Under the pieces are notes generated by a model. It was given only the letters and a program-made list of their open reading frames with translations. It ran no database searches and was not told the origin of the DNA. The position numbers and the translations under genes are program-made. Shown here piece by piece: positions 1 through 64,000 of a DNA stretch of 64,000 nucleotides. This stretch comes from Acidisoma cellulosilyticum (GTDB taxonomy: Bacteria > Pseudomonadota > Alphaproteobacteria > Acetobacterales > Acetobacteraceae): NCBI RefSeq assembly GCF_020621385.1, contig NZ_JAESVA010000002.1, positions 124,001 to 188,000 of the forward strand, written 5' to 3'. The first letter of the stretch is position 1. Each line of letters begins with the position of its first letter.

Positions 1-1155
1 TCCGGCCAGCAGACAGGCGATCACCGCGACCAGTTTCACGGCCAGCATCAGCACCGCCGAACCGGGGCCTTCCGCGCCGCTGAGGGCCAGCTGGATCGGC
101 CCTTTGCCGTTGCCCGGCAATTGCGGCAGCCAGGCGGTGAGCAGCCCGACCAGCGCGAAAGCCGCCAGAGTGGTGACGATGATCCGCGCATTCTTGGGCG
201 CCCGGCTGCGCGCCCAGGCGGTCAACTCGCTATAGAACAGGCCAGCGACACCGGCGACCGGCCCCATCAGGCAGGCCCAGACCATCAGCCCGGTGCTGAC
301 CGGATAATGCGGGAATTGATACTGCCAGTCGGTGCCGAGACCGATCCAGGCGATGACGGTGCCGATGACGGAGGTCGCGAGGGCGACAATGACCACGCGC
401 GGCCGCACGGTCATCAGCAAAACTTCGAGCACGAAGACCGCCCCGGACAGCGGCACGTTATAGACGGCGGCAAGCCCGGCCCCCGCCCCGCAAGCGACCA
501 TCAGCCGCGTGTCCTCGACCGTCAGCCCCAGCCGACGGCAGCACCAGCCCGCCAGCACGGCGCCGATTTCGCGCGGGGCCACTTCGCGGCCGAGCGGCGA
601 GCCGAGTGCGACCGTCACGATCTGCAGCAGCGCATGCGCGATTGTGGTGCCCATCGGCATGGGCGGCGCGCCCTCCGTCACGGCCTTCTTGATGCTGACC
701 AAGGGGCGGCCGAAGCGATGCATGGCCCACCAGCCGAAGCCGGCGATAAGGCCGGCGCCGAGCAGCACCAGAAAGCGCCGCCAGGGTGGGGCCGCCGTCA
801 CGCCCGCCAGGAAATTCTCGTCGCTGATCACCGCATGCAGGCTGTAGCCGTAAGCGATGTGCTGAATGAAATGCAGCAGTAAAGCGAGGCCCATGCCGCC
901 GATGCCGCCCGCGACGCCCGTCAGCAGCGTCACCAGGATCAACTGCGGCAGCGGTGTCGTGGAGACGGCCGCCGGCAGCGGGTCAGGCTTTGTCTCGATG
1001 ACGGCCGCATGCGGGATATCCGACGGGATATCCCGGTCGGTATCGGTGGGCGGATGAAAAGGCGCCAGGCTTGTCCTTGTCTCCAGGCTGTCGTCCGGCA
1101 CCCGCCACTCTCCCTTATGCGACACGGGCTTCAAACCGGCCCGGAGCGCTCTCAT
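1..1155 (-). CDS. ClC-family chloride channel/antiporter, C-terminus beyond window edge
   Basis: The minus strand stays open from an ATG at 1155 to the window edge, giving the first 385 residues of a membrane protein. Hydrophobic segments begin near residue 70. The filter motif GREVAPRE (about residues 189-196) and YNVPLSGAVFVLE (about 232-244) are those of ClC channels and H+/Cl- antiporters of the inner membrane. It is divergent: the usual GREGP reads GREVAP, keeping the gating Glu, and the GSGIP helix expected about 35 residues earlier is not recognisable. The first 65 residues form a hydrophilic cytosolic tail. It is divergent from a LysR gene 89 bp away, which may regulate it. Family call is firm; transported ion is inferred. 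Confidence 0.85.
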   Translation of the reverse strand, partial: MRALRAGLKPVSHKGEWRVPDDSLETRTSLAPFHPPTDTDRDIPSDIPHAAVIETKPDPLPAAVSTTPLPQLILVTLLTGVAGGIGGMGLALLLHFIQHIAYGYSLHAVISDENFLAGVTAAPPWRRFLVLLGAGLIAGFGWWAMHRFGRPLVSIKKAVTEGAPPMPMGTTIAHALLQIVTVALGSPLGREVAPREIGAVLAGWCCRRLGLTVEDTRLMVACGAGAGLAAVYNVPLSGAVFVLEVLLMTVRPRVVIVALATSVIGTVIAWIGLGTDWQYQFPHYPVSTGLMVWACLMGPVAGVAGLFYSELTAWARSRAPKNARIIVTTLAAFALVGLLTAWLPQLPGNGKGPIQLALSGAEGPGSAVLMLAVKLVAVIACLLAG

Positions 1156-1187
1156 GACATGACAGGTTAGGCCCGGCGAGCGTTATT

Positions 1188-1221
1188 GCCAATCTTGATG
1201 AAAAGGATATCAGTAATTGGC
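1188..1221. promoter_or_regulatory. Possible LysR operator between ClC and LysR genes
   Basis: The 89-bp divergent intergenic region holds inverted arms GCCAAT (1188-1193) and ATTGGC (1216-1221) in AT-rich sequence. LysR-type regulators commonly bind such interrupted dyads next to their own gene. Only the short arms and position support this. Confidence 0.35.
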
Positions 1222-1244
1222 TTTAACGATAGCCAGGCCAGGCC

Positions 1245-2105
1245 ATGCTCCATCCCGATCTTCTCCGCTCCTTTGTCGCGGTGGCCGAAGCAGGCGGCTT
1301 CTCGCTCGCTGCCCGGCGCCTCGGCCTCGGCCAATCGACCGTCAGCCAGCATATCAAGCGGCTGGAAGATGCGATCCACCGCCCGGTCTTCGCGCGCGAC
1401 ACCCATTCGGTGACCTTGACGCCCGACGGCGACACGCTGCTGGCTTTGGCAAGGCAGGTGCTTGCGGCCCAGGATCGGCTGCTGCAGGTCATGACCGGCA
1501 CCGCCACGCGCGGCCGGCTGCGCCTGGGCGTGTCGGAGGATTTCGCGGCGGCCGGCCTGCGGGCGGTTCTGCAGGATTTCGCGCGCCTGCACCCGACGGT
1601 CGATGTCGCGCTCACGGTCGGGCTCAGCGTGCCGTTGTATGAGCGTTTCGATTCCGGCGACCTGGATGTCATCTTCGTCAAGCGCCGCACGGGGGATCGC
1701 CGTGGCGCGGTCGTCTGGCGCGAGCGTCTGGTCTGGCTCGGCCAGAACGGCATTCGGCCGGACCCGCATGCGCCGCTGCCGCTATTGCTCTATCCCTCGC
1801 CCAGCATCACGCGCGGCCGTGCGCTGACGGCGCTGGAAGCCGCCGGGCGAAGCTGGCGGATTGCTTGCACAAGCGGCAGCCTCAATGGGCTTTACGCAGC
1901 GGCTGAGGCCGGCCTGGGGCTGATACCGCATTCCGGGCGGTTGCGGCCGACAGGGCTGGCGGTGCTCTCTCCCTCCCCCACGCTCGTCTTGCCGGATTTG
2001 GGGGAGATCGAATTCGTCGTCATCGGGCCGGGATCACACAACCTTTTGGCGGAAAGCCTGCTCGATATTTTTCAGTCCTATGCCCTGCAATTGCCTTCGC
2101 GTTAA
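1245..2105 (+). CDS. LysR-family transcriptional regulator
   Basis: A 286-residue protein with an N-terminal winged helix-turn-helix (about residues 3-62; AGGFSLAARRLGLGQSTVSQ is the classic LysR helix pair) followed by a periplasmic-binding-protein-like effector domain (about 90-280). Length is normal for LysR. It is divergent from the ClC-type gene, the usual arrangement for a LysR regulator and its target, so control of chloride or acid stress functions is possible. The effector cannot be read from the sequence. Confidence 0.9.
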   Translation: MLHPDLLRSFVAVAEAGGFSLAARRLGLGQSTVSQHIKRLEDAIHRPVFARDTHSVTLTPDGDTLLALARQVLAAQDRLLQVMTGTATRGRLRLGVSEDFAAAGLRAVLQDFARLHPTVDVALTVGLSVPLYERFDSGDLDVIFVKRRTGDRRGAVVWRERLVWLGQNGIRPDPHAPLPLLLYPSPSITRGRALTALEAAGRSWRIACTSGSLNGLYAAAEAGLGLIPHSGRLRPTGLAVLSPSPTLVLPDLGEIEFVVIGPGSHNLLAESLLDIFQSYALQLPSR

Positions 2106-2232
2106 GCTTGTGCCGGAAAGCAAGACCGCGTCGGCCTTGAACGGGCTTGCCATCGGTGCGATGGGCCAATAGACCGGCTAAGTCTGAGATGCGCATCATG
2201 CTTGACTGCGCACCAGCTTTATCGGAGCCCAA

Positions 2233-3219
2233 TTGGTTTCCGGAGACCGAACCGGAACCGCGATCATGTGGAGACATCATCTGGCCGCCGCCATTGCACG
2301 GGAAAACCTGGAGACGTCGCGATCGCCCGACGATCTGAGCTTCGAAATCGGGGCATCGGTGACCGATGTGCTCGGCCTGTTACCCATGGGCGTGCAGGTC
2401 GACGATCTCAATCACCGGACCATCTACGTAAACGACAAGTTTACGCAGATGCTGGGCTATACGCTGGCGGATATCGCCGACCTGGATGACTGGTTTGCGC
2501 GTGCCTATCCGGATCCGATCGAGCGGACAAGAATACGCCAGGACTGGACGGCAAGACTGGCGCATGCCGAGGCGACGCAGACGGAAATACCGATCATCGA
2601 GCGCACGCTGACCTGCAAGAGCGGCGAGAAGAAAGTCATCGAGTTCCATGTTCGTCGCGTTGGAAACTACTATATTTATCTGAATACCGATGTTTCGGCG
2701 CGCCATCACATGGAAGCCGAACTCCGCCGTCTCGCCTATACCGATTCGCTGACCAAGCTTTCCAACCGCCGGCATTTTTTCGAAATCGGCGAGGCGCTGA
2801 TCACCGACCGCGACCAGCCTTTGGTTGCCCTGATGTTCGACCTCGATCATTTCAAAGCCTTGAACGACCAATACGGCCATCGCATCGGCGATGAGGTTCT
2901 GGCGGAAGTGGCAGACCGCTGCCGCAAGGCATTGCGCAGCAGCGATCACATCGCCCGGCTGGGCGGCGAGGAATTCGGCGTGCTTCTGCCGAACAGCAGT
3001 CCGGCATTCGCGGCCAGGATTGCCGAAAGATTGCGCCGGTCGGTGGCGGCAACGCCGGCCTCCGCGCGGGTGCGCGACGTGCATGTCACCATCAGCATCG
3101 GTGTGGCCTCCGCCAGCGTCGCGGAGGTCGATATCGATACGTTGATGAGCCGCGCCGATCGCGCGCTTTACGCGGCCAAACGTGGCGGACGCAACCAGAT
3201 CTGCTTCGCCGAAGACTGA
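2233..3219 (+). CDS. PAS-GGDEF diguanylate cyclase
   Basis: A 328-residue cytoplasmic protein. Residues about 45-150 look like a PAS sensor (IYVNDKFTQMLGYT) and 165-328 are a GGDEF domain making c-di-GMP from two GTP. The active-site motif is GGEEF at residues 244-248, with metal-binding FDLDHFKALND upstream. RSSD at 235-238, five residues before GGEEF, is a canonical allosteric I-site, so the enzyme is probably active and product-inhibited. There is no membrane segment. An ATG 11 codons downstream (2266) is an alternative start. It stands alone, 9 bp from a convergent LysR gene. Confidence 0.92.
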   Translation: MVSGDRTGTAIMWRHHLAAAIARENLETSRSPDDLSFEIGASVTDVLGLLPMGVQVDDLNHRTIYVNDKFTQMLGYTLADIADLDDWFARAYPDPIERTRIRQDWTARLAHAEATQTEIPIIERTLTCKSGEKKVIEFHVRRVGNYYIYLNTDVSARHHMEAELRRLAYTDSLTKLSNRRHFFEIGEALITDRDQPLVALMFDLDHFKALNDQYGHRIGDEVLAEVADRCRKALRSSDHIARLGGEEFGVLLPNSSPAFAARIAERLRRSVAATPASARVRDVHVTISIGVASASVAEVDIDTLMSRADRALYAAKRGGRNQICFAED

Positions 3220-3228
3220 GTGCAGGCT

Positions 3229-4134
3229 TCAGGACAGGCGAATTAACCGCGCCGCCGCCGCTGCCGTCACGGCCCTTGTAAGCGGGGCGATCAGATCGGC
3301 CGCGAGGCGGTTGACCTGCCAATAGAGCGGCACGTCCAGCGGCCGTCCGGGCAGCAGATCGACCAGCCGCCCGGCATCGACATGGTGCTGCGCCAGCAGC
3401 ACCGGGTTCATGCACCAGCCGATGCCCGCCAGACAGCCATCGAGAAAGGCATGGGTCGACGGCAGGCAATGCGTCGGGCAATCCGGCTCGCGGCCCAGCA
3501 CCGTCTTCATCCAGCCGCTTTGCAAACTGTCGTGCCGGTTGAAGGTCAGCACGGGCGCCTGGGCGAAAGCGGTCTCGGTCAGCCCTTCCGCGAAATGCCG
3601 GTCAGCGAAGTCAGGGCTGGCATTGGCGAGGTAGCGCAGGGCGCCCAAGGAAACGCGACGGCAGCCGGTCACAGGCTGCTCGCGGCTCGTGACGGCCGCG
3701 ACGACCCGGCCATGGGCCAGCCAATCCGCTGTCCGCCCCTCCTCATCGACCGTCAGATCCAGCAGCACCCCGGTCTCCCGCGTGTATTGGGCGGCGGCGT
3801 CCAGAAACCACGTCGCGAGACTGTCGGCATTGACGGCGATATGCAGCGTCACCCGCGGGGACGGCCCGTCATCCCGCGCGAGGCCCGGCAGTTGTTGCAG
3901 CAGCGCGCGTTCCAGCAGGCCGACCTGTTCCAGATGGCGGCAGAGCCATTCGCCCTTTTCGGTCGCGATACAGGGATTGCCGCGCTGGATGAGGAAGAAG
4001 CCGAGCCTGTCCTCCAGCGCCTTGACCCGCTGGGACACGGCCGAGGGCGTCACATGCAGCAGCTTCGCGGCCTTTTCGAAACTGCCGGTCTGCACCACGG
4101 CGCCGACGGCGCGCAGGCCGCCATAGTCGATCAT
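3229..4134 (-). CDS. argP: LysR-family regulator, ArgP/LysG type
   Basis: A 301-residue LysR protein with the HTH at about residues 3-60 (SFEKAAKLLHVTPSAVSQRV is the ArgP signature) and an effector domain after it. ArgP/LysG proteins sense lysine or arginine and activate the export gene argO/lysE. Here the divergent neighbour is exactly such an exporter, and the intergenic region carries a perfect 8-bp inverted repeat. Family and neighbour agree; the amino acid sensed is inferred from relatives. Confidence 0.9.
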   Translation of the reverse strand: MIDYGGLRAVGAVVQTGSFEKAAKLLHVTPSAVSQRVKALEDRLGFFLIQRGNPCIATEKGEWLCRHLEQVGLLERALLQQLPGLARDDGPSPRVTLHIAVNADSLATWFLDAAAQYTRETGVLLDLTVDEEGRTADWLAHGRVVAAVTSREQPVTGCRRVSLGALRYLANASPDFADRHFAEGLTETAFAQAPVLTFNRHDSLQSGWMKTVLGREPDCPTHCLPSTHAFLDGCLAGIGWCMNPVLLAQHHVDAGRLVDLLPGRPLDVPLYWQVNRLAADLIAPLTRAVTAAAAARLIRLS

Positions 4135-4147
4135 GGATTAGTTTTCC

Positions 4148-4184
4148 TTAATTCACCTTATGGAAGTTAACTGGCCTGAATTAA
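4148..4184. promoter_or_regulatory. Inverted repeat between argP and exporter gene, likely ArgP operator
   Basis: TTAATTCA at 4148-4155 and its exact complement TGAATTAA at 4177-4184 are separated by 21 bp. They lie in the only AT-rich stretch between two divergent genes whose homologues are controlled from one shared site. Spacing fits a LysR tetramer footprint. Confidence 0.55.
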
Positions 4185-4236
4185 ATGCGCCAGACTAAGC
4201 AGGCAACGACCCCTTTTGCCCCGAAAGTGCGCTGCC

Positions 4237-4845
4237 ATGTCCGTCCCTGTCTTTCTCACCGGCCTTGCCATGGGCCTCAGCCTTATCGTCGCCATCGGCG
4301 CGCAGAATGCCTTCGTGCTGCGCCAGGGATTGCTCGGCCGTTTCGTCTGGCCGGTGACGCTGGTCTGCGCGCTCTCGGATACCGTGCTGATCGTGGTGGG
4401 CGTGCTGTGCTTCCATCAGGTCGCGCAGGTCCTGCCGGCCTTCGAGCCGGTCATGCGCTATGGCGGTGCGGCGTTCCTTACCCTTTATGCCGCGCGCAAC
4501 CTCCATTCCGCTTTCACGGGGTCGGGCGCATTGGCAGCGGCGGAGACTGACGGCGGCTCGCTGTCCAAGACCATCCTGCTCTGCCTGGCGCTGACCTGGC
4601 TCAACCCGCATGTCTATCTGGATACGCTGGTTTTGCTCGGCAGCCTGTCGGCGCAGTTTCACGGTCAGCAGATGAGTTTCGCGACCGGCGCCATTACCGG
4701 CTCCTTCCTGTTCTTCATCGCGCTGGGCCAGGGGGCCGCCTGGTTGCGCCCGCTGCTCGCCCGTCCACGCGTCTGGCAGGCGGTGGAGGTGCTGATCGCG
4801 CTGACCATGGCCGCGACGGCGCTGCGCCTGGTGCTGATGCGATAA
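4237..4845 (+). CDS. LysE/ArgO-family amino acid exporter
   Basis: A 202-residue inner-membrane protein with about six hydrophobic segments. The N-terminus GLSLIVAIGAQNAFVLRQG and the segment LTWLNPHVYLDTLVLLG are hallmarks of the LysE/ArgO branch of RhtB exporters, which expel lysine or arginine. An ATG seven codons upstream (4216) is open but adds a polar stretch atypical of the family, so 4237 is chosen. Expression is probably driven by the divergent argP product. Confidence 0.92.
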   Translation: MSVPVFLTGLAMGLSLIVAIGAQNAFVLRQGLLGRFVWPVTLVCALSDTVLIVVGVLCFHQVAQVLPAFEPVMRYGGAAFLTLYAARNLHSAFTGSGALAAAETDGGSLSKTILLCLALTWLNPHVYLDTLVLLGSLSAQFHGQQMSFATGAITGSFLFFIALGQGAAWLRPLLARPRVWQAVEVLIALTMAATALRLVLMR

Positions 4846-4848
4846 GGA

Positions 4849-5640
4849 TCAGGCTGTCTCTGGCAGAAAGACGATGATGCGCAGATCCGGCATCGCTTCC
4901 GGCAGCAGAACCTGATGGCGGAAGCGGCGTTCGCCGTGGCGCGGGGAGATGAGATGCGTCACCCCCTCCCCGGCATCGCTCACGTCATGCGCCGCCCATA
5001 GACGCCGGAAGTCGGCGCTCACCGCATTCAGGTCGCTGATCAGCGTCTGGAAGATCGCCGCATCGGCGGCCTGGCCGAAATTGAGCCGAAATCGCGCGAC
5101 GAGCGCGCGTGCGTCCCCCTCCCAATCCGGCATGCTGCGGCGGTGATAGTCGCGCGTAAAGATCAGCCGCAGCAGATTGCGCTCCTCCGGCGGAAAGACC
5201 GCAAAATTCCCGAACATGGCGGTATTGGCGTCATTCCAGCCGAGGACGTCGAAGCGGGCATTGCGCAGATAGGCGGGTGCCGCGATCGCCTGCAGAACGG
5301 GTTGCAGGCGCCCGGCCGCCTCATCCGGCTTCGGCATCGTTGGCAGAGGCGGCAGCCGATGCTGGGCGAGCGCAAAAAGATGCGTCCGCTCGGCCTCGCT
5401 GAGTTGCAAGGCGCCCGCCAGATTGTCCAGAAAGCCGGCCGACACCTGGATCGGCTTGCCTTGTTCCAATGCCGTGTACCAGGTGAGGCCGATACCGGCG
5501 GCGGCCGCCAGTTCCTCCCGCCGCAGACCCGGCTTGCGCCGCGTGCGGCCGGCGGGAAATCCGAAGGCGGCCGGCGCCAGACGGGCCCGTCGCAGCCGCA
5601 GGAAGTCCGCCAGTTCCGATCGCGCCCCCTGGTCCAGCAT
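4849..5640 (-). CDS. XRE-family regulator with MmyB-like ligand-binding domain
   Basis: A 263-residue protein: an XRE helix-turn-helix at about residues 10-80 (RREELAAAAGIGLTWYTALEQG) and a C-terminal MmyB-like/MLTR ligand-binding domain (about 100-260; PAYLRNARFDVLGWNDAN and the PPEERNLLRLIF stretch are typical). Such regulators often control a divergent SDR or transporter gene. The start at 5640 is chosen because GGGAGG lies just upstream; an in-frame extension to 5820 has no family support and would overlap the divergent permease start. The TauE-type permease 106 bp away is the likely partner. Confidence 0.88.
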   Translation of the reverse strand: MLDQGARSELADFLRLRRARLAPAAFGFPAGRTRRKPGLRREELAAAAGIGLTWYTALEQGKPIQVSAGFLDNLAGALQLSEAERTHLFALAQHRLPPLPTMPKPDEAAGRLQPVLQAIAAPAYLRNARFDVLGWNDANTAMFGNFAVFPPEERNLLRLIFTRDYHRRSMPDWEGDARALVARFRLNFGQAADAAIFQTLISDLNAVSADFRRLWAAHDVSDAGEGVTHLISPRHGERRFRHQVLLPEAMPDLRIIVFLPETA

Positions 5641-5746
5641 CTGCCCTCCCGCCCCGCTATCACTCCCGGCGATAGCATAATTTCCAGCCTGCACCACCGC
5701 GCCCGGCCATGCCATCGCTCGGCCAGGTTTTGGGAAGCGATATTCG

Positions 5747-6481
5747 GTGCAAGCTTGGCTATTGGTGGGGCTGGCCGCCGCTGTCGCCGGCTTTTCGCGG
5801 GGCTTCGCGGCCTTCGGCACGGCGATGATCTATGTGCCGCTGGTCACGCTCGCCTATGACGCGAAAACGGCGGTGGTGACTTTGTTTCTGGTCGATCTGC
5901 TGCCCTCGGTCCCGCTGGTCCGCACAGCGGCGCGGGACTGCGAATGGCGCCCGACCATCCTCTGCATGGCGCTGGGTGCGGCGGCACTCAGCCCTGTCGG
6001 GGTCATCCTGCTTCTGATGGTGCCGGCGCGCGACGTCATGGCCATTCTCGGCCTCGTGCTGATCGCCGCGACCTCGTACCTGCTGCTCGGCCCCCGCCTG
6101 CATCTTGCGGGCGGCGCGGGCCAGAGCCTGATCGCGGGCGCCGTTTCAGGCCTTGCCGGCGGGATCTGCGGAATCTTCGGACCGCCGGCGATGATCTATC
6201 TGCTCGGTCGGCAGTCGGACGCGGCCACCACAAGGGCCAATGCCGTCATCTTCCTGACGGGCGAGAGCCTGCTCCTCGGCGCGACCTACCTGCTCTATGG
6301 CATGGTGACGCGACGGATGCTTGTGCTGGCAGTGGTGCTGATGCCGCTCTACGGCGCCTGTCTTTGGCTCGGCGCGCATAGTTTTGCGGGCGTCAGCGAC
6401 GTGCTTTATCGACGCTTGGTTCTGGGACTGCTTTGGCTCGTGGCGGCCGCGATCCTCATCCACGCGCTGCTGGCGCTGTAG
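5747..6481 (+). CDS. TauE/SafE-family sulfite or organic anion exporter
   Basis: A 244-residue inner-membrane protein with about eight hydrophobic segments, beginning with GTG preceded by GGGAAG. The two half-repeats GFSRGFAAFGTAMIYVP and GLAGGICGIFGPPAMIYLLG are the duplicated signature of TauE/SafE permeases, which move sulfite, sulfonates or small organic acids. It is divergent from an XRE regulator. Substrate cannot be read from sequence. Confidence 0.88.
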   Translation: MQAWLLVGLAAAVAGFSRGFAAFGTAMIYVPLVTLAYDAKTAVVTLFLVDLLPSVPLVRTAARDCEWRPTILCMALGAAALSPVGVILLLMVPARDVMAILGLVLIAATSYLLLGPRLHLAGGAGQSLIAGAVSGLAGGICGIFGPPAMIYLLGRQSDAATTRANAVIFLTGESLLLGATYLLYGMVTRRMLVLAVVLMPLYGACLWLGAHSFAGVSDVLYRRLVLGLLWLVAAAILIHALLAL

Positions 6482-6499
6482 GGCGCCTGCGCCGTCCGA

Positions 6500-6757
6500 T
6501 CAGGCGCGGTAGGTGCCGGCGGCGACAGCGCGGATCTCGAAGCGGGTCAGGCCGAGTTCAGCCAGTTCACGGTCGGTATAGGTGTTCAGTTCGCGGACCA
6601 TTTGAAGGCGCGCACGGGCGGACTGACGCTCGACGCGGACAAAGGCAACAAGGCGCTTCACCGCATTGGCGACAAGCGTCAGGCCAAGGAAGTCAATCGC
6701 CTGGGTGCCGGCAGTCGGGGCGAAGCGAGTGTCGGAGGTTTCGGTCAGGATCGTCAT
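6500..6757 (-). CDS. DUF1127 small protein
   Basis: An 85-residue protein ending in a DUF1127 domain (DRELAELGLTRFEIRAVAAG, about residues 60-80). DUF1127 proteins are small, Arg-rich and common in Alphaproteobacteria; some affect phosphate or carbon metabolism and RNA turnover, but this one cannot be assigned a role. The start at 6757 is chosen because GAGAG lies just upstream; an ATG five codons earlier (6772) has no ribosome-binding site. Confidence 0.82.
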   Translation of the reverse strand: MTILTETSDTRFAPTAGTQAIDFLGLTLVANAVKRLVAFVRVERQSARARLQMVRELNTYTDRELAELGLTRFEIRAVAAGTYRA

Positions 6758-6838
6758 GGTAGGGTCTCTCATTTGTTCTGTGAGACGACATTAGCTCATT
6801 CCAGACTCACTGTCTAGGGAATTGTGCATATGTCATCG

Positions 6839-6863
6839 GTCACAACAAATGTCATTTTGTGAC
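6839..6863. promoter_or_regulatory. Perfect 7-bp dyad, candidate operator
   Basis: GTCACAA (6839-6845) and TTGTGAC (6857-6863) are exact complements separated by 11 bp, in the AT-rich region between the DUF1127 gene and the downstream dehydrogenase. The geometry suits a homodimeric regulator. No cognate regulator is adjacent. Confidence 0.45.
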
Positions 6864-6955
6864 GTGCCGTCACTCGGCCCCTGCCCTCTGGCGGTCTTGC
6901 CCAAGGGCCGCCCCTTGCCCGACAATCGAGAACCGCAAGGAAGGACATCATCCGC

Positions 6956-7792
6956 ATGGCTGTCGCGATTATTGCTCCGGGCGCCATGGGCGCTGCGATC
7001 GGCCAGCGGCTTGTCGAAAACGGTGTCGAGGTCCGAACCTCCCTTACCGGACGCAGCCCTTCCAGCCGGCAGCGCGCCGAGGCGGCCGGCCTGCAGCCGG
7101 TCTCGGACGAGGCGATCGCGGCCTGCGATTTCATCCTGTCGATCGTGCCGCCGGGGGAAGCGCTGGCCTTGGCGACCCGCCTTGCGCCGGTCCTGGCGCA
7201 GACGACCCATCGCCCCGTCTATGTCGATTGCAACGCGATCAGCCCGGCGACGGCGCAGACGGTTTCAATGGCGTTCCCCTCGCCCCAGGTCAGGTTTGTC
7301 GACGGCAGCATCATCGGCGGTCCGCCGAAACCGGGGACGCGCGGACCGTCGCTTTATGTCTCGGGCGCCGATGCGACGGCTTTGACCGCCCTGAACGCCC
7401 ATGGATTGGTCGTGAAGCTTTTGGACGATCGTATCGGCAGCGCCTCCGCGCTCAAGATGAGCTATGCGGGGATCACCAAGGGGCTGACCGCGCTGGGATC
7501 GGCCATGATATTGGCGGCTGGCCGCCACGGCGCGGCGGAGGCCCTGCGGGCGGAACTCGCGGAGAGCCAGCCGGAGCTATTGCAGCGCTTCGCGCAGAGC
7601 GTGCCGGACATGGCGCCGAAGGCCTATCGCTGGGTCGCGGAAATGGAGGAGATCGCTGACTTCGCGGGTGAGGATGCGGCGATCCGCGATATCTATCTTG
7701 GCATGGCCAGGCTTTATGCGGACCTCGCCGAGGATCAGGCCGGAGACAAGGCAAAAGCCGCGCATTTGCGCGCCTTTCTGCAAGGGTCCTAG
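6956..7792 (+). CDS. NAD(P)-dependent dehydrogenase with DUF1932 domain
   Basis: A 278-residue cytosolic protein. Residues 1-150 are a Rossmann domain of the 6-phosphogluconate/3-hydroxyisobutyrate dehydrogenase type (IIAPGAMGAAIGQRL nucleotide loop). Residues about 180-255 match the DUF1932 C-terminal domain (ALKMSYAGITKGLTALGSAM). It probably oxidises a beta-hydroxyacid. The TAG stop at 7790-7792 is formed by the TA target site and first G of the repeat that follows. Confidence 0.85.
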   Translation: MAVAIIAPGAMGAAIGQRLVENGVEVRTSLTGRSPSSRQRAEAAGLQPVSDEAIAACDFILSIVPPGEALALATRLAPVLAQTTHRPVYVDCNAISPATAQTVSMAFPSPQVRFVDGSIIGGPPKPGTRGPSLYVSGADATALTALNAHGLVVKLLDDRIGSASALKMSYAGITKGLTALGSAMILAAGRHGAAEALRAELAESQPELLQRFAQSVPDMAPKAYRWVAEMEEIADFAGEDAAIRDIYLGMARLYADLAEDQAGDKAKAAHLRAFLQGS

Positions 7793-8016
7793 AGCCTGTC
7801 GGGTTTTAATAGAATCCTGGCCGAACCTCACTGATCGTCGCCCGCGGCCTGTCCGGCCGAGCCTCGTGCCGCGGGTCTACCCGTGGTCGTGCCCAGACGC
7901 CGTTGAGGCGCCGCACCGGGTAGGTCCGCGCAACAAGTGCGCGGATGACGAAGTGTGGACGGAGCGGCCGGTTAGGTGCGGCCGGCCAGGCGCGGCCGAT
8001 CAAACCTGACAGGCTC
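7792..8016. repeat. MITE-like element, family A copy 1
   Basis: The element starts GAGCCTGTCGGGTTTTA right after a TA and ends with the near-complementary AAACCTGACAGGCTC. The interior has no gene but is full of GC-rich dyads. A 30-bp stretch (GGGTAGGTCCGCGC followed by AACAAGTGCGCGGATGAC, 7918-7949) recurs in copy 3 at 60.2 kb. The right flank is not TA, so this copy looks decayed. Apart from this element, the 430 bp before the next gene holds only a short leader. Confidence 0.6.
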
Positions 8017-8224
8017 GCGATACCGTCCATTCGGGGAGACTGTTTCCGGTTGTGTTATCACCTGACAGTTGCCCATCGATAATAATCATGCCGATCTCAG
8101 GCGACGGCCGCTTGCCGTTGCGTCTTCGCCGTCTGCCGGCCGCCATCCTTATCCGGGCACAAAGGCTTGTCATCTTCGGCCTGCCCCGCAAATATACCAG
8201 GGACGCGATTTTAAGGACGCCATC

Positions 8225-8602
8225 GTGACTGAACATCGCCTCGCTGGCCGTCGCGTACTCCTCGTGGAGGATGACAAGACCGTTTCCGCGCGCATCGAGG
8301 ATATGCTGGACAAGCTCGGATGCGTCATTGTCGGTCCGTTTCGACATTTGCCGGAAGCGCGAGAGGCCGCCAGAATATCGCAAGTCGACTTGGCGCTGCT
8401 CGACGTCAATCTGGTTGGCGTCTTGAGCTATCCGGTGGCCGAGATCCTGGCGGAACGGAAGATCCCCTTCATCCTGCTGACCGCCTATGGCGTGCATGCC
8501 TTGCCTGCGGACCGGCCGGACTGGCAATGGCATGCCAAGCCGTTTCAGGAGGCGGAACTGGTGGCGAGGATTGAAGGCTTGGTCGAGCAAGGCGGCATTT
8601 AG
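8225..8602 (+). CDS. Stand-alone response-regulator receiver domain
   Basis: A 125-residue CheY-like receiver with no output domain. The acidic pocket (LLVEDD), phosphoacceptor Asp in LALLDVNL, switch Thr in LLTAYG and Lys in HAKPF are all present, so phosphorylation should be possible. GTG at 8225 is chosen because AAGGA lies just upstream; an in-frame extension back to 8069 is Arg/Pro-rich and unlike the family. No histidine kinase is adjacent; an HWE kinase lies at 21-22 kb. Similar receivers act with HWE kinases or general stress phosphorelays. Confidence 0.88.
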   Translation: MTEHRLAGRRVLLVEDDKTVSARIEDMLDKLGCVIVGPFRHLPEAREAARISQVDLALLDVNLVGVLSYPVAEILAERKIPFILLTAYGVHALPADRPDWQWHAKPFQEAELVARIEGLVEQGGI

Positions 8603-8614
8603 CCCGGCAGCCTG

Positions 8615-9916
8615 TCAGCCGCTAACCTTCTCCAATCCGCACCAGCCGGCGATCAGCAGCGCCAGCGCCTTTGTCACGTCCGTGACGCTTGCAAGATCAA
8701 CCCATTCGTCGATGCCGTGGATATTCTCGCCTTCCGGCCCGTAGCAGGTCGCTTCTGTGCCCTGATACAGCGTGTAGAAACGCGCGTCCGTCAGCGCATG
8801 CATGGCCGTCGGCTGTAGCGTCTCGCCGGTCAGGTCGCGGTGGCAGGCCGAGATCGCCTGCGAAATGCTTTGGCTCGCCGGGAAGATGGCGCCGTCGGCC
8901 ATGAAGCCGCGAAACTGCACATCGACCGTGGTGCCGGCCAGACGCGGATCGGCCGCCACCTTCGCCACCAGCGCTTCGATATCGGCCTTGGTATCGCGGC
9001 AGGAATAGCCGGGCATGACACCGACGCGCATGCCGATGCGCGCGCGGGTCGCGACCGAACTGTTCCATTCCCCACCCTCGATCGTGCCGAAATTGACGTT
9101 GATCGGGTGATTATGGCCGGCATAGGCCGGGTGGCGGCGGTCAGCCTCGTTCATCCGCGCCTCATAGGCGCGGAAGGCTTCCGAGACGATATAGGCGGCC
9201 TCGATGGCATTGATACCGGACAGCTTCTGCGACACATGAACAGGCTTGCCGGTGACGGTGACCCAGGCCCAGACGACGCCGACTTCGGCGGTCAACAGGC
9301 GCTGGCCGGGCTCCGGTATCAGGCAGGCATCCGGCTTGGGCAGCGCCTGCATCACCGCGAGCGCGCCATTGCCGGTGCATTCCTCCTCAATGACGGCGGC
9401 CATCTGCAATTCGGCGGCCGGCTGAAAACCGGCCTCCCGCAGGGCGGCATAGGCCATGAGATAGGAGACGACGCCGGCCTTCATGTCGCAGGCGCCGCGA
9501 CCATATAGGCGTCCGTCCCGCACCGAAGGCTCGAAAGGCGGTGTCGTCCATAGATCGGCCGCGCCCACCGGCACGACATCGATATGCCCTTGCAGCATCA
9601 GGCTGCGGCCGAGCCTTTCGCGCGGGGTATGGATGGCGACGACATTGTCCCGGCCCGCTGCGTAGGGGATCAAGGGCGGGGAGAGACCGGGATGGTCCGC
9701 CAGCGCCGCCGGATCCACGCCGACGCGCCTCGGCGACAGGCCAAGCTCGCCGTAGATTTCGGCCATATCCGCAAGGCAACTGGCTTCGTCACCCAGCAGG
9801 CTCGGGTGACGCACCAGCCGGGACAAGGTTTCGGTGGAGCGCGCCTGCAACCCCTCGACCGCCTGGAGGATGGCGCGTTTCGCGCCGGGGTCGATCGGCA
9901 GAAGGCTGTCGCTCAT
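8615..9916 (-). CDS. M20-family deacylase, ArgE/DapE type
   Basis: A 433-residue zinc-dependent amidohydrolase of the ArgE/DapE/ACY1 group. The metal-binding motifs are LQGHIDVVPVG, GRGACDMKAG with the bridging Asp, and the catalytic EEECTGNGA. The lid domain lies in the middle (about 210-330). It would hydrolyse an N-acyl amino acid or dipeptide-like amide. It sits 19 bp downstream of the efflux outer-membrane gene on the same strand. Substrate is not assignable. Confidence 0.88.
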   Translation of the reverse strand: MSDSLLPIDPGAKRAILQAVEGLQARSTETLSRLVRHPSLLGDEASCLADMAEIYGELGLSPRRVGVDPAALADHPGLSPPLIPYAAGRDNVVAIHTPRERLGRSLMLQGHIDVVPVGAADLWTTPPFEPSVRDGRLYGRGACDMKAGVVSYLMAYAALREAGFQPAAELQMAAVIEEECTGNGALAVMQALPKPDACLIPEPGQRLLTAEVGVVWAWVTVTGKPVHVSQKLSGINAIEAAYIVSEAFRAYEARMNEADRRHPAYAGHNHPINVNFGTIEGGEWNSSVATRARIGMRVGVMPGYSCRDTKADIEALVAKVAADPRLAGTTVDVQFRGFMADGAIFPASQSISQAISACHRDLTGETLQPTAMHALTDARFYTLYQGTEATCYGPEGENIHGIDEWVDLASVTDVTKALALLIAGWCGLEKVSG

Positions 9917-9935
9917 CGGTGGAGATGGTCCTTAA

Positions 9936-11504
9936 CTAGCTCGCATTGCCCTGGGTGATGGCCGTCTTGATGGTCTGGCCGATGGAGGCATTGGGCTCGG
10001 CCTCCATTGCCGGCGTCGGGAAAGCGTCTTCCCAACCGCCGCCGAGCGCCAGATACAGCGAGACGAGATCGGTCGAAACCGCCGCCGTGCTGTCCTCATA
10101 TTCGCGCGCACTGGACAGCACGCTCTGCTGTGCATTCAGCACGTCGATATAGGTCGCGATGCCTTCCGTGTAGCGTTGCTGGGCGAGCGCGAAGGCCTTC
10201 TGATCGGCCAGAACGGCGCGGCCGAGCAGCACGCGGCGCTGCTGCTCCTTGTCGTAATTTGTCAGCGCGGTATCGACATCCGAGAAGGCCGTCAGCACGG
10301 CCTTGTCATAGGCGATCATCGCTTCCTTCTGTTGTTGCTTGCGCAGATGCAGCGTCTCGACCAGCTTGCCGCCCTGGAAGATGGGGACCGAGACCATGCC
10401 GCCCAGGACGTAGGTGCGGGCGGCGGTGGTGAACAGATCCTGCGTCGCGCCGGATTGGATGCCGAAGAAGCCGAGCAGGTCGAAGGTCGGGAAGAAACTG
10501 GCGACGGCGACGCCGATATTGGCCGTCGCCTCGTGCAGATTGGCTTCCGCCTCCATCACGTCTGGGCGGCGGCGCAGCAGGTCGGACGGCAGGCCGACCG
10601 GCACGATGGCCGGGGTCGGCGGCACAACTTCCGGCGTATCAAGTTCGGCCGCCAAGGCACGCGGCCCCTCGCCCAGCAGCAGGCTCAGCGCGTTGATATA
10701 TTGCGCGACGGACTGTTCAGAGGTCGGCACCGTCGCTTCCGTCGTCGTCAGCTGGGCCTGTTCCTGCGCGACGTCGAGCTGGTCGGTGAGGCCGGCATTG
10801 GCGCGCTGCTGCGTCAGGTTCAGCAGGTTCTGCGCCGTGCGCACATTGTCCTGCGCGATCTTCAGCTGCATCTGGGCATTGCGCATCTGCAGATAGTCGC
10901 GCGCAACCTCCGCCATCATCTGAATGACCGTGCCGCGCCGATCGATTTCCTGCGCCTGGATGGCAGCATTGCCGGCTTCGACCTGACGGCGGACCTTACC
11001 CCACAGATCGACGGTCCAAGTCGCGTCGAACCCGTATTGGTAGAGCGACAGCGGGTTGATGTCGCCGGAGGAACCCGAACTGCCTGAGCTTGAACTGCTG
11101 CTGCCGAGGGAGAACTTGTCGCTGGGCTTGATATCGGCGGCCGTAACATTGCCGCTGACGGTCGGGAAAAAGGCCGAGGCGGTGACGCCGGCATTGGACC
11201 GCGCTTCCGCCACGCGCACCGTCGCCGTCAGCACATCGAGATTCTGCGCCACGGCGCGCTGTTCCAGCGAATTCAGCTCGGGGTCGTTGAAGCTTTGCCA
11301 CCATTCGACCTGGATCGGTGCGACCTGCGGCTGGCTGCGCCCTGTGGCCGAGGCACGGCCGTCCAGGAAGGAGGACGGGTCATAGGGTGGGGTCGGGTGC
11401 TTGAAGTCCGGCCCCATCGTGCAGCCGGCCACCGCCAGCATCAGAACCGACGAAATCAGCGGTCGTGAGAAGGCCAGCCGTTTCTTGCGAAGGGCTCGTC
11501 TCAT
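9936..11504 (-). CDS. RND efflux outer-membrane factor (NodT/OprM type lipoprotein)
   Basis: A 522-residue TolC-like outer-membrane channel. The N-terminus MRRALRKK plus a hydrophobic run ending VAGCTMGPDF is a lipoprotein signal with lipobox Cys. Duplicated coiled-coil hairpins follow (GLTDQLDVAQEQAQL; TYIDVLNAQQSVLSS). Starting at 11504 gives the proper signal; ATG 11534 adds ten residues before it. No membrane-fusion or inner-membrane pump gene is adjacent, so the partner is elsewhere. A TetR gene is divergent, and a palindrome just upstream suggests repression by it. A Ser/Gly-rich insert near residue 145 is low complexity. Confidence 0.92.
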   Translation of the reverse strand: MRRALRKKRLAFSRPLISSVLMLAVAGCTMGPDFKHPTPPYDPSSFLDGRASATGRSQPQVAPIQVEWWQSFNDPELNSLEQRAVAQNLDVLTATVRVAEARSNAGVTASAFFPTVSGNVTAADIKPSDKFSLGSSSSSSGSSGSSGDINPLSLYQYGFDATWTVDLWGKVRRQVEAGNAAIQAQEIDRRGTVIQMMAEVARDYLQMRNAQMQLKIAQDNVRTAQNLLNLTQQRANAGLTDQLDVAQEQAQLTTTEATVPTSEQSVAQYINALSLLLGEGPRALAAELDTPEVVPPTPAIVPVGLPSDLLRRRPDVMEAEANLHEATANIGVAVASFFPTFDLLGFFGIQSGATQDLFTTAARTYVLGGMVSVPIFQGGKLVETLHLRKQQQKEAMIAYDKAVLTAFSDVDTALTNYDKEQQRRVLLGRAVLADQKAFALAQQRYTEGIATYIDVLNAQQSVLSSAREYEDSTAAVSTDLVSLYLALGGGWEDAFPTPAMEAEPNASIGQTIKTAITQGNAS

Positions 11505-11542
11505 GTCTTGGGCCACCAGAGCCGCTCCTGCCATGCGCTTTG

Positions 11543-11557
11543 ACCGAACGGTTCGGT
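11543..11557. promoter_or_regulatory. TetR operator palindrome
   Basis: ACCGAAC-G-GTTCGGT is a perfect 7-bp dyad with a one-base centre, lying between the divergent efflux channel and TetR genes. This size and base pattern is typical of TetR/AcrR operators. The TetR product at 11613 is the obvious ligand. Confidence 0.75.
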
Positions 11558-11612
11558 TAGCCGCTTGTATGATAGAAAGGGTGCGGCCATTGTCAAACCA
11601 CGCGCAGGATGA

Positions 11613-12302
11613 ATGAACGTGGACCTAGCCGGTAACTCTCATAAGTTTGATATCACTTCTCCTCCCGACCGCGGGGGTGACGCGCTGTCGCCGGAGCGAC
11701 GACGCGCCATCGTCGATGGCGCCGGCCGGGTCTTTGCCCGCGACGGGTATGAGGGCGCCAGCATGGCCGATATCGCGCGGGAAGTGGGCGTGTCCAAAGG
11801 CACCCTGTACAATTATTTCCCCAGCAAAGCCGCGCTTTTCAGCGGGTTCATCTCCAACGGCTGCGATGAGACGCTGAAGCATATTCTGACGATCGCGCCG
11901 CCCGAGAATACGCCCGAGGAGACGCTGCGCCGCGTCGCCGTCGCGGTGATGGAGATGATGCTGTCGCCCTTCCGTCAGGCCATCTATCGCATGGTGATGT
12001 CGGAGGCTTTGAAATTTCCGGAACTCGCCCGTGCCTTCTTCGAAGCCGGCCCCAGCCGGGCGCTGAACTACCTCTCGACCTGGCTGCGACAGGAGGCCGG
12101 GCGCGGCCGTTTGCTGGTGCCGGACCCTGATTTCGCGGCAGAGCAGTTTTTTGCGCTCTGTCAGACCAAGCTCGTCATGCGCTCGCGCCTGCGGCTGATC
12201 GAAACCGCCGATCCGGCAGAGGTAGATCGTGTCGTCGATGGTGCGATTGGCGTTTTTCTGAAAGCCTATGCGGCGCCGCGTTTGGAGGATCGAAATTCAT
12301 GA
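11613..12302 (+). CDS. TetR-family transcriptional regulator
   Basis: A 229-residue repressor. The TetR DNA-binding domain spans about residues 27-75 (ASMADIAREVGVSKGTLYNYFPSK is the recognition helix region), followed by a C-terminal TetR_C-like ligand domain. It is divergent from the efflux channel gene, with a palindromic operator between them, and very likely represses efflux and itself. Its TGA overlaps the next ATG by four bases, so it is translationally coupled to the following M20 peptidase. Confidence 0.92.
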   Translation: MNVDLAGNSHKFDITSPPDRGGDALSPERRRAIVDGAGRVFARDGYEGASMADIAREVGVSKGTLYNYFPSKAALFSGFISNGCDETLKHILTIAPPENTPEETLRRVAVAVMEMMLSPFRQAIYRMVMSEALKFPELARAFFEAGPSRALNYLSTWLRQEAGRGRLLVPDPDFAAEQFFALCQTKLVMRSRLRLIETADPAEVDRVVDGAIGVFLKAYAAPRLEDRNS

Positions 12303-13714
12303 CATTGACCTACGACCCGACCCCTGAGGTTCTGGCCGAAATCGACCGCAGCCAGGACGAAGCCCGGCACAGGCTGTTCGATTTCCTGGCGATCCCCAGC
12401 ATCAGCGCCCAGCCTGACCATGCCGGCGATTGCGCTGCCGCCGCGCGCTGGCTAGCCCATGAATTCGCCTCCGTCGGCTTCGCGACCGAAATGCGCCAGA
12501 CGCCCGGCCATCCGATCGTGGTCGGCCATTATCCGGGGCCGGACGGCGTCGACCCAGCCTCCCTCCCCCATATCCTGTTCTACGGCCATTACGATGTGCA
12601 GCCGGCCGATCCGCTGGATTTGTGGGAAAGCCCGCCTTTCGAGCCGCAGCTGGTGCCGGGGCCGCAGGGGCCACGCATCGTCGCGCGCGGGGCGGTGGAC
12701 GATAAGGGGCAGGTCGCCTGTTTTCTGTGGGCCTGCCGTGCCTGGTACAACACGACCGGCGGTCTGCCGATTCGCGTCACCTTGCTTCTGGAAGGCGAGG
12801 AAGAGGTCGGCTCCGCCAATCTTGAGGCTTTCATTGCAGCCAATAAAAGCCTGCTGAAAGCCGATGTCGCGCTGATCAGCGATACCGGCATGTGGGACCG
12901 CACGACGCCTGCGCTGACCACCCGGTTGCGCGGGATGGTCTATACGCAGATCGATCTGGTCGGGCCGGACAAGGACCTGCATTCCGGCATGTATGGCGGT
13001 GCGGCGCTGAACCCGATCAATGCGCTGACGAAGATTTTGGGCGACCTGCATGACGATCAGGGCCGCGTGCAGATCCCGGGCTTCTACAAGGGTGTCGATG
13101 AATTGCCGCCGTCGCTGGCAGCGCAATGGGCCGGGCTCGGCTTCGATGAACCCGCGATGCTGGCCTCGATCGGCCTGACCGACCCCGCCGGCGAGACCGG
13201 ACGCTCGGCGCTGGAACGGATGTGGGCGCGGCCGACGGCCGATCTCAACGGTATCTGGGGTGGCTATATCGGGGCCGGGGCAAAGACCGTCATCGCTTCC
13301 CACGCTCATGCCAAGCTGTCGTTCCGCCTTGTGGGGAAACAGGACCCGGCCGCCATCATGGCCGGGTTGAAACAGTTCCTGGCCGAGCGCACGCCGGCCG
13401 GCGCACAGATTAAGGTGCAGGATTTCGGCGGTAATCCAGCGGTGGAGGTCTCGACCGAGGGGCCCTTCATCGCGGCGGCCGAGGCAGCCTTGTCCGAGGA
13501 ATACGGCAAGGCGCCGGTGCTGATGGGCTGCGGCGGCTCCATTCCCGTCGTGGGCACCTTGAAGGCCCAACTCGGCTTGGACACCATTCTGATGGGTTTC
13601 GGCCTGGACGACGATCAGGTGCATAGTCCGAACGAGAAATTCGAATGGTCCTGCTATCTGGGCGGCGCGCGCAGCCATGCCCGCCTGTTGGCGAAACTCG
13701 CCGCGCTTCGCTGA
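12299..13714 (+). CDS. M20-family dipeptidase
   Basis: A 471-residue zinc metallopeptidase of the M20/CPG2-like dipeptidase group. Motifs in order: FYGHYDVQPA, GAVDDKGQ with the bridging Asp, and LLEGEEEVGS with the catalytic Glu. The lid domain is at about 210-390, and HSPNE near the C-terminus supplies a metal ligand. Family members cleave short peptides. It overlaps the TetR gene by ATGA, an odd partnership for a peptidase. Confidence 0.9.
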   Translation: MTLTYDPTPEVLAEIDRSQDEARHRLFDFLAIPSISAQPDHAGDCAAAARWLAHEFASVGFATEMRQTPGHPIVVGHYPGPDGVDPASLPHILFYGHYDVQPADPLDLWESPPFEPQLVPGPQGPRIVARGAVDDKGQVACFLWACRAWYNTTGGLPIRVTLLLEGEEEVGSANLEAFIAANKSLLKADVALISDTGMWDRTTPALTTRLRGMVYTQIDLVGPDKDLHSGMYGGAALNPINALTKILGDLHDDQGRVQIPGFYKGVDELPPSLAAQWAGLGFDEPAMLASIGLTDPAGETGRSALERMWARPTADLNGIWGGYIGAGAKTVIASHAHAKLSFRLVGKQDPAAIMAGLKQFLAERTPAGAQIKVQDFGGNPAVEVSTEGPFIAAAEAALSEEYGKAPVLMGCGGSIPVVGTLKAQLGLDTILMGFGLDDDQVHSPNEKFEWSCYLGGARSHARLLAKLAALR

Positions 13715-13811
13715 GGATACCGCAATCTATCGCGTCGCGGTTGCCGAGAGCGCCGTGGCGCGATAAGCCGGATCGACTAAGGTTTCCAATCCGGTGAGCC
13801 AGGAGCGTCTT

Positions 13812-14183
13812 ATGCTGCGTCAATCCCTATCGATCATGGTGGCGTCTCTGGGTCTTGCCTTCGCGCTTGCCCCTGCCCTGGTGACGCCGGCCGCGGCCCA
13901 GTCGATGCAGACCTATCTGCCGCGCCGCCTGACCGGCAGTGACATGAAGATCCTCTCCTATGAAGCGGGCAAGCTGGGGCCGCAGGGACCGCAAAAGGAA
14001 AGCTGGAAGAACCCTAAGACGGGCAATTCCGGCACCGTCACCTTCCTGCGCCAGTATCACAAGTCGGGCATGGAATGCCGCGGCTTCCGCTACACCTTCC
14101 ATACCGGCACGGCCCAGGATGGCCTGCCCTATAAGCTGAACTGGTGCGAGCGCAGCCCCGGCGACTGGGCGATCGCGAACTGA
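13812..14183 (+). CDS. Secreted RT0821/Lpp0805-like surface protein
   Basis: A 123-residue protein with a cleavable signal peptide (hydrophobic stretch to about residue 29, cleavage near AAAQS). The C-terminal half (NPKTGNSGTV, MECRGFRYTF, NWCERSPGDW) resembles the RT0821/Lpp0805 outer-surface domain with its two conserved Cys. ATG 13812 is chosen because AGGAGCG precedes it; a GTG six codons earlier has no such site. It stands alone and is followed by a good terminator. Function is unknown. Confidence 0.7.
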   Translation: MLRQSLSIMVASLGLAFALAPALVTPAAAQSMQTYLPRRLTGSDMKILSYEAGKLGPQGPQKESWKNPKTGNSGTVTFLRQYHKSGMECRGFRYTFHTGTAQDGLPYKLNWCERSPGDWAIAN

Positions 14184-14211
14184 TCACGGGTCATAGGACC
14201 GGCTGACAGGA

Positions 14212-14247
14212 CCGGCGCGGCTTCTTCGCGCCGGTTTTTGCGTTTTT
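14212..14247 (+). terminator. Rho-independent terminator
   Basis: CCGGCGCG (14212-14219) pairs with CGCGCCGG (14227-14234) around a 7-base loop, followed by TTTTTGCGTTTTT. It ends the secreted-protein gene. Confidence 0.88.
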
Positions 14248-14369
14248 AAGCGCCTTGGCCCTGTTCAGCCTGTCTCTCCGCGCTATCCTCTGACCCGTGA
14301 CGGCCGATTGTGCCGTCCCCGCAGATCAAAACCAAAAAATGCGGGATTGTTCGGGAGGGTTTCGGCTTC

Positions 14370-15137
14370 ATGGCTTACACGATCGATCTGAGCGGCCGTT
14401 TTGCGCTGGTGACCGGTGGCACGCGCGGCATTGGCCTTGCCGCCGCCCGCCGCCTCGGCGAAGCCGGTGCGCGTGTCGTCATTACTGGGCGGGATGAGGC
14501 AGCCGGTGCGGCGGCCTTGCGGGATTTCGCGGCGGCCGGCATTTCCGCCAGCTTTCAGCGCCTTGACGTGACGTCAGAAGATGACATCACCCGTGTTATC
14601 GGCACCATAGCGGCCGATACCGGGATCGATATCCTGGTCAATAGCGCGGGTGTCGCGGCCCATTGCAATACGGAGGACACGGACCCCGCGCATTGGGATT
14701 ATTTGATGAATACCAATTTGCGCGGCACTTATCAGTGCTGCCGGGAAGCGCTGCGCCATATGGCGGCACGCGGACAAGGCGGCAGCATCGTCAATATCGG
14801 CTCGATCTCGGGCATTGTTTCCAACGTGCCGCAGAATCAGGCTGTGTACAATGCGTCGAAGGCGGCGGTGCATATGCTGACCAAGTCGCTGGCCAGCGAA
14901 TTCGCCAACCGGCGTATCCGGGTGAACGCCATCGCCCCAGGCTATATCCGCACCGAAATGACGCAAGGCGGGCTCGACAATCCGGAATGGTCGAAGATCT
15001 GGCTGGACATGACGCCGATGCGCCGTCCGGGCGAGGCCGATGAAGTTGCTCAGGCAACTCTGTTTCTCGCGTCCGACGCGGCGAGCTATATTACCGGTGA
15101 AGTCCTCACGATCGACGGTGGCTATACGACGCGTTGA
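14370..15137 (+). CDS. SDR-family oxidoreductase
   Basis: A 255-residue classical short-chain dehydrogenase. Motifs: TGGTRGIG cofactor loop, NSAG, catalytic Ser in GSISG and YNASK carrying catalytic Tyr and Lys. The start at 14370 is preceded by GGGAGGG; an upstream in-frame ATG at 14310 adds a poor N-terminus. Substrate unknown; 3-oxoacyl or sugar-alcohol substrates are usual. A dispersed repeat follows about 70 bp downstream. Confidence 0.9.
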   Translation: MAYTIDLSGRFALVTGGTRGIGLAAARRLGEAGARVVITGRDEAAGAAALRDFAAAGISASFQRLDVTSEDDITRVIGTIAADTGIDILVNSAGVAAHCNTEDTDPAHWDYLMNTNLRGTYQCCREALRHMAARGQGGSIVNIGSISGIVSNVPQNQAVYNASKAAVHMLTKSLASEFANRRIRVNAIAPGYIRTEMTQGGLDNPEWSKIWLDMTPMRRPGEADEVAQATLFLASDAASYITGEVLTIDGGYTTR

Positions 15138-15206
15138 GGGTTCGGACATCCGGGCAGGTGTGTGGACCGGTCAACCGGACCACATGCCCGTCCGCTCGAT
15201 AGGCTG

Positions 15207-15363
15207 GAGTCTGCCGGGTTTTAACTGAAGCTTGTCCCTAATATCGTCATGCCCGGCCCCAGAGCCGGGCATCCATTCGTTGGGGCGCCCAAGGACTGGA
15301 TGACCGGGTCAAGCCCGGCCATGACGGGGCAAGGGGTCGTTTCCACCTAAACCTGACGGACTC
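15207..15363. repeat. MITE-like element, family A copy 2
   Basis: This 157-bp element begins GAGTCTGCCGGGTTTTAA and ends AAACCTGACGGACTC followed by TA. Its interior (about 15245-15330) is a long imperfect hairpin built on CGTCATGCCCGGC and its complement, a motif dispersed widely in alphaproteobacterial genomes and also seen at 41.5 kb. The right end plus TA forms the TAG stop of the minus-strand HTH gene. Confidence 0.65.
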
Positions 15364-15674
15364 TAGTCGCGCGCCCGAGCCGCTGCGGCGACCAGTTCCG
15401 GTTCACGTTCGATGACACGCAGCAGCAGACGCGCGGCGGGATCCGGCTCCCGCCGACCTTGCTCCCAGTTATTGAGTGTCGCGGCGGGGATACCGAAACG
15501 CTCTTCAAACGCCTTGGCGCTGCGGGCAACTTTGCGGCGGATAGCCTTGACGCGTTCGGGCGGCATGGGGTTGATGCTTGCGATCTCCAGTTCGATCTCG
15601 CCGCGCTTCCAGGCCCGAACATCTTCCAGGGCTTCGACCAGCGCCTGTCCAAGATCTTATCCTTCCTCAGCCAT
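15363..15674 (-). pseudogene. XRE/YiaG-like HTH regulator (antitoxin-like) with early nonsense codon
   Basis: From ATG 15674 the frame reads MAEEG then TAA (15657-15659), then continues open and family-like (DLGQALVEALEDVRAWKRGE) to a TAG at 15363-15365. The C-terminal half carries a good HTH (FGIPAATLNNWEQGRREPDP). Relatives are solitary or toxin-linked regulators of about 100 residues, so the TAA looks like one point mutation breaking the gene. Translation from internal ATG 15566 would give a 67-residue protein retaining the HTH. No toxin gene is adjacent: the upstream 71 bp leads straight to the sugar transferase end. The stop codon is donated by the abutting repeat. Confidence 0.7.
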
Positions 15675-15745
15675 CACCCTGTTCTTCCATTATGCGTCAT
15701 AGGTGTTTTCGTTGCTCGGGTGTCAGATCCGACGACCCTGCCTCA

Positions 15746-17230
15746 TCATACTCCCTCGCCTCTCAACACGGCGCGGATCGTGAGCACGAGAATGCGGAGG
15801 TCGAACCCCAGCGACCAATGCGCGATATAATGCAGGTCATGCGCGATGCGGCGGCGGAGCTTGTCCACGGTATTCGTCTCACCGCGCCAGCCGCAGACCT
15901 GCGCCCAGCCGGTCATGCCCGGTTTGACGCGATGGCGCGCCGCGTAACCGGCGGCCGCCTCGCTGAACGGCAGGCCCCCGGCCTCGGTGCCGAGCGCATG
16001 CGGCCGGGGACCGACCAGGGACATCGACCCTTCCACGACATTGATCAGCTGCGGCAGTTCATCCAGGCTGGTCCGGCGCAGGAAGCGGCCGAGGCGCGTC
16101 ACCCGCCGATCCCCCACCACTGCCTGACGCACGCCGCCGGCATCCCCTGCCTCGATCCGCATGGTGCGGAATTTCCGAACCGGAATGACGCGGCGGTTAA
16201 GGCCCAGGCGCGGCTGGACGAACAGGACCGGTCCCTTGGACGACAGGCGGATTGCCAAGGCAATCAGCAGCATCGGGGGCGCCGCCAATATCAACAGCGG
16301 CAGGCCGAGACATAGATCCTCGGCGCGCTTCACCACAGCCTGGATACCCGCCATCGGCTTGTCGCGCAGCGGCACGAAGGGACAACCGCCAAGGGTCGAA
16401 AGCCGTGCGCCCGCCGCGTAGAAGCGCGCGGCATCCGGCGGCGCCAGCCAGATATCGGCGGCGACACCGGCCATCAGCCGATCGATCGCGGCGATGCTCC
16501 GGCCGGCGGTCTCCGGCAGGGCGATCAGCAGCAGATCGGCGTCCCCCCGTTCCAGCATGGCACGTGCGTCGCGCAAGCTGGGCAGAACCGGCGCCGGCGC
16601 GACGACCGTGTGACAGTTGCGGTCCTCGTCACGCGATGCGATCTCCAACACGCCGCAAAGTTGCAACAATCCGCCGGGCAGGATGACAGGACCAAGCCGC
16701 CGCAGCCCGGCCCGGTCCGCCACCAGCACCGCCCGACGCATAGGTGCCCGCTCCTTGGCGCTTAGCAGGATGGCTTCCAGCCGTGGTCGGGTGAGCATGA
16801 TCAGCGATGGCGCCGTCACGCTCCAGCTGAACAGCCAATTGCGGTTGATGACCAGGATACCGTCGGGCAAGGATGGGGCCGCGACCGGCCAAAGCGTCAT
16901 GAAGCCTTCCCACATCAGCAGCATCAGCAGCATCAGCGCGAAGGATTGGGCGATGGTGAACAGCAGGCGCATCTGCCGGCTGCCGCTGCCTTCACGGTAA
17001 AAGCCCTGGGCGTGGAGCAGGACGAGCCCCAGGGCAGCCGTACCCAGGATGACCAGCATCGCCCGCAGCGTCTGCCCGGCATGGGATGCCGGGTTCAGGC
17101 TACGGCAGGCGAGCCCGGTCGCGATGATGCCGAAAGCATCCCAGGCACCGAGAAGAACGGCCGGGTGACGCGCGAAAAGGCGCTGCGGGCCGGCGCCGGG
17201 GGCAGCGATGTCGCGGCGGGAAAGCTCCAT
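15746..17230 (-). CDS. Exopolysaccharide polyprenyl-phosphate sugar transferase
   Basis: A 494-residue polyisoprenyl-phosphate hexose-1-phosphate transferase of the WbaP/GumD type. It has four or five N-terminal membrane segments, a central nucleotide-binding-like region (about 150-280), another membrane helix near 300, and the catalytic bacterial sugar transferase domain (about 290-490; [28 protein letters not shown]). It starts repeat-unit assembly of an exopolysaccharide by loading the first sugar on undecaprenyl phosphate. No other polysaccharide gene is adjacent, so it is an isolated initiator. Confidence 0.92.
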
Positions 17231-17376
17231 GGTCGCGCGCGAGCCCCTGTCCCAAATCCATACCGCTGCGCGTTCAATGCCCTATATTTGTTTCGAAATC
17301 GAATCAATAATGTCTTGATGAGCCAAGTCACCCGCACCAGGTTTGCGCGGGTGCCTGATCTTGGTTGTTCGACTTA

Positions 17377-17478
17377 GAGCGTTTCCTGCTCGCTCACGCT
17401 CACAGGCGCCGCTCTATATTATTGTTTTTGCGCGCATCTTCACCCGGTCAGATGAGTCCATCTGACCGGGATTTGCTC
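17377..17478. repeat. MITE-like element, family B copy 1 (102 bp)
   Basis: A 102-bp unit starting GAGCGTTTCC and ending TTTGCTC, flanked on both sides by TA (17375-17376, 17479-17480). It contains a perfect 12-bp hairpin, CCCGGTCAGATG around an AGTC loop. I count 92 of 102 bases identical to the copy at 41348. Its right end provides the stop codon of purB. Small size, TA flanks and no coding capacity fit a MITE mobilised by an IS630/mariner-type enzyme; that is inference. Confidence 0.7.
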
Positions 17479-18827
17479 TAGGCCTGCGGCCCGGCTTCGC
17501 CGAAGACGCGCGTATAGAGCGCATCGAGCGCTTTCAGATGGATGCGGGAATCCATGGCATTATCCAGCACCTCTGCCGGCACGACGCCGCCCACTTCCGG
17601 ATCGGCATCCAGATTTTCGCGGAAGGACTTGCCTTCGGGCGTGCCGAGCTTGGTCCAGGTCTCCATCGCATTGCGCTGGACGATGCGATAGGCGTCCTCA
17701 CGCAGAATGCCGGAACGCGCCAGCGCCAGCAGCACTTCGCCGCTATGCACGACACCACCCAGGCTTTCCAGATTGGCGGCCATCCGCTCGGGATAAACCA
17801 GCAGCTTGTCCATCATCCCGGCCAGACGCTGCAGCGCGAAGTTGAGCGCGATGGAGGCGTCCGGCGCGAACACGCGCTCGACCGCGGAGTGGCTGATGTC
17901 CCGCTCATGCCACAGCGTCACATTCTCCAGCGCCGGCACCACGGCCGCGCGGACGATACGGGCAAGACCGGTCAGGTTCTCGCTCAGCACCGGATTGCGC
18001 TTATGCGGCATGGCGGACGAGCCCTTCTGCCCCGCATGGAAGAATTCCTCCGCCTCGCGCACTTCCGACCGCTGCAGATGGCGCACTTCGGTCGCCAGCC
18101 GCTCGACGCCGGCGGCGACCACGGCGAGTGCCGAGAACCAGGCCGCGTGCCGGTCACGCGGGATGACCTGGGTGGAGACGGGTTCGGACGCGAGGCCGAG
18201 CTTCTCGGCGACGTAATCCTCAACCCGCGTGTCGAGATGGGCATAGGTACCGACGGCGCCGGAAATGGCGCAGGTCGCGATTTCGGCACGCGCCGCGACC
18301 AAACGCGCGCGGTTGCGGGCGAATTCCGCGTAATGCCCGGCCATCTTCAGGCCGAAACTGGTCGGCTCGGCATGGATCGCGTGGCTGCGGCCGATGGTCA
18401 GCGTGTATTTATGCGCGAAAGCCTGCTTCTTCAGCGCGGCCAGAACGGCGTCCACATCGGCGATCAGAATATCGGTCGCCTGGGTCAGCTGCACGGCCAG
18501 GCAGGTATCGAGCACGTCCGAACTCGTCATGCCCAGATGGACGAAGCGGCTGTCCGGCCCCACGCCTTCGGCAAGCCAGGTCAGGAAGGCGATGACGTCA
18601 TGGCGCGTCACGGCCTCGATCTCGTCGATCTTGGTGACATCGGCCTCGGTCATGGCGGCCACCATCGGCGCGCCGCGTTCGCGGATGGTGCGGGCGGATT
18701 CCGCCGGCACGGCACCGACCATCGCCATGCCTTCCGCCGCCAGTGCCTCGATCTCGAACCAGATCTGGTAGCGATTGATGGGCGCCCAGATGGCCGCCAT
18801 TTCGGGGCGAGAATAACGAGGAACCAT
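17478..18827 (-). CDS. purB: Adenylosuccinate lyase
   Basis: A 449-residue member of the fumarase/aspartase superfamily. It splits SAICAR to AICAR and adenylosuccinate to AMP plus fumarate in purine synthesis. The signature GSSAMPHKRNP, TSSDVLDT and TIGRSHAIHAEP are all visible. ATG 18827 is chosen because TTTTGGAGAC precedes it and MVPRYSRPEM is the usual PurB N-terminus; the frame runs open upstream to 19154 over the TerC gene and that part is not coding. The TAG stop is made by the end of the abutting repeat. Confidence 0.96.
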   Translation of the reverse strand: MVPRYSRPEMAAIWAPINRYQIWFEIEALAAEGMAMVGAVPAESARTIRERGAPMVAAMTEADVTKIDEIEAVTRHDVIAFLTWLAEGVGPDSRFVHLGMTSSDVLDTCLAVQLTQATDILIADVDAVLAALKKQAFAHKYTLTIGRSHAIHAEPTSFGLKMAGHYAEFARNRARLVAARAEIATCAISGAVGTYAHLDTRVEDYVAEKLGLASEPVSTQVIPRDRHAAWFSALAVVAAGVERLATEVRHLQRSEVREAEEFFHAGQKGSSAMPHKRNPVLSENLTGLARIVRAAVVPALENVTLWHERDISHSAVERVFAPDASIALNFALQRLAGMMDKLLVYPERMAANLESLGGVVHSGEVLLALARSGILREDAYRIVQRNAMETWTKLGTPEGKSFRENLDADPEVGGVVPAEVLDNAMDSRIHLKALDALYTRVFGEAGPQA

Positions 18828-18915
18828 GTGACGTCTCCAAAAAAAGCGCGTTGGGGCCGCCCTAAACCCCATGGCCAGCGTTGACAAGCACGGTGCTGGC
18901 TTCAGATGAAGGGAA

Positions 18916-19545
18916 ATGAACGAAACAATCCTGCTTTCCCAAATTGCCGCCCTCGCCCAGGTGCTGATGATCGACCTGGTGCTGGCGGGCGATAACGCCG
19001 TCGTCATCGGCCTCGCCGTCGCGGGGCTGGCGCCCGCGCAGAAGCGCAAGGCCGTGCTGGCCGGCATCGGCTTCGCTGTCGTCATCCGCATCGCCATGGC
19101 CATGGTGGCGCTGAAACTTCTCGCCATCGTCGGGCTGACGCTGGCGGGCGGCATCCTGCTGCTATGGGTTTGCTGGAAGATGTTCCGCGAATTGCGCCAT
19201 CGCGCGAATCACGCGGATGGCGGTGCGCCGGCTATCGCCAAGACGCCCTTGCAGGCGGCCATTCAGATCGCCATCGCCGATATTTCCATGAGCCTGGACA
19301 ATGTGCTGGCCGTGGCCGGGGCCGCGCATGAGCATCCCTGGATACTCGCCCTCGGCCTGCTGCTGTCGGTGGTTTTGATGGGAATCGCCGCCAGCGTCAT
19401 CGCCACACAGCTGGAAAAGCGCCGCTGGATCGCCTGGGTCGGCCTCGCCGTCGTGCTATTCGTCGCGGTGAAGATGATCTGGGAAGGCACGCATAAGGTC
19501 ATCGAGCATTTCGGCTATATGCCGATGCCGGGCATCGCCGGGTAA
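18916..19545 (+). CDS. TerC-family integral membrane protein, YjbE type
   Basis: A 209-residue inner-membrane protein with about seven hydrophobic segments. Two half-repeats carry the TerC acidic motifs: MIDLVLAGDNAVVIGLA and IADISMSLDNVLAVAG. The family is linked to metal, especially manganese, efflux or metalation of exported proteins. It is divergent from purB, 88 bp away, and monocistronic. Specific cation is not readable. Confidence 0.9.
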   Translation: MNETILLSQIAALAQVLMIDLVLAGDNAVVIGLAVAGLAPAQKRKAVLAGIGFAVVIRIAMAMVALKLLAIVGLTLAGGILLLWVCWKMFRELRHRANHADGGAPAIAKTPLQAAIQIAIADISMSLDNVLAVAGAAHEHPWILALGLLLSVVLMGIAASVIATQLEKRRWIAWVGLAVVLFVAVKMIWEGTHKVIEHFGYMPMPGIAG

Positions 19546-19574
19546 GGCCACCCCCGCAGGATCGCCGTCCCGCG

Positions 19575-19632
19575 CCTACCCTTAGCTGCCTACCCTTAGC
19601 TGTCGTCCCCGGCATGAAGCCGGGAACGACGA
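19575..19632. terminator. Tandem 14-mer and hairpin between convergent TerC and mdh genes
   Basis: CCTACCCTTAGCTG occurs twice head to tail (19575-19588, 19589-19602), followed by the dyad TCGTCCCCGGC/GCCGGGAACGA (to 19632). It lies between the ends of two convergent genes and could terminate both, though no long T tract follows. Confidence 0.45.
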
Positions 19633-19642
19633 CGGAGGAGCG

Positions 19643-20620
19643 TTACTTGCCCAGAGCGGCGGAAATCTCGCTTTGCAACTCGTTGACGGTGACGGCGATC
19701 TTCTCGGCCGAGAAGGCGTCGATTTCCAGACCCGTGACGCGCTGGTATTCGCCGTCGGCGCAGATCACCGGCACGCCGGCGATGATGCCTTCGGGGATGC
19801 CGTAGGAGCCGTCGGACGGGATCGCCATCGAGACCCAACCGCCGTTCGAGCCTTGCACCCAATCATGCATATGGTCGATCGCGGCATTGGCAGCGGAGGC
19901 AGCGGAGGACGCGCCGCGCGCTTCGATGATGGCCGCACCGCGCTGGCCCACCTTCGGGATGAAGGTCTCGCGATACCAAGCCTCGTCATTCACCATCGCG
20001 GACAGGCTCTGCCCGCCGGAGGTCGCGTAGCGCCAATCGGCCAGCATGGTCGGCGAATGATTGCCCCAAATGATCATCTTTTCGACGGTCGAGACCGGAA
20101 CCCCGGCTTTCGCGGCGAGCAGCGACAGCGCGCGGTTATGGTCCAGGCGGACCATGGCGGTGACATTCGCCTTCGGGAAATCGGGCGCGAAAGCCGAAAG
20201 GATGCCGGCATTTGTGTTCGCCGGATTGCCGACCACGATCACCTTCGCGTCGCGCTTGGCATTCTCGTTCAAAGCCTTGCCCTGAACCTTGAAGATCTCG
20301 GCATTGGCGAGCAGCAGGTCGGCGCGCTCCATGCCCTTCGAGCGCGGGCGCGAGCCGACCAGGAAGGCGGCATCGGCGTCGCGGAAGGCGACCGCCGGAT
20401 CATCGGTGATGACGACGTCCTGCAGCAGCGGGAAAGCGCAATCCTCAAGCTCCATCACCACGCCGCGGACGGCGGCCTGGGCCTGCGGCAGGTCGAGAAG
20501 CTGGAGAATAATCGGCTGGTCACGGCCGAAAACGTCGCCTTGGGCGAGACGGAAGAGAAGCGCGTAGCAAATCTGGCCGGCAGCGCCGGTTACGGTCACG
20601 CGTTTGGCGGGACGAGACAT
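19643..20620 (-). CDS. mdh: Malate dehydrogenase (NAD)
   Basis: A 325-residue enzyme interconverting malate and oxaloacetate in the TCA cycle. The cofactor loop is TGAAGQI; catalytic residues lie in MVRLDHNRA and [10 protein letters not shown]. The sequence is of the cytosolic-like type found in Burkholderia, actinobacteria and some acetic acid bacteria, not the LDH-like type usually clustered with sucCD in Alphaproteobacteria. It is monocistronic. Its antisense strand is open for 799 codons, a composition effect. Confidence 0.95.
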
Positions 20621-20761
20621 GTGAGCGTCCTATGTTCTTCACAGAGACAGGCTGTATGCGCTGTCTCTGCCCGCTTTCCAATCCGCTTAACGGATCGGTG
20701 TCATCGCGAAATTCGGACCCAGGCTCCCGCTAAAGGGACAGGCAGCCTGCCCTGGCCGAGG

Positions 20762-21127
20762 TCACAGCAGTTCCGTCAGAGTCTCAGCCGGGCGGCAGAG
20801 TTTTGCCCCGCGCCTTGTCTGCACAATCGGCCTTTCCACCAAAACCGGATGCGCCACCATGGCGTCCAGAATGGCGTCGTCCGAGACGCCCGCATCCAAA
20901 AGACCGAGTTCCTCGGCCGGCGTGCCGCGACGGCGCAGAATATCGCGCGGGTGCGCCTTCATGGCGCGCAGCAGGGATTGCAGCTGCGGCTTGGTCCAGC
21001 CGGTCTTGAGATAAAGGACGATCGTGGGCGTGATGCCGGCTGCCTCGATCCGGCCGAGCACGGTCCGCGACGTGCCGCAGGCCGGGTTGTGGAAAATCGT
21101 GACGGCGTCGGCGGTTTCACCGGTCAT
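20762..21127 (-). CDS. ArsC-family arsenate reductase-like protein
   Basis: A 121-residue thioredoxin-fold protein. The catalytic Cys is in NPACGTSR and the anion-binding Arg in LVERPIV, as in glutaredoxin-dependent ArsC/YfgD enzymes. AAGGA lies nine bases before ATG 21127 but abuts an earlier ATG at 21136, so 21127 is the better start. No other ars gene is nearby, so a role in arsenate resistance is only possible. It lies 12 bp after the HWE kinase stop on the same strand. Confidence 0.88.
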   Translation of the reverse strand: MTGETADAVTIFHNPACGTSRTVLGRIEAAGITPTIVLYLKTGWTKPQLQSLLRAMKAHPRDILRRRGTPAEELGLLDAGVSDDAILDAMVAHPVLVERPIVQTRRGAKLCRPAETLTELL

Positions 21128-21139
21128 CGCGCCCATTCC

Positions 21140-22144
21140 TTACAGGCAGAAATGCACGACGCATTGCACGCCCGTGCTGTCATAGGTGATTTCGGTCTTG
21201 CCTTCCTGGCCACGGAACGCGGACCCGATCAGCCGCGTGCCGAAGCCCTGGGCCTTGGGCGGGGACACCGGCGGACCGCCGATTTCCCGCCATTGCAGAT
21301 GCACCATGCGACCCTTTCGGCGCCAGCCGATCTCCACCCGCCCGTCCGGCACCGACAAGGCCCCGTATTTCACCGCATTGGTCGCGAGTTCATGGATGAT
21401 CAGGGCCAGCGGCGTCGCGGTGCGCGGCGTAATCGGCACCGGTGGGCCGCTGATCTGGCAATTATGATGACCGAAGGGGGTCAGGACGCGCGCCACCAGC
21501 ATATCCAGATTGGCCGGCGTCAGCGCCTCGTTATCGGTCATGTCGAGGGCGAGTGCCAGGCCCAGCGCCTCCAACCGGTCATAGAACTGCTCCTGATAGT
21601 CAGGAAGCCCCTTGGACCGCCGCGCCGTCTGCTGAGAAATCGCCTGCACCAGGCCCATCAGATTGCGAATCCGGTGGCGCATCTCCTGCGTCAGCAGCAG
21701 CGCCTGCTCCTCCGCCGCGCGATGGGACTCGACCAGTTTCTTGAACAGGCCGCAGATCACCAGAATGACGATGCCGGAGACCAGATAGCCGAGCAGGACC
21801 TGCACATCCGTCGCGCTGACGATGAAGCCGTTATGCGGGACCAGCCAGCAATAGTCGCCGATCAGCGCACTCAGCACCAGGCAGGTCAGGCCGGGACCGA
21901 TTCCCCCCCAGAAACTCGCGATCATCAGGGCGGGAAAGAAGGTGAAGAAGGCGCCGCGACTGCCCGATGCCGTCGTCAAACCGAAGCGCAGGACGACCGC
22001 GATCACAAGGCAGCCCAATGCCAAGGCCTGGCCCTGCCAAAACGTAAGCCGGGCCTGGGGGGCAAGTCTTAACCACCACCGGCCGGCGCGCTTTTGCAGA
22101 GAGCCAGCGCCCACTATTCCCCTTTCCGGACCAATGTCCGGCAT
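21140..22144 (-). CDS. Membrane-bound HWE-type sensor histidine kinase
   Basis: A 334-residue kinase. About four hydrophobic segments (residues 40-135) resemble a DUF4118/MASE-like sensor. The phosphoacceptor box is EMRHRIRNLMGLVQAI, the N box LALIIHELATNAVKYGAL, and the HWE-type signature LQWREIGG with GFGTRLI follows. The D/F boxes are short, as usual for this class. No response regulator is adjacent; the orphan receiver at 8.2 kb is one possible partner. It shares a strand with the downstream arsC-like gene. Confidence 0.9.
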   Translation of the reverse strand: MPDIGPERGIVGAGSLQKRAGRWWLRLAPQARLTFWQGQALALGCLVIAVVLRFGLTTASGSRGAFFTFFPALMIASFWGGIGPGLTCLVLSALIGDYCWLVPHNGFIVSATDVQVLLGYLVSGIVILVICGLFKKLVESHRAAEEQALLLTQEMRHRIRNLMGLVQAISQQTARRSKGLPDYQEQFYDRLEALGLALALDMTDNEALTPANLDMLVARVLTPFGHHNCQISGPPVPITPRTATPLALIIHELATNAVKYGALSVPDGRVEIGWRRKGRMVHLQWREIGGPPVSPPKAQGFGTRLIGSAFRGQEGKTEITYDSTGVQCVVHFCL

Positions 22145-22213
22145 CGCAATTATGTGATCTCAGACATGAGGTTTGCCGGTTCGGGGCGGAAAGTTCAACC
22201 CGTGATCGGAACG

Positions 22214-22993
22214 CTAGCGCCGGAGTTCCATCTGGATGGGGCCTTCGCGGCGGCCGTGGGTGAATTGATCGACGATCGGATTGCCCGACTCGAGAATCTG
22301 GGCGGCCGGGCCTTCCCAGATGATCCGCCCCTTATGCAGCATGGCCGCGCGATCGCCGATGCGCTGCGAACTGGCCATATCATGCGTAATCGCAATCGCC
22401 GTGCTGCCCAGACGTTTCACGCAATCGACGATGAGACCGTCGATGACCGCACCCATGATCGGGTCCAGCCCGGTCGTCGGTTCGTCGAAGAACATGATCG
22501 CGGGTTCCGACGCGATGGCGCGAGCCAGCGCCACGCGCTTCTGCATGCCGCCCGAGAGTTCCGAGGGCGAGAGATCGCCGACGGACGGCGCCAGACCCAC
22601 CTGGCCCAGCACCGTATCGGCTTTTTGATGCGCGGCGGCGCGGCTGGACTGGTGCCGCGCGATCAGCCCGAAGGCGACATTGTCGCGCACCGTCATGCTG
22701 TCGAACAGCGCGCCATTCTGGAACAGCATGCCGATTTCGGCGCGCGCATCCTGTCGCGCCCGGCGTCCGAGCGTCAGGATATCCTGCCCGTCGATTTCGA
22801 TACGGCCCGCGTCAGGCTCGATCAGGCCCAGAATGCATTTGAGCAGCACCGATTTGCCGGTGCCGGACCCGCCGATGACGACCATGGAGGTGCCGGCAGC
22901 GACGTCGAGATCGACGCCGTCCAGCACGGGCTTGGACCCGAAAGCCTTGCGCAGGCCGCGAATACGGATTTTGGGAATGTCAGCCGCGCTCAT
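22214..22993 (-). CDS. mlaF: Phospholipid ABC transporter ATP-binding protein MlaF
   Basis: A 259-residue ABC ATPase: Walker A GGSGTGKS, Q loop with MLFQNGALFDSMTV, signature LSGGMQKRVALARA and Walker B IMFFDEPTTGLDP. GALFDSMTVRDNVAF is characteristic of the MlaF/Ttg2A group that powers inter-membrane phospholipid traffic and outer-membrane asymmetry. It overlaps mlaE by four bases, so they are translated together. MlaD, MlaB and MlaC are not in the window. Confidence 0.93.
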   Translation of the reverse strand: MSAADIPKIRIRGLRKAFGSKPVLDGVDLDVAAGTSMVVIGGSGTGKSVLLKCILGLIEPDAGRIEIDGQDILTLGRRARQDARAEIGMLFQNGALFDSMTVRDNVAFGLIARHQSSRAAAHQKADTVLGQVGLAPSVGDLSPSELSGGMQKRVALARAIASEPAIMFFDEPTTGLDPIMGAVIDGLIVDCVKRLGSTAIAITHDMASSQRIGDRAAMLHKGRIIWEGPAAQILESGNPIVDQFTHGRREGPIQMELRR

Positions 22994-23775
22994 CGGGTGA
23001 AGAAGACCTCGGTCATGCCGTAGTCGAGCGCCAGGACCAGGACCGAGGCCATGACGACGGCGGAGGTGGTGGCCGAGCCCACGCCTTCGGCGCCGCCTCG
23101 GCTGCGATAGCCGTGGAAGCAGCCAGACAGCGCGATGATGAAGCCGAAGACCACGGCCTTGGCCAGGCCGAGCGTCACATCGCCGGTGTGGAGGGCGGCA
23201 AGACTGTCCTGGATATAAGTCTGGCCGTTGAAGCCGAGCTTGACGGTGGAGACGATAAAGCCGCCGAGCACGCCCAGAATATCGGCGATGATCACCAGGA
23301 TCGGCATGGCGACGATGCCGGCCAGCAACCGGGGCGCCACCAGATATTTCATCGGCTTGGTCGACAGCGTCTGCAGCGCGTCGATCTGGTCGGTCACCCG
23401 CATGGTGCCGAGCTCGGCGGCCATGGCCGCCCCCGCGCGGCCCGCCATCATCAGTCCCGCCAGCACCGGGCCAAGCTCGCGGGTGACGGACAGGGCCACG
23501 ATCGTCGCGATCTGCGACTGCGCGGCATAGCGCGCGAAACCGGTATAGGATTGCAGCGCGATGACCATGCCGGCGAAGATCGCCGTTAGCGCCACCACCG
23601 GCAGGGACAGGAAGCCCATGCCGAAGATCGCCCGGCCGAATAGGCGCGGGTAATAGGGCGGCAGGAATATATGGATCAGGCCTTCGACGGCGAAGATCGC
23701 CAGAGCCCCGGCCGAGCGGCAGCAGGCGATGGCGCCGCGACCAATTGTCGCCACCACGTTCAGAATCGCATTCAT
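22990..23775 (-). CDS. mlaE: Phospholipid ABC transporter permease MlaE
   Basis: A 261-residue inner-membrane permease with five or six hydrophobic segments. VTRELGPVLAGLMMAGRAGAAMAAELGTM is the family core. With MlaF it forms the inner-membrane engine of the Mla lipid-transport system. Start and stop overlap its neighbours alr and mlaF by four bases each, indicating a compact operon. Confidence 0.93.
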   Translation of the reverse strand: MNAILNVVATIGRGAIACCRSAGALAIFAVEGLIHIFLPPYYPRLFGRAIFGMGFLSLPVVALTAIFAGMVIALQSYTGFARYAAQSQIATIVALSVTRELGPVLAGLMMAGRAGAAMAAELGTMRVTDQIDALQTLSTKPMKYLVAPRLLAGIVAMPILVIIADILGVLGGFIVSTVKLGFNGQTYIQDSLAALHTGDVTLGLAKAVVFGFIIALSGCFHGYRSRGGAEGVGSATTSAVVMASVLVLALDYGMTEVFFTR

Positions 23776-24935
23776 GCTTCCAGATAGACGCGATGGAAGC
23801 GTCTGCCCAGGGAGGTCAGGATTTCATATGCGTTAGTTCCGGCGAGCCGGGCCAGGCGTTCGGGCGGGATGGTGGGGCCGATGACCTCCATCCACGCCCC
23901 AAGAACGGCCGCCGGGCAGTCCGTTACATCGACGGTGATGAGGTCCATGGAGATGCGGCCGACGACGGGACATAGCTGACCGCCGAACGCGACCGCGGCC
24001 TTGCCGCTCAAGGCGCGATGATAGCCGTCGGCATAGCCGATGGGCAAAGTCGCGATCCGGCTCGGGCGGGTCGCGACCCATTGCCGGTCATAGCCGACGC
24101 TCTCCCCCGCCGGGATATCCCGGATCTGCATGATGCGGGCGCTGAGACGGGCGACGGCGCGCATCGGATTGGGGGCATCCGGTATTGGGTTGATGCCGTA
24201 GAGCGCGGCCCCCGGCCGCGCGAGATCGGAGGCGAAATCCGGCCCCAGAAACAGGCCCGAGGAATTGGCGAAACAGCGCTGCGCGGTCGGGAAATGCGCA
24301 GCCACTGCGGCAAAGCGGCGGGCCTGTTGCAGGTTGATCGGCGCGCCGGGGATATCGGCCGAGACCAGATGCGTCATGACGTAACGCAGATCTATGCCCT
24401 GCAACCGCGTCGGTTCGGCGATCAGCCGGGCGAGCGCCTCCGGAGACAGGCCGGTGCGGTTCATGCCCGTGTCGATATGCAGCAGCGCGGGCAAAGGCTG
24501 TCCCAGCCCGGCGGCCGCGCGGCCCCAGGCCTCGATCTCCGCCAGCGAGCCCAATGCCGGCACCAGACGATGGGCGATGAAATCCCGTTCCTCGCCCGGC
24601 CCCAGACCATGCAACACCGAGAGCATCGCGTCCGGCGCGCTGTGCCGGATGGCGACGGCTTCCATCAGATGGGCCGTAAAGATATGCCGGCAGCCGGCCT
24701 TGTACAGCGCCGACGCGACCCGGCTTGCGCCAAGGCCGTAGCCGTCCGCCTTCAGGACCGCTGCCGTATCTCGCCCTTGGCCGTGCAGGTCTCGCAACTG
24801 CCGCCAATTGGCGACGAGGGCACCAAGGTCGATCTCCAGCACCGATCCGGCGGAGGCATAGGGCTCAGCGATGATCGGTGTTCCTTTCTGACCCCAGGAT
24901 GATAGCGGCCGCGCGTCTGCCGTCCAGAATGGCAC
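23772..24935 (-). CDS. alr: Alanine racemase
   Basis: A 387-residue PLP enzyme making D-alanine for peptidoglycan. The cofactor Lys is at residue 62 in VLKADGYGLG; RISMDLITVDVT and the C-terminal beta domain are present. From ATG 24935 it overlaps the preceding oxidase gene by 71 bp. A good AAAGGA lies inside that overlap, but no in-frame ATG follows it, so the true start could be a non-ATG codon near 24880 or GTG in SVLEIDL. alr following dnaB is a familiar alphaproteobacterial order. Confidence 0.94.
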   Translation of the reverse strand: MPFWTADARPLSSWGQKGTPIIAEPYASAGSVLEIDLGALVANWRQLRDLHGQGRDTAAVLKADGYGLGASRVASALYKAGCRHIFTAHLMEAVAIRHSAPDAMLSVLHGLGPGEERDFIAHRLVPALGSLAEIEAWGRAAAGLGQPLPALLHIDTGMNRTGLSPEALARLIAEPTRLQGIDLRYVMTHLVSADIPGAPINLQQARRFAAVAAHFPTAQRCFANSSGLFLGPDFASDLARPGAALYGINPIPDAPNPMRAVARLSARIMQIRDIPAGESVGYDRQWVATRPSRIATLPIGYADGYHRALSGKAAVAFGGQLCPVVGRISMDLITVDVTDCPAAVLGAWMEVIGPTIPPERLARLAGTNAYEILTSLGRRFHRVYLEA

Positions 24936-26154
24936 CGCCGACCGTGCCGGCCATGCCGTCCGTGCGGCAGGCTTCGCCCGCGAAGATCAGACGCCCGCCG
25001 GCCAGGGGCTCTGCCAAGGTTGCGCGCGCCGTCGTGGCGCCGGGCCTGGAATAGGTATAGGCGCCGAGATGATGCGGATCGGTCGCCCAATCGGTCGTGA
25101 TGCCACCCTCGGCGAAGATGCGATCGGCGTCGCTGCCGAGCATGTCGCGCCAAACCTCGCGCGCGAAAGCGAAGGCGGCCCTTGGGTCTCCGGCCAGATC
25201 CCAGGCCGTCTGGCCGCCGCAGAAACCGATGACATGGTCGGTATCGCGCGGCCAGGCGATGAAGCTGATGAAGGGATCGCCCAGCTTCTCCACGCAGCGA
25301 AAAAGCTGCGTCGGGCCCGTCATCCCCAGCCGGTCGCCTGCCGCCGCGCGCAGCACGATCTTGCTGAGCAGGCCCATGGGCAGATCGGCGATCGCCTGGG
25401 CCGTCGGCGCGGGCAGCGCGGGTGTGAAGGCGATTTGCCCGGCGGCCAAAACGCCGACCGAGACGGTGACGATGACGGCGCCGGCTTCGATGACGCCTTG
25501 CGGTGTCTCCACCCGCGTACGCGGCCCGTCCCAATCGATGCGGGTGGCGGGGCAATTCAGGCGGATCTCCCCCGCGCTGTCGGTCAGCATATCCAGCAGC
25601 AGCTGCCCCAACCCTTGGGGCGCCATCATATTGGTGCCGTCGAGCTGGTTGAGGCAGAAATCGGTCAGGCTGAGCACCTTTGCGTCCGATGCCTCGATCA
25701 GGCTCGCTTCCCAGGCTTCGATGGTGGGTGCGAAGGGATTCTCGTGCCGGAAAGGGCCGATGGCCTCGGCCAGCGGAAGGTCCGGTGTTTTGGGATGAGC
25801 GAAGACGCGCGCGAACCAGGCGGATTCGGCGGCCTCATAGGCCGCATGATCGGCGGGGCTGCCCTCGCGCCCGCCCAGGAACATGCGGCTTGGGTTGCCG
25901 AAAGCCTCCCGCAACGGAACGTCGCGGGCCTGGGCCAGATCCACCAGCGGGTTCTGTTCCGCCATATGCAGCCAGGCCGCCCCCTCATCCAGCCAGGCGC
26001 CGCCGAGGAAATCCGGGCGCGACGTGCGCGCCCGCCCGCCGGCGCGGGCCGAGGCTTCCAGAACGAGGGTTGTTTTGCCAGCCGCGCGCAGGCTGGCGGC
26101 GGCGGCCAAGCCGGCGGAGCCGGCACCGATAATCAGGACATCGACGAAAGTCAT
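24865..26154 (-). CDS. FAD-dependent amine oxidase-like protein
   Basis: A 429-residue flavoprotein. The FAD-binding loop IIGAGSAGLAAAASL opens the protein, GRARTSR follows at the expected spacing, and the C-terminus has the closing FAD motif (LIFAGEACRTDGMAGTVGGAI) of the flavin monoamine oxidase family. Substrate unknown; putrescine-type amines are possible. The frame is open upstream into dnaB, but family similarity begins only at ATG 26154. It lies between dnaB and alr, 16 bp after dnaB and overlapping alr, an unexpected lodger in this cluster. Confidence 0.88.
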   Translation of the reverse strand: MTFVDVLIIGAGSAGLAAAASLRAAGKTTLVLEASARAGGRARTSRPDFLGGAWLDEGAAWLHMAEQNPLVDLAQARDVPLREAFGNPSRMFLGGREGSPADHAAYEAAESAWFARVFAHPKTPDLPLAEAIGPFRHENPFAPTIEAWEASLIEASDAKVLSLTDFCLNQLDGTNMMAPQGLGQLLLDMLTDSAGEIRLNCPATRIDWDGPRTRVETPQGVIEAGAVIVTVSVGVLAAGQIAFTPALPAPTAQAIADLPMGLLSKIVLRAAAGDRLGMTGPTQLFRCVEKLGDPFISFIAWPRDTDHVIGFCGGQTAWDLAGDPRAAFAFAREVWRDMLGSDADRIFAEGGITTDWATDPHHLGAYTYSRPGATTARATLAEPLAGGRLIFAGEACRTDGMAGTVGGAILDGRRAAAIILGSERNTDHR

Positions 26155-26170
26155 ACCGTGCAGATTGTCA

Positions 26171-27667
26171 TCAATGGCTGTCGTCGTGAACCTGATCCAG
26201 GTCGCCGAAGCGGGTGAATTCGCCTTCGAAGAACAGATCGATCTTGCCGGTCGGCCCATGGCGCTGCTTGGCGATGTAAAGCTCGGCCTTGTTATGGACC
26301 CGCTCCATATCCTGCTGCCATTTATCCAGCGCGGTCTGGAACTTGTCTTCCGAATCGAAGCCCATCTGCTGCGGCGCGCGCTGCGCGAGGTAATATTCGT
26401 CGCGATAGATGAACATGACCATATCCGCGTCCTGCTCGATGGAGCCCGATTCGCGCAGATCGGAGAGCTGCGGGCGCTTGTCCTCACGGCTTTCGACCGC
26501 GCGGCTGAGCTGGGACAGCGCGATGACCGGCACCGACAGCTCCTTCGCTAGCGCCTTCAACCCCTGGGTGATCATGCTGATTTCCAGCACGCGGCTTTCC
26601 GGCCGGGTGCCGGCGGCCGGGCGCATCAGCTGCAGATAATCGACGATGACGAGGGCCAGGCCCTTGCTGCGCTTCAAGCGCCGGCAGCGAGTGCGGAGCG
26701 CGGAGAGCGTAATCGCCGGTGTATCGTCGATTTCCAGCGGCATCTGGGCCAGATCGCGGGACACCTGGACGAAGCGGTCGAAATCCTTCGGCCCGATATC
26801 GCCACGGCGGATACGGTCACCGCTGACCCGCGATTCCTCAGCCAGCAATCGGGCGGCCAGCTGCTCGGAACTCATTTCCAGCGAAAAGACCGCGACCGAA
26901 CCCTTCAGGGCGGGGTCGCCGCCACCTTCTTTCCGCGACTCGGCCAGCGACGCACGGGCGGCGCCGGAGGCGACTTTGGTGACCAGCGCTGTCTTGCCCA
27001 TGCCGGGGCGGCCGGCGAGGATAACCAGATCGGACGGGTGCAGGCCGCCGGTCTTGGCGTCCAGATCACGCAACCCGGTGGAGAGGCCAGAGACCGAGCC
27101 GGACCGCTGGAAGGCGCGCTCGGCCGTTTCGATCGCCTGGGCCAGAGCCTTCTCAAAGCTGATGAAGCCGCCTTCCGAGCCGCCGCGGGTCGCGAGGTCG
27201 AATAGCTGCTGCTCGGCCGCTTCCATCTGCTGGCGGCCGTCAAGCTCGGCATCCGCCCCGAAAGCACGATTGACGAGGGTCTCGCCGACATCGATCAGCT
27301 GGCGGCGCAGCCAGGCGTCATGGACGGTCTTGCCGTAATCGCCGGCATTGATGATGCCGATCATCGCGGTCAGCAGCTGGGCGAGATAGGCGGTGCCGCC
27401 GACCTCGTTCAGCACGCCGGAATGCTCGAACTCTGCCTTCAGCGTGACCGCGTCGGCCAGCTGTCCGGCCTCGATCCGGCGGGACATGGCCTGGAAGATG
27501 CGGCCATGGATCGGGTCCGCGAAATGTTCGGGGGCGAGAAATTCCGAGACCCGCTCGTAGGCCTTGTTATTGGCGAGCAGCGCGCCGAGCAGCGCTTGCT
27601 CGGCCTGAAGGTTGCTGGGCGGCAAGCGCGGGGACAGAGCGTTCAGCGGAGAGTCGATGTGATCCAT
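26171..27667 (-). CDS. dnaB: Replicative DNA helicase DnaB
   Basis: A 498-residue hexameric helicase that unwinds DNA at the replication fork. It has the N-terminal primase-interacting domain (about 18-120) and RecA-like motor with Walker A GRPGMGKTAL near residue 220, VAVFSLEMS, Walker B LALVIVDYLQLM and the arginine finger region SREDKRPQLSDLRESG. The Lys/Gly-rich insert before VAVFSLEMS is usual in Alphaproteobacteria. It leads the dnaB - amine oxidase - alr - mlaE - mlaF run. Confidence 0.96.
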   Translation of the reverse strand: MDHIDSPLNALSPRLPPSNLQAEQALLGALLANNKAYERVSEFLAPEHFADPIHGRIFQAMSRRIEAGQLADAVTLKAEFEHSGVLNEVGGTAYLAQLLTAMIGIINAGDYGKTVHDAWLRRQLIDVGETLVNRAFGADAELDGRQQMEAAEQQLFDLATRGGSEGGFISFEKALAQAIETAERAFQRSGSVSGLSTGLRDLDAKTGGLHPSDLVILAGRPGMGKTALVTKVASGAARASLAESRKEGGGDPALKGSVAVFSLEMSSEQLAARLLAEESRVSGDRIRRGDIGPKDFDRFVQVSRDLAQMPLEIDDTPAITLSALRTRCRRLKRSKGLALVIVDYLQLMRPAAGTRPESRVLEISMITQGLKALAKELSVPVIALSQLSRAVESREDKRPQLSDLRESGSIEQDADMVMFIYRDEYYLAQRAPQQMGFDSEDKFQTALDKWQQDMERVHNKAELYIAKQRHGPTGKIDLFFEGEFTRFGDLDQVHDDSH

Positions 27668-27907
27668 CTCCCCACCTTAACCCGGTCGGGGGGCCCGGCG
27701 CACCTCCTGAACCTGTGGAGATTGGGGATAAGGCAGAAATAACCGATGGCCGCCCCTGCCCGCCTCACCCGCCCAGTTTTGGCCTGCGAAAAATCACCAA
27801 GACAGCGTGAGAACAGGTTTGGCCGTTACTGGCAGATATATGAGGCATCGAACCTATCGGAACGATTCAGGAAAGAAAATCTCGGTTTTTCAAAGAAAAC
27901 CGGAGAT

Positions 27908-28783
27908 TTATGACTGAGCTGCTACTTGCCTTACCTGAAAAAGCCCGCCGCCCTCCGGCGGTTTGGCGTCATAGCCGGATGCATTGGCGCGACCTGTGAT
28001 AATCGCCGCGATCTCGCTTTCCGTCAGCGGCTTGTCGGTGATCCGCCCATCCCCGGCATGACGGAACAGGCTGCCGCTCTGCGTCGGGCAAGCATCCATC
28101 CAACGACGCAAATGGGAGACCGGGTTTAGAAGCTGGTCATCCATGATGGTGATGGCGGAGGAGCCGCGCGCCGTATGGGAGCGGAAACGGCCGAGATGAA
28201 TTTGCGCGCTGGAGCGATCGAACCGCACCTGCGGGAAAGCGAGCCGCGCGAGTTCAAGCAGACGGAAGGCGCCGGACACGTGCAGCGACAGGATGGCGCG
28301 ATCGCGAAGATCTTCGGGCGCATCCTCACCTATCGCCTCGACGATTTCCTGCCAGATATGGATGCTTGGCCGCTGTACGATGCGGCGCACGGTCGTGACC
28401 TTGGGTCGCGCAATCATAGCACGGATCAGCGGCGCTTCCTCGTGAATCATTGGTGACGGAAGGTCGTTGTTCCGATGCATATAGCTGATCGCCGCGATCC
28501 GGCGGTTGAGCGTCGCCAGACCAGCGCCGGTACCTTTCTCACTCGCCAGGAAAAGGCTGACGGAGCGAGGATGCGCTGGCAACTCAGATTCATGATTCTC
28601 TGCGCACCACTGGGAAAAGCGCATCCAATCATGCTGATAGGCTTGCTCGGTCGCAGCACCGATCGAGGAGGAACCCTCCGCGCGGGTACGACCTTCGGTC
28701 GCAGTAAAGAACATATCCCGCGTGAAATTGTTCAAACCCCGGTCTCCGCAATTATTCAATGGCAAAACCAGACAAGCCCCCAA
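27908..28783 (-). pseudogene. Tyrosine recombinase, C-terminally truncated
   Basis: A 291-residue open frame. The N-terminal core-binding domain (TEQAYQHDWMRFSQWC, LNRRIAAISYMH) and the first half of the catalytic domain with its first Arg (AILSLHVSGAFRLLELARL) are clear. The expected HxxR box, second His and nucleophile Tyr are absent; the protein instead ends GYDAKPPEGGGLFQ plus a short unrelated tail. Members of this family normally run about 60-80 residues further. Downstream sequence shows no displaced HxxR segment in any frame I read. It sits upstream of dnaB in lower-GC sequence, suggesting a remnant of a mobile element. ATG 28715 is an alternative start. Confidence 0.75.
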
Positions 28784-29144
28784 AGGGACGGAGCTTATTC
28801 TGATTTTTGTTGATTATTCGCACCGAATAGAGAATCCGGCCTGATCATGAACCGATCCCGCTTGCTGTAATGCGAGAGGAACGGTCTGCACTAGATGCGC
28901 TGGCGACATAGGTTTCCTGCCTGACTTGGCATGAACGGTCTAGTGTCCAGCGAGCAACATCACGGAACGAACATTGTGATGATAATGCCACATAAGCTGA
29001 CGTGGCATATAAGACACAACCATCATTCGCGACATTTTACCTATGCAGTTTTTATTGAAGCGAGCTTGATATCGAATACACAGTCTCCTGCGCGCCGTTA
29101 TGCAATCCGCAAGACCTGGCGTTTCGTATCGGGATGACAACACG
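28784..29144. other. Intergenic region before the porin gene
   Basis: About 360 bp without a convincing gene, AT-richer than its surroundings. It contains the dyad TGCCAC...GTGGCA near 28986-29007 and an AT-rich stretch (29020-29080) that probably holds the porin promoter and a long leader. Nothing else was recognised. Confidence 0.5.
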
Positions 29145-30401
29145 ATGAAGAAAATCTTGATGGCGACGAGCGCCATCGGCGTTACCTCGCTTCTGACGCT
29201 CGGTGCTGCCTTCGCGCAGACAGCCGCGCCCGGTTCGGTGACCGTTCACCTGAACGGTCGCATCAACTGGTACGCCGGTATCGAGGGTTCCTCGCTCGAC
29301 AGCGTCAATGGCACGAAGACGGCGACCGACAGCTTCTACGGCTATATGCGTCTGTACCCGGGCTTTGACGGCGTTGCCGCCAACGGCCTGCACTATGGTG
29401 CGTCCACGCAGATCCGTATGAACTTCGAGTCCTCGGCCAGCGCCGAAACCCTTTATGTCTTCCAGGCCTACGGCTACCTCGGCACGCCGGAACTCGGCCA
29501 GGTCAGCTTCGGTCAGCAGAACGGCCCGACCGTGCTGTTCGAAACCGGCACCTTCGAAGGCTTCAACGACGGCGCCTGGTTCGGCGATCTTCCCGTCATC
29601 ATCCCCGAGAACGCCGAAGTCATCTATCCCTTCGTCGATACCGGGTACAACCAGACCAGCGACAAGCTCGTCTATCTGTCTCCGACGATCGCCGGCTTCC
29701 AGTTCGCCTTCGGCTTCACGCCGAACAACACGGGCATGAACTACTCCCCGGCCCTGACCTCGGTTGACACCACGGTTCTGGGCGGCACGCCGAAGAACCT
29801 GCTCGACATCGGCGGCCAGTACACCCAGACCTTCGGCCCGGTCGGCATCCAGGTTGGCGCCGACTACCAGTATGCTGGTCAGGTTGCCGGCACCAACGCG
29901 CAGACCGCGGGCTACCAGACGCCGACCGGCTATAAGAACCTGAGCATCTTCTCCGGCGGTGCCACGGCCACGATCTCGGGCGTCACCTTCGGCGGCAACG
30001 TCGTCTACGGTGATTACAACGAAGTCAGCGGCTACAGCTTCCAGATGGAGCCCGATGGCGGCCAGGCGGCGATCGGCTGGTTGGCTGGCGCGCAGTACAC
30101 CAAGGGCCCGCTCACCTTCGGTGCGAGCTATTTCGGCTTCAACACGACCGGTGATCTGCCGGGCGGCGTGGACGACGGCGGCACCGTTACCGCAGCCGGC
30201 CTGACCACCGGCCAGCAGATGGACGCGGGCTTCGCGGCTGGCGCCACCTATACGCTGGTTCCGGGCGTCAACCTGTTCCTCGACTACGATTGGGGCTGGC
30301 GTCACCAGGGTGGCCTCGACTTCTCGAACGGCAATGCCGGCACCCAGCATAACACCGTGCAGTCGCAGCTCTTCGGCGTCGGCACGCAGATCCAGTGGTA
30401 A
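29145..30401 (+). CDS. Outer-membrane porin
   Basis: A 418-residue outer-membrane beta-barrel. MKKILMATSAIG begins a signal peptide cleaved near AFAQT. The rest is rich in alternating Gly/aromatic strands (YGYMRLYPGFDG, FGASYFGFNTTGD) and ends in an aromatic Trp (GTQIQW), the assembly signal. Codon use is more biased than in neighbours, as in highly expressed genes. ATG 29145 is chosen over an upstream ATG (29100) because it gives the proper signal peptide. A strong terminator follows. It would admit small hydrophilic solutes. Confidence 0.9.
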   Translation: MKKILMATSAIGVTSLLTLGAAFAQTAAPGSVTVHLNGRINWYAGIEGSSLDSVNGTKTATDSFYGYMRLYPGFDGVAANGLHYGASTQIRMNFESSASAETLYVFQAYGYLGTPELGQVSFGQQNGPTVLFETGTFEGFNDGAWFGDLPVIIPENAEVIYPFVDTGYNQTSDKLVYLSPTIAGFQFAFGFTPNNTGMNYSPALTSVDTTVLGGTPKNLLDIGGQYTQTFGPVGIQVGADYQYAGQVAGTNAQTAGYQTPTGYKNLSIFSGGATATISGVTFGGNVVYGDYNEVSGYSFQMEPDGGQAAIGWLAGAQYTKGPLTFGASYFGFNTTGDLPGGVDDGGTVTAAGLTTGQQMDAGFAAGATYTLVPGVNLFLDYDWGWRHQGGLDFSNGNAGTQHNTVQSQLFGVGTQIQW

Positions 30402-30455
30402 TAGCGACCACGACCTGCGCGGCGTAAAAGCCGCGTAGGACGGATCGGATAAAAG

Positions 30456-30486
30456 CGCTGGCGACTTCGGTCGCCGGCGTTTTTTT
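30456..30486 (+). terminator. Rho-independent terminator of the porin gene
   Basis: CGCTGGCGAC (30456-30465) pairs with GTCGCCGGCG (30470-30479) across a TTCG tetraloop, followed by seven T. A textbook strong terminator. Confidence 0.95.
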
Positions 30487-30520
30487 GTGACGATTGCCTG
30501 AGCTTATGCGGTCGTGATGA

Positions 30521-32359
30521 TCAACCGGCGCGCATCGTTTTGGGCGTTGCTGTCAGACCGCAATTGTCGTGCAGGCGCGCGCGCAGGCGATGGACCGCAT
30601 CGCCGTCGACACGAAGCGGCGCATAGGCCAGCGCGTCCCGGACAAAGGCGAGGTCGCGCGCGTCCTCGCCCCAGGCCGGATGAAGATTGACCACCCGCCC
30701 CTCACCGAAGGACAGGCTGTCGCCGGTATCGAGATAGCTTTCCGTGGGCAGGCCCTCGGCCAGCAGCACATCGTGATCCGCCAGCGCGATATGGAAATAG
30801 GTCAGGACCGCGACCGTCTCCTGCCGGACGGAGGTTCCGTTGATCAGGTGTTTGACGGGAATCAGGACATCCTCCGCAAAAACCGCATGATCCGGCGACA
30901 GGACCAGATCACGCTCCGGCAGTCCTTCGCCGAAAGCCCCGGCTGTAATCCGCACCGGCAGGATTTTGTCGGGCGCGCGATGCCGCGCGCAATCGATGCG
31001 GCGCGATCCGATCCAGGTAATGGGCCGGAACACGCCGCCGATCGTCTCGACAAGGTCACCGACCACCAAATGCTCGACCGCGACGTCACCCCGATCGGTC
31101 CGCAGATGCGTGCCGCGCGCGAAGCAGGCGACCGAATCGGGCTCCACTTCCACGATCAGCGGATGATCCGTGATCCCGAGTGCAACCGAACTGACATTGT
31201 GCAGGGTTTCGAGCAGGGTATTCTCGGCCAGCGGGTCAAAGACTTCGACCGTCTGGTAGCTGGTGCCGAGATCGACCGTGACCGTTGTGGTCGGCGCCGT
31301 TATTTCCGCCCCCGTCAGTTCGTCCCAGATCGCAGGCTCGTTCCATACGACGATGTCGGTGGCGCCGTCCGATTTCTGCAGTTCCAGACTATTGCCGGTC
31401 AAAGGCAGGTCAAAGAGCGCGTAGGTGAGATAGGTTGGCGTGAAGCTGGCGGCATTGGCGCCGGTATCGGCCAGGATCGTCGTCAGGTTATGAATGCCGA
31501 CCGCCGCTTCCTTCGGCTGGCCGGTATAGTCGAACAATCCGTAGCCGCTATCGCCCTGCGACGATCCGGGCGCATAGGCATCAAGCAACTGGTAGAGATA
31601 GGTCTCCGCAATGCCGTTCTTGGCATCGTCCATCAGAAGATCGAGCGTGTACTTGGCCTGAACGTCCTGGTTGACATCACCGGTGGTGCCGCCGTTGGTG
31701 CTATAGCCGGTCTCGGTATAGACGGCGGGGCCGATGCCCAATACCTCATTGCCGAGCGCGATGATCGGGGTGACGGCCAGATAAGGCGGCTCACCGTTAT
31801 TCGGATAAGGGTGCTGCGTGTCGTTATCGGCTAGCCCCGGCTCCAGATAAGGGTCGGGCCCGACACCGATACTGCCCGCATTATAGCCGGTGAAATAATC
31901 GACGGCGACGCCCGTCAAGGTCGGGTCGTTTTTGACATCCGCGTATAGGGCTTCCTGTAGCGCGACGGCGCCGTCCAGACCGCTGATACCGTCAAAGGTC
32001 AGCGGGAAATTATTGACCTCATTGGCGCCTTCCACGGCGATGACGCTGCCGGGATAGCTAGCTTCCAGCTGATCGATCAGATCCAGCGCGGCGGTGATGC
32101 TGGCATCAGTCACGTCTCCGCCCGAGAAAGGCTCGATCGTGAATTTTATGCCGGCGGCGGCGAGCGTTTCATAGCTTTGCAGCGGCGCCGTTCCGCCCGT
32201 CTCCTCTGCGATCGAGTCCCTGACATTGGAAATGCCAAGATAAGCCAGATCATCGATGACAGTTTGGGTTTTGGCATAAGTGCCGTCGGTATATTCCAGT
32301 CGTGTGTTGACACCGATGGAACCGATGAAGTCCGCAGCACGTTCAACGGTCGAGCTCAT
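30521..32359 (-). CDS. Glycosidase-like TIM-barrel protein fused to a C-terminal Hint domain
   Basis: A 612-residue protein. Residues about 10-330 look like a clan GH-A TIM barrel: GANEVNNF has a possible acid/base Glu114 after Asn, and YTETGYS a possible nucleophile Glu216. Residues about 411-545 are a Hint (hedgehog/intein, Hint_2) domain starting at Cys412 (VACFARGTHLRT, VEHLVVGDLVET, WIGSRR, LSPDHAVF). Hint domains can self-cleave. There is no N-terminal signal peptide, so any export would be non-Sec, such as type I. Start 32359 is preceded by TGGAGATGAC; ATG 32437 lacks a site. No transporter is adjacent. Substrate unknown. Confidence 0.8.
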   Translation of the reverse strand: MSSTVERAADFIGSIGVNTRLEYTDGTYAKTQTVIDDLAYLGISNVRDSIAEETGGTAPLQSYETLAAAGIKFTIEPFSGGDVTDASITAALDLIDQLEASYPGSVIAVEGANEVNNFPLTFDGISGLDGAVALQEALYADVKNDPTLTGVAVDYFTGYNAGSIGVGPDPYLEPGLADNDTQHPYPNNGEPPYLAVTPIIALGNEVLGIGPAVYTETGYSTNGGTTGDVNQDVQAKYTLDLLMDDAKNGIAETYLYQLLDAYAPGSSQGDSGYGLFDYTGQPKEAAVGIHNLTTILADTGANAASFTPTYLTYALFDLPLTGNSLELQKSDGATDIVVWNEPAIWDELTGAEITAPTTTVTVDLGTSYQTVEVFDPLAENTLLETLHNVSSVALGITDHPLIVEVEPDSVACFARGTHLRTDRGDVAVEHLVVGDLVETIGGVFRPITWIGSRRIDCARHRAPDKILPVRITAGAFGEGLPERDLVLSPDHAVFAEDVLIPVKHLINGTSVRQETVAVLTYFHIALADHDVLLAEGLPTESYLDTGDSLSFGEGRVVNLHPAWGEDARDLAFVRDALAYAPLRVDGDAVHRLRARLHDNCGLTATPKTMRAG

Positions 32360-33179
32360 GTCATCTCCAGAGGGATTCTCAGGTTTTGTCTGTGACAAAC
32401 TGTCTCGACTGGATAGCGCAGGCTTTGCCGCCGGCACAATCAGAAGATCGCGTCAAATTCCCTTTCTTTGCTTGGTCTTTGCAGATCAACCTCCGGGTCG
32501 GACTATCAAATGACTTAGTCATTAACGCGCGATGCCTTCTCGGCTTCTGTGAGGGATAGGTTGGATTCCGTCGGACTCTCATGAAAATAGGTTAAGCATG
32601 AGGCTTGATTCGATTTTCGTCCCGAGTGTCAAAATTCCCGAAATTGCGCATCGCTCTCGTCAATCGCGCTATTCGAGAGCATAGTTGAGTAATTAAATGA
32701 CAATGCAACGTTTCACTTAAAAAAATACTTATAGAAAAATCAAATAAGAAAAATGATAAAAGGATGAATAGGCGGTTGGATTGAAAACTTGTCCAATTTG
32801 TTTAGAAATTGTCTTTTTTGAAGAAGGATTTGCACAGCGATCGATGCATTGGATGCAAGATCAACCTAGCGATCGCGTCGGTGCTGTGAACGCGAAACAG
32901 AACAAGGTTCGATAGGAATGTTTCGGCAGGCAAGCAATGCTATTTGCCGAACCGGCATCGACCCGATGGGCCAGATCAACGGGGCGGTTTTCCTGCGGGT
33001 TGCCGCCAGCCGCGCTAGGAGCGCGTGATTTGCCCCGACCATAATTAAGCAAATTGGGTTAATTAAAAAGATAAAATAGCAAGCAGCCGAGTTTTTCTCA
33101 GTCAAAAGGATTATGGCCGGGGCCAGCCCTTAGCTTCAACCTTTGACGGCCGGGCCCGGCCAGCCTAGGCTGAGCCTAC
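32360..33179. other. Long AT-rich intergenic gap
   Basis: About 800 bp with no supported gene. The 32600-32860 part is the most AT-rich stretch of the window, with A/T runs such as TTAAAAAAATACTTATAG. Just before the riboswitch two perfect palindromes adjoin: GGCCGGGCCCGGCC (33148-33161) and CAGCCTAGGCTG (33161-33172). Short open frames at 32861-33105 lack start signals and family features. It probably holds the promoters of the flanking genes. Confidence 0.5.
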
Positions 33180-33275
33180 CAAGGGGAGCCCCATAGAGGG
33201 GCTGAGAGGCCATTCGGGATGTCCCGGCTTGGCGACCCTTAGAACCTGATCCAGGTCATGCTGGCGAAGGGATGG
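33180..33275 (+). promoter_or_regulatory. TPP riboswitch (THI element)
   Basis: The conserved aptamer is clear: GGGGAGCCCC, then GGGGCTGAGA, a variable stem, and ACCCTTAGAACCTGATCC with TCATGCTGGCGAAGGGA. These are the two helices and ligand-binding bulges of the thiamine pyrophosphate riboswitch. It lies about 95 bp before thiO. A G/C-rich pairing region (33294-33335, AAGGGG with CCCCTCTCCCCTT) may form the expression platform. Binding of TPP should lower thiO-thiS-thiG-thiE expression. Confidence 0.95.
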
Positions 33276-33371
33276 ACCGTCTCCGGAGCCCGCTACCCTT
33301 AAAGGGGTGCGCCGGACCAAGCCCCTCTCCCCTTGTCAGTCTGGCCTGGTCGACAGATAGGGCGGCCAGCG

Positions 33372-34373
33372 GTGCAGGTAACAGTGATCGGCGCGGGCAT
33401 TGCGGGGCTCACCACGGCCTGGGCGCTGGCGGAAGCGGGCGCCGAGGTGCGGGTGATGGAGCGGAGCGCGGCGCTCGGCGCCCTCGCCTGCTCCCGCTAT
33501 GCCGGCGGCATGCTGGCACCCTGGTGCGAGGCGGAATCGGCTGACGCCCTGGTCGTGGCACTGGGCCAGGAGGCCTTGCGCTACTGGCCGAAGGTTCATG
33601 CGGCTACCGTCCAGCGCGGCAGCCTGGTGCTCGCGCCCGGACGCGATGCGCCCGACCTGGCCCGGTTTGCCCGCCGCACGGAGCGCTTCCAGACCCTGGA
33701 CGCGGACGGCATCGCGGCTCTGGAGCCGGACCTCGCCGGGCGTTTCCGCAGCGGTCTTTTTTTCCCCGACGAAGCGCATCTGGACCCGCGCGCCGTGCTG
33801 CCGGCCTTGGCCGATGCCCTGACAGCGCGCGGCGTGTATTTCGATTTCGGCCGCGAGACCGATGCCGATGACCCGTCTTTGGGCATTGTCGCGGATTGCC
33901 GAGGCTTGGCCGCGCAGGACCGGCTCGCGGATCTCCGCGGTGTCAAAGGCGAAATGCTCATCCTGCGCTGCCCTGCCCTCACCCTCAGCCGGCCAATTCG
34001 CCTGCTGCATCCACGCTTTCCGCTCTATATCGTGCCGCGCGGCGACGGCGTCTTCATGCTGGGTGCCACGATGCTGGAGAGTGGAGAACGCAACCGTGTC
34101 ACCGCACGCTCGGTCGTGGAACTGCTCAATGCTGCCTATGCGTTGCATCCGGCCTTTGCCGAGGCTGAGATTCTGGAAATGGGCGCCGATGCGCGGCCGG
34201 CTTTCCCTGACAATCTGCCGCGCCTGCGCCCCTTCGGGAAACAGAGCCTGCGCGTCAACGGTCTTTATCGGCACGGCTTTCTGCTCTCGCCAGCACTCGC
34301 CAGACGGGCGGCCGACTATCTGCTTCACGGCACAAGATCACGGGAGGTGATGGATGAAAATCCGGGTCAATGA
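33372..34373 (+). CDS. thiO: Glycine oxidase ThiO
   Basis: A 333-residue FAD enzyme oxidising glycine to iminoglycine for thiazole synthesis. The N-terminal loop VTVIGAGIAGLTTAW, AGGMLAPW and C-terminal NGLYRHGFLLSPALA identify the DAO/ThiO family. GTG 33372 begins VQVTVIGAG and is preferred to an upstream start at 33333, which puts a poor sequence ahead of the FAD loop. It overlaps thiS by 20 bp and lies under the TPP riboswitch. Confidence 0.93.
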   Translation: MQVTVIGAGIAGLTTAWALAEAGAEVRVMERSAALGALACSRYAGGMLAPWCEAESADALVVALGQEALRYWPKVHAATVQRGSLVLAPGRDAPDLARFARRTERFQTLDADGIAALEPDLAGRFRSGLFFPDEAHLDPRAVLPALADALTARGVYFDFGRETDADDPSLGIVADCRGLAAQDRLADLRGVKGEMLILRCPALTLSRPIRLLHPRFPLYIVPRGDGVFMLGATMLESGERNRVTARSVVELLNAAYALHPAFAEAEILEMGADARPAFPDNLPRLRPFGKQSLRVNGLYRHGFLLSPALARRAADYLLHGTRSREVMDENPGQ

Positions 34374-34551
34374 TGAAGAAAAGACTGTCACGGGCGCCAG
34401 TCTGGCCGATGCGCTCGCGGAACTCGGCTATGACGGCGCGGTCATCGCGACCGCCGTCAACGGGGATTTCACGCCGCGTCAGAGGCGCGCGCAGCTTATG
34501 CTGAACGAGGGCGACAGGCTGGAACTGCTCGCCCCGATGCGCGGGGGTTGA
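34354..34551 (+). CDS. thiS: Sulfur carrier protein ThiS
   Basis: A 65-residue ubiquitin-fold carrier ending in the obligatory Gly-Gly (APMRGG), which is thiocarboxylated and passes sulfur to ThiG. GGGAGG lies before the ATG inside the end of thiO. Four bases separate it from thiG. Confidence 0.95.
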
Positions 34552-34555
34552 GGCG

Positions 34556-35326
34556 ATGGATGTCTATGGCGTTACCCTGTCATCCCGTCTGTTGCTGGGA
34601 ACATCGCAATACCCCTCGCCCGCCATTATGGCGGAGGCCGTGCGGCGGTCCGGGACAGAGGTCGTCACCTGTTCACTGCGTCGTGAATCCGGGGCCGAGC
34701 GACAAGGCCAGGGTTTTTGGTCCATCATCCGCAACCTTGGCGTCCGCGTGCTGCCCAATACCGCCGGCTGTCATTCGGTCAAGGAAGCGGTGACGACCGC
34801 GCAGATGGCACGCGAGGTGTTTGAGACGAATTGGATCAAGCTTGAAGTCATCGGCAATCACGACACGCTGCAACCCGACGTGTTCGGCCTGGTGGACGCC
34901 GCGCGCATCCTGGCGGCCGATGGGTTCGAGGTCTTTCCCTATACGACCGAGGATCTGATCGTCGGCGAAAAACTGCTGGATGCCGGCTGCCGGGTTCTGA
35001 TGCCCTGGGGCGCGCCGATCGGCTCCGGCCGTGGTCTCAATAACCTCTACGGCCTCCGCGCCATGCGCGCGCATTTCCCCGATGTGCCCCTCGTGATCGA
35101 CGCCGGCATCGGCCTGCCGTCCCATGCGGCGCAAGCGATGGAGCTCGGTTTCGACGCCATTCTGCTCAATACTGCCGTGGCCAAGGCCGGCCATCCGGCA
35201 CGGATGGCGGAAGCCTTTGCCGGCGCCATTACGGCGGGCCGACAGGCCTATGAGGCTGACCCGATGCCGCCGCGCGATATGGCGGAACCTTCCACACCCG
35301 TTCTGGGACTGGCGTTTCGTTCATGA
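34556..35326 (+). CDS. thiG: Thiazole synthase ThiG
   Basis: A 256-residue TIM-barrel enzyme forming the thiazole phosphate of thiamine from deoxyxylulose phosphate, iminoglycine and ThiS thiocarboxylate. The imine-forming Lys lies in [26 protein letters not shown] and [19 protein letters not shown] are family signatures. It overlaps thiE by four bases. Confidence 0.96.
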
Positions 35327-35946
35327 AGACCCTTGATCCCTTCTATCTCATTATCGATGACGCATCCTGGCTGCCCCGGTTTCTGCGGCTCGGCGTCCGG
35401 TTCTTTCAGCTCCGCATCAAGGACAAGGCGGAGCCGGAGTTGCGCGAGCAAATATGCAGGGCGCGCGATCTTTGCGCCAGGGCCGGTGCTGTCCTTGTCG
35501 TCAACGACTATTGGCAGATCGCCATAGACGAAGACTGCGACTTCATCCATCTGGGTCAGGAAGATCTGGAAACGGCGGATCTGCCCGCCATTCGCAGGCA
35601 TGACGTGAAACTCGGCATCAGCACGCATGACGAGGCCGAGCTGGACCGCGCATTATCGGCCTCACCTGACTATATCGCGCTCGGCCCGGTCTTTCCGACC
35701 ATTCTGAAACAGATGCCCTGGGCACCGCAGGGCTTGCCGCGCGTGACGGACTGGAAGCGGCGTGTGGGCAGCGTGCCGCTGGTCGCCATCGGCGGGCTGA
35801 CACCCGAACGCGGCCGCGCGGTGCTGGAAGCCGGTGCCGATAGTGCGGCCGTGGTGACGGATGTGCTGCTTAACAACAACCCGGAGGCTCGCGCGGCAGA
35901 ATGGCTTGCCGAAACGGCGCCCTGGCGGAGGTCAAGACGAGCGTGA
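35323..35946 (+). CDS. thiE: Thiamine-phosphate synthase ThiE
   Basis: A 207-residue TIM-barrel enzyme joining the pyrimidine pyrophosphate and thiazole phosphate into thiamine phosphate. [27 protein letters not shown] and LVAIGGLT are the expected motifs. It closes the thiOSGE operon; thiC and thiD are not in the window, so pyrimidine synthesis is encoded elsewhere. Confidence 0.94.
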
Positions 35947-35966
35947 CACCGCATCGAACGTCTCGT

Positions 35967-36758
35967 TTACGGCGCCCGCATGTCCATGGCCGCCATCCGG
36001 GCGGGGAAATCCGGAATTGGGTCGGTGGCATTGGTCGCGAAATTCTGCAGCGCCGAACCGGTTAGGATATGGCTTTTTATGACTTCCTCGAACGAGCGAT
36101 AGGCGTTCGGCCGCCCCCAGGCTTCTCGCTTATGGGCGATATAATTTTGCAGAACCTCATAGGTCCGTAAAAGTCCTGATTGTCGCTGCCGAAGAATTAT
36201 TGTGCGGTCCATCGCATTGGACAGGAAATTGATCGATATATATTCCAACATACTCAGCAGAGACATGATCAGATCATCGTCTCTCTCATTTATATTTTGA
36301 GGTTCAACCACGGTCTTGTTTTCGACATGACGCATGATGAGCGCATTCGCTTCACAAAACTTGTCATTGGTCAGCAGCGTCACCATGATCTGCGCTGTAA
36401 ACGCCTCGCGCTGCGCCTTGGCCGGCAGCGGATCCTGATCGAGGACAATGCGCGGTCGTGGTGTCTGGCCGCGGAATGCGGCCAGAATGCTGTCATTCAG
36501 TTCCAGGATCTCCTGCGCATAGCTTAGAATGTGCTGGCCGTCCGCAGTCAGCCGGACGACGCCGCCCTTGCCGCGCAGCAATAACGGTTTGCCGGTCATG
36601 GTCTCCAGCCGCCGCATTTGCATGGAAACGGCCGATTGGGTCCGCCCCACCATCTCTCCGGCTCGGGTGAAGCTACCCATTTCGGCGATGCGGACGAAGG
36701 TGCGGAGCAAATCCAGGTCGAGGTTTTCGGGACGACTTAAACCATTCATTTTGTTCAT
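35967..36758 (-). CDS. LysR-type HTH fused to a helical DUF4760-like domain
   Basis: A 263-residue protein. Residues about 13-72 are a full LysR HTH (MGSFTRAGEMVGRTQSAVSM; MRRLETMTGKPLLLRG), with the linker helix to about 96. The rest is not the usual effector domain: about 110-240 is all-helical (FTAQIMVTLLTNDKFCEANA, LLSMLEYISINFLSNAMDRT, NYIAHKREAWGRPNAY) and resembles the DUF4760 family by pattern. That domain call is from memory of the family and needs a profile search. It is divergent from a small secreted protein 102 bp away. The C-terminal part uses more AT-rich codons than its neighbours. Confidence 0.75.
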   Translation of the reverse strand: MNKMNGLSRPENLDLDLLRTFVRIAEMGSFTRAGEMVGRTQSAVSMQMRRLETMTGKPLLLRGKGGVVRLTADGQHILSYAQEILELNDSILAAFRGQTPRPRIVLDQDPLPAKAQREAFTAQIMVTLLTNDKFCEANALIMRHVENKTVVEPQNINERDDDLIMSLLSMLEYISINFLSNAMDRTIILRQRQSGLLRTYEVLQNYIAHKREAWGRPNAYRSFEEVIKSHILTGSALQNFATNATDPIPDFPARMAAMDMRAP

Positions 36759-36860
36759 CTACTCATTCGAGCAATTCATTTTACAGCGCCGGGTCCCGAC
36801 ACTACGAGACGGCACAGCTACCTGGCACCCACAATAGTTTGAAATAGAAAGATAATCTCT

Positions 36861-37121
36861 ATGCCTCTTTTCAAAACGAGCATGAGCCGGATGGTTGCCG
36901 TCGCGATTTTTGCCGCCGGAACCGGCCTTGGTGCAGGCATGGCGGTCGCCGGCCAGCCGGATATGGAAGGTGCGCTCCATGCCTTGGAAAGCGCTCAAGG
37001 TCATTTGAGCCGCGTCACGCAAAACAAAGGCGGACATGCGGCGGCGGCGCGGCAACTCGTCGCGCAGGCGATCTCGGAAGTCCAGGCTGGCATCATGTTC
37101 GGTCACGCTCAGGGCGAATAA
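36861..37121 (+). CDS. Small exported protein of unknown function
   Basis: An 86-residue protein with a signal peptide (cleavage near VAGQP) and a short helical mature part (DMEGALHALESAQGHLSRV, GGHAAAARQLVAQAISEVQ). Proteins with the same plan, a signal plus about 55 helical residues containing KGGH, occur widely in Proteobacteria as periplasmic hypotheticals. It has its own terminator and is divergent from the LysR/DUF4760-like gene, a possible regulator. Confidence 0.7.
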   Translation: MPLFKTSMSRMVAVAIFAAGTGLGAGMAVAGQPDMEGALHALESAQGHLSRVTQNKGGHAAAARQLVAQAISEVQAGIMFGHAQGE

Positions 37122-37153
37122 TCGCACCGGCCGGCACAGTCTCGCTTCTCAGA

Positions 37154-37180
37154 CCCCGGGCCGCAAGGCTCGGGGTTTTT
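37154..37180 (+). terminator. Rho-independent terminator
   Basis: CCCCGGGCC and GGCTCGGGG pair around a GCAA loop, followed by five T. It ends the small exported-protein gene. Confidence 0.85.
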
Positions 37181-37204
37181 CGTGTCTGACAACGTTTCGT
37201 AGGG

Positions 37205-37771
37205 TCAAGACTCTGCTTCTCGGCATTCCGCTTCCGGCAGCAGATCCCGTCGCATGAGCGCGTTTGTCTGTCCCCCGCGCTCGAAATACGCGACCGTTTC
37301 CCAACCGCGCTTGGCATAGATGCGCTCGGCCGTGTGCGTATAGAGCCAGAGCGTGGCGATGCCGGCATCGCGGCAGGCCGTCTCCACCGCGTCCATCAGA
37401 TGCCCGACATAGCCGAAGCCGCGCGCTTCCGGCAGCACGAAGACATCGGCCAGCCAAGGCGTCAGATCCGGCCGTTCGGCGAGATCATGGACGGCCAGGG
37501 TTGCCGTGCCGACCGGGGACCCATCAACCAGCAGAACGAAGGTTTGCGGCGGCCCTGACGCCGATACGCCGCTGGCCACATAGTCGCGCGTCTGCGCCCG
37601 GTCTTGGCCGAGGTCCTGCCAGAAAGCCGTCCAAAGCCAATCGGTTATCAAGGGAATCAGATCGGGACGATCCGATATCGGCAGGATGCTGATGGGCGTC
37701 GCCGGCAAGTCCTTTATCCCCCGAATTGTGGCGCCTGTGGATGCCACGCTATCCCTGCTAGAAGTGGTCAT
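37205..37771 (-). CDS. GNAT-family N-acetyltransferase
   Basis: A 188-residue acyl-CoA transferase. The acetyl-CoA-binding loop is LPEARGFGYVGHLM (about residues 115-128) after the core strand PWLADVFV, and WLYTHTAERIYAKRGWE is the C-terminal motif. Substrate unknown. ATG 37771 overlaps the start of the divergent mug gene in the tetranucleotide CATG, so each ribosome-binding site would lie in the other coding region. A GTG (AGGGA upstream) in DSVAST is an alternative start that would relieve the clash. Confidence 0.85.
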   Translation of the reverse strand: MTTSSRDSVASTGATIRGIKDLPATPISILPISDRPDLIPLITDWLWTAFWQDLGQDRAQTRDYVASGVSASGPPQTFVLLVDGSPVGTATLAVHDLAERPDLTPWLADVFVLPEARGFGYVGHLMDAVETACRDAGIATLWLYTHTAERIYAKRGWETVAYFERGGQTNALMRRDLLPEAECREAES

Positions 37772-38315
37772 GGACGCGCCAATTCCCGATATTCTGCCCG
37801 ACCTTCTGACGGACAAGCTTGATCTGGTTATATGCGGCACGGCGGCCGGTGCCGCCTCGGCCGCGCGGGGTGCCTATTACGCCGGCCCCGGCAATCGCTT
37901 CTGGCCGATCCTGGCGGAAACAGGGCTGACGCCCCGGCGCTTTCTGCCGCCGGAATTTCCCGCGCTGCTATCGCTGGGGATTGGCCTGACGGATGTCTGC
38001 AAGACGGTGTCGGGCCAGGACGAGCATTTGCCGCGTCATGGGTTTGATCGACTGAGGCTGCACGCCGCCATGCAGCGCTATCGGCCGCGGCTGCTCGCCT
38101 TCAACAGCAAGCGCGCGGCCTCGGAATTCTACGCCATGCCCACCGGCCGCATCGCCTATGGCATGCAGCCGCCGCTGCCCGAGATGCCGGAAATCTGGGT
38201 GCTGCCGTCGACCTCCGGCCTTGCCTGCCGCGCCTGGAACGCGACGCCTTGGCAAGCCATGGCGTCGCGGGTCGCTGCGATCAGGCAGGATCGAAATTCA
38301 GCACCAGCCCGTTGA
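37770..38315 (+). CDS. mug: Mismatch-specific uracil/thymine DNA glycosylase
   Basis: A 181-residue member of the TDG/Mug family removing U or ethenocytosine from mismatches. CGTAAGAASAARGAYYAGPGNRFW covers the catalytic loop; LLAFNSKRAA and LPSTSG are the DNA-reading motifs. The catalytic position reads GTAAG where E. coli has GINPG, a variant known in the family. Its 3' end overlaps the convergent msrB gene by 35 bp. An upstream ATG at 37686 would overlap the GNAT gene. Confidence 0.88.
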   Translation: MDAPIPDILPDLLTDKLDLVICGTAAGAASAARGAYYAGPGNRFWPILAETGLTPRRFLPPEFPALLSLGIGLTDVCKTVSGQDEHLPRHGFDRLRLHAAMQRYRPRLLAFNSKRAASEFYAMPTGRIAYGMQPPLPEMPEIWVLPSTSGLACRAWNATPWQAMASRVAAIRQDRNSAPAR

Positions 38316-38694
38316 TGCAGTAGCGCTGGAAGCTCGGCGGCGGGCCGTCCGGAAAGACATGGCCCAGATGGCCGCCGCAGGTCGCGCAATGCACTTCCGT
38401 GCGGACCATGCCGTGGGTGCGGTCCTCGGTATTCTCGACCGAGCCGGGCAGCGGCGTGTCGAAGCTCGGCCAGCCGGTGCCGCTTTCGAACTTGGTATCG
38501 CCCCGGAACAGCGGCGTGTCGCAGCCCACGCAGGAGAAGGTGCCGGGGCGCTTTTCCTGCAGCAGCGCGCAGGAACCGGGGCGTTCCGTCGCGTGGCCGC
38601 GCAGGATCGCGAATTGGTCCGGCGTCAGCTTGGCGCGCCATTCAGCTTCGGTCAGCGTGACCGGGTAGGTCTTTCCGCCCGTCTGCATGTCCAT
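38281..38694 (-). CDS. msrB: Peptide-methionine (R)-S-oxide reductase
   Basis: A 137-residue repair enzyme reducing methionine-R-sulfoxide. Two CxxC zinc pairs (SCVGCDTPLF; HCATCGGHLGHVF), ESGTGWPSF and the catalytic Cys in RYCINGLVLNF are intact. It is monocistronic and convergent with mug. Confidence 0.95.
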   Translation of the reverse strand: MDMQTGGKTYPVTLTEAEWRAKLTPDQFAILRGHATERPGSCALLQEKRPGTFSCVGCDTPLFRGDTKFESGTGWPSFDTPLPGSVENTEDRTHGMVRTEVHCATCGGHLGHVFPDGPPPSFQRYCINGLVLNFDPA

Positions 38695-38841
38695 GATGTC
38701 TGTCCTTTGAAATCCGCCCGTTAAATCGATGGGGAGCGGATCATGCGTTCATATGGGTAGCCCGGCCCTATCCTGGGCCGCAACCCAGACGTTCCGGGCT
38801 TCCGATTGACCCTGGCCCGCCTCTCCGCGCAGAATATTGGC

Positions 38842-39438
38842 ATGATCCTGCTCATCGACAACTACGATAGTTTTACGTTCAACCTCGTGCAGTTTTTCGG
38901 CGATCTCGGCGCCGAATGCGAGGTCTGGCGTAATGACGCGCTGTCCGTGGCGGACGTCATGGCCAAACAGCCGGAAGCGATCGTGCTGTCGCCCGGCCCT
39001 TGCACCCCGAACGAGGCTGGTATCTGCCTCGACGTCATCCAGGCGGCGGCGGGCAAGATCCCCCTATTCGGCGTCTGCCTGGGCCATCAGGCCATCGGCC
39101 AGGCCTTCGGCGGCCAGGTGCTGCGCGCGCCCGCGCCCATGCATGGCAAGATCAGCCCCGTCACCCACGCCAATTCGGATATTTTCGAGGGCCTGCCCTC
39201 GCCCTTCAATGCGACCCGCTATCACAGCCTGATCGTCGAGCGGGAGACGCTGCCGGAGGTTCTGGTGCCGACCGCCTTCACGGAAGACGGTCTGATCATG
39301 GGTCTGCGGCATCGCAGCCTGCCGGTCTTCGGGGTGCAGTTCCACCCCGAAAGCATCGCCAGCGAACACGGCCACAAGATCCTGTCGAACTTCCTGGATA
39401 TCGCCCGCGGCCGGAACCATCCGGCCCGGGCCGCCTGA
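38842..39438 (+). CDS. trpG: Anthranilate synthase glutamine amidotransferase subunit
   Basis: A 198-residue class-I amidotransferase giving ammonia to TrpE. The triad is visible: Cys in [12 protein letters not shown], His and Glu in [24 protein letters not shown] is the usual N-terminus, so ATG 38842 is chosen over 38806. It may also serve PabB. It begins trpG-trpD-trpC; trpE is not in the window. Confidence 0.94.
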
Positions 39439-39475
39439 CCCGGATCGGCCAATCCGCGATGATGAGTGTAAGCGC

Positions 39476-40513
39476 ATGAGCGGCGCGATCCGCCCCCTTT
39501 TGGCGCGCCTGGCCCGCGGGGAAACGCTGACCGAGGCCGAGGCCGAGGGCGCCTTTTCGGCTATCATGACCGGAGACGCGACCCACGCGCAGATCGCGGG
39601 CCTTCTTATGGCCATGCGGGTGCGTGGGGAGACGGTGGCCGAAATGGTCGGTGCCGTACGTGCGCTGCGGGCGCGGATGGTGGCGATCCAGTCGCCGCCC
39701 GGCGCGATCGACGTCTGCGGCACCGGCGGCGATGAGCAGGGCACGCTGAATATCTCGACCGCCGTTACCTTCGTTGTTGCTGGCTGCGGCGTGCCGGTGG
39801 CCAAGCACGGCAATCGTGCGCTGTCGTCCAAATCGGGTGCCGCCGATGTGCTGGAGCATTTGGGCATCGGCGTCGCCATGCCGCCTGCCGCCCTGGAAGA
39901 CCTGCTGACCCGCACCGGCTGCGTGTTTCTGTTCGCCCCCGCCCATCACCCGGCTTTGCGTCATGCGGCGCCCGTGCGGGCCGAACTCGGCACGCGCACC
40001 TTGTTCAACCTGCTTGGGCCGCTGGCCAATCCCGCCCGCGTGCCGCGCCAGTTTACCGGCGTCTATGCCAATCATTGGACAAGGCCGGTGGCGGAGGCGC
40101 TTGGCCATCTCGGCACGGAAGCCGCCTGGATCGTCCATGGCCAGGGGCTGGACGAGCTGACGCTGGCTGGCCCCAACCATGTTTCCATTCTCAAGGATGG
40201 AAAGGTCGAGGATGTCATCCTCCATGCCGGCGATGTCGGCCTGCCGCAGGCGCCGCTATCGGCGCTGCGCGGTGGTGACGCCGCCGCCAATGCCGGCGCG
40301 CTGCAACGCCTGATGGAGGGCGAGACCGGCCCTTACCGCGATACGGTCATCCTCAACGCCGCCGGGGCGCTGGTCGTCGCCGGCCGCGTCGGCAGCCTCG
40401 CCGAAGGCGTCATGGCTGCCACCACCGCCATTGATGAGCGCCGCGCACGCGGCGCGCTTGACACGCTGCGCCGGGAAAGCCAGCTCCATTCCCAAGCCAA
40501 TCCCAAGCACTGA
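39476..40513 (+). CDS. trpD: Anthranilate phosphoribosyltransferase
   Basis: A 345-residue enzyme transferring phosphoribose to anthranilate in tryptophan synthesis. The PRPP-binding [15 protein letters not shown] and [18 protein letters not shown] motifs and [13 protein letters not shown] are present. It follows trpG by 37 bp and precedes trpC by 7 bp. Confidence 0.96.
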
Positions 40514-40520
40514 CGGAAGC

Positions 40521-41348
40521 ATGAGTTCACATATCCACGACGTTCTGATCCAGATCTGCAACGATACGCGTGCCGAGACCGCCCGCCGCAAGGCAGAGGA
40601 GCCGGTGGAGGCGTTGAAGCAGCGGATCGCGGCGCAGACGCCGCCGCGCGGCTTCGGCCGCCGTCTGATGGATCACGTCAATCTGCATCGCGTCGCCTTG
40701 ATCGCCGAGGTCAAAAAGGCATCGCCCTCCGGCGGGCTGATCCGCACGGATTTCAATCCGCCTGCCCTCGCCCAGGCCTATCAGGATGGCGGCGCCACCT
40801 GCGTCTCGGTTCTGACGGACGAGAAATATTTCCAGGGTGAGACTGCGCATCTGGTCGCGGTGCGCGAGGCGGTGTCGATGCCGGTGCTGCGCAAGGATTT
40901 CATCCTTGAACCCTGGCAGGTGTACGAGAGCCGGGCGATGGGCGCGGATTGCATTCTGCTGATCCTGGCGGCTTTGTCGGACGATCAGGCGCGGGAGCTG
41001 GAAGCCCTCGCCCGCGCGCTCGACATGGACGTGCTGGCCGAAGTGCATGATGAGGCTGAGCTTGGCCGTGCGCTGGGTCTGCAGACGCCCTTGATCGGCA
41101 TCAATAACCGCAATCTCAAGACCTTGAAGACCGATCTTCAAACGGCAGTGACGCTGGCGCCGCAGGTGCCGCCCGACCGGTTCCTGATCGCCGAAAGCGG
41201 CATTCAGACGCCGGCTGATGTGAAGCGCCTCGTCGATGCCGGGCTGCAATGCTATCTGGTCGGCGAAAGCCTGATGCGGCAGGACGATGTCGCCCAGGCC
41301 GTGCGCGACCTGATCGGCGCGCAGCGCACAGAAGACGCCGCCGCCTAG
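40521..41348 (+). CDS. trpC: Indole-3-glycerol phosphate synthase
   Basis: A 275-residue TIM barrel closing the indole ring. IAEVKKASPSGG, VLTDEKYFQG, LRKDFILEPWQVYE and INNRNLKTL carry the catalytic Lys/Glu residues. GGAAG precedes ATG 40521; an upstream in-frame start at 40431 lies inside trpD. Its TAG stop is formed by the TA target and first base of the adjoining repeat. Confidence 0.96.
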   Translation: MSSHIHDVLIQICNDTRAETARRKAEEPVEALKQRIAAQTPPRGFGRRLMDHVNLHRVALIAEVKKASPSGGLIRTDFNPPALAQAYQDGGATCVSVLTDEKYFQGETAHLVAVREAVSMPVLRKDFILEPWQVYESRAMGADCILLILAALSDDQARELEALARALDMDVLAEVHDEAELGRALGLQTPLIGINNRNLKTLKTDLQTAVTLAPQVPPDRFLIAESGIQTPADVKRLVDAGLQCYLVGESLMRQDDVAQAVRDLIGAQRTEDAAA

Positions 41349-41449
41349 AGCGTTTCCTGTTCGCTTATGCTCACAGGTGCCGCTCTAGACTATTGTTTTT
41401 GCGAGCATCTTCACCCGGACAGATGATTCCATCTGACCGGGATCTGCTC
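41348..41449. repeat. MITE-like element, family B copy 2 (102 bp)
   Basis: Same length as, and about 90% identical to, the copy at 17377, flanked by TA on both sides (41346-41347, 41450-41451). The inner hairpin CCCGGACAGATG/CATCTGACCGGG has one mismatch. It inserts exactly at the trpC stop codon. Confidence 0.7.
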
Positions 41450-41451
41450 TA

Positions 41452-41600
41452 AAGTCTGCCAAAGTTGATTGTAACGGTCACCCAAATCCGTCATGGCCGG
41501 GCTTGACACGGTCATCCAATCGTTGGGGCACCGCTACGAATGGATCCCCGGGTCAAGCCCGGGGAAGACAGATTTTGGGTTGGCCAGCCAAGTTTCTATC
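41452..41600. repeat. Palindromic alphaproteobacterial repeat, possibly decayed family A element
   Basis: The core (41489-41571) runs CGTCATGGCCGGGCTTGAC, ATCCAATCGTTGGGGCACC and GGTCAAGCCCGGGGAAGAC, forming a long imperfect hairpin, and matches the interior of the element at 15.2 kb. AAGTCTGCC begins immediately after the TA that ends the previous repeat, resembling the family A terminus. No matching right terminus was found. The 290-bp gap between trpC and moaC holds only these two repeats and a leader. Confidence 0.5.
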
Positions 41601-41640
41601 AAAATCGAGCGAATTTAACGTCTGTCAGGAGCCGGCCTCG

Positions 41641-42132
41641 ATGAGCGACAAGACGGGCGAGCGGCTGACCCATTTTGACGCTTCGGGCCAGGCCGCCATG
41701 GTCGATGTCTCGGCCAAGCCGGAAACGACGCGGGAAGCCACGGCCCGCGCCCGCATCAGCATGCAGCCCGCGACCTTCGCGCTGATCGCGCGGGGGGAAG
41801 CCAAGAAGGGTGATGTGCTGGGCGTTGCCCGCCTGGCCGGCATCATGGCCGCGAAGCGCACGGCCGATCTGATCCCGCTTTGCCACCCGCTGCCGATTGC
41901 GGCCGTGACCCTTGCTTTCGAGAGCGACGCCGCTGCCTCCGCCATCGACATCATCGCGACCGTCCGCACCACCGGCCGCACGGGCGTGGAGATGGAGGCG
42001 CTGACGGCGGCATCCATCGCCGCGCTGACGATCTATGACATGTGCAAGGCGGTCGATCGCGGCATGGTGGTGGACGGGCTGCGCGTCACCGCCAAATCCG
42101 GCGGCGCTTCCGGGGATTTTTCAGCACCATGA
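41641..42132 (+). CDS. moaC: Cyclic pyranopterin monophosphate synthase MoaC
   Basis: A 163-residue molybdenum-cofactor enzyme acting after Moa[25 protein letters not shown] and [12 protein letters not shown] are diagnostic. CAGGAG precedes ATG 41641. Its TGA overlaps the moeA ATG by four bases. Confidence 0.96.
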
Positions 42133-43334
42133 TTTCCGTCACCGAAGCCCGCAGCCGGATTCTGGCAGGGCTCACGCCCACGGCCGGCGAAACGGTCTCT
42201 CTGATGGAGGCCCTTGGCCGCGTGCTGGCCGCCCCGCTGACGGCCCGCCTGTCCAATCCGCCGGCCGATGTCTCGGCCATGGACGGCTATGCGGTGCGGG
42301 CCGAGGACGCCTTGGTCGGCGCCCGTCTGCGGCTGATCGGCGCGGCCCCGGCCGGCCATCCTTTCCCGGACAGGCTCGAACGCGGCGAGACCGTGCGGCT
42401 GTTCACGGGCAGCGTCGTGCCGGCAGGGGCCGACAGCATTCTGATCCAGGAGAATGCAACGGCCGAGGGCGATGGGGTCGTGGTGAATGAGGCGACCGCC
42501 AGGGGCCGCCATGTCCGTTTCCAAGGTGCCGACTTCACGGCCGGCGAGACGGTCGCGAAGGCCGGGCAGCGCCTGCACCCGCGCCTGATCGGTCTGGCCG
42601 CTGGCGCCGGTCACCCTTGGGTTGCCGTCCATCGCCGTCCGCGCGTGGTGATCCTGTGTACCGGTGACGAGATCGCCCTGCCGGGTGAGCCGCTGCCGCC
42701 GGGTGGCGTCGTCTCCTCCAACGGACCCGCTTTGGCGGCCCTGGTGCGCGCGGCGGGCGGCGAGCCGATACTGCTGCCCACGGTCCCGGATCAGCTGCCG
42801 GCCATCATCGCTGCCGCCGCCGCGGCGCGGGGCGCCGATATGCTGGTCACGACCGGGGGCGCCAGCGTCGGCGCGCATGATCTGGTACAGGAAGGTCTGG
42901 CCGCCGCCGGGCTGGTGCTGGATTTCTGGCGGATCGCCATGCGGCCGGGCAAGCCGCTGATGCATGGCAAGCTGGGCGATGTGCCGATGCTGGGTCTGCC
43001 CGGCAATCCGGTCTCCGCGCTCGTTTGTGGGATTCTTTTCCTAGTTCCCGCGATCGAGCGTCTGCTCGGCCTGCCGGGCGACGCGCCACTGGCCGAACCC
43101 GTGCGACTGGGCGCCGATCTGCCGGCCAATGACATAAGGGAGGATTACGTCCGCGCGTCCCTGCTGGTGCGGGAGGATGGCGGCTGGGCCGCCTACCCCT
43201 ACAAGACCCAGGATTCAGGACAGATCAGCCGGCTGGCGGCGGCCGACGCACTGCTGGTGCGGCCACCCTTCGCCCCGGCTTTGGCGACGGGCGAGATGGT
43301 GCCGGCGATCAGGCTCGGCCCGCTCGGCTTTTAA
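42129..43334 (+). CDS. moeA: Molybdopterin molybdenumtransferase MoeA
   Basis: A 401-residue enzyme inserting molybdate into adenylated molybdopterin. [31 protein letters not shown] and [11 protein letters not shown] are the family motifs. It is coupled to moaC by ATGA overlap; frames further upstream lie within moaC. The trpC-moaC-moeA order is typical of Alphaproteobacteria. Confidence 0.96.
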
Positions 43335-43418
43335 GGGCCAGGATGACATCGGGCATTTTCGCACTATCTTAAGAAGCAGTCGGTGATGTCGCCGCGCGTC
43401 TTTTATGTCGAGGGTTCT

Positions 43419-43610
43419 ATGCGTCTTCTCCTGGCGCTGCTTCTGCCGGCGGTTTCTTTCTTCTTCATCGGTCGTCCCTGGTCCGGCATTCTTTGCCTGT
43501 TCCTGCATCTGACCATCATCGGCTGGATCCCGGCGGCGATCTGGGCAGTCTATGCCCTCAATCAATATGAGACCGATAAGAAGCTGCGCCTGGCCGGCTG
43601 GAACCGCTGA
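43419..43610 (+). CDS. YqaE/Pmp3-family small membrane protein
   Basis: A 63-residue protein with two hydrophobic helices (LLLALLLPAVSFFFIGRP; ILCLFLHLTIIGWIPAAIWAVYAL), the plan of the YqaE/Pmp3 stress family that alters membrane potential. GAGGG lies just before ATG 43419, preferred to ATG 43383. It follows moeA by 84 bp and may have its own promoter. Confidence 0.72.
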   Translation: MRLLLALLLPAVSFFFIGRPWSGILCLFLHLTIIGWIPAAIWAVYALNQYETDKKLRLAGWNR

Positions 43611-43753
43611 CGCTTCGGACTTTCGCTTTCCCTGCCGGCGAAGATAGAAAAATGACGAGTTGTCATTTATGTGATTAATCATTGCGATCCCATCATCGTA
43701 TCGTTTACCGAACGGATGACCAAGTCAGGTCAGCCGATGGTAAAGGGCGATGA

Positions 43754-44551
43754 ATGGCCCGCATATTCAGTCCGGTCGCCCCTCGCCGTCCTGGTGCCGG
43801 TCCGCGCGTCCGCAAACGACCGCAAGCCGCCCATGATATGGTCATGCGCGGCATCGGCCTCGATATCGTCTCCGGCCATTATCCCGCCGGCAGCCTGCTG
43901 CCGGCCAAGGAAATCCTCAGTCGCCAGTTCAAGGTTTCGAACAGTACGTTGCGCGAGGCTTTGCAGAAGCTGTCCTCCAAGGGCATGATCCATCCCAAGA
44001 CCCGCGTCGGCACGCGGATATTGGCAGAGCGGCACTGGAATATGTTCGATGCCGATATCCTGGACTGGCGCTTCGCCGCAGGTGTCGATCGTTCCTTCCT
44101 CGCGCATCTTTTCACGCTGCGCCAGGCTTTCGAGCCGATGGCGGCTGCCATCATGGCGACCCGCCGGACGGAGGACAGCTTGCGACAGCTCACGCAATTG
44201 GCGGCACAGATGACGGTCGCCGGACAGGACCGTGCAGCGATCGCGGCCGCCGACCTCGCCTTTCATCTTTTGATTCTCGAAAGCACCGGCAATCCCTTTC
44301 TGCAATCGATCGGTGCGCTGATTCGCACCGCGCTGCTGGCGAGTTTCGCGATGAGCACACCCGACGAAACCAACGGGCACGGCGCCCAAGCGCCGCACGA
44401 CCACGGGCCATTGGTCGCAGCGATCGCGGCGGGTGACGCGCAGGCAGCGGCCGACGCGATGTTGGCGGTGATCCGCGCCGGCTGGATCAATCTCGGTGGC
44501 ACGGAACTGCCCGATCTCGCGACGCTTCGCCTGGGAAGGTTCTTGGCTTGA
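43754..44551 (+). CDS. GntR-family regulator, FadR subfamily
   Basis: A 265-residue regulator. The winged HTH (about 25-90) contains YPAGSLLPAKEILSRQFKVS and STLREALQKLSSKGMI; an all-helical FCD effector domain (about 110-240) follows with metal-binding Asp/His candidates (AADLAFHLLILESTGNP, HDHGPLVAAI). Such proteins usually sense sugar acids. No catabolic operon is adjacent, so the target is unclear. Confidence 0.9.
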   Translation: MARIFSPVAPRRPGAGPRVRKRPQAAHDMVMRGIGLDIVSGHYPAGSLLPAKEILSRQFKVSNSTLREALQKLSSKGMIHPKTRVGTRILAERHWNMFDADILDWRFAAGVDRSFLAHLFTLRQAFEPMAAAIMATRRTEDSLRQLTQLAAQMTVAGQDRAAIAAADLAFHLLILESTGNPFLQSIGALIRTALLASFAMSTPDETNGHGAQAPHDHGPLVAAIAAGDAQAAADAMLAVIRAGWINLGGTELPDLATLRLGRFLA

Positions 44552-44620
44552 ACCGACTGGTCGGCCGGCAAGTCATTGCCTAATCTGATAGCCGGACATC
44601 ACCGCTCACGGAAAACCGCT

Positions 44621-44917
44621 ATGCCCAAAGCCCTTTACGCGACCTTTGAAGTCCTGCCCGGGCAGGAAGAAACACTGCGGCAGATGATGGCCGATCTGAC
44701 CCAGGCGGTGCGGGCCGAACCCGGCTGTCTGCGCTTCGTCGCTTACACGCGCGCCGATAATCCGCTTGCCTTTCACGTCGATGAAATCTACGCCGATGAC
44801 GCTGCCTTTGCCGCGCATATCGGCAGCGCCCATGGCCGCGCCTTCAATGCCGCGATTGCGGATAAGGTCGTCGGTGGCGGTTCCACGGTCTATTTTCTGG
44901 ACGCAACGGAGCGCTGA
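44621..44917 (+). CDS. ABM-domain protein, putative quinol monooxygenase
   Basis: A 98-residue dimeric ferredoxin-like ABM domain: an N-terminal strand (LYATFEVLPGQE), RAEPGCLRF and the C-terminal half with AHIGSAHGRAF. YgiN-like members oxidise quinols. It follows the FadR-type gene by 69 bp on the same strand. Biological substrate unknown. Confidence 0.82.
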   Translation: MPKALYATFEVLPGQEETLRQMMADLTQAVRAEPGCLRFVAYTRADNPLAFHVDEIYADDAAFAAHIGSAHGRAFNAAIADKVVGGGSTVYFLDATER

Positions 44918-44932
44918 GCTGGGCCGGGCCGG

Positions 44933-47392
44933 TCAGAAACCCATGCCCTCGCGCGCCGCCGGATTGTAGAGGCCTTCGGCGATCTTGCGCTGGATCGTTG
45001 CAAAAGACTGCGGCCGGTCGAACAGATAGCCCTGCGCCAGATCGCAGCCGAAGCTGCGCAGGATCTCGAACTGTTCCCGCGTCTCGATTCCCTCCGCTGT
45101 CGTCATCATGCCGAGCTTCGCGCCGAGCCGAACGACCGATTCGACGATGGCGACCGAATCCGCGCGCGTCTCGATCTGGCTGACGAAGCTGCGGTCGATC
45201 TTGATCTTGTCGAAAGGAAATTTCTGCAAATACCCGAGCGAGGCATAGCCGGTTCCGAAATCGTCCAGCGCCACGGTGACGCCGAGCGCGCGCAGCTCGC
45301 GCAGCATGGCGCGCACGTCGTCACCGTCCTGAAGCAGGGCGCTTTCGGTGACTTCCAATTCCAAGCGCTGCGCCGCCAATCCGCTCCGCGCGAGCGCCGC
45401 CTCGACGACGCGGGGCAATTGCAGGGACCGGAACTGCACCGGGGATAGATTGACCGCGATACGGACATCCTCCGGCCAGTTCATGGCGGTGCGGCAGGCC
45501 TCACCGATCACCCATTCGCCCATCGGCAGGATGAGCCTGGTTTCCTCGGCCACCGGGATGAAGCGGTCGGGCGTCACATAGCCCATGGTCGGATGACGCC
45601 AGCGCATCAGCGCTTCGAACTGGCGCAGCCGACCGGTCTCGAACGCGAAAATCGGCTGATAGACGAGTTCCAGCTCCTGACGGTCGAGCGCGCTGCGAAG
45701 ATCGGACGCGATCGCCGAGCGCACGCGAACGACTTCCTCCATCTCGGGCGCGAAGAACCGCCAGGTGCTGCGCCCTTCGGCCTTGGCCCGGTACAGCGCC
45801 ATATCGGCGCTCCGCAGCAGGCTCTCAGGGTCGTTCATGCCATTATCGGTGCAGAGCGCGATGCCGATGCTGGCGCCTGCGGCCACGCGTTGCCCTTCAA
45901 AATAGAAGGGTTCGGCGATGGTGGCGACAATGCGCCGCGCCAGTTCCTCGGTCTCCGCGATGCCGCGGGGTCCCGTCTGAATGATCGCGAATTCATCGCC
46001 GCCCAGCCGGGCGACGCTGTCCTCAGGCCCGATGCAACGACGCAGCCGCTCCGCCGCCGCGACCAGCAGCGTATCACCCGCGATATGGCCAAGCGTATCG
46101 TTGACGTCCTTGAAGTCATCGAGGTCGAGCAGCAGCAGCGCGAAGAAACTGCCGGCTGCCCGATGATTGAGCGTCGTCTGCAACGACTGCCCGAACATGA
46201 GGCGATTGGGCAGGTCGGTCAGCGTGTCATGATGCGCCAGATGCTCCGTCTGCGCGTCGGCCCGCCGCTGCACGGTAATATCCTCAAAGGTCGCGACCCA
46301 GCCGCCGTCCAGCATGGGCTTGTGGCCGACCTTGATCGCCTGCTGTTCCGTCTCCGCCAGGAAAGCGATCGGCTCGCTTTGTCCGGTCAGCCCCGGGACG
46401 CGGTCGAGAAGCACGCGGCCGACCACGGGCGGCACCAGACCACGCTCCGCCACTTGCGCGAACAGCGCGCCGATATTCCGTCCCGGCGGCGCATCCAGCC
46501 AATCGAGCCCGAAGAGTTCCAGAAACCGGTTGTTGCAGACGATCACTTGCCCTGCCCCGTCTGCCATCAGCAGGCCCTGGGACATGTTGTTGAGGGCGGC
46601 GTCGAAACGCGCATTCTGCACCGCCAGATCCTGGTCGCGGCTTCGCAACACCGCGTTTTGGGCGTTCAATTCCTCATTGGCCTTCGCGATCGCGCCATGG
46701 GCGGAGGAAAGCTGGGAACCGGTGCGCTGCAACTCATCCGTCATCCGGCTGAGACGACGGTAATTTTCCGCCATCAGACGATTGTCGCGCAGCAGGATCA
46801 CGATCAGGACGATACCGAGGACGATCAGTATGCCGGTAACGGCGGCCGAAATGCTGTGCAGCCATTGCAGGCGGCTTTCACCGGCTTCGATATTGTCGCC
46901 GACCGTATTGGCGGTCAGGGACATCAGCTCGACCAGACTGGGTTCGAGCGGTTGCAGCGTTTCCACAATGGACGGCAATGCGCCGGTCTGATCCGGGCGC
47001 TCCACCAGCGGCGCGATCTGCTGTACGGCCACCGACAGTCGCGGCAGGATATCCGCGACTTCGGGATGGCCCGCGATGAAATTCGTGAATTCCGTGCGGT
47101 TCAAAACCGTGATGCGGTTCTGCAGAATGGCGAAACGCAGGCGCAGCAGCCCGCGCGACGCGCCCGGCAGACCCATCGACAGCCGGGCGGCGGTCGTTTC
47201 CACGCGCATCACCTCGGCCGCGCCCTGACTGGCGTCGAAGGCCAGATTATAGCTCGCCAGGCGGTGGGCTGCTGCTGTCTGCTGCAGCACAAGGTAGGAC
47301 GTCGCCGCTGCCGCCATGGCAAAACAGACGAGCACCCCAGCCAAAAATAGTTTTATCAGGCGGCGCCGGCCTGTCTCGCGCTGAGCCTGCAT
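44933..47392 (-). CDS. Membrane-bound PAS-GGDEF-EAL c-di-GMP enzyme
   Basis: An 819-residue inner-membrane protein. Two membrane helices (about 13-35 and 183-203) enclose a periplasmic helical sensor. A coiled linker, a PAS domain (about 265-360), GGDEF (RLGGDEF near 461-467) and EAL (EALMRW near 593) follow. The synthase motif is intact, and the EAL domain keeps EALMRW, NLSPVQF, DDFGTGYASL and KIDRSF, so both synthesis and hydrolysis are possible. It may be co-transcribed with the short gene just upstream. Confidence 0.93.
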   Translation of the reverse strand: MQAQRETGRRRLIKLFLAGVLVCFAMAAAATSYLVLQQTAAAHRLASYNLAFDASQGAAEVMRVETTAARLSMGLPGASRGLLRLRFAILQNRITVLNRTEFTNFIAGHPEVADILPRLSVAVQQIAPLVERPDQTGALPSIVETLQPLEPSLVELMSLTANTVGDNIEAGESRLQWLHSISAAVTGILIVLGIVLIVILLRDNRLMAENYRRLSRMTDELQRTGSQLSSAHGAIAKANEELNAQNAVLRSRDQDLAVQNARFDAALNNMSQGLLMADGAGQVIVCNNRFLELFGLDWLDAPPGRNIGALFAQVAERGLVPPVVGRVLLDRVPGLTGQSEPIAFLAETEQQAIKVGHKPMLDGGWVATFEDITVQRRADAQTEHLAHHDTLTDLPNRLMFGQSLQTTLNHRAAGSFFALLLLDLDDFKDVNDTLGHIAGDTLLVAAAERLRRCIGPEDSVARLGGDEFAIIQTGPRGIAETEELARRIVATIAEPFYFEGQRVAAGASIGIALCTDNGMNDPESLLRSADMALYRAKAEGRSTWRFFAPEMEEVVRVRSAIASDLRSALDRQELELVYQPIFAFETGRLRQFEALMRWRHPTMGYVTPDRFIPVAEETRLILPMGEWVIGEACRTAMNWPEDVRIAVNLSPVQFRSLQLPRVVEAALARSGLAAQRLELEVTESALLQDGDDVRAMLRELRALGVTVALDDFGTGYASLGYLQKFPFDKIKIDRSFVSQIETRADSVAIVESVVRLGAKLGMMTTAEGIETREQFEILRSFGCDLAQGYLFDRPQSFATIQRKIAEGLYNPAAREGMGF

Positions 47393-47395
47393 TGG

Positions 47396-47710
47396 CTAGA
47401 TAATGGCCAAGCGTTCCGGCTGCCGCGCAGCCTGGTCGCAGCCGGTCTGGCGTGCGACGTCACGATGACTGCTGCATGGATACAAGATGAGACGCGGCCC
47501 CTTTTCGGCGATCAGGATAAGGTGACCGCATCTTGTCCTAGCAAAAAGGGTGCCGTGGTTAACGAATAAGGCGGCACCGATACGTTTCACGCGCTGGCTG
47601 AGCGCGCGCGCGTATGCTTCCGCGATACCGATGGCCGCTGTGCTAAAGCCCGGCGGGACGTGACGCTCGTTCATCCTTCGTTCCCCACAGAACCGCGCAA
47701 GGCCACCCAT
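47396..47710 (-). CDS. Hypothetical protein upstream of the GGDEF-EAL gene
   Basis: A 104-residue open frame whose stop lies three bases before the GGDEF-EAL start. A strong AAAGGAGG is 14 bases before ATG 47710; GGGGA lies seven bases before an internal ATG at 47674, a likely alternative. The sequence (AEAYARALSQRVKRIGAALF, GHLILIAEKGPRLILY) shows no family I recognise and no signal or membrane segment. Position suggests co-transcription. Confidence 0.45.
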   Translation of the reverse strand: MGGLARFCGERRMNERHVPPGFSTAAIGIAEAYARALSQRVKRIGAALFVNHGTLFARTRCGHLILIAEKGPRLILYPCSSHRDVARQTGCDQAARQPERLAII

Positions 47711-47937
47711 CGTCGGAGGGTCTTCCTCCTTTACCGATCATGGCGAAAAATTAAAGCCTCATTTGCGGCTAAGTGACGCAGGTTTTGGGTACAAGCCACA
47801 GATAAGGTTGGCAGAACGGCTCAATCGCCTGGAATATCTCGCAGCTAACCTGGCGCATCGCGTTCAGAACTGCACTATCAAAAGAGAGCCGTCAAAGACC
47901 TCATTTCGGTGGAGGGCCGCGCTGCCTCTTGTTTCGT

Positions 47938-49254
47938 TCAGACGTCAGACTGGCCGATAGCGTCAGGCCGCGGGCCGCCGGCCATCCAGTCCAGCAACTC
48001 CACCGTATGCAGCACGGGCATGCCGTCACCCGAGAGCTGGGTAATGCAACCGATATTGCCGGCGGCGATCAGATCCGGGCGGCGATCCTTCAGGGTCGCG
48101 AGCTTGCGGCTGCGGAGCTGCCCAGCGATCTCAGGCTGCATGATGTTATAGGTTCCGGCGGACCCGCAGCACAGATGCGGGTCACGCGGCTCGACCACCG
48201 AGAATCCCGCCGTTTTGAGGAGGTCTTTCGGGGCGCTCGTGATCTTCTGGCCGTGCTGCAGGCTGCAGGCGCTGTGATAGGCGACCGTCAGATCGGGCGC
48301 CGGGCGCTGCGGCTGATAGCCGATCCGGACGAGGTATTCCGAGATATCGGCGGCCAGGGCCGCGACACGCTTGGCCTGCGCCGCCTCGGCTGGCGGCGCG
48401 TCGCGGAACATGAAACCGTAATCCTTCACCGTGGTGCCGCAGCCGGAGGTATTGATCAGGATCGCATCCAGCCCCTCGCCCTCGATCTCCCGCGTCCAGC
48501 CCGTGATCGCGGCGCGGGCCGCCGCCATCGCCGGATCGTGCTGACCCATGTGATGCGTCAGCGCGCCGCAGCAGCCGATCGCGGCCGGGATCACGACCTC
48601 GATCCCCAGACGGGTCAGCAGCCGGATCGTGGCCTCGTTAATCGACGGCGCCAATACGGTCTGGGCGCATCCGGTCAGAAGGGCCACACGTCCGCGCCGC
48701 GCGCCCTCGGCCCGGTGTATCTGCGGCTTCTGAGCAGCGCTTTGCGGCGGCAGCTTGGCCGGCGCCAGGGACAGCATCGCCTGCAACCGCTTGCCTGTCA
48801 TGGTCCCGGTCGGAATAAGCCCGGCTGCGGGCCGCGCCAGTGCCGCCCCCCGCAAAGCCAGGCGGAATAGACGCGGATGGGGCAGCACGCGCCCCAGCGC
48901 GCCGCGCATCAACCGTTCAGGCCAAGGCCGTTTATAGGTCTCCTCGATATAGCGGCGCGCATGATCGACGAGATGCATATAGTTCACGCCCGAGGGGCAA
49001 GTCGTCATGCAGGACAGGCAGGACAGGCAGCGGTCGACATGGCGCACGACCTCCTCTGTCGCCGGCTTGCCGGATTCCAGCATCTCCTTGATGAGGTAAA
49101 TGCGCCCGCGCGGACTATCCAGCTCATCGCCCAGCAGGACGAAGGTGGGGCAAGTCGCGGTGCAGAAGCCGCAATGCACGCAAGTGCGCAGCACCGAGTT
49201 GGATGCGGCATTATCCGAATCCCGCAGCTGTTCGACGGAGAAATTGGTCTGCAT
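47938..49254 (-). CDS. glcF: Glycolate oxidase iron-sulfur subunit GlcF
   Basis: A 438-residue protein. Two 4Fe-4S clusters at the N-terminus (CVHCGFCTATCPT; CLSCLSCMTTCPSG) and two CCG-type domains (AIGCCGALTHHMGQ; PHLCCGSAGTYN) match GlcF. It passes electrons from the flavin subunits to the quinone pool. It is the last gene of glcD-glcE-glcF, six bases after glcE. Confidence 0.95.
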   Translation of the reverse strand: MQTNFSVEQLRDSDNAASNSVLRTCVHCGFCTATCPTFVLLGDELDSPRGRIYLIKEMLESGKPATEEVVRHVDRCLSCLSCMTTCPSGVNYMHLVDHARRYIEETYKRPWPERLMRGALGRVLPHPRLFRLALRGAALARPAAGLIPTGTMTGKRLQAMLSLAPAKLPPQSAAQKPQIHRAEGARRGRVALLTGCAQTVLAPSINEATIRLLTRLGIEVVIPAAIGCCGALTHHMGQHDPAMAAARAAITGWTREIEGEGLDAILINTSGCGTTVKDYGFMFRDAPPAEAAQAKRVAALAADISEYLVRIGYQPQRPAPDLTVAYHSACSLQHGQKITSAPKDLLKTAGFSVVEPRDPHLCCGSAGTYNIMQPEIAGQLRSRKLATLKDRRPDLIAAGNIGCITQLSGDGMPVLHTVELLDWMAGGPRPDAIGQSDV

Positions 49255-49260
49255 GGATAT

Positions 49261-50478
49261 CTATAGCCCCGCGTAGAGACGGCCAGGATTGAAGATGCCG
49301 GCCGGGTCCATCGCGGCCTTGACCCGTCGCGTCAGCGCGGCCAGCGCCGGTGCCTCCTCCGGCACCACCGGAACCGCCGTGCGCAGGCTGTCCGGCGCGC
49401 GCATGAGCGTAAAATGGCCGCCCAGGTCGCGGACGGCCCGCATGACGGTGCCGTGGACGGCCTCGGTGCCGGGCCCGGCCGCCCAGATGCGCCCGCCGCC
49501 CCAATCCATGATCCCGCGCGCCCCGGCGGCTTCGATCAGCGCCAGAAGCTGCGGTCCATGTGACGGCCGGGTGGAGAGATGCCAGACCGCTTCGCTGGCA
49601 CCGGGGCGCAGCGGCGTGACGTCACGGATCGCTTTCCAGACAGCACGGCTTGTCAGGTCATCCAATGTCTCGGCCCGGCCGAAGCGGGCCAGGACCCCGG
49701 ACAGCTGGTCCAGCCGATAGGCGACGCTGTGGGGGAAATCCTCGATGCGGATGATGGTCACCGATTGCGAACCCAAGGCGGGGATGGTCTCGGCGGCCCA
49801 GGACGGCAGAAAGGCAGCGCCGGAAACGCCGAAGGGCGAGCCGAGCGCGGCCGACAGAGCGGAGACGCCTTGGTTTGCGTCCAGGCCGCGGATGATGATG
49901 GCGCCGGTGGTGGCCGGCGCGGGCAGTACCTTGAGCGTGATCTCGGTCATGATGCCGAGCGTGCCTTGGCTGCCGGCGAGGAGCTTGCAGAGATCGAGCC
50001 CGGTGACGTTCTTCAGCACCCGCCCGCCGGACCGGATGACCTCGCCACGACCGTTGATCACCCTGATGCCCATGACATGGTCGCGGGTGGCACCCCAGGC
50101 GATACGTCTTGGCCCGCTCAGATTGCCGGCGACCATGCCGCCCCAACTCTGACCCGCATCGCTGCCCAGAAGGCCGGACAGGTCCGGCGGCTCGGCCGTC
50201 AGCTGCTGACCGCTCTGCCGCAATACGGCTTCGATCTCATCCAGCGGCGTGCCGGCAAGGGCCGAGATGACGAGTTCGCGCGGCGAATAGAGCGTGACGC
50301 CGGACAGGCGCCGGGTGGAGATCGTCGCATCCGCCTGTACGGGTCGCAGCATGCCGGATTTGGACCCGAAGCCCTGCACCAGCAGCGGCCGGCGGTCGGT
50401 CGCTGCCTGCGCCACCAGTACAGCGAGCTCAGCCTCGTCAGCGGCTGCGATATCGCTGCGTTCAGCCATAGCAATCAT
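49261..50478 (-). CDS. glcE: Glycolate oxidase FAD-binding subunit GlcE
   Basis: A 405-residue FAD-binding type 4 protein, shorter than GlcD and without its full C-terminal domain. LVQGFGSKSGM, GLLGSDAGQSWGGMVAGNLSGPRRI and GRVLKNVTGLDLCKLLAGSQGTLG are the FAD-site motifs. ATG 50478 lies two bases after the glcD stop; the frame continues upstream inside glcD but that part is not coding. Confidence 0.94.
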   Translation of the reverse strand: MIAMAERSDIAAADEAELAVLVAQAATDRRPLLVQGFGSKSGMLRPVQADATISTRRLSGVTLYSPRELVISALAGTPLDEIEAVLRQSGQQLTAEPPDLSGLLGSDAGQSWGGMVAGNLSGPRRIAWGATRDHVMGIRVINGRGEVIRSGGRVLKNVTGLDLCKLLAGSQGTLGIMTEITLKVLPAPATTGAIIIRGLDANQGVSALSAALGSPFGVSGAAFLPSWAAETIPALGSQSVTIIRIEDFPHSVAYRLDQLSGVLARFGRAETLDDLTSRAVWKAIRDVTPLRPGASEAVWHLSTRPSHGPQLLALIEAAGARGIMDWGGGRIWAAGPGTEAVHGTVMRAVRDLGGHFTLMRAPDSLRTAVPVVPEEAPALAALTRRVKAAMDPAGIFNPGRLYAGL

Positions 50479-50480
50479 GG

Positions 50481-51905
50481 TCAGGCGGCCACCAGCGGGA
50501 AGACCTTGGCAGGGTTGAGCAGCCAATCCGGATCGAAGGCCGATTTGATGGCGCGCTGCTGATCGAGCTCGATTTCGGTGAACTGGCGGTGCATGAGGTC
50601 GCGCTTTTCCACACCCACGCCATGCTCGCCCGTCAGACAGCCGCCGACCTCGACGCAAAGACAAAGGATATCGGCGCCGAAGGCTTCGGCGCGATGGAAA
50701 CTATCAGCGTCATTGGCATCGAACATGATCAGCGGATGCAGATTGCCGTCACCGGCATGGAAAATATTCGCGACCTTGAGCCTGTAGTGATCGCTCATCT
50801 CCCCGATGCGGCGCAGCACCAAAGGCAATTGCCCGGTCGGAATGGTGCCGTCCATGCAAAGGTAATCGGGGCTGATCCGCCCGACCGCCCCGAAGGCGCC
50901 TTTGCGACCCTTCCAGATAGCGGCACTCTCCTCCGCCGATTGCGAGACGCGGCAGCTGATCGGGTCGAATTCGTCACACATGGCGCGAATGCGGCCGAGC
51001 AGTTCATCCTGTTCGGCGACGGAGCCTTCCACCTCGATGATAAGCAGGGCCTCGGCGTCCAGCGGATAGCCGGCATGGGCGAAATCCTCGCAGGCATGGA
51101 TCGCCGGACGGTCCATGAATTCGAGGGCGACAGGAATGATGCCGGACCCGATGATACGATCGACGCAGGCACCGGCGATTTCGTTGGACCGGAAGGCCGC
51201 CAGCATGGCGCGCTGGCCCTCGGCCGCCCGCAGGATGCGGACCGTGACTTCGGACACCATGGCAAGCTGCCCCTCGCTTCCCGTCAGCAGGCCCAGCCAG
51301 TCATAGCCGGCGGCGTCCAGATGCATGCCGCCGATATCCAGTATCTCGCCTTCGATGGTGACGATCTTGAGGCCGAGGAGGTTATTCGCCGTGACCCCGT
51401 ATTTCAGGCAATGCGCGCCGCCGGAATTCATCGCGACATTGCCGCCGATCATGCAGGCAAGCTGGCTGGACGGATCGGGCGCGTAGAAAAAACCATCGGA
51501 TTGCATCGCCGCCGTAATGCCAAGATTGGTGACCCCGGCTTGCACGACGGCAAAGCGGTCGTCGTAGTCGATTTCCAGAATCCGGTTCATGCGCATCATG
51601 CCGATGACGACACCATCGGCCAGGGGCAGCGCGCCGCCGGACAGGCTGGTGCCGGCGCCACGGGGAATGACGCGCACCCCTTCCTGATTCAGGAAGCGCA
51701 GAACGGCGGCGAGTTGTTCGGTCGTTTCCGGCAAGGCGACCGCCAGCGGCGGCTGGCGGAAGGCGGTCAGCCCGTCCATCTCATAGGGTTTCAGCCTTGC
51801 CGCTTCGGCGATGACGCCGCTATCGCGCAGAATCCGCCGCAGCCCGGCGATAATGGCGTCGCGCTTGGCGAGCGTCGCCGCTTTCGGTTCCGGTAGGCGG
51901 ATCAT
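50481..51905 (-). CDS. glcD: Glycolate oxidase catalytic flavoprotein GlcD
   Basis: A 474-residue FAD-linked oxidase converting glycolate or D-lactate to the 2-oxo acid. PRGAGTSLSGGALPLADGVV, ACMIGGNVAMNSGGAH and the C-terminal HAGDGNLHP, TGEHGVGVEKR motifs are intact. ATG 51905 is the usual family start; an upstream extension to 51974 overlaps nothing but is Arg/Gly-rich. No GlcC-type regulator is adjacent. Confidence 0.95.
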   Translation of the reverse strand: MIRLPEPKAATLAKRDAIIAGLRRILRDSGVIAEAARLKPYEMDGLTAFRQPPLAVALPETTEQLAAVLRFLNQEGVRVIPRGAGTSLSGGALPLADGVVIGMMRMNRILEIDYDDRFAVVQAGVTNLGITAAMQSDGFFYAPDPSSQLACMIGGNVAMNSGGAHCLKYGVTANNLLGLKIVTIEGEILDIGGMHLDAAGYDWLGLLTGSEGQLAMVSEVTVRILRAAEGQRAMLAAFRSNEIAGACVDRIIGSGIIPVALEFMDRPAIHACEDFAHAGYPLDAEALLIIEVEGSVAEQDELLGRIRAMCDEFDPISCRVSQSAEESAAIWKGRKGAFGAVGRISPDYLCMDGTIPTGQLPLVLRRIGEMSDHYRLKVANIFHAGDGNLHPLIMFDANDADSFHRAEAFGADILCLCVEVGGCLTGEHGVGVEKRDLMHRQFTEIELDQQRAIKSAFDPDWLLNPAKVFPLVAA

Positions 51906-51990
51906 CGCAACGGCCCCTCTCCCTGGTCTCTTTTTATCGGCCACGAATCTGCGCCCCCCAGGCGGGTCACGCAAGATAGGCCGGCAAAAG

Positions 51991-52023
51991 AAAGGGCGCG
52001 GCCCTTTCGGCGCCGCGCCCTTT
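51991..52023 (-). terminator. Terminator after the small membrane protein gene
   Basis: AAAGGGCGCGGC (51991-52002) and GCCGCGCCCTTT (52012-52023) form a 12-bp stem. Read on the minus strand it is followed by CTTTTG and lies between the small membrane gene and glcD. Confidence 0.8.
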
Positions 52024-52043
52024 TCAACCCGAAGACGGCTCGT

Positions 52044-52223
52044 TCAGTAGTGATGGCCGCCGAAGAGCAGCAGCAGGATCAGCACGACGACCAGGAAGAA
52101 GCCGAGACCGCCCATGCCATAGCCGTAATGCGGACGCTCCCGGTAATAGCCGCGGCTATAACCGTATCCGCCGCCGCCGAAGACCAGCACGAGCAGGATA
52201 ATAATGAGGATCAGAAACATCAT
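52044..52223 (-). CDS. Small two-helix membrane protein, DUF3309-like
   Basis: A 59-residue frame starting MMFLILIIILLVLVFGGGG and ending LVVVLILLLLFGGHHY. Two hydrophobic helices flank a Gly/Tyr/Arg turn (YGYSRGYYRERPHYGYG), the plan of DUF3309-type proteins common in Alphaproteobacteria. GGGAG lies six bases before ATG 52223, and a good terminator follows. Function unknown. Confidence 0.7.
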   Translation of the reverse strand: MMFLILIIILLVLVFGGGGYGYSRGYYRERPHYGYGMGGLGFFLVVVLILLLLFGGHHY

Positions 52224-52438
52224 CGTCTCCCAATAAAGCGTGCTGACCCTTTACACCGGCCAGCGCGACATCTTGTGACAATAGATGGACCGCCACCGAA
52301 AAACGGCAGGGGGCGATACACGGGAACGTGACGATAGGGCCCATGCGGGACAGTCGAATAATCATGACGGTCCACCTTTAAACTTGGCGCATGCTCAGGA
52401 CCGCTGTTCCGGCCATAAGCCGAGGTCCAGTCCGAGGG

Positions 52439-53113
52439 CTAAACCGGCTGACCCGAGACAAGACGATCGCCGAAGCCCGCTTCCGTCAGCGCCTGAAGCG
52501 CGGCAGTAACCGCGACCGGCACCGCCTGCTCAATCTGATAGCCAAGCTTTGGATAGACCATGATCCGATGCATGTCCCCGACGAGGGCCCGCACGGTCCG
52601 CTCAGGCTGACGGTCGCGCTGAAAATAATCATGCATCGAAATGTCTTCGCATTGCATGCGCAAGTCCACATTGGGCCAAACCAATCGCCCGGTCGCAAAC
52701 CCGCGTCGCGTCATATAGGGTTTCGCGACGACCAATAGTCTTTCGATCCTACGGTCAGAGTCTTCCATCATGGTTTTGGTGAAAGCAAAATTCTCACCGG
52801 TATTCGTCGCCATGGGTTCTAGAATGATGGCGTGATCCGGCACGCCGCTCTCTCGCGCCGCATCCGCAAAGACCTCTGCCTCGGACCGATCCCAACCGGG
52901 ATCGAGCAAACTTCCCTGATGGGCGATCCCGCCGGACATAATGATGACCGGGGCCTGACCCGCTTTCCAAAGTTCCGCCGCGCAAACCGCAGCCATGGGA
53001 TCGAAACTGCCGAGTGTCAGGATCGCGTCGGCGGGCGCGAGCGGGTGAACGAGCCTCATGTAATTCCAAAGAACGGAGAGCGGCCATAAGACTGCGTCAT
53101 CATCCCAGCGCAT
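52439..53113 (-). CDS. YdcF/DUF218-family protein
   Basis: A 224-residue soluble protein. PADAILTLGS, IIMSGGIAHQG, EPMATNTGENFAFTK and LLVVAKPYMTRRGFAT are YdcF-like DUF218 motifs; some relatives bind S-adenosylmethionine or act in envelope biology. There is no membrane anchor, unlike the SanA/YgjQ group. AAGGAG precedes ATG 53113. Role unknown. Confidence 0.85.
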   Translation of the reverse strand: MRWDDDAVLWPLSVLWNYMRLVHPLAPADAILTLGSFDPMAAVCAAELWKAGQAPVIIMSGGIAHQGSLLDPGWDRSEAEVFADAARESGVPDHAIILEPMATNTGENFAFTKTMMEDSDRRIERLLVVAKPYMTRRGFATGRLVWPNVDLRMQCEDISMHDYFQRDRQPERTVRALVGDMHRIMVYPKLGYQIEQAVPVAVTAALQALTEAGFGDRLVSGQPV

Positions 53114-53164
53114 GCCGAGGAACTCCTTCCGTTTCGGTCGAGGTTGCTTCCCCGAGCGGCCCGG

Positions 53165-53875
53165 CTAGGGCGCTTCGGCCAGCACGAACCGGCGGGAGCG
53201 CGTCATATTGGTGGGTAAGGCGGAATAGACGTCCTTGACCGCCTCCGCGATGGTGACGCCCGCGAATTGCGGCACCGCCCAATGGCCAGCACGCTCGAAT
53301 AGCCGGTTGCTCCGCAGCACCAGGCGCATTTCCATGGGCGGCAGAAACAGCGCGGTTTCCCGATGTTCGACGCGGAACAGGCTTTGCGACAGCAACCGCC
53401 CGACCTGCCCGGCCGAATAGGGCGTGCCCTGGCCGAAGGGCGTGTTCTCGAAATAGGCCCACATGCCGCGCCGATTGGGGGTGACGACCATCAGCCGCCC
53501 GTCATCCTTCAACACCCGCCACACCTCGCGCAGCAGGCGTCGCGCATTCTCGGCCCCCTCCAGCCCATGCACCAGCAGCACACGGTCAAAGATCGGCCCC
53601 GAAAAAGGCAGCGCGTCCTCCTCGGCCATGCAGGTCAGATTGGCGGCGCCGACCGGCCAGCGGGCCGCGCCGTATTGGGCCGGGGTGACGGCGACCGTCA
53701 GCCGCGCATCCTCTCGCCAGGCGCGCAGATAAGGCGGCGCATAGCCCAGGCCCAGGACCGCCCGCCCGGTCATGTCCGGCCAAAGTGCTGCGATCCGCTT
53801 GCGGATCAGGCGCGCCGCCACGATCCCCTGAGCGGTCGCGTAGAAATCGGCGGCTGAGTGAACGTCGAGTGCCAT
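53165..53875 (-). CDS. SAM-dependent methyltransferase-like protein
   Basis: A 236-residue class-I methyltransferase fold: AVLGLGYAPPYLRAW as the cofactor loop, DRVLLVHGLEGAENARRLL and LKDDGRLMVVTPNRRGMWAY as motifs II-III. The loop is atypical (GLGYAPPYL for GxGxG), a pattern shared by an alphaproteobacterial subfamily next to gloB. ATG 53875 is chosen; the frame upstream runs through the gloB start. Substrate unknown. Confidence 0.82.
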   Translation of the reverse strand: MALDVHSAADFYATAQGIVAARLIRKRIAALWPDMTGRAVLGLGYAPPYLRAWREDARLTVAVTPAQYGAARWPVGAANLTCMAEEDALPFSGPIFDRVLLVHGLEGAENARRLLREVWRVLKDDGRLMVVTPNRRGMWAYFENTPFGQGTPYSAGQVGRLLSQSLFRVEHRETALFLPPMEMRLVLRSNRLFERAGHWAVPQFAGVTIAEAVKDVYSALPTNMTRSRRFVLAEAP

Positions 53876-53973
53876 TCGGCCGAGCATAGCGTAAAGCACA
53901 CAGCACCGCGATGAGTGTAAAAGTCGTATCGCAGCGCATTCCCGCTCAAGGCTGCCGATGCTAGGTTCATCCC

Positions 53974-54705
53974 ATGGCACTCATCGCAATTCCCGTTCCC
54001 ATGCTCTCCGACAACTACGCCTGGCTCCTGCGGGATGAGGCGTCCGGCAAGCTCGCCTTCATCGACCCTGCCGACAGCGAAGCCGCGAGCGAAGCGGTGG
54101 AGACGATGGGCGGCGCGCTCGACACCGTGCTGCTGACCCATCACCACAACGACCATATCGGCGGGGCCGAGGCTTTGCGCACGCGTTTTGGCGCGCAGAT
54201 CGTCGGTGCGGCGCTCGACTCGCATCGCCTGCCCCCGCTCGACCATGGCGTGCGCGAGGGCGAGACCTTCGACTTCGCCGGCCACACGGTCGAGGTTATC
54301 GATACGCCCGGCCATACGGTCGGCCATATCTCCTACTTCCTGCCCGACGGGCCGATGCTGTTCTGTGGCGACACCATGTTCAGCCTCGGCTGCGGCCGTA
54401 TGTTCGAAGGCACGCCCGTGCAGTTCTTCGAAAGCTTCCGCAAGATCGCGGCTTTGCCGCCGCGCACGCTGATCTATGCCGGGCATGAATATACGCAGTC
54501 TAACGCGCGCTTCGCGCTCTCCATCGATCCGGACAATCAGGCGCTGCGCGACAAGGCGGCCGAGGTCGACCGGCTACGCGCGGCCGGCCAGATGACGCTG
54601 CCGGTCCGTCTGGAAGACGAACTGCCGGTGAACCCCTACCTGCTGGCGCGCGATGCCGTCAGCTTCGGGCGCATCCGCCAGCTGAAAGACAGTTTCAAAG
54701 GTTGA
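53974..54705 (+). CDS. gloB: Hydroxyacylglutathione hydrolase (glyoxalase II)
   Basis: A 243-residue metallo-beta-lactamase-fold enzyme splitting S-lactoylglutathione to D-lactate and glutathione. The metal site is TTHHNDHIGG-like (LTHHHNDHIGG), HTVGHISY and FCGDTMF; the GloB-specific YAGHEYTQSNARFAL follows. It detoxifies methylglyoxal. It is divergent from the methyltransferase-like gene 98 bp away. Confidence 0.95.
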   Translation: MALIAIPVPMLSDNYAWLLRDEASGKLAFIDPADSEAASEAVETMGGALDTVLLTHHHNDHIGGAEALRTRFGAQIVGAALDSHRLPPLDHGVREGETFDFAGHTVEVIDTPGHTVGHISYFLPDGPMLFCGDTMFSLGCGRMFEGTPVQFFESFRKIAALPPRTLIYAGHEYTQSNARFALSIDPDNQALRDKAAEVDRLRAAGQMTLPVRLEDELPVNPYLLARDAVSFGRIRQLKDSFKG

Positions 54706-54762
54706 TCGGCCGCTTTTGCTGCCCACCTTTTCCCCAATATTCCCTCCGTAAAGGACGTCCCG

Positions 54763-55365
54763 GTGAAGCTGTTTTACTCGCCCACCAGCCCTTTCGTGCG
54801 CAAAGTGGTGCTGGCCGCCAAAATCCGCGAGATCGACTCGCAGATCGAGCTTGTGCCGACCGACGCCCATAGCTCGCCGGCCGCCCTTCTCTCGGCCAAT
54901 CCGCTGTCGAAAGTGCCCTGTCTGATGACGGAAGACGGCGTGGCGCTGTTCGATAGTCCGGTCATCTGCGAATATCTTGACAGCCTGGGCGACGCGCCGC
55001 CGCTTTTCCCTGACCATGGCGGGGTGCGTTGGACCGCGTTGCGTCAGCAGGCCCTGGCCGACGGCATGATGGATGCGGCGGTCCTGGGCCGCATGGAAAG
55101 CGTCCGCCCGCAGGAGGAGACGCGGGCCAAGGTGATCGAACGGCAAAAGGCCGCCGTCACGCGTGGCCTGGCTTTGCTGGAGGAGACGCCGCCGGAAGCC
55201 GGCCACCCGACCATCGGCACCATCTCCGTCGCCTGCATGCTCGGCTATCTGGACTTCCGATTTGCGGCCGATGACTGGCGCGCCGGGCACCCGCGCCTGG
55301 CCCGCTGGCTGGAGAGTTTCGTGGCGGCGACGCCGGCCTTCGCCGAAACCGCGCCGCCGGTCTGA
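54763..55365 (+). CDS. Glutathione S-transferase family protein
   Basis: A 200-residue GST. The thioredoxin-like N-domain begins KLFYSPTSPFVRKV with the catalytic Ser and NPLSKVPCL and FDSPVICEYLD bind glutathione; the C-domain is helical. It starts with GTG. Co-directional with gloB, 57 bp downstream, suggesting a glutathione-dependent detoxification pair. Confidence 0.9.
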   Translation: MKLFYSPTSPFVRKVVLAAKIREIDSQIELVPTDAHSSPAALLSANPLSKVPCLMTEDGVALFDSPVICEYLDSLGDAPPLFPDHGGVRWTALRQQALADGMMDAAVLGRMESVRPQEETRAKVIERQKAAVTRGLALLEETPPEAGHPTIGTISVACMLGYLDFRFAADDWRAGHPRLARWLESFVAATPAFAETAPPV

Positions 55366-55378
55366 ACGGGTTCGCCGC

Positions 55379-55828
55379 GTGATCGATCTCGCCCGTCCTG
55401 ACCTCAGCGCGAATGATGTGGTGGCTGGTCTTGGCCTGCTGCCGCATCCCGAAGGCGGCTTCTACCGGGAAACGTTCCGCGACGGCGATCTGGATCAGCG
55501 GGGCGTGGTGACGGCCATCCATTTCCTGCTGCCGCGCGGCGTCATCAGCCATTGGCACCGGGTCGATGCGGTCGAGATCTGGTTCTGGCATGCGGGCGCG
55601 CCGCTGCGGCTTGATATCGCATCCGCTGACGCGGAACCGGCAAAGGTGACGCTCGGGCGCGATCTGGGTTCTGGCCAGAGTTTTCAGGGTTTCGTGCCGC
55701 CGCATGCCTGGCAGAGGGCAGAGAGTCTGGGCGATTGGACCCTCGTTTCCTGCACCGTCTCCCCGGCCTTTCTGTTCAGCGGTTTCGAATTGGCCCCGCC
55801 GGGCTGGGAGCCGGCGCCGGCGGCTTAG
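55379..55828 (+). CDS. DUF985-type cupin protein
   Basis: A 149-residue cupin. LLPHPEGGFYRETFR and FLLPRGVISHWHRVDAVEIWFWHAG are DUF985 motifs with His/Glu metal ligands. It starts with GTG 13 bp after the GST gene and ends overlapping the convergent MFS gene by four bases. Relatives include ectoine-like and sugar epimerase folds; role unknown. Confidence 0.85.
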   Translation: MIDLARPDLSANDVVAGLGLLPHPEGGFYRETFRDGDLDQRGVVTAIHFLLPRGVISHWHRVDAVEIWFWHAGAPLRLDIASADAEPAKVTLGRDLGSGQSFQGFVPPHAWQRAESLGDWTLVSCTVSPAFLFSGFELAPPGWEPAPAA

Positions 55829-57006
55829 GCATTGGCCGTTCGCATGGCCTGCCTTGCCCAGATCGCCATCCCCAACCCGATTGTGGCCGCGATACCGCCG
55901 ATCAGAAAGACCGAAGCATAGCCTGAACGGTCGGCGAGCAGGCCGACCACCGGCGCGGTCGCGCCATAGGCCAGATCCTGAAAGGCCGCGAAACCGCCTA
56001 GCGCCGTGCCGCGCAACTGTGGCGGCACCTGCTTGACGACTTCGGACCCCATGGCCGGAAAGACCATCGAACAGCCGAGGCCGGTCAGCAGCGCGCCCAC
56101 CAGCGCTAGGACTGGTCCGGGTGCGACCCACAGCAGATATTGGCCGCAGGCCTCCACCGCCAGCGAGGCGATGGCGACGGGTGTGCCGCCGATCCGGTCC
56201 GGCAGATGGCCGCAAAGCACACGCACGACCACGAAACCAAGGCCGAAACAGGTAAGCCCAAGACCCGCATAGGGCCAATGGCGGCTGAGGAAATAGAGGG
56301 AGAAGAAGGCGCCCAAGGCCGCGAAGCCGACCCCTTGCAGACCGACCGCTGCGCCCGGCTTCCAGATTTGTCCGATGATCGACCAGAAGGAAACCCGATG
56401 ACCGCCCTGCGGGGCGACGGCCGGCAGGCTCTGCACAACGACCAGTCCCAGAAGTGGCACAACCGCGCAGACGAGCATGAGAGCACCGAAGCCGCAGCTG
56501 TGCATCAGCCAAAGGCCGAGCGGACCACCCAGCGCGAAACCGCCATACATGCCCATGCCGACCAGGGACAGAACCTTGCCCGATCTGGGCTGGCCCATCA
56601 GGCCGATGGACCAGCTGATCATGCCGACCAGCGCCAGGCTTTCGCCCAGGCCCAGCAGCAAGCGCCCTGCGATCAGCACCGCGTAATCGGCCGATGCCGG
56701 CAGCCGGGACCAGGTCGACAGCAGACAGATCAAGCTGGCGGCTGCGTAGACGATCAGGCCGCGCTGCATGGACCGTTTGCCGCCATGCCGGTCCGCCTGG
56801 GTGCCGGCGTAGGCGCGCGACAGGATGGTCGACAGAAAGGCAATGCCGACCGCCACGCCGCCAAAAGCGTTGTTGAGATGCAGACCCTGCACGACATGCA
56901 GCGGCACGGCGGGCAGCGACATGGCAACGGAAAGATAGGAGACGAACAGAGCCGCCGTCAGAAGAATGACGCGGCGATAGGCCAGATCGGCTGCAAGCAT
57001 AGTCAA
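55825..57006 (-). CDS. MFS transporter, YhhS/YfcJ-like
   Basis: A 393-residue inner-membrane protein with about twelve hydrophobic helices. The motif RAYAGTQADRHGGKRSM after helix 2 matches the MFS loop 2-3 signature, and the repeat CGHLPDRIGG lies in the second half. It resembles the YhhS/YfcJ drug/sugar efflux group. Monocistronic; substrate not assignable. Confidence 0.9.
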   Translation of the reverse strand: MTMLAADLAYRRVILLTAALFVSYLSVAMSLPAVPLHVVQGLHLNNAFGGVAVGIAFLSTILSRAYAGTQADRHGGKRSMQRGLIVYAAASLICLLSTWSRLPASADYAVLIAGRLLLGLGESLALVGMISWSIGLMGQPRSGKVLSLVGMGMYGGFALGGPLGLWLMHSCGFGALMLVCAVVPLLGLVVVQSLPAVAPQGGHRVSFWSIIGQIWKPGAAVGLQGVGFAALGAFFSLYFLSRHWPYAGLGLTCFGLGFVVVRVLCGHLPDRIGGTPVAIASLAVEACGQYLLWVAPGPVLALVGALLTGLGCSMVFPAMGSEVVKQVPPQLRGTALGGFAAFQDLAYGATAPVVGLLADRSGYASVFLIGGIAATIGLGMAIWARQAMRTANA

Positions 57007-57090
57007 AAGCTCCGCATTATTTTTATTCTTGCGCGTTGATTGGCGTGAACGCTTAAGGGCCGCTGACCGATGGGTCGAGCTTAGCCGGGA

Positions 57091-57828
57091 TCAGTTTCTA
57101 CCGCCATTCGCCTTTATAACCTGTCCGTTGACCCAAGCGCTGTCAGGCCCGGCCAGGAAGGAGACGATGCGCGCGATATCGTCCGGCTGACCGAGCCGGC
57201 CTAGCGGAATATCCTGGGTCAAACGCTGGAGGATAGTCTCCGATCGACCGGCCAGAAGCAGCTCGGTCAAGACCGGACCGGGCGCCACCGCATTGACGGT
57301 CACTTGGCGTGTCCCCAATTCCTTCGCCAGCGTATGGGTCAGCGCTTCCACCGCAGCTTTCGTCGCCGTGTAGACACCATGCGCCGGAAGATAGGCGCCG
57401 ATGATGCTGGTCGAAAGGTTGATGATGCGACCGCCGTCCCGCACCCGTCGCGCGCCTTCACGCATGCCGTTGAAGGCGCCGGTCAGGTTGACCGCCAGAA
57501 GGCGCTGGTAGTCTTCGTCGGTGACGGTCGCCAGCGGCGACATTGCGCTGATACCGGCATTGTTCACCACAACGTCGATCGGCCCGAAGGCGTCTTCGGC
57601 GGCATCGAATAGCGCTGTCATGGCGGCTGCATCGGCGACGTCTGCGCGCATCGCTTTGGCCCGCCCGCCAGCGGCTTCGATGACCGAGACCAAGTTTTCC
57701 GCCGCGGCTGTGCTGGCCGCATAGTTAATGATGGTCTGAAACCCATCGGCCGCCAGTCGTATGGCGATCGCGGCACCGATGCCCTTGGAAGCCCCCGTCA
57801 CGATGGCGGTTCGTCTTATAGCGGTCAT
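57091..57828 (-). CDS. SDR-family oxidoreductase
   Basis: A 245-residue classical SDR: TGASKGIG cofactor loop, NNAG, catalytic Ser in STSI, and YTATK with Tyr and Lys. The catalytic Ser motif reads LSTSIIG. It resembles 3-oxoacyl-ACP reductase-like proteins of unknown substrate. The 220 bp between it and the hydrolase show no gene. Confidence 0.9.
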   Translation of the reverse strand: MTAIRRTAIVTGASKGIGAAIAIRLAADGFQTIINYAASTAAAENLVSVIEAAGGRAKAMRADVADAAAMTALFDAAEDAFGPIDVVVNNAGISAMSPLATVTDEDYQRLLAVNLTGAFNGMREGARRVRDGGRIINLSTSIIGAYLPAHGVYTATKAAVEALTHTLAKELGTRQVTVNAVAPGPVLTELLLAGRSETILQRLTQDIPLGRLGQPDDIARIVSFLAGPDSAWVNGQVIKANGGRN

Positions 57829-58050
57829 GCGACATATCTCCTCTCGACACGATCTGCGTCCGACAGAAAATACGATGAATTCGTCACATTTCTCAGTCGC
57901 ATTACCGGAAGGAGGCGCGGCATGCCCTGAAAACCTAGGCTTGTCCTGCGCAGAGCCATGGGTTTTGCCGTGCGCGGCGGCCGCCGGCCAACGAGACTAT
58001 TCAGGTTTTGGTGGCGACAAATTCAGGCTGTCGGACCCGGTTGTCTTGGC

Positions 58051-58977
58051 TCAACTCCGCCAGTGCCGGGTGATGAATGACGCGGCATTGTCCAAGGCCA
58101 GGCGCGCCGCCGGCAGGTCTGTCACGGAGCGCTGAAAGACGTGATGCAGGCCCTCATAGATATCCAGATGCACCGCCCCGCCCAGGTTTGCGGCGGCTTC
58201 CGCATAGCGCCGTGAATCATCCAGCAAAATCTCGTCGGTGCCGACCTGAATGGCGAGCGGCGGCAGTGCCGCCGGCAAGTCGTAGAGCGGTGAAGCGCGA
58301 CCGTCGCGCGGATCCGCGCCGGCCAGATAGGTCTCCGCCGCCTTGGCCAGAATCTGTGGCTTGAAGATCGGGTCATAGGTCTCAGCGTTGAACGATGCGC
58401 CCGTCAAAGCAAGGTCGAGCCATGGTGACAATACAACGACGGACGCGACCTCTGCGCCCTGTCCTTCCGCATCTTGCAGGACCCCCAGCGTCAGCGCGCC
58501 GCCAGCGGAATCACCGATCAGCGCGATTTGCGTGAAGCCTCGGCTGGCCAGCCAGCGACGGGCAGCGATGGCCGCGTCGAACGCCGCCGGAAAAGGATGT
58601 TCCGGCGCCAGCGGATAATCGAGCACGAAGGTGGCAATGCCGGTGCGGCAAGCCACCTGACTGGCAAAGCCGCGATAAGCGGCGGCGGAGCCCAGCATAT
58701 AGGCGCCACCATGCAGAAACAGAATGGCGCGATCGGCCGGAGCATCGGCCGGGCTGACCCACCAGCCCTGCATTGCGCCGTCATCGACCTGTAGCAGCAC
58801 CATGCCATCCGCGATCGGCGTTTGGGCCGTCATCGCGTCATAGGCTTCCCGCATCGTGCCGGTGAAGCCTGCGAAATGCTGCTGCACCTTGGCCAGCAGC
58901 GCGCGCTCGATGGCGCTCTCGGCCTCCGATATCGGATGGCGTGTTGCGATCAGGGTCGGAAGACCAGGGTCGGTCAT
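58051..58977 (-). CDS. Alpha/beta hydrolase of the HSL family
   Basis: A 308-residue esterase. The oxyanion motif HGGAY, the nucleophile GDSAGG, and the Asp and His near PPLAIQVGTDEILLDDS and EGLHHVF form the hormone-sensitive-lipase triad. AGAGG lies before ATG 58977. It is divergent from a LysR gene 132 bp away, a likely regulator. Confidence 0.9.
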   Translation of the reverse strand: MTDPGLPTLIATRHPISEAESAIERALLAKVQQHFAGFTGTMREAYDAMTAQTPIADGMVLLQVDDGAMQGWWVSPADAPADRAILFLHGGAYMLGSAAAYRGFASQVACRTGIATFVLDYPLAPEHPFPAAFDAAIAARRWLASRGFTQIALIGDSAGGALTLGVLQDAEGQGAEVASVVVLSPWLDLALTGASFNAETYDPIFKPQILAKAAETYLAGADPRDGRASPLYDLPAALPPLAIQVGTDEILLDDSRRYAEAAANLGGAVHLDIYEGLHHVFQRSVTDLPAARLALDNAASFITRHWRS

Positions 58978-59109
58978 GGGATCTCGCCTCTGCATGGATC
59001 GGCTGAGCCCGACCCGTTGAGGCGGGGTTTTGAGCCATTCCATTTTCTGCAGATAGACAGGGGATAAGACTACCATCTATTCCTGACAGGACAGAATGAG
59101 GGATGATCG

Positions 59110-60003
59110 GTGGATCGGCTCGATGCAATCCGGCTTTTTGTGCGCGTCGTTGAAAAAGGCAGCTTCTCGGCGGCCGCGCGGGAAGCCGGGATCGGCCAGT
59201 CGGCGGCCAGCAAACAGATCGCGGCGCTGGAGGCGCGGCTGGGCGCGCAGCTTCTCCAACGCACATCGCGCAGCCTAGCCGTCACGGAACTCGGGCAGAG
59301 CGTCTATGACGCTGCCCTGCGACTGGTCGAGGATTTTTCGGCCTTGGACTCCCTGGTCGGTCAAGGTCAGTCCAATCCTTCGGGCCTTGTGCGCGTTGCC
59401 GTCGCGCCGGTTTTCGGGCGCCTTTACATCGTGCCACGCCTGCCCGAATTCTTTGGCCTGTTCCCCAATATCAGCGTCGAAATGTCAGCCTCCGACCGTC
59501 ACGTCGATCTGATCGAGGACGGGTTCGATCTCGCGATCCGTCACGGCGATCTGAGCGATTCCTCCATGACCGTCCGCAAGCTGGCGACCAGCCCTTTCCT
59601 GACGGTCGCCACACCCACCTATTTCGAGCGTCACGGTACACCGACGACACCGGGTGATTTGACCGGTCATGCCTGTATCACCTTTGCCTCGCAGCAGAGC
59701 ATCCGTCCCTGGCGGTTCGCGGGTGGGGCCGTCCATCGTCCGGACGGGCCATTCCGCACCAGCGACGCGGAGCAAGGGCGGGCCGCCCTTCTGGCGCATC
59801 TCGGTATCGCGCATATGCCGGCCTGGATCGTGGCACCCGAACTCGCGTCAGGCGCCTTGCACCTGGCCTTGCGCGATTACGAGATGGAGACAACGACCAT
59901 CAACGCTGTCTATCCGTCCCGGCGGCATCTGCCGACCAAGGTTCGCCTTCTGCTCGATTTTTTGGCCAGGACCTTGGCCCTTGACCTGAATCTTCCTTGT
60001 TGA
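59110..60003 (+). CDS. LysR-family transcriptional regulator, CrgA-like
   Basis: A 297-residue LysR protein starting at GTG. The HTH (KGSFSAAAREAGIGQSAASK) and effector domain (VRVAVAPVFGRLYIVP, GFDLAIRHGDL) match the CrgA/DsdC-like subgroup. It is divergent from the HSL-type esterase and probably regulates it. Confidence 0.9.
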   Translation: MDRLDAIRLFVRVVEKGSFSAAAREAGIGQSAASKQIAALEARLGAQLLQRTSRSLAVTELGQSVYDAALRLVEDFSALDSLVGQGQSNPSGLVRVAVAPVFGRLYIVPRLPEFFGLFPNISVEMSASDRHVDLIEDGFDLAIRHGDLSDSSMTVRKLATSPFLTVATPTYFERHGTPTTPGDLTGHACITFASQQSIRPWRFAGGAVHRPDGPFRTSDAEQGRAALLAHLGIAHMPAWIVAPELASGALHLALRDYEMETTTINAVYPSRRHLPTKVRLLLDFLARTLALDLNLPC

Positions 60004-60040
60004 CCGACGCTGGAGACGGAGAGTTCTGCCGTCAGGCCCG

Positions 60041-60136
60041 TCAGCGAGCAAACCCTTGCAATGCGTCGATAAAGCCTTCCGGGCGATAGGGTTCGGATGC
60101 CGTATTGAATACCGGCCCGACCAGCTTAAAGTCCAT
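60041..60136 (-). pseudogene. C-terminal gene remnant cut by a repeat element
   Basis: On the minus strand DFKLVGPVFNTASEPYRPEG is a protein-like end of 31 codons stopping at 60041. Its apparent ATG (60134-60136) lies inside the terminus of the family A element, so the real 5' part was probably separated by insertion or deletion. I do not recognise the family. Confidence 0.4.
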
Positions 60137-60294
60137 CAGGTTTAGTTGGAAACACCAAAAAATCTGTCGTGCGCGGGCCCCGACCCGCGCATCTACCCGA
60201 CGCAGCAAGCAATCGGCCGGCTGGGCGCCGCGGCGGGTAGGTCCGCGCAACAAGTGCGCGGATGACAAATTATCTATTAAAACCTGACAGACTC
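60129..60294. repeat. MITE-like element, family A copy 3
   Basis: A 166-bp element flanked by TA on both sides (60127-60128, 60295-60296). Ends read AAGTCCATCAGGTTTAG and TAAAACCTGACAGACTC. The interior repeats the motif of copy 1: GGGTAGGTCCGCGC and AACAAGTGCGCGGATGAC (60235-60267). The 280 bp from here to the next gene hold an open plus-strand frame (GGAs to 60529, ending WDKKDEV) without a start codon, possibly another remnant. Confidence 0.7.
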
Positions 60295-60576
60295 TAGGGG
60301 GCGCGGTCCGTCATCGGACCAGTTGGGCCTCGTCCGCTCGGCCAGCAGCCCTGTTCGAAAGCCGGATTTAAAAACGGCCATGCCCGTCTTTTGCCTTTCC
60401 CTGGCGCAACATCATCCGAAACGTCGTCGCGCGGGCGATCGCAGGCGATTGACGATCTGGAACGCGCCCGCGTTACCTTCGACCAGACGATCGGTACGGC
60501 GACCAGATGGGACAAGAAGGACGAGGTCTAACCGCGACGCTCCGTCAGCTCAAAGAAAACTCGTCGGGAACTGAGG

Positions 60577-60873
60577 TCATTTAAGCCAGCTTAGTCCGCC
60601 AATTATGCCGCCAACGATAAGGGCGACTGCACCGATGCCAATCGCGATCCATTGGATCTTCCACGACCAGAGGTCATCATTGGTTGGAAGTCGATCAAGC
60701 TTCTTATCGATGCCAATCAGTTGGTGGGAGATGGTTTTTTGGTCAGCCTTGATCTCCGCCAGATCCCGTTGGACGTACTCGAAATGCGTTTCTAGTTTGG
60801 TCAGGCGGCTTTCCATGCCCCCAGAATCACCTCCGCCAGCATCATTTACAAGGGAATTATCTGAAGCCGCCAT
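60577..60873 (-). CDS. Small coiled-coil protein with C-terminal membrane anchor
   Basis: A 98-residue protein. Residues about 20-60 are a heptad-like coiled coil (LTKLETHFEYVQRDLAEIKA) and about 72-96 a membrane helix (IAIGIGAVALIVGGIIGGL). The plan resembles phage XhlA-type holin partners and other tail-anchored sensors, but no family is certain. ATG 60873 is chosen because it opens the conserved-looking part; no good ribosome-binding site is seen. It lies 29 bp after the zinc-ribbon-like gene on the same strand. Confidence 0.6.
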   Translation of the reverse strand: MAASDNSLVNDAGGGDSGGMESRLTKLETHFEYVQRDLAEIKADQKTISHQLIGIDKKLDRLPTNDDLWSWKIQWIAIGIGAVALIVGGIIGGLSWLK

Positions 60874-60902
60874 TGGAACCGGATAAGGAATCAACTTGCC
60901 GG

Positions 60903-61214
60903 TCACTGCCCCACTGACCTCTTTGGGGTGAGTAGCCTGTCCTTGAGGTGCATCCGGACAAATCCACAATTCAGGCAAACTAGAACGTAAGTATCCATTT
61001 TGTTTTCCGGCACGCCGGTCGTAATTTTGACTGTTATCTCTCCGTTTGCAAAGACACCCCATTCAGTCGTGGCGCAGAACGGACAATCATCACTGACCCC
61101 TCGTTCTTCAAAAAACCCTTCGACTTTCTTGACGTCATCCATCTCCTCGGCCATGTCCCTGGCGGAGATTCGTAATGAAGGTCGGGGCTTATTATCCGGA
61201 AGATCCGAACTCAT
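60903..61214 (-). CDS. Zinc-ribbon-like hypothetical protein
   Basis: A 103-residue soluble protein. CPFCATTEW and VCLNCGF, 37 residues apart, form a two-CxxC zinc ribbon. The N-terminal third is acidic and helical. Family not recognised. It forms a two-gene module with the coiled-coil membrane protein downstream, in lower-GC sequence between gene fragments. Confidence 0.6.
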   Translation of the reverse strand: MSSDLPDNKPRPSLRISARDMAEEMDDVKKVEGFFEERGVSDDCPFCATTEWGVFANGEITVKITTGVPENKMDTYVLVCLNCGFVRMHLKDRLLTPKRSVGQ

Positions 61215-61365
61215 TTTTGTCCTTTGATCATCTAACTAAGGCGATATTCGCGATAAGTTGCGGCTCCATATCAAATTTGGAAAATCCAAGCCTATTTTTC
61301 ATTTCGATTTTGCACAAAAACATAAACCGACTGGCTGGCCAATAGCCTATATGCGTCCCACTCTC

Positions 61366-61476
61366 TTACTCTGCCTCTGGCGCCAGTGGTTTGATCGACA
61401 GGCTGAAGCCGAGCGCCTTGGTCAAGGCCGTCAGCGTCGATACCCCTCGGGCGAAAAGGCGCGACACGGATTTCGA
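61366..61476 (-). pseudogene. Fragment of an XRE-type antitoxin-like protein
   Basis: The minus strand encodes SVSRLFARGVSTLTALTKAL and ends LSIKPLAPEAE then TAA. This is the typical last third of small XRE antitoxins, from the recognition helix to the C-terminus. Upstream in frame is a TGA (61477-61479) and the rest is missing. An ATG just upstream is out of frame. Confidence 0.5.
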
Positions 61477-61678
61477 TCATATGTCAATTATATTTGACAA
61501 TCCTGCCCGTCCCTATCGGTGCCGCCTGATCGAGAGCTCCACAGTCGCGAGCCAAGCGATGGTCGCAGCGTTCCGGCCCCCAGCACGCCCCACCGCCGCC
61601 AGAATACCGCCGCAAATCCAGTGCTCTCTGCGCGCCGGCGAAGCCTTTGGGGGCTTTCGCCTGCCGGAGTGCTCGCTT

Positions 61679-62842
61679 ATGGACTACGCCATGGTCGAAG
61701 AGCCCAAATCTGCCCCGGACCTTGCCGAGGCCCCTGTACTCCGTCGCGTGAGCGCGGAGCTGTCCATCGTCGTGCCCTGCTACAAGGAACGGCCGAACGT
61801 CCGCCCGATGGTGGAGCGGATCGGCGCGGCTTTACCCGGCGTGGAATGGGAAGTCATCTTCGTCGATGATAACAGCCCGGACGGCACGGCGGATGAGGCG
61901 CGTGCGCTGGGGCGGATCAATCCCCGGGTGCGCTGCATCAAGCGCATTGGCCGGCGCGGGCTTTCCACCGCCGTGATCGAAGGCGCGCTCTCCTCCTCGG
62001 CCGATTTCGTGGCCGTGATGGACGGCGATCTGCAGCATGACCAGACCATTCTGCCCGCCATGCTGGCGCAGCTGCGCGCCAACCAGGCCGATGTCGTCAT
62101 CGGCAGCCGGCATGTCGATGGCGGCTCCTCCGACGGTCTCTCATCCGCCATGCGCCACCGCATTTCCAATGCCGGCATCTCCGTCGCGCAATATTTCCTG
62201 CCCATGCGCATCACCGATCCGATGAGCGGCTTCTTCATGATGCCGCGCAGCCGGTTCGAGACCATCGCCCCGCGGCTTTCGGGCCAGGGCTTCAAGATCC
62301 TGCTCGACCTGATCCTGTCCGCGCCTGAGCCTCAGCAGTTGCGGGTGAAGGAAATCCCCTGCCAGTTCCACAGGCGAGAGGCGGGAGAGAGCAAGCTCGA
62401 CGCGCTGGTGATGATCCAGTTCGCCTCCCTGCTGCTGGACAAGGGGCTGCGCGGCTATGTGCCGATGCGCTTCGTCGCCTTCGGGCTGGTCGGCACGCTC
62501 GGCATGATCGTCAATCTCGCGGCCCTCTGGGCGGGCGAGAGTGTCGGGCTGACCTTCGTCGCGGCCGAGATCATCGCGACGATCATCGCCATGCTGTTCA
62601 ACTTCCAGCTCAATAACCGGCTGACCTACCGCACGCACCGGCTGCGCGGACCCAGGCTGATCCGGGGGTTGATCCTGTTCATGCTGGTCTGCGGGCTGGG
62701 CGCGATCGCCAATGTCGGCATCGCGACGGCGCTGTTTTCCAGCGGCAGCCATAACGGCTTCGCGGCCGCCGCCATCGGGGCTGCGATCGGCGTAGTGTGG
62801 AACTACGCCGTCTCCTCCACCCTTGTCTGGCGGACGGTCTGA
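61679..62842 (+). CDS. GT2 glycosyltransferase fused to GtrA-like membrane domain
   Basis: A 387-residue protein. Residues about 27-250 are a GT-A glycosyltransferase of the dolichol-phosphate-mannose synthase type (LSIVVPCYKERPNV, VIFVDDNSPDGT, VMDGDLQHDQ). Residues about 258-387 are four membrane helices of a GtrA domain. It probably loads a hexose onto undecaprenyl phosphate and may flip it. CCGGAG precedes ATG 61679; the frame is open upstream to 61391 but crosses the antitoxin fragment. Confidence 0.92.
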   Translation: MDYAMVEEPKSAPDLAEAPVLRRVSAELSIVVPCYKERPNVRPMVERIGAALPGVEWEVIFVDDNSPDGTADEARALGRINPRVRCIKRIGRRGLSTAVIEGALSSSADFVAVMDGDLQHDQTILPAMLAQLRANQADVVIGSRHVDGGSSDGLSSAMRHRISNAGISVAQYFLPMRITDPMSGFFMMPRSRFETIAPRLSGQGFKILLDLILSAPEPQQLRVKEIPCQFHRREAGESKLDALVMIQFASLLLDKGLRGYVPMRFVAFGLVGTLGMIVNLAALWAGESVGLTFVAAEIIATIIAMLFNFQLNNRLTYRTHRLRGPRLIRGLILFMLVCGLGAIANVGIATALFSSGSHNGFAAAAIGAAIGVVWNYAVSSTLVWRTV

Positions 62843-62863
62843 GCGGATGGCGGCTGAGGCTCT

Positions 62864-63238
62864 CTAAACGACGTCCTGGATGTCGAAACGGGCCACCTTG
62901 CCCGCGCGCAGCCGGAAAACATGCCCGACCGTCTTGTCGTGAAGCCCGTGCGTCTGCCCCTGCAGCGGCTTGCCGTCCAGATCGCGGACGGATTGCCGGA
63001 CTTCCGCGACGATCGCGCCATCGGCCGCACGATGAAAACCCACCGGCTCGACATGCGGACTGACAATGGCCCATTGGCGCGTCCAATAGTCGCGGACGGC
63101 CGCGCGGCCTTGGACATGGCCACCCTCCATCCCGTTGGCCCAGGCGACATCGTCGGTCAGCGCGTCCAGCACGCCGTCTATGTCTCGCGCGTTGAAGCGG
63201 TCGTACAGGTGTTCGAGCATTGTGACGTCATCGTCCAT
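62864..63238 (-). CDS. SnoaL/NTF2-like protein
   Basis: A 124-residue alpha+beta barrel: MLEHLYDRFNARDIDGVLDALT and the strand-rich half with HVFRLRAGKVARFD. Such proteins include polyketide cyclases and many small-molecule binders. ATG 63238 is used; an upstream ATG at 63286 crosses the operator. It is divergent from a MarR gene, 93 bp apart, and probably its target. Confidence 0.82.
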   Translation of the reverse strand: MDDDVTMLEHLYDRFNARDIDGVLDALTDDVAWANGMEGGHVQGRAAVRDYWTRQWAIVSPHVEPVGFHRAADGAIVAEVRQSVRDLDGKPLQGQTHGLHDKTVGHVFRLRAGKVARFDIQDVV

Positions 63239-63284
63239 GGGGTCTGTCCTGGCTGAGGGCGGGTGTTGCAAGGCAGGTCGATGC

Positions 63285-63308
63285 AATTATATATGCACGT
63301 ATATAATT
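63285..63308. promoter_or_regulatory. MarR operator dyad
   Basis: AATTATATA (63285-63293) and TATATAATT (63300-63308) are perfect 9-bp complements around TGCACG. It lies between the divergent SnoaL-like and MarR genes, in AT-rich sequence within GC-rich surroundings. Size and symmetry fit MarR-type operators. Confidence 0.75.
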
Positions 63309-63331
63309 ATGCCCGCAAGGAGGAAGCCGCG

Positions 63332-63802
63332 ATGGACCTGGATGTGCTGTCGACACCTGGGCACCTGATCAGCCTCGCGGCGCGCGGTTTCGCGCGCCTC
63401 AGCGAAGCGCGGCTCAAGCCGCTCGGCTTCGGTGTCGGGCATCTGCCGGTGCTGGTGGCCCTGCAGGATGGCCAGGCCAGCACGCAGCGTGATCTCGCCC
63501 GCTTCGCCAAGGTCGAACAGCCGCCGATGGCCCAGATGCTCGCCCGCATGGAACGGGACGGGCTGATCCGACGCGCGCCGGACCCGGCGGATGGGCGTAG
63601 CAGTCGCATTACGCTGACGGCGGAAGCCGAGGCACGTCTGCCGGACGCGGTCGCTGTCCTGCTGCGGGGGAACCAGGAGGTATTGCTGGGCTTCACGGAT
63701 GAGGAGGCTGGGCTTCTGGCAGCCCTGCTGACGCGCCTGATCGCCAATCTTGATCGGGTCGCGAGTGCTGACGGCAAGGCATTATCCGAACGGCAGGACT
63801 GA
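63332..63802 (+). CDS. MarR-family transcriptional regulator
   Basis: A 156-residue MarR protein with winged HTH (STQRDLARFAKVEQPPMAQM; LIRRAPDPADGRSSRITLT) and dimerisation helices at both ends. AAGGAGG precedes ATG 63332. It probably represses itself and the divergent SnoaL-like gene through the dyad at 63285. Confidence 0.92.
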   Translation: MDLDVLSTPGHLISLAARGFARLSEARLKPLGFGVGHLPVLVALQDGQASTQRDLARFAKVEQPPMAQMLARMERDGLIRRAPDPADGRSSRITLTAEAEARLPDAVAVLLRGNQEVLLGFTDEEAGLLAALLTRLIANLDRVASADGKALSERQD

Positions 63803-63858
63803 CCGCACGCTGCCGGGCGTCGGCCGCCCCGATCCGAGGTCTGCGCTTAAGCCGAGCT

Positions 63859-64000
63859 CTATTTACCGGGCAGTCGCTCGCGGCGCCATTGTGCCGGGGT
63901 CACGCCCGTTGCGCGCACAAAACTGCGGCCGAGATGACTTTGATCCACGAATCCGCACAGAATCGCCACTTCGGCGAGGGTCAGACTTGGATCCGGGATC
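63859..64000 (-). CDS. AraC-family regulator, C-terminal end
   Basis: The minus strand is open from the window edge to TAG at 63859-63861. LAEVAILCGFVDQSHLGRSF and TGVTPAQWRRERLPGK are the second helix-turn-helix of an AraC regulator. The N-terminal part lies beyond the window. Confidence 0.88.
   Translation of the reverse strand, partial: IPDPSLTLAEVAILCGFVDQSHLGRSFVRATGVTPAQWRRERLPGK

Follow-up and report, generated by a model that had tools for sequence, protein, structure and literature searches.

Why should a glycosidase-like barrel made without a Sec signal carry a Hint self-processing domain at its C-terminus? The question is raised by a gene of Acidisoma cellulosilyticum within a stretch of 64,000 nucleotides, the whole of which is called here the window. 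The gene corresponds exactly to the open reading frame at positions 30521-32359 of the minus strand (612 codons plus stop, with an ATG start) and encodes a protein of 612 amino acids, the plus strand frame being interrupted by stops there. An earlier note, made from the letters alone, had given the same span without naming the strand, and had described a GH-A clan barrel followed by a complete-looking Hint domain. The reading that we favor, with evenly divided confidence, is that this protein is a secreted PslG-like endo-glycosidase, in which the Hint domain would work together with type I export and would then cleave before Cys412.

The orthologue of Acidisoma silvae (locus L073) is flanked by the same neighbors on both sides, and keeps the ATG start of the protein studied here (MSSTVERAAD); no Sec signal was seen in this start, in agreement with the note. 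Together with its porin neighbor and the flanking DNA, the gene keeps a collinear order in A. silvae, which rules out a recent insertion. The identity between both proteins is 65% in the barrel, 74% in the Hint domain and 57% in the tail, and the corresponding dN/dS values (about 0.27, 0.30 and 0.35, the last from a dN of 0.31 and a dS of 0.90) indicate that all three parts look to be under purifying selection. The neighbors described in the note were all present, namely a porin (Porin_4, E 4e-20), a 291-aa integrase-like ORF and a stretch of lower GC content (0.494 at 32001-33000). The integrase-like ORF, located at 27908-28783 of the minus strand between a dnaB-type helicase gene recognized by eye and the porin, had been called a truncated recombinase. 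A recombinase-like ORF does exist there, but its DNA aligns along the whole length with that of A. silvae at 75%, so that it is not fresh debris and is probably, as judged from this conservation, a kept gene. Scans for promoters and terminators of the region 30350-33350 gave results near chance. A TPP riboswitch (33172-33289, plus strand, 70 bits) lies upstream of an FAD oxidoreductase gene and of thiamin genes, the latter identified by eye.

Residues 1-408 (31136-32359, minus strand) are predicted to form a PslG-like GH39 (beta/alpha)8 barrel with a C-terminal beta domain, according to AlphaFold, Foldseek and a profile match. The AlphaFold model, computed with the 81-row alignment described below, is mostly above 90 in this part; of its first 41 blocks of ten residues, 33 reach at least 90. 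Foldseek ranked PslG of Pseudomonas aeruginosa first (E 2.4e-19), and in a structural re-alignment the PslG entries (PDB 5bx9, 4zn2 and 9g17) were at the top, sharing the whole barrel and the beta domain (Z 29.3, 3.7 A over 355 residues, 19% identity), followed by the GH39 enzyme 5jvk (Z 26.7) and, further behind at Z about 21-24, by GH30, GH51 and others. The single protein matched no glycosidase family in Pfam up to E 10, where Hint_2 was the only match, had no match in NCBIfam, and found no direct match among PDB sequences, in such a way that profiles were needed. The barrel alignments contained nine rows at first and then 81 (alignment A2), 78 of them holding the barrel; A2 leaves out L132, L134 and L149 and includes three additional rows that hold only Hint. 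The profile built from A2 detects PslG by sequence (E 7.7e-8) and places T215-E216 on the T-E of PslG.

Columns of A2 conserved in at least 90% of the 81 rows include R47, E110, N113, E114, H183, Y185, T215 and E216. Among them are the residues that the note had picked out as GH-A candidates, N113-E114 (32018-32023, minus strand), the predicted general acid/base, and E216 in the TETG motif (31712-31714, minus strand), the predicted nucleophile. Their predicted equivalents in PslG are Glu165 for E114 and Glu276 for E216; the sequence alignment covers only the region of Glu216, and E114 was matched through the N-E motif and the fold. In a paper whose title calls PslG an endo-beta-glucanase, Glu276 is the nucleophile and Glu165 the acid/base (PMC11912335). 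The note had named the lack of a glycosidase fold as the outcome that would count against it; a barrel was predicted instead, with PslG as the clear best structural match and both Glu conserved, which upholds the assignment to clan GH-A. As modeled, the domain is probably a PslG-type retaining endo-glycosidase; its identity to PslG is about 19%, and its substrate may differ. PslG is not known to have a Hint domain.

The Hint_2 domain (PF13403) spans residues 412-545 (30725-31126, minus strand) and scores far beyond chance, at 155.5 bits, where the cut-off is 28.4 (E 1.6e-45). This match and both structure models rule out a chance ORF or a wrong fold. The model of residues 400-612, built from 7 rows, has ten-residue pLDDT means of 77-93 over the Hint domain and under 55, mostly under 50, over the tail. 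It recovered the HINT fold at Z 13-14, with matches to BIL2 (6y75, Z 13.8), to DnaB inteins and to the BIL domain 2lwy (Z 13.6), as well as to the Hedgehog autoprocessing domain (1at0, Z 12.1). Position 13 of the model, Cys412 (31124-31126, minus strand), was aligned with residue 1 of inteins and with Cys258 of Hedgehog, and position 142, Ser541, with the final residue in several inteins. A profile of the 34 Hint domains of the genome found the same BIL domain, 2lwy, as its best match among PDB sequences (E 1.8e-4).

Inteins end in His-Asn. Here the C-terminal intein position is occupied by E540-S541 (30737-30742, minus strand), where S541 corresponds to the last intein residue and E540 is found in all 34 paralogues, so a splicing intein, which needs Asn and a following Cys, Ser or Thr, was ruled out. 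The description of the Hint domain as complete holds for the nucleophile Cys412 and for the block-B His, His491 in the S-P-D-H motif of the (T/S)xxH type (30887-30889, minus strand), both in place in the model, their loss being an outcome that the note had named as refuting; it does not hold for the splicing Asn, which is absent. His529 is also kept in 34/34 paralogues. As the terminal Asn is missing, neither Asn cyclization nor splicing is expected, and an N-terminal thioester chemistry is, with Cys412 as the predicted nucleophile of an N-S acyl shift and cleavage just before it. Release or anchoring of the passenger by autoprocessing, as the note had suggested, would be limited to N-terminal cleavage or transfer. 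Inspection by eye of the residues before Cys412 revealed no preference. A polymorphic toxin with HINT was ruled out as well, given that only a 67-residue tail (residues 546-612, 30524-30724, minus strand) follows the Hint domain. Of the 34 paralogues, 18-34 have residues in the alignment columns of this tail, and it is a candidate export signal, which may also reside in the Hint domain and the tail together.

The note had also stated that the gene stands alone. This is misleading, since the Hint module is one of 34 Hint_2 places in the genome (6,004,381 bases in 59 contigs). All 561 pairs of these Hint domains are detectably homologous, with identities of 34-75%. By contrast, comparison of the 33 passengers of at least 80 amino acids, including the barrel of the window, gives 18 groups at a threshold of E 1e-3, 19 groups at 1e-5 and 27 groups at 1e-10. 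The most populous one has 12 members at 1e-5 and is repeat-rich by eye, and the barrel forms a group by itself. Pfam matches over the cut-off among the passengers are subtilase, von Willebrand D, an AIDA-type stalk and an RTX repeat (the latter in the paralogue L060), and those below it are lipase, pectate-lyase-like and G8. Of the 31 Hint ORFs that have their 5' end within the contig, 29 lack a signal-peptide-like start, and in the two that were flagged a later ATG was judged likelier; the rule applied is a crude one of our own, based on hydrophobicity and A-x-A, not SignalP and used without a negative control. Module swapping, with one homologous Hint module behind 33 mostly leaderless passengers, is well supported, as are the two folds. 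One of them, of 1531 aa (L051, 5408-10000), opens with another glycosidase-type barrel by eye, for which Pfam gives no match. There is also a Hint_2 protein without any passenger (L070, 9947-11128), in which the Hint domain begins about 18 residues into the ORF.

The conservation of the module bears on whether it cuts at all. The Hint domain could serve type I substrates solely in their export or folding and have lost its cleavage, the full-length protein being the one that works; it takes the same position as other C-terminal modules in homologues of the barrel, and in other proteins it follows RTX arrays. However, Cys412 is kept in 33 of the 34 modules and His491 in all of them, across identities down to 34%, and the single protein without a first-position Cys, L070, where Ser-Phe-Cys is found, is also the one that lacks a passenger, as expected if the Cys were kept for cleavage, in a sample of one. 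We regard a non-cleaving Hint domain as possible but doubtful, and prefer the reading in which the passenger would be cut off before Cys412.

The way in which such a protein could leave the cell was approached through the homologues of the barrel. In a survey of the best 80 of 149 confirmed loci, from named genomes, at least 100 amino acids follow the barrel in 25 loci and not in the other 55. A signal-like start was found in one of the 25 with a C-terminal module versus 42 of the 55 without it (Fisher P 4e-10, with rows that are not independent). The only flagged protein with a module, L075, has an ambiguous start, and of the 13 rows that have no module and fail the signal rule, five from Paraburkholderia (L100, L106, L109, L114 and L115) bear by eye a signal-like run. 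The modules after the barrel are of diverse kinds, with Hint in L073, L080 and L081, a CBM60 in L072 (Pfam E 2e-32), and ends that are RTX-like or type-I-like by eye in L092, L094, L098, L107, L120 and L124. On the barrel tree, from which L149 was left out, the C-terminal module requires at least 8 changes and the signal peptide 16. A test of independent pairs went in the same direction (2.9 opposite versus 0.1 same, with 4 pairs located on starred branches and a median P of 0.25) with too few pairs, so the Fisher value rests on related rows. These data support that Sec signals and C-terminal modules largely exclude each other in the barrel family, and, as they largely replace each other, the missing Sec signal of the window protein is likely explained.

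Type I export is the route suggested by these C-terminal modules, and a candidate exporter was found in the genome. The only HlyD over the curated cut-off (C1:422606-423877) adjoins the best PrtD-type ABC match of the genome, itself under the cut-off of that model, in a six-gene operon (L071, 8254-19482) with the order ABC, HlyD, Sel1 repeats, a glycosyltransferase of 1015 aa, an unknown protein of 350 aa and a second glycosyltransferase. This operon lies on a different contig from the gene of the window, which has no transporter gene in its vicinity. Among 20 transporter loci chosen from genomes with 7 to 21 Hint_2 matches, the six genes are whole in 17 and the operon is cut by the contig end in two (L161 and L167); the remaining locus, L155, holds a different transporter, the operon marker of that genome (G047) being on another contig. 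No Hint gene was found near the transporter in 21 loci of at most 20 kb.

Across 150 sampled genomes of Acetobacteraceae, Hint_2 was detected in 117, a strong HlyD in 142 and the operon marker P0002 in 104, the marker being counted at any match of 1e-8 or better, which G129 just passes (6e-9). Hint_2 and the marker were found together in 97 genomes, Hint_2 only in 20, the marker only in 7 and neither in 26 (odds ratio 18, P 8e-11, with related genomes counted separately), and the association was kept with one genome per genus (102 genomes, median P 3e-7), the sole correction for phylogeny applied. The same comparison with any HlyD (113, 4, 29 and 4 genomes, respectively; P 0.07) has little power because HlyD is nearly universal. 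Hint counts per genome in this survey are lower bounds (at least 24 for G000, which has 34 by full count), and the marker is present in 52 of the 56 genomes in which at least five Hint genes were counted. Hint_2 thus tracks the ABC-HlyD-Sel1-glycosyltransferase operon across the 150 genomes of the family.

The four exceptions are G048, G088, G123 and G145. The first three have HlyD relatives at 33%, 44% and only 28%, respectively. In G145, a genome on a single contig, HlyD is in two overlapping pieces with a stop (C1, near 69927-71194), and six of its eight Hint places are broken, versus one of 11 in its congener G066, where HlyD is whole (P 0.006); for these counts, split rows next to each other were joined manually into single places, and a partial place in G145 was taken as broken. 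G145 may simply be a decaying genome, and assembly errors may be present in either of the two genomes.

Beyond the family, Hint_2 was found in 5 of 190 genomes drawn from the class, these being the source genome, two family members and two genomes of one other family. In the latter two, RTX arrays are present in two of the eight readable Hint loci, L172 and L173, with 15 and 7 GGxGxDx(hydrophobic) motifs ahead of the Hint domain, and the other six have no such motif; four further loci (L181, L184, L192 and L193), read in the wrong frame, are left out of this count. The type I signal normally sits after RTX arrays. The window protein, leaderless and with a C-terminal module like type I RTX proteins, differs from them in that Pfam detected no RTX repeats in it. 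These proteins in which RTX and Hint_2 are joined, the near-exclusion of Sec signals and the joint decay in G145 argue against a scenario in which cleavage occurs, export follows another route, and the association with the operon reflects a shared ecology of surface biogenesis or shared ancestry. Hint genes unlinked to transporter genes and exceptions such as G123 would be easier to understand in that way, and we consider it unlikely.

With type I export as the preferred route, we infer the following course of events. The protein would be made without a leader peptide, a Sec signal being dispensable if export proceeds through the C-terminal Hint module and its tail. The most likely exporter would be a type I (ABC-HlyD) system, for which the ABC-HlyD-Sel1-glycosyltransferase operon is the best candidate in the genome. 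The Hint domain would fold during or after export, outside the cell, and Cys412 would then attack the preceding peptide bond in an N-S acyl shift. Hydrolysis of the thioester would free the enzyme, presumably active as a glycosidase, and the missing terminal Asn would preclude splicing. The same module would be a standard export-and-release tail on the other 32 passengers of the genome.

The fate of the thioester could be another one. In a transfer similar to that of Hedgehog, a hydroxyl or amine of a surface glycan or lipid would capture it, and the enzyme would be covalently anchored to the cell or matrix. The HINT fold, Cys412, the (T/S)xxH motif and the lack of a terminal Asn are as in Hedgehog C-domains, and the co-occurring operon encodes two glycosyltransferases; yet neither an acceptor nor a part resembling a sterol-recognition region was identified, and a direct link between glycosyltransferase and Hint was not found, the domain that they share being a weak match. 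Such anchoring seems to us distinctly unlikely. Bolder still, in the Acetobacteraceae and at least one other family the Hint domain could be a universal tail that sends leaderless passengers to the dedicated operon, the thioester being passed outside to a surface glycan made by its glycosyltransferases, in a sortase-like sorting of dozens of enzymes and adhesins, a proposal that we hold to be very improbable. Release by hydrolysis remains the reading that we prefer.

The constituents of this arrangement (GH39, HINT autoprocessing and type I secretion) are already known, and it is their combination that differs. According to PMC7664689, BIL domains lack the +1 nucleophile and mostly cleave, and Hedgehog performs the N-S acyl shift only. 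The window protein shares the HINT fold with BIL domains such as 2lwy, but here the domain is a C-terminal module with its own tail, with E-S at the intein end and in 34 places of the genome. In Hedgehog the domain is likewise C-terminal behind its passenger, whereas the present protein is bacterial, has a variable passenger and no sterol part was identified in it. Polymorphic toxins also use HINT peptidases for autoprocessing of exported proteins; in the portion of PMC3482391 covered, the HINT domain directly precedes the C-terminal toxin, with T2SS, T5SS, T7SS and TcdB/TcaC as routes, whereas here HINT is C-terminal and the cargo is the N-terminal passenger. PMC2362128 deals with Hog and BIL domains and with one more group of bacterial Hint domains. 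Within the open-access literature covered, which is partial, no description was found of type I substrates with HINT autoprocessing at their C-terminus.

The shared tails hint that proteins may be exported and released in a manner so far unrecognized. The strain Acidisoma cellulosilytica HW T5.17 (PMC8537097) was isolated from decaying wood, and it is named in a title on cellulose hydrolysis. If the proposal were true, one transporter and one self-cutting tail would serve 33 diverse proteins of a cellulose-hydrolyzing wood bacterium, with the tail being carried by the 117 of 150 sampled family genomes. The Acetobacteraceae include industrial producers of acetic acid and cellulose. The tail could provide a possible export-and-release tag, and bacteria would offer a place to study which functions Hedgehog-type domains had before there were animals. 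In two further papers, a cellulose-overproducing mutant is listed with a missense change that affects a function-unknown protein with a Hint domain, causality not being shown (PMC11999647), and PF13403 is among the functions enriched in fast-growing marine bacteria (PMC12487129). Finally, a G-W-A domain that follows the Hint domain at the C-termini of L043, L070, L080 and L081 weakly resembles about residues 230-259 of the glycosyltransferase at 13847-16894 of the operon locus L071 (E 0.011), an observation not used here as evidence.
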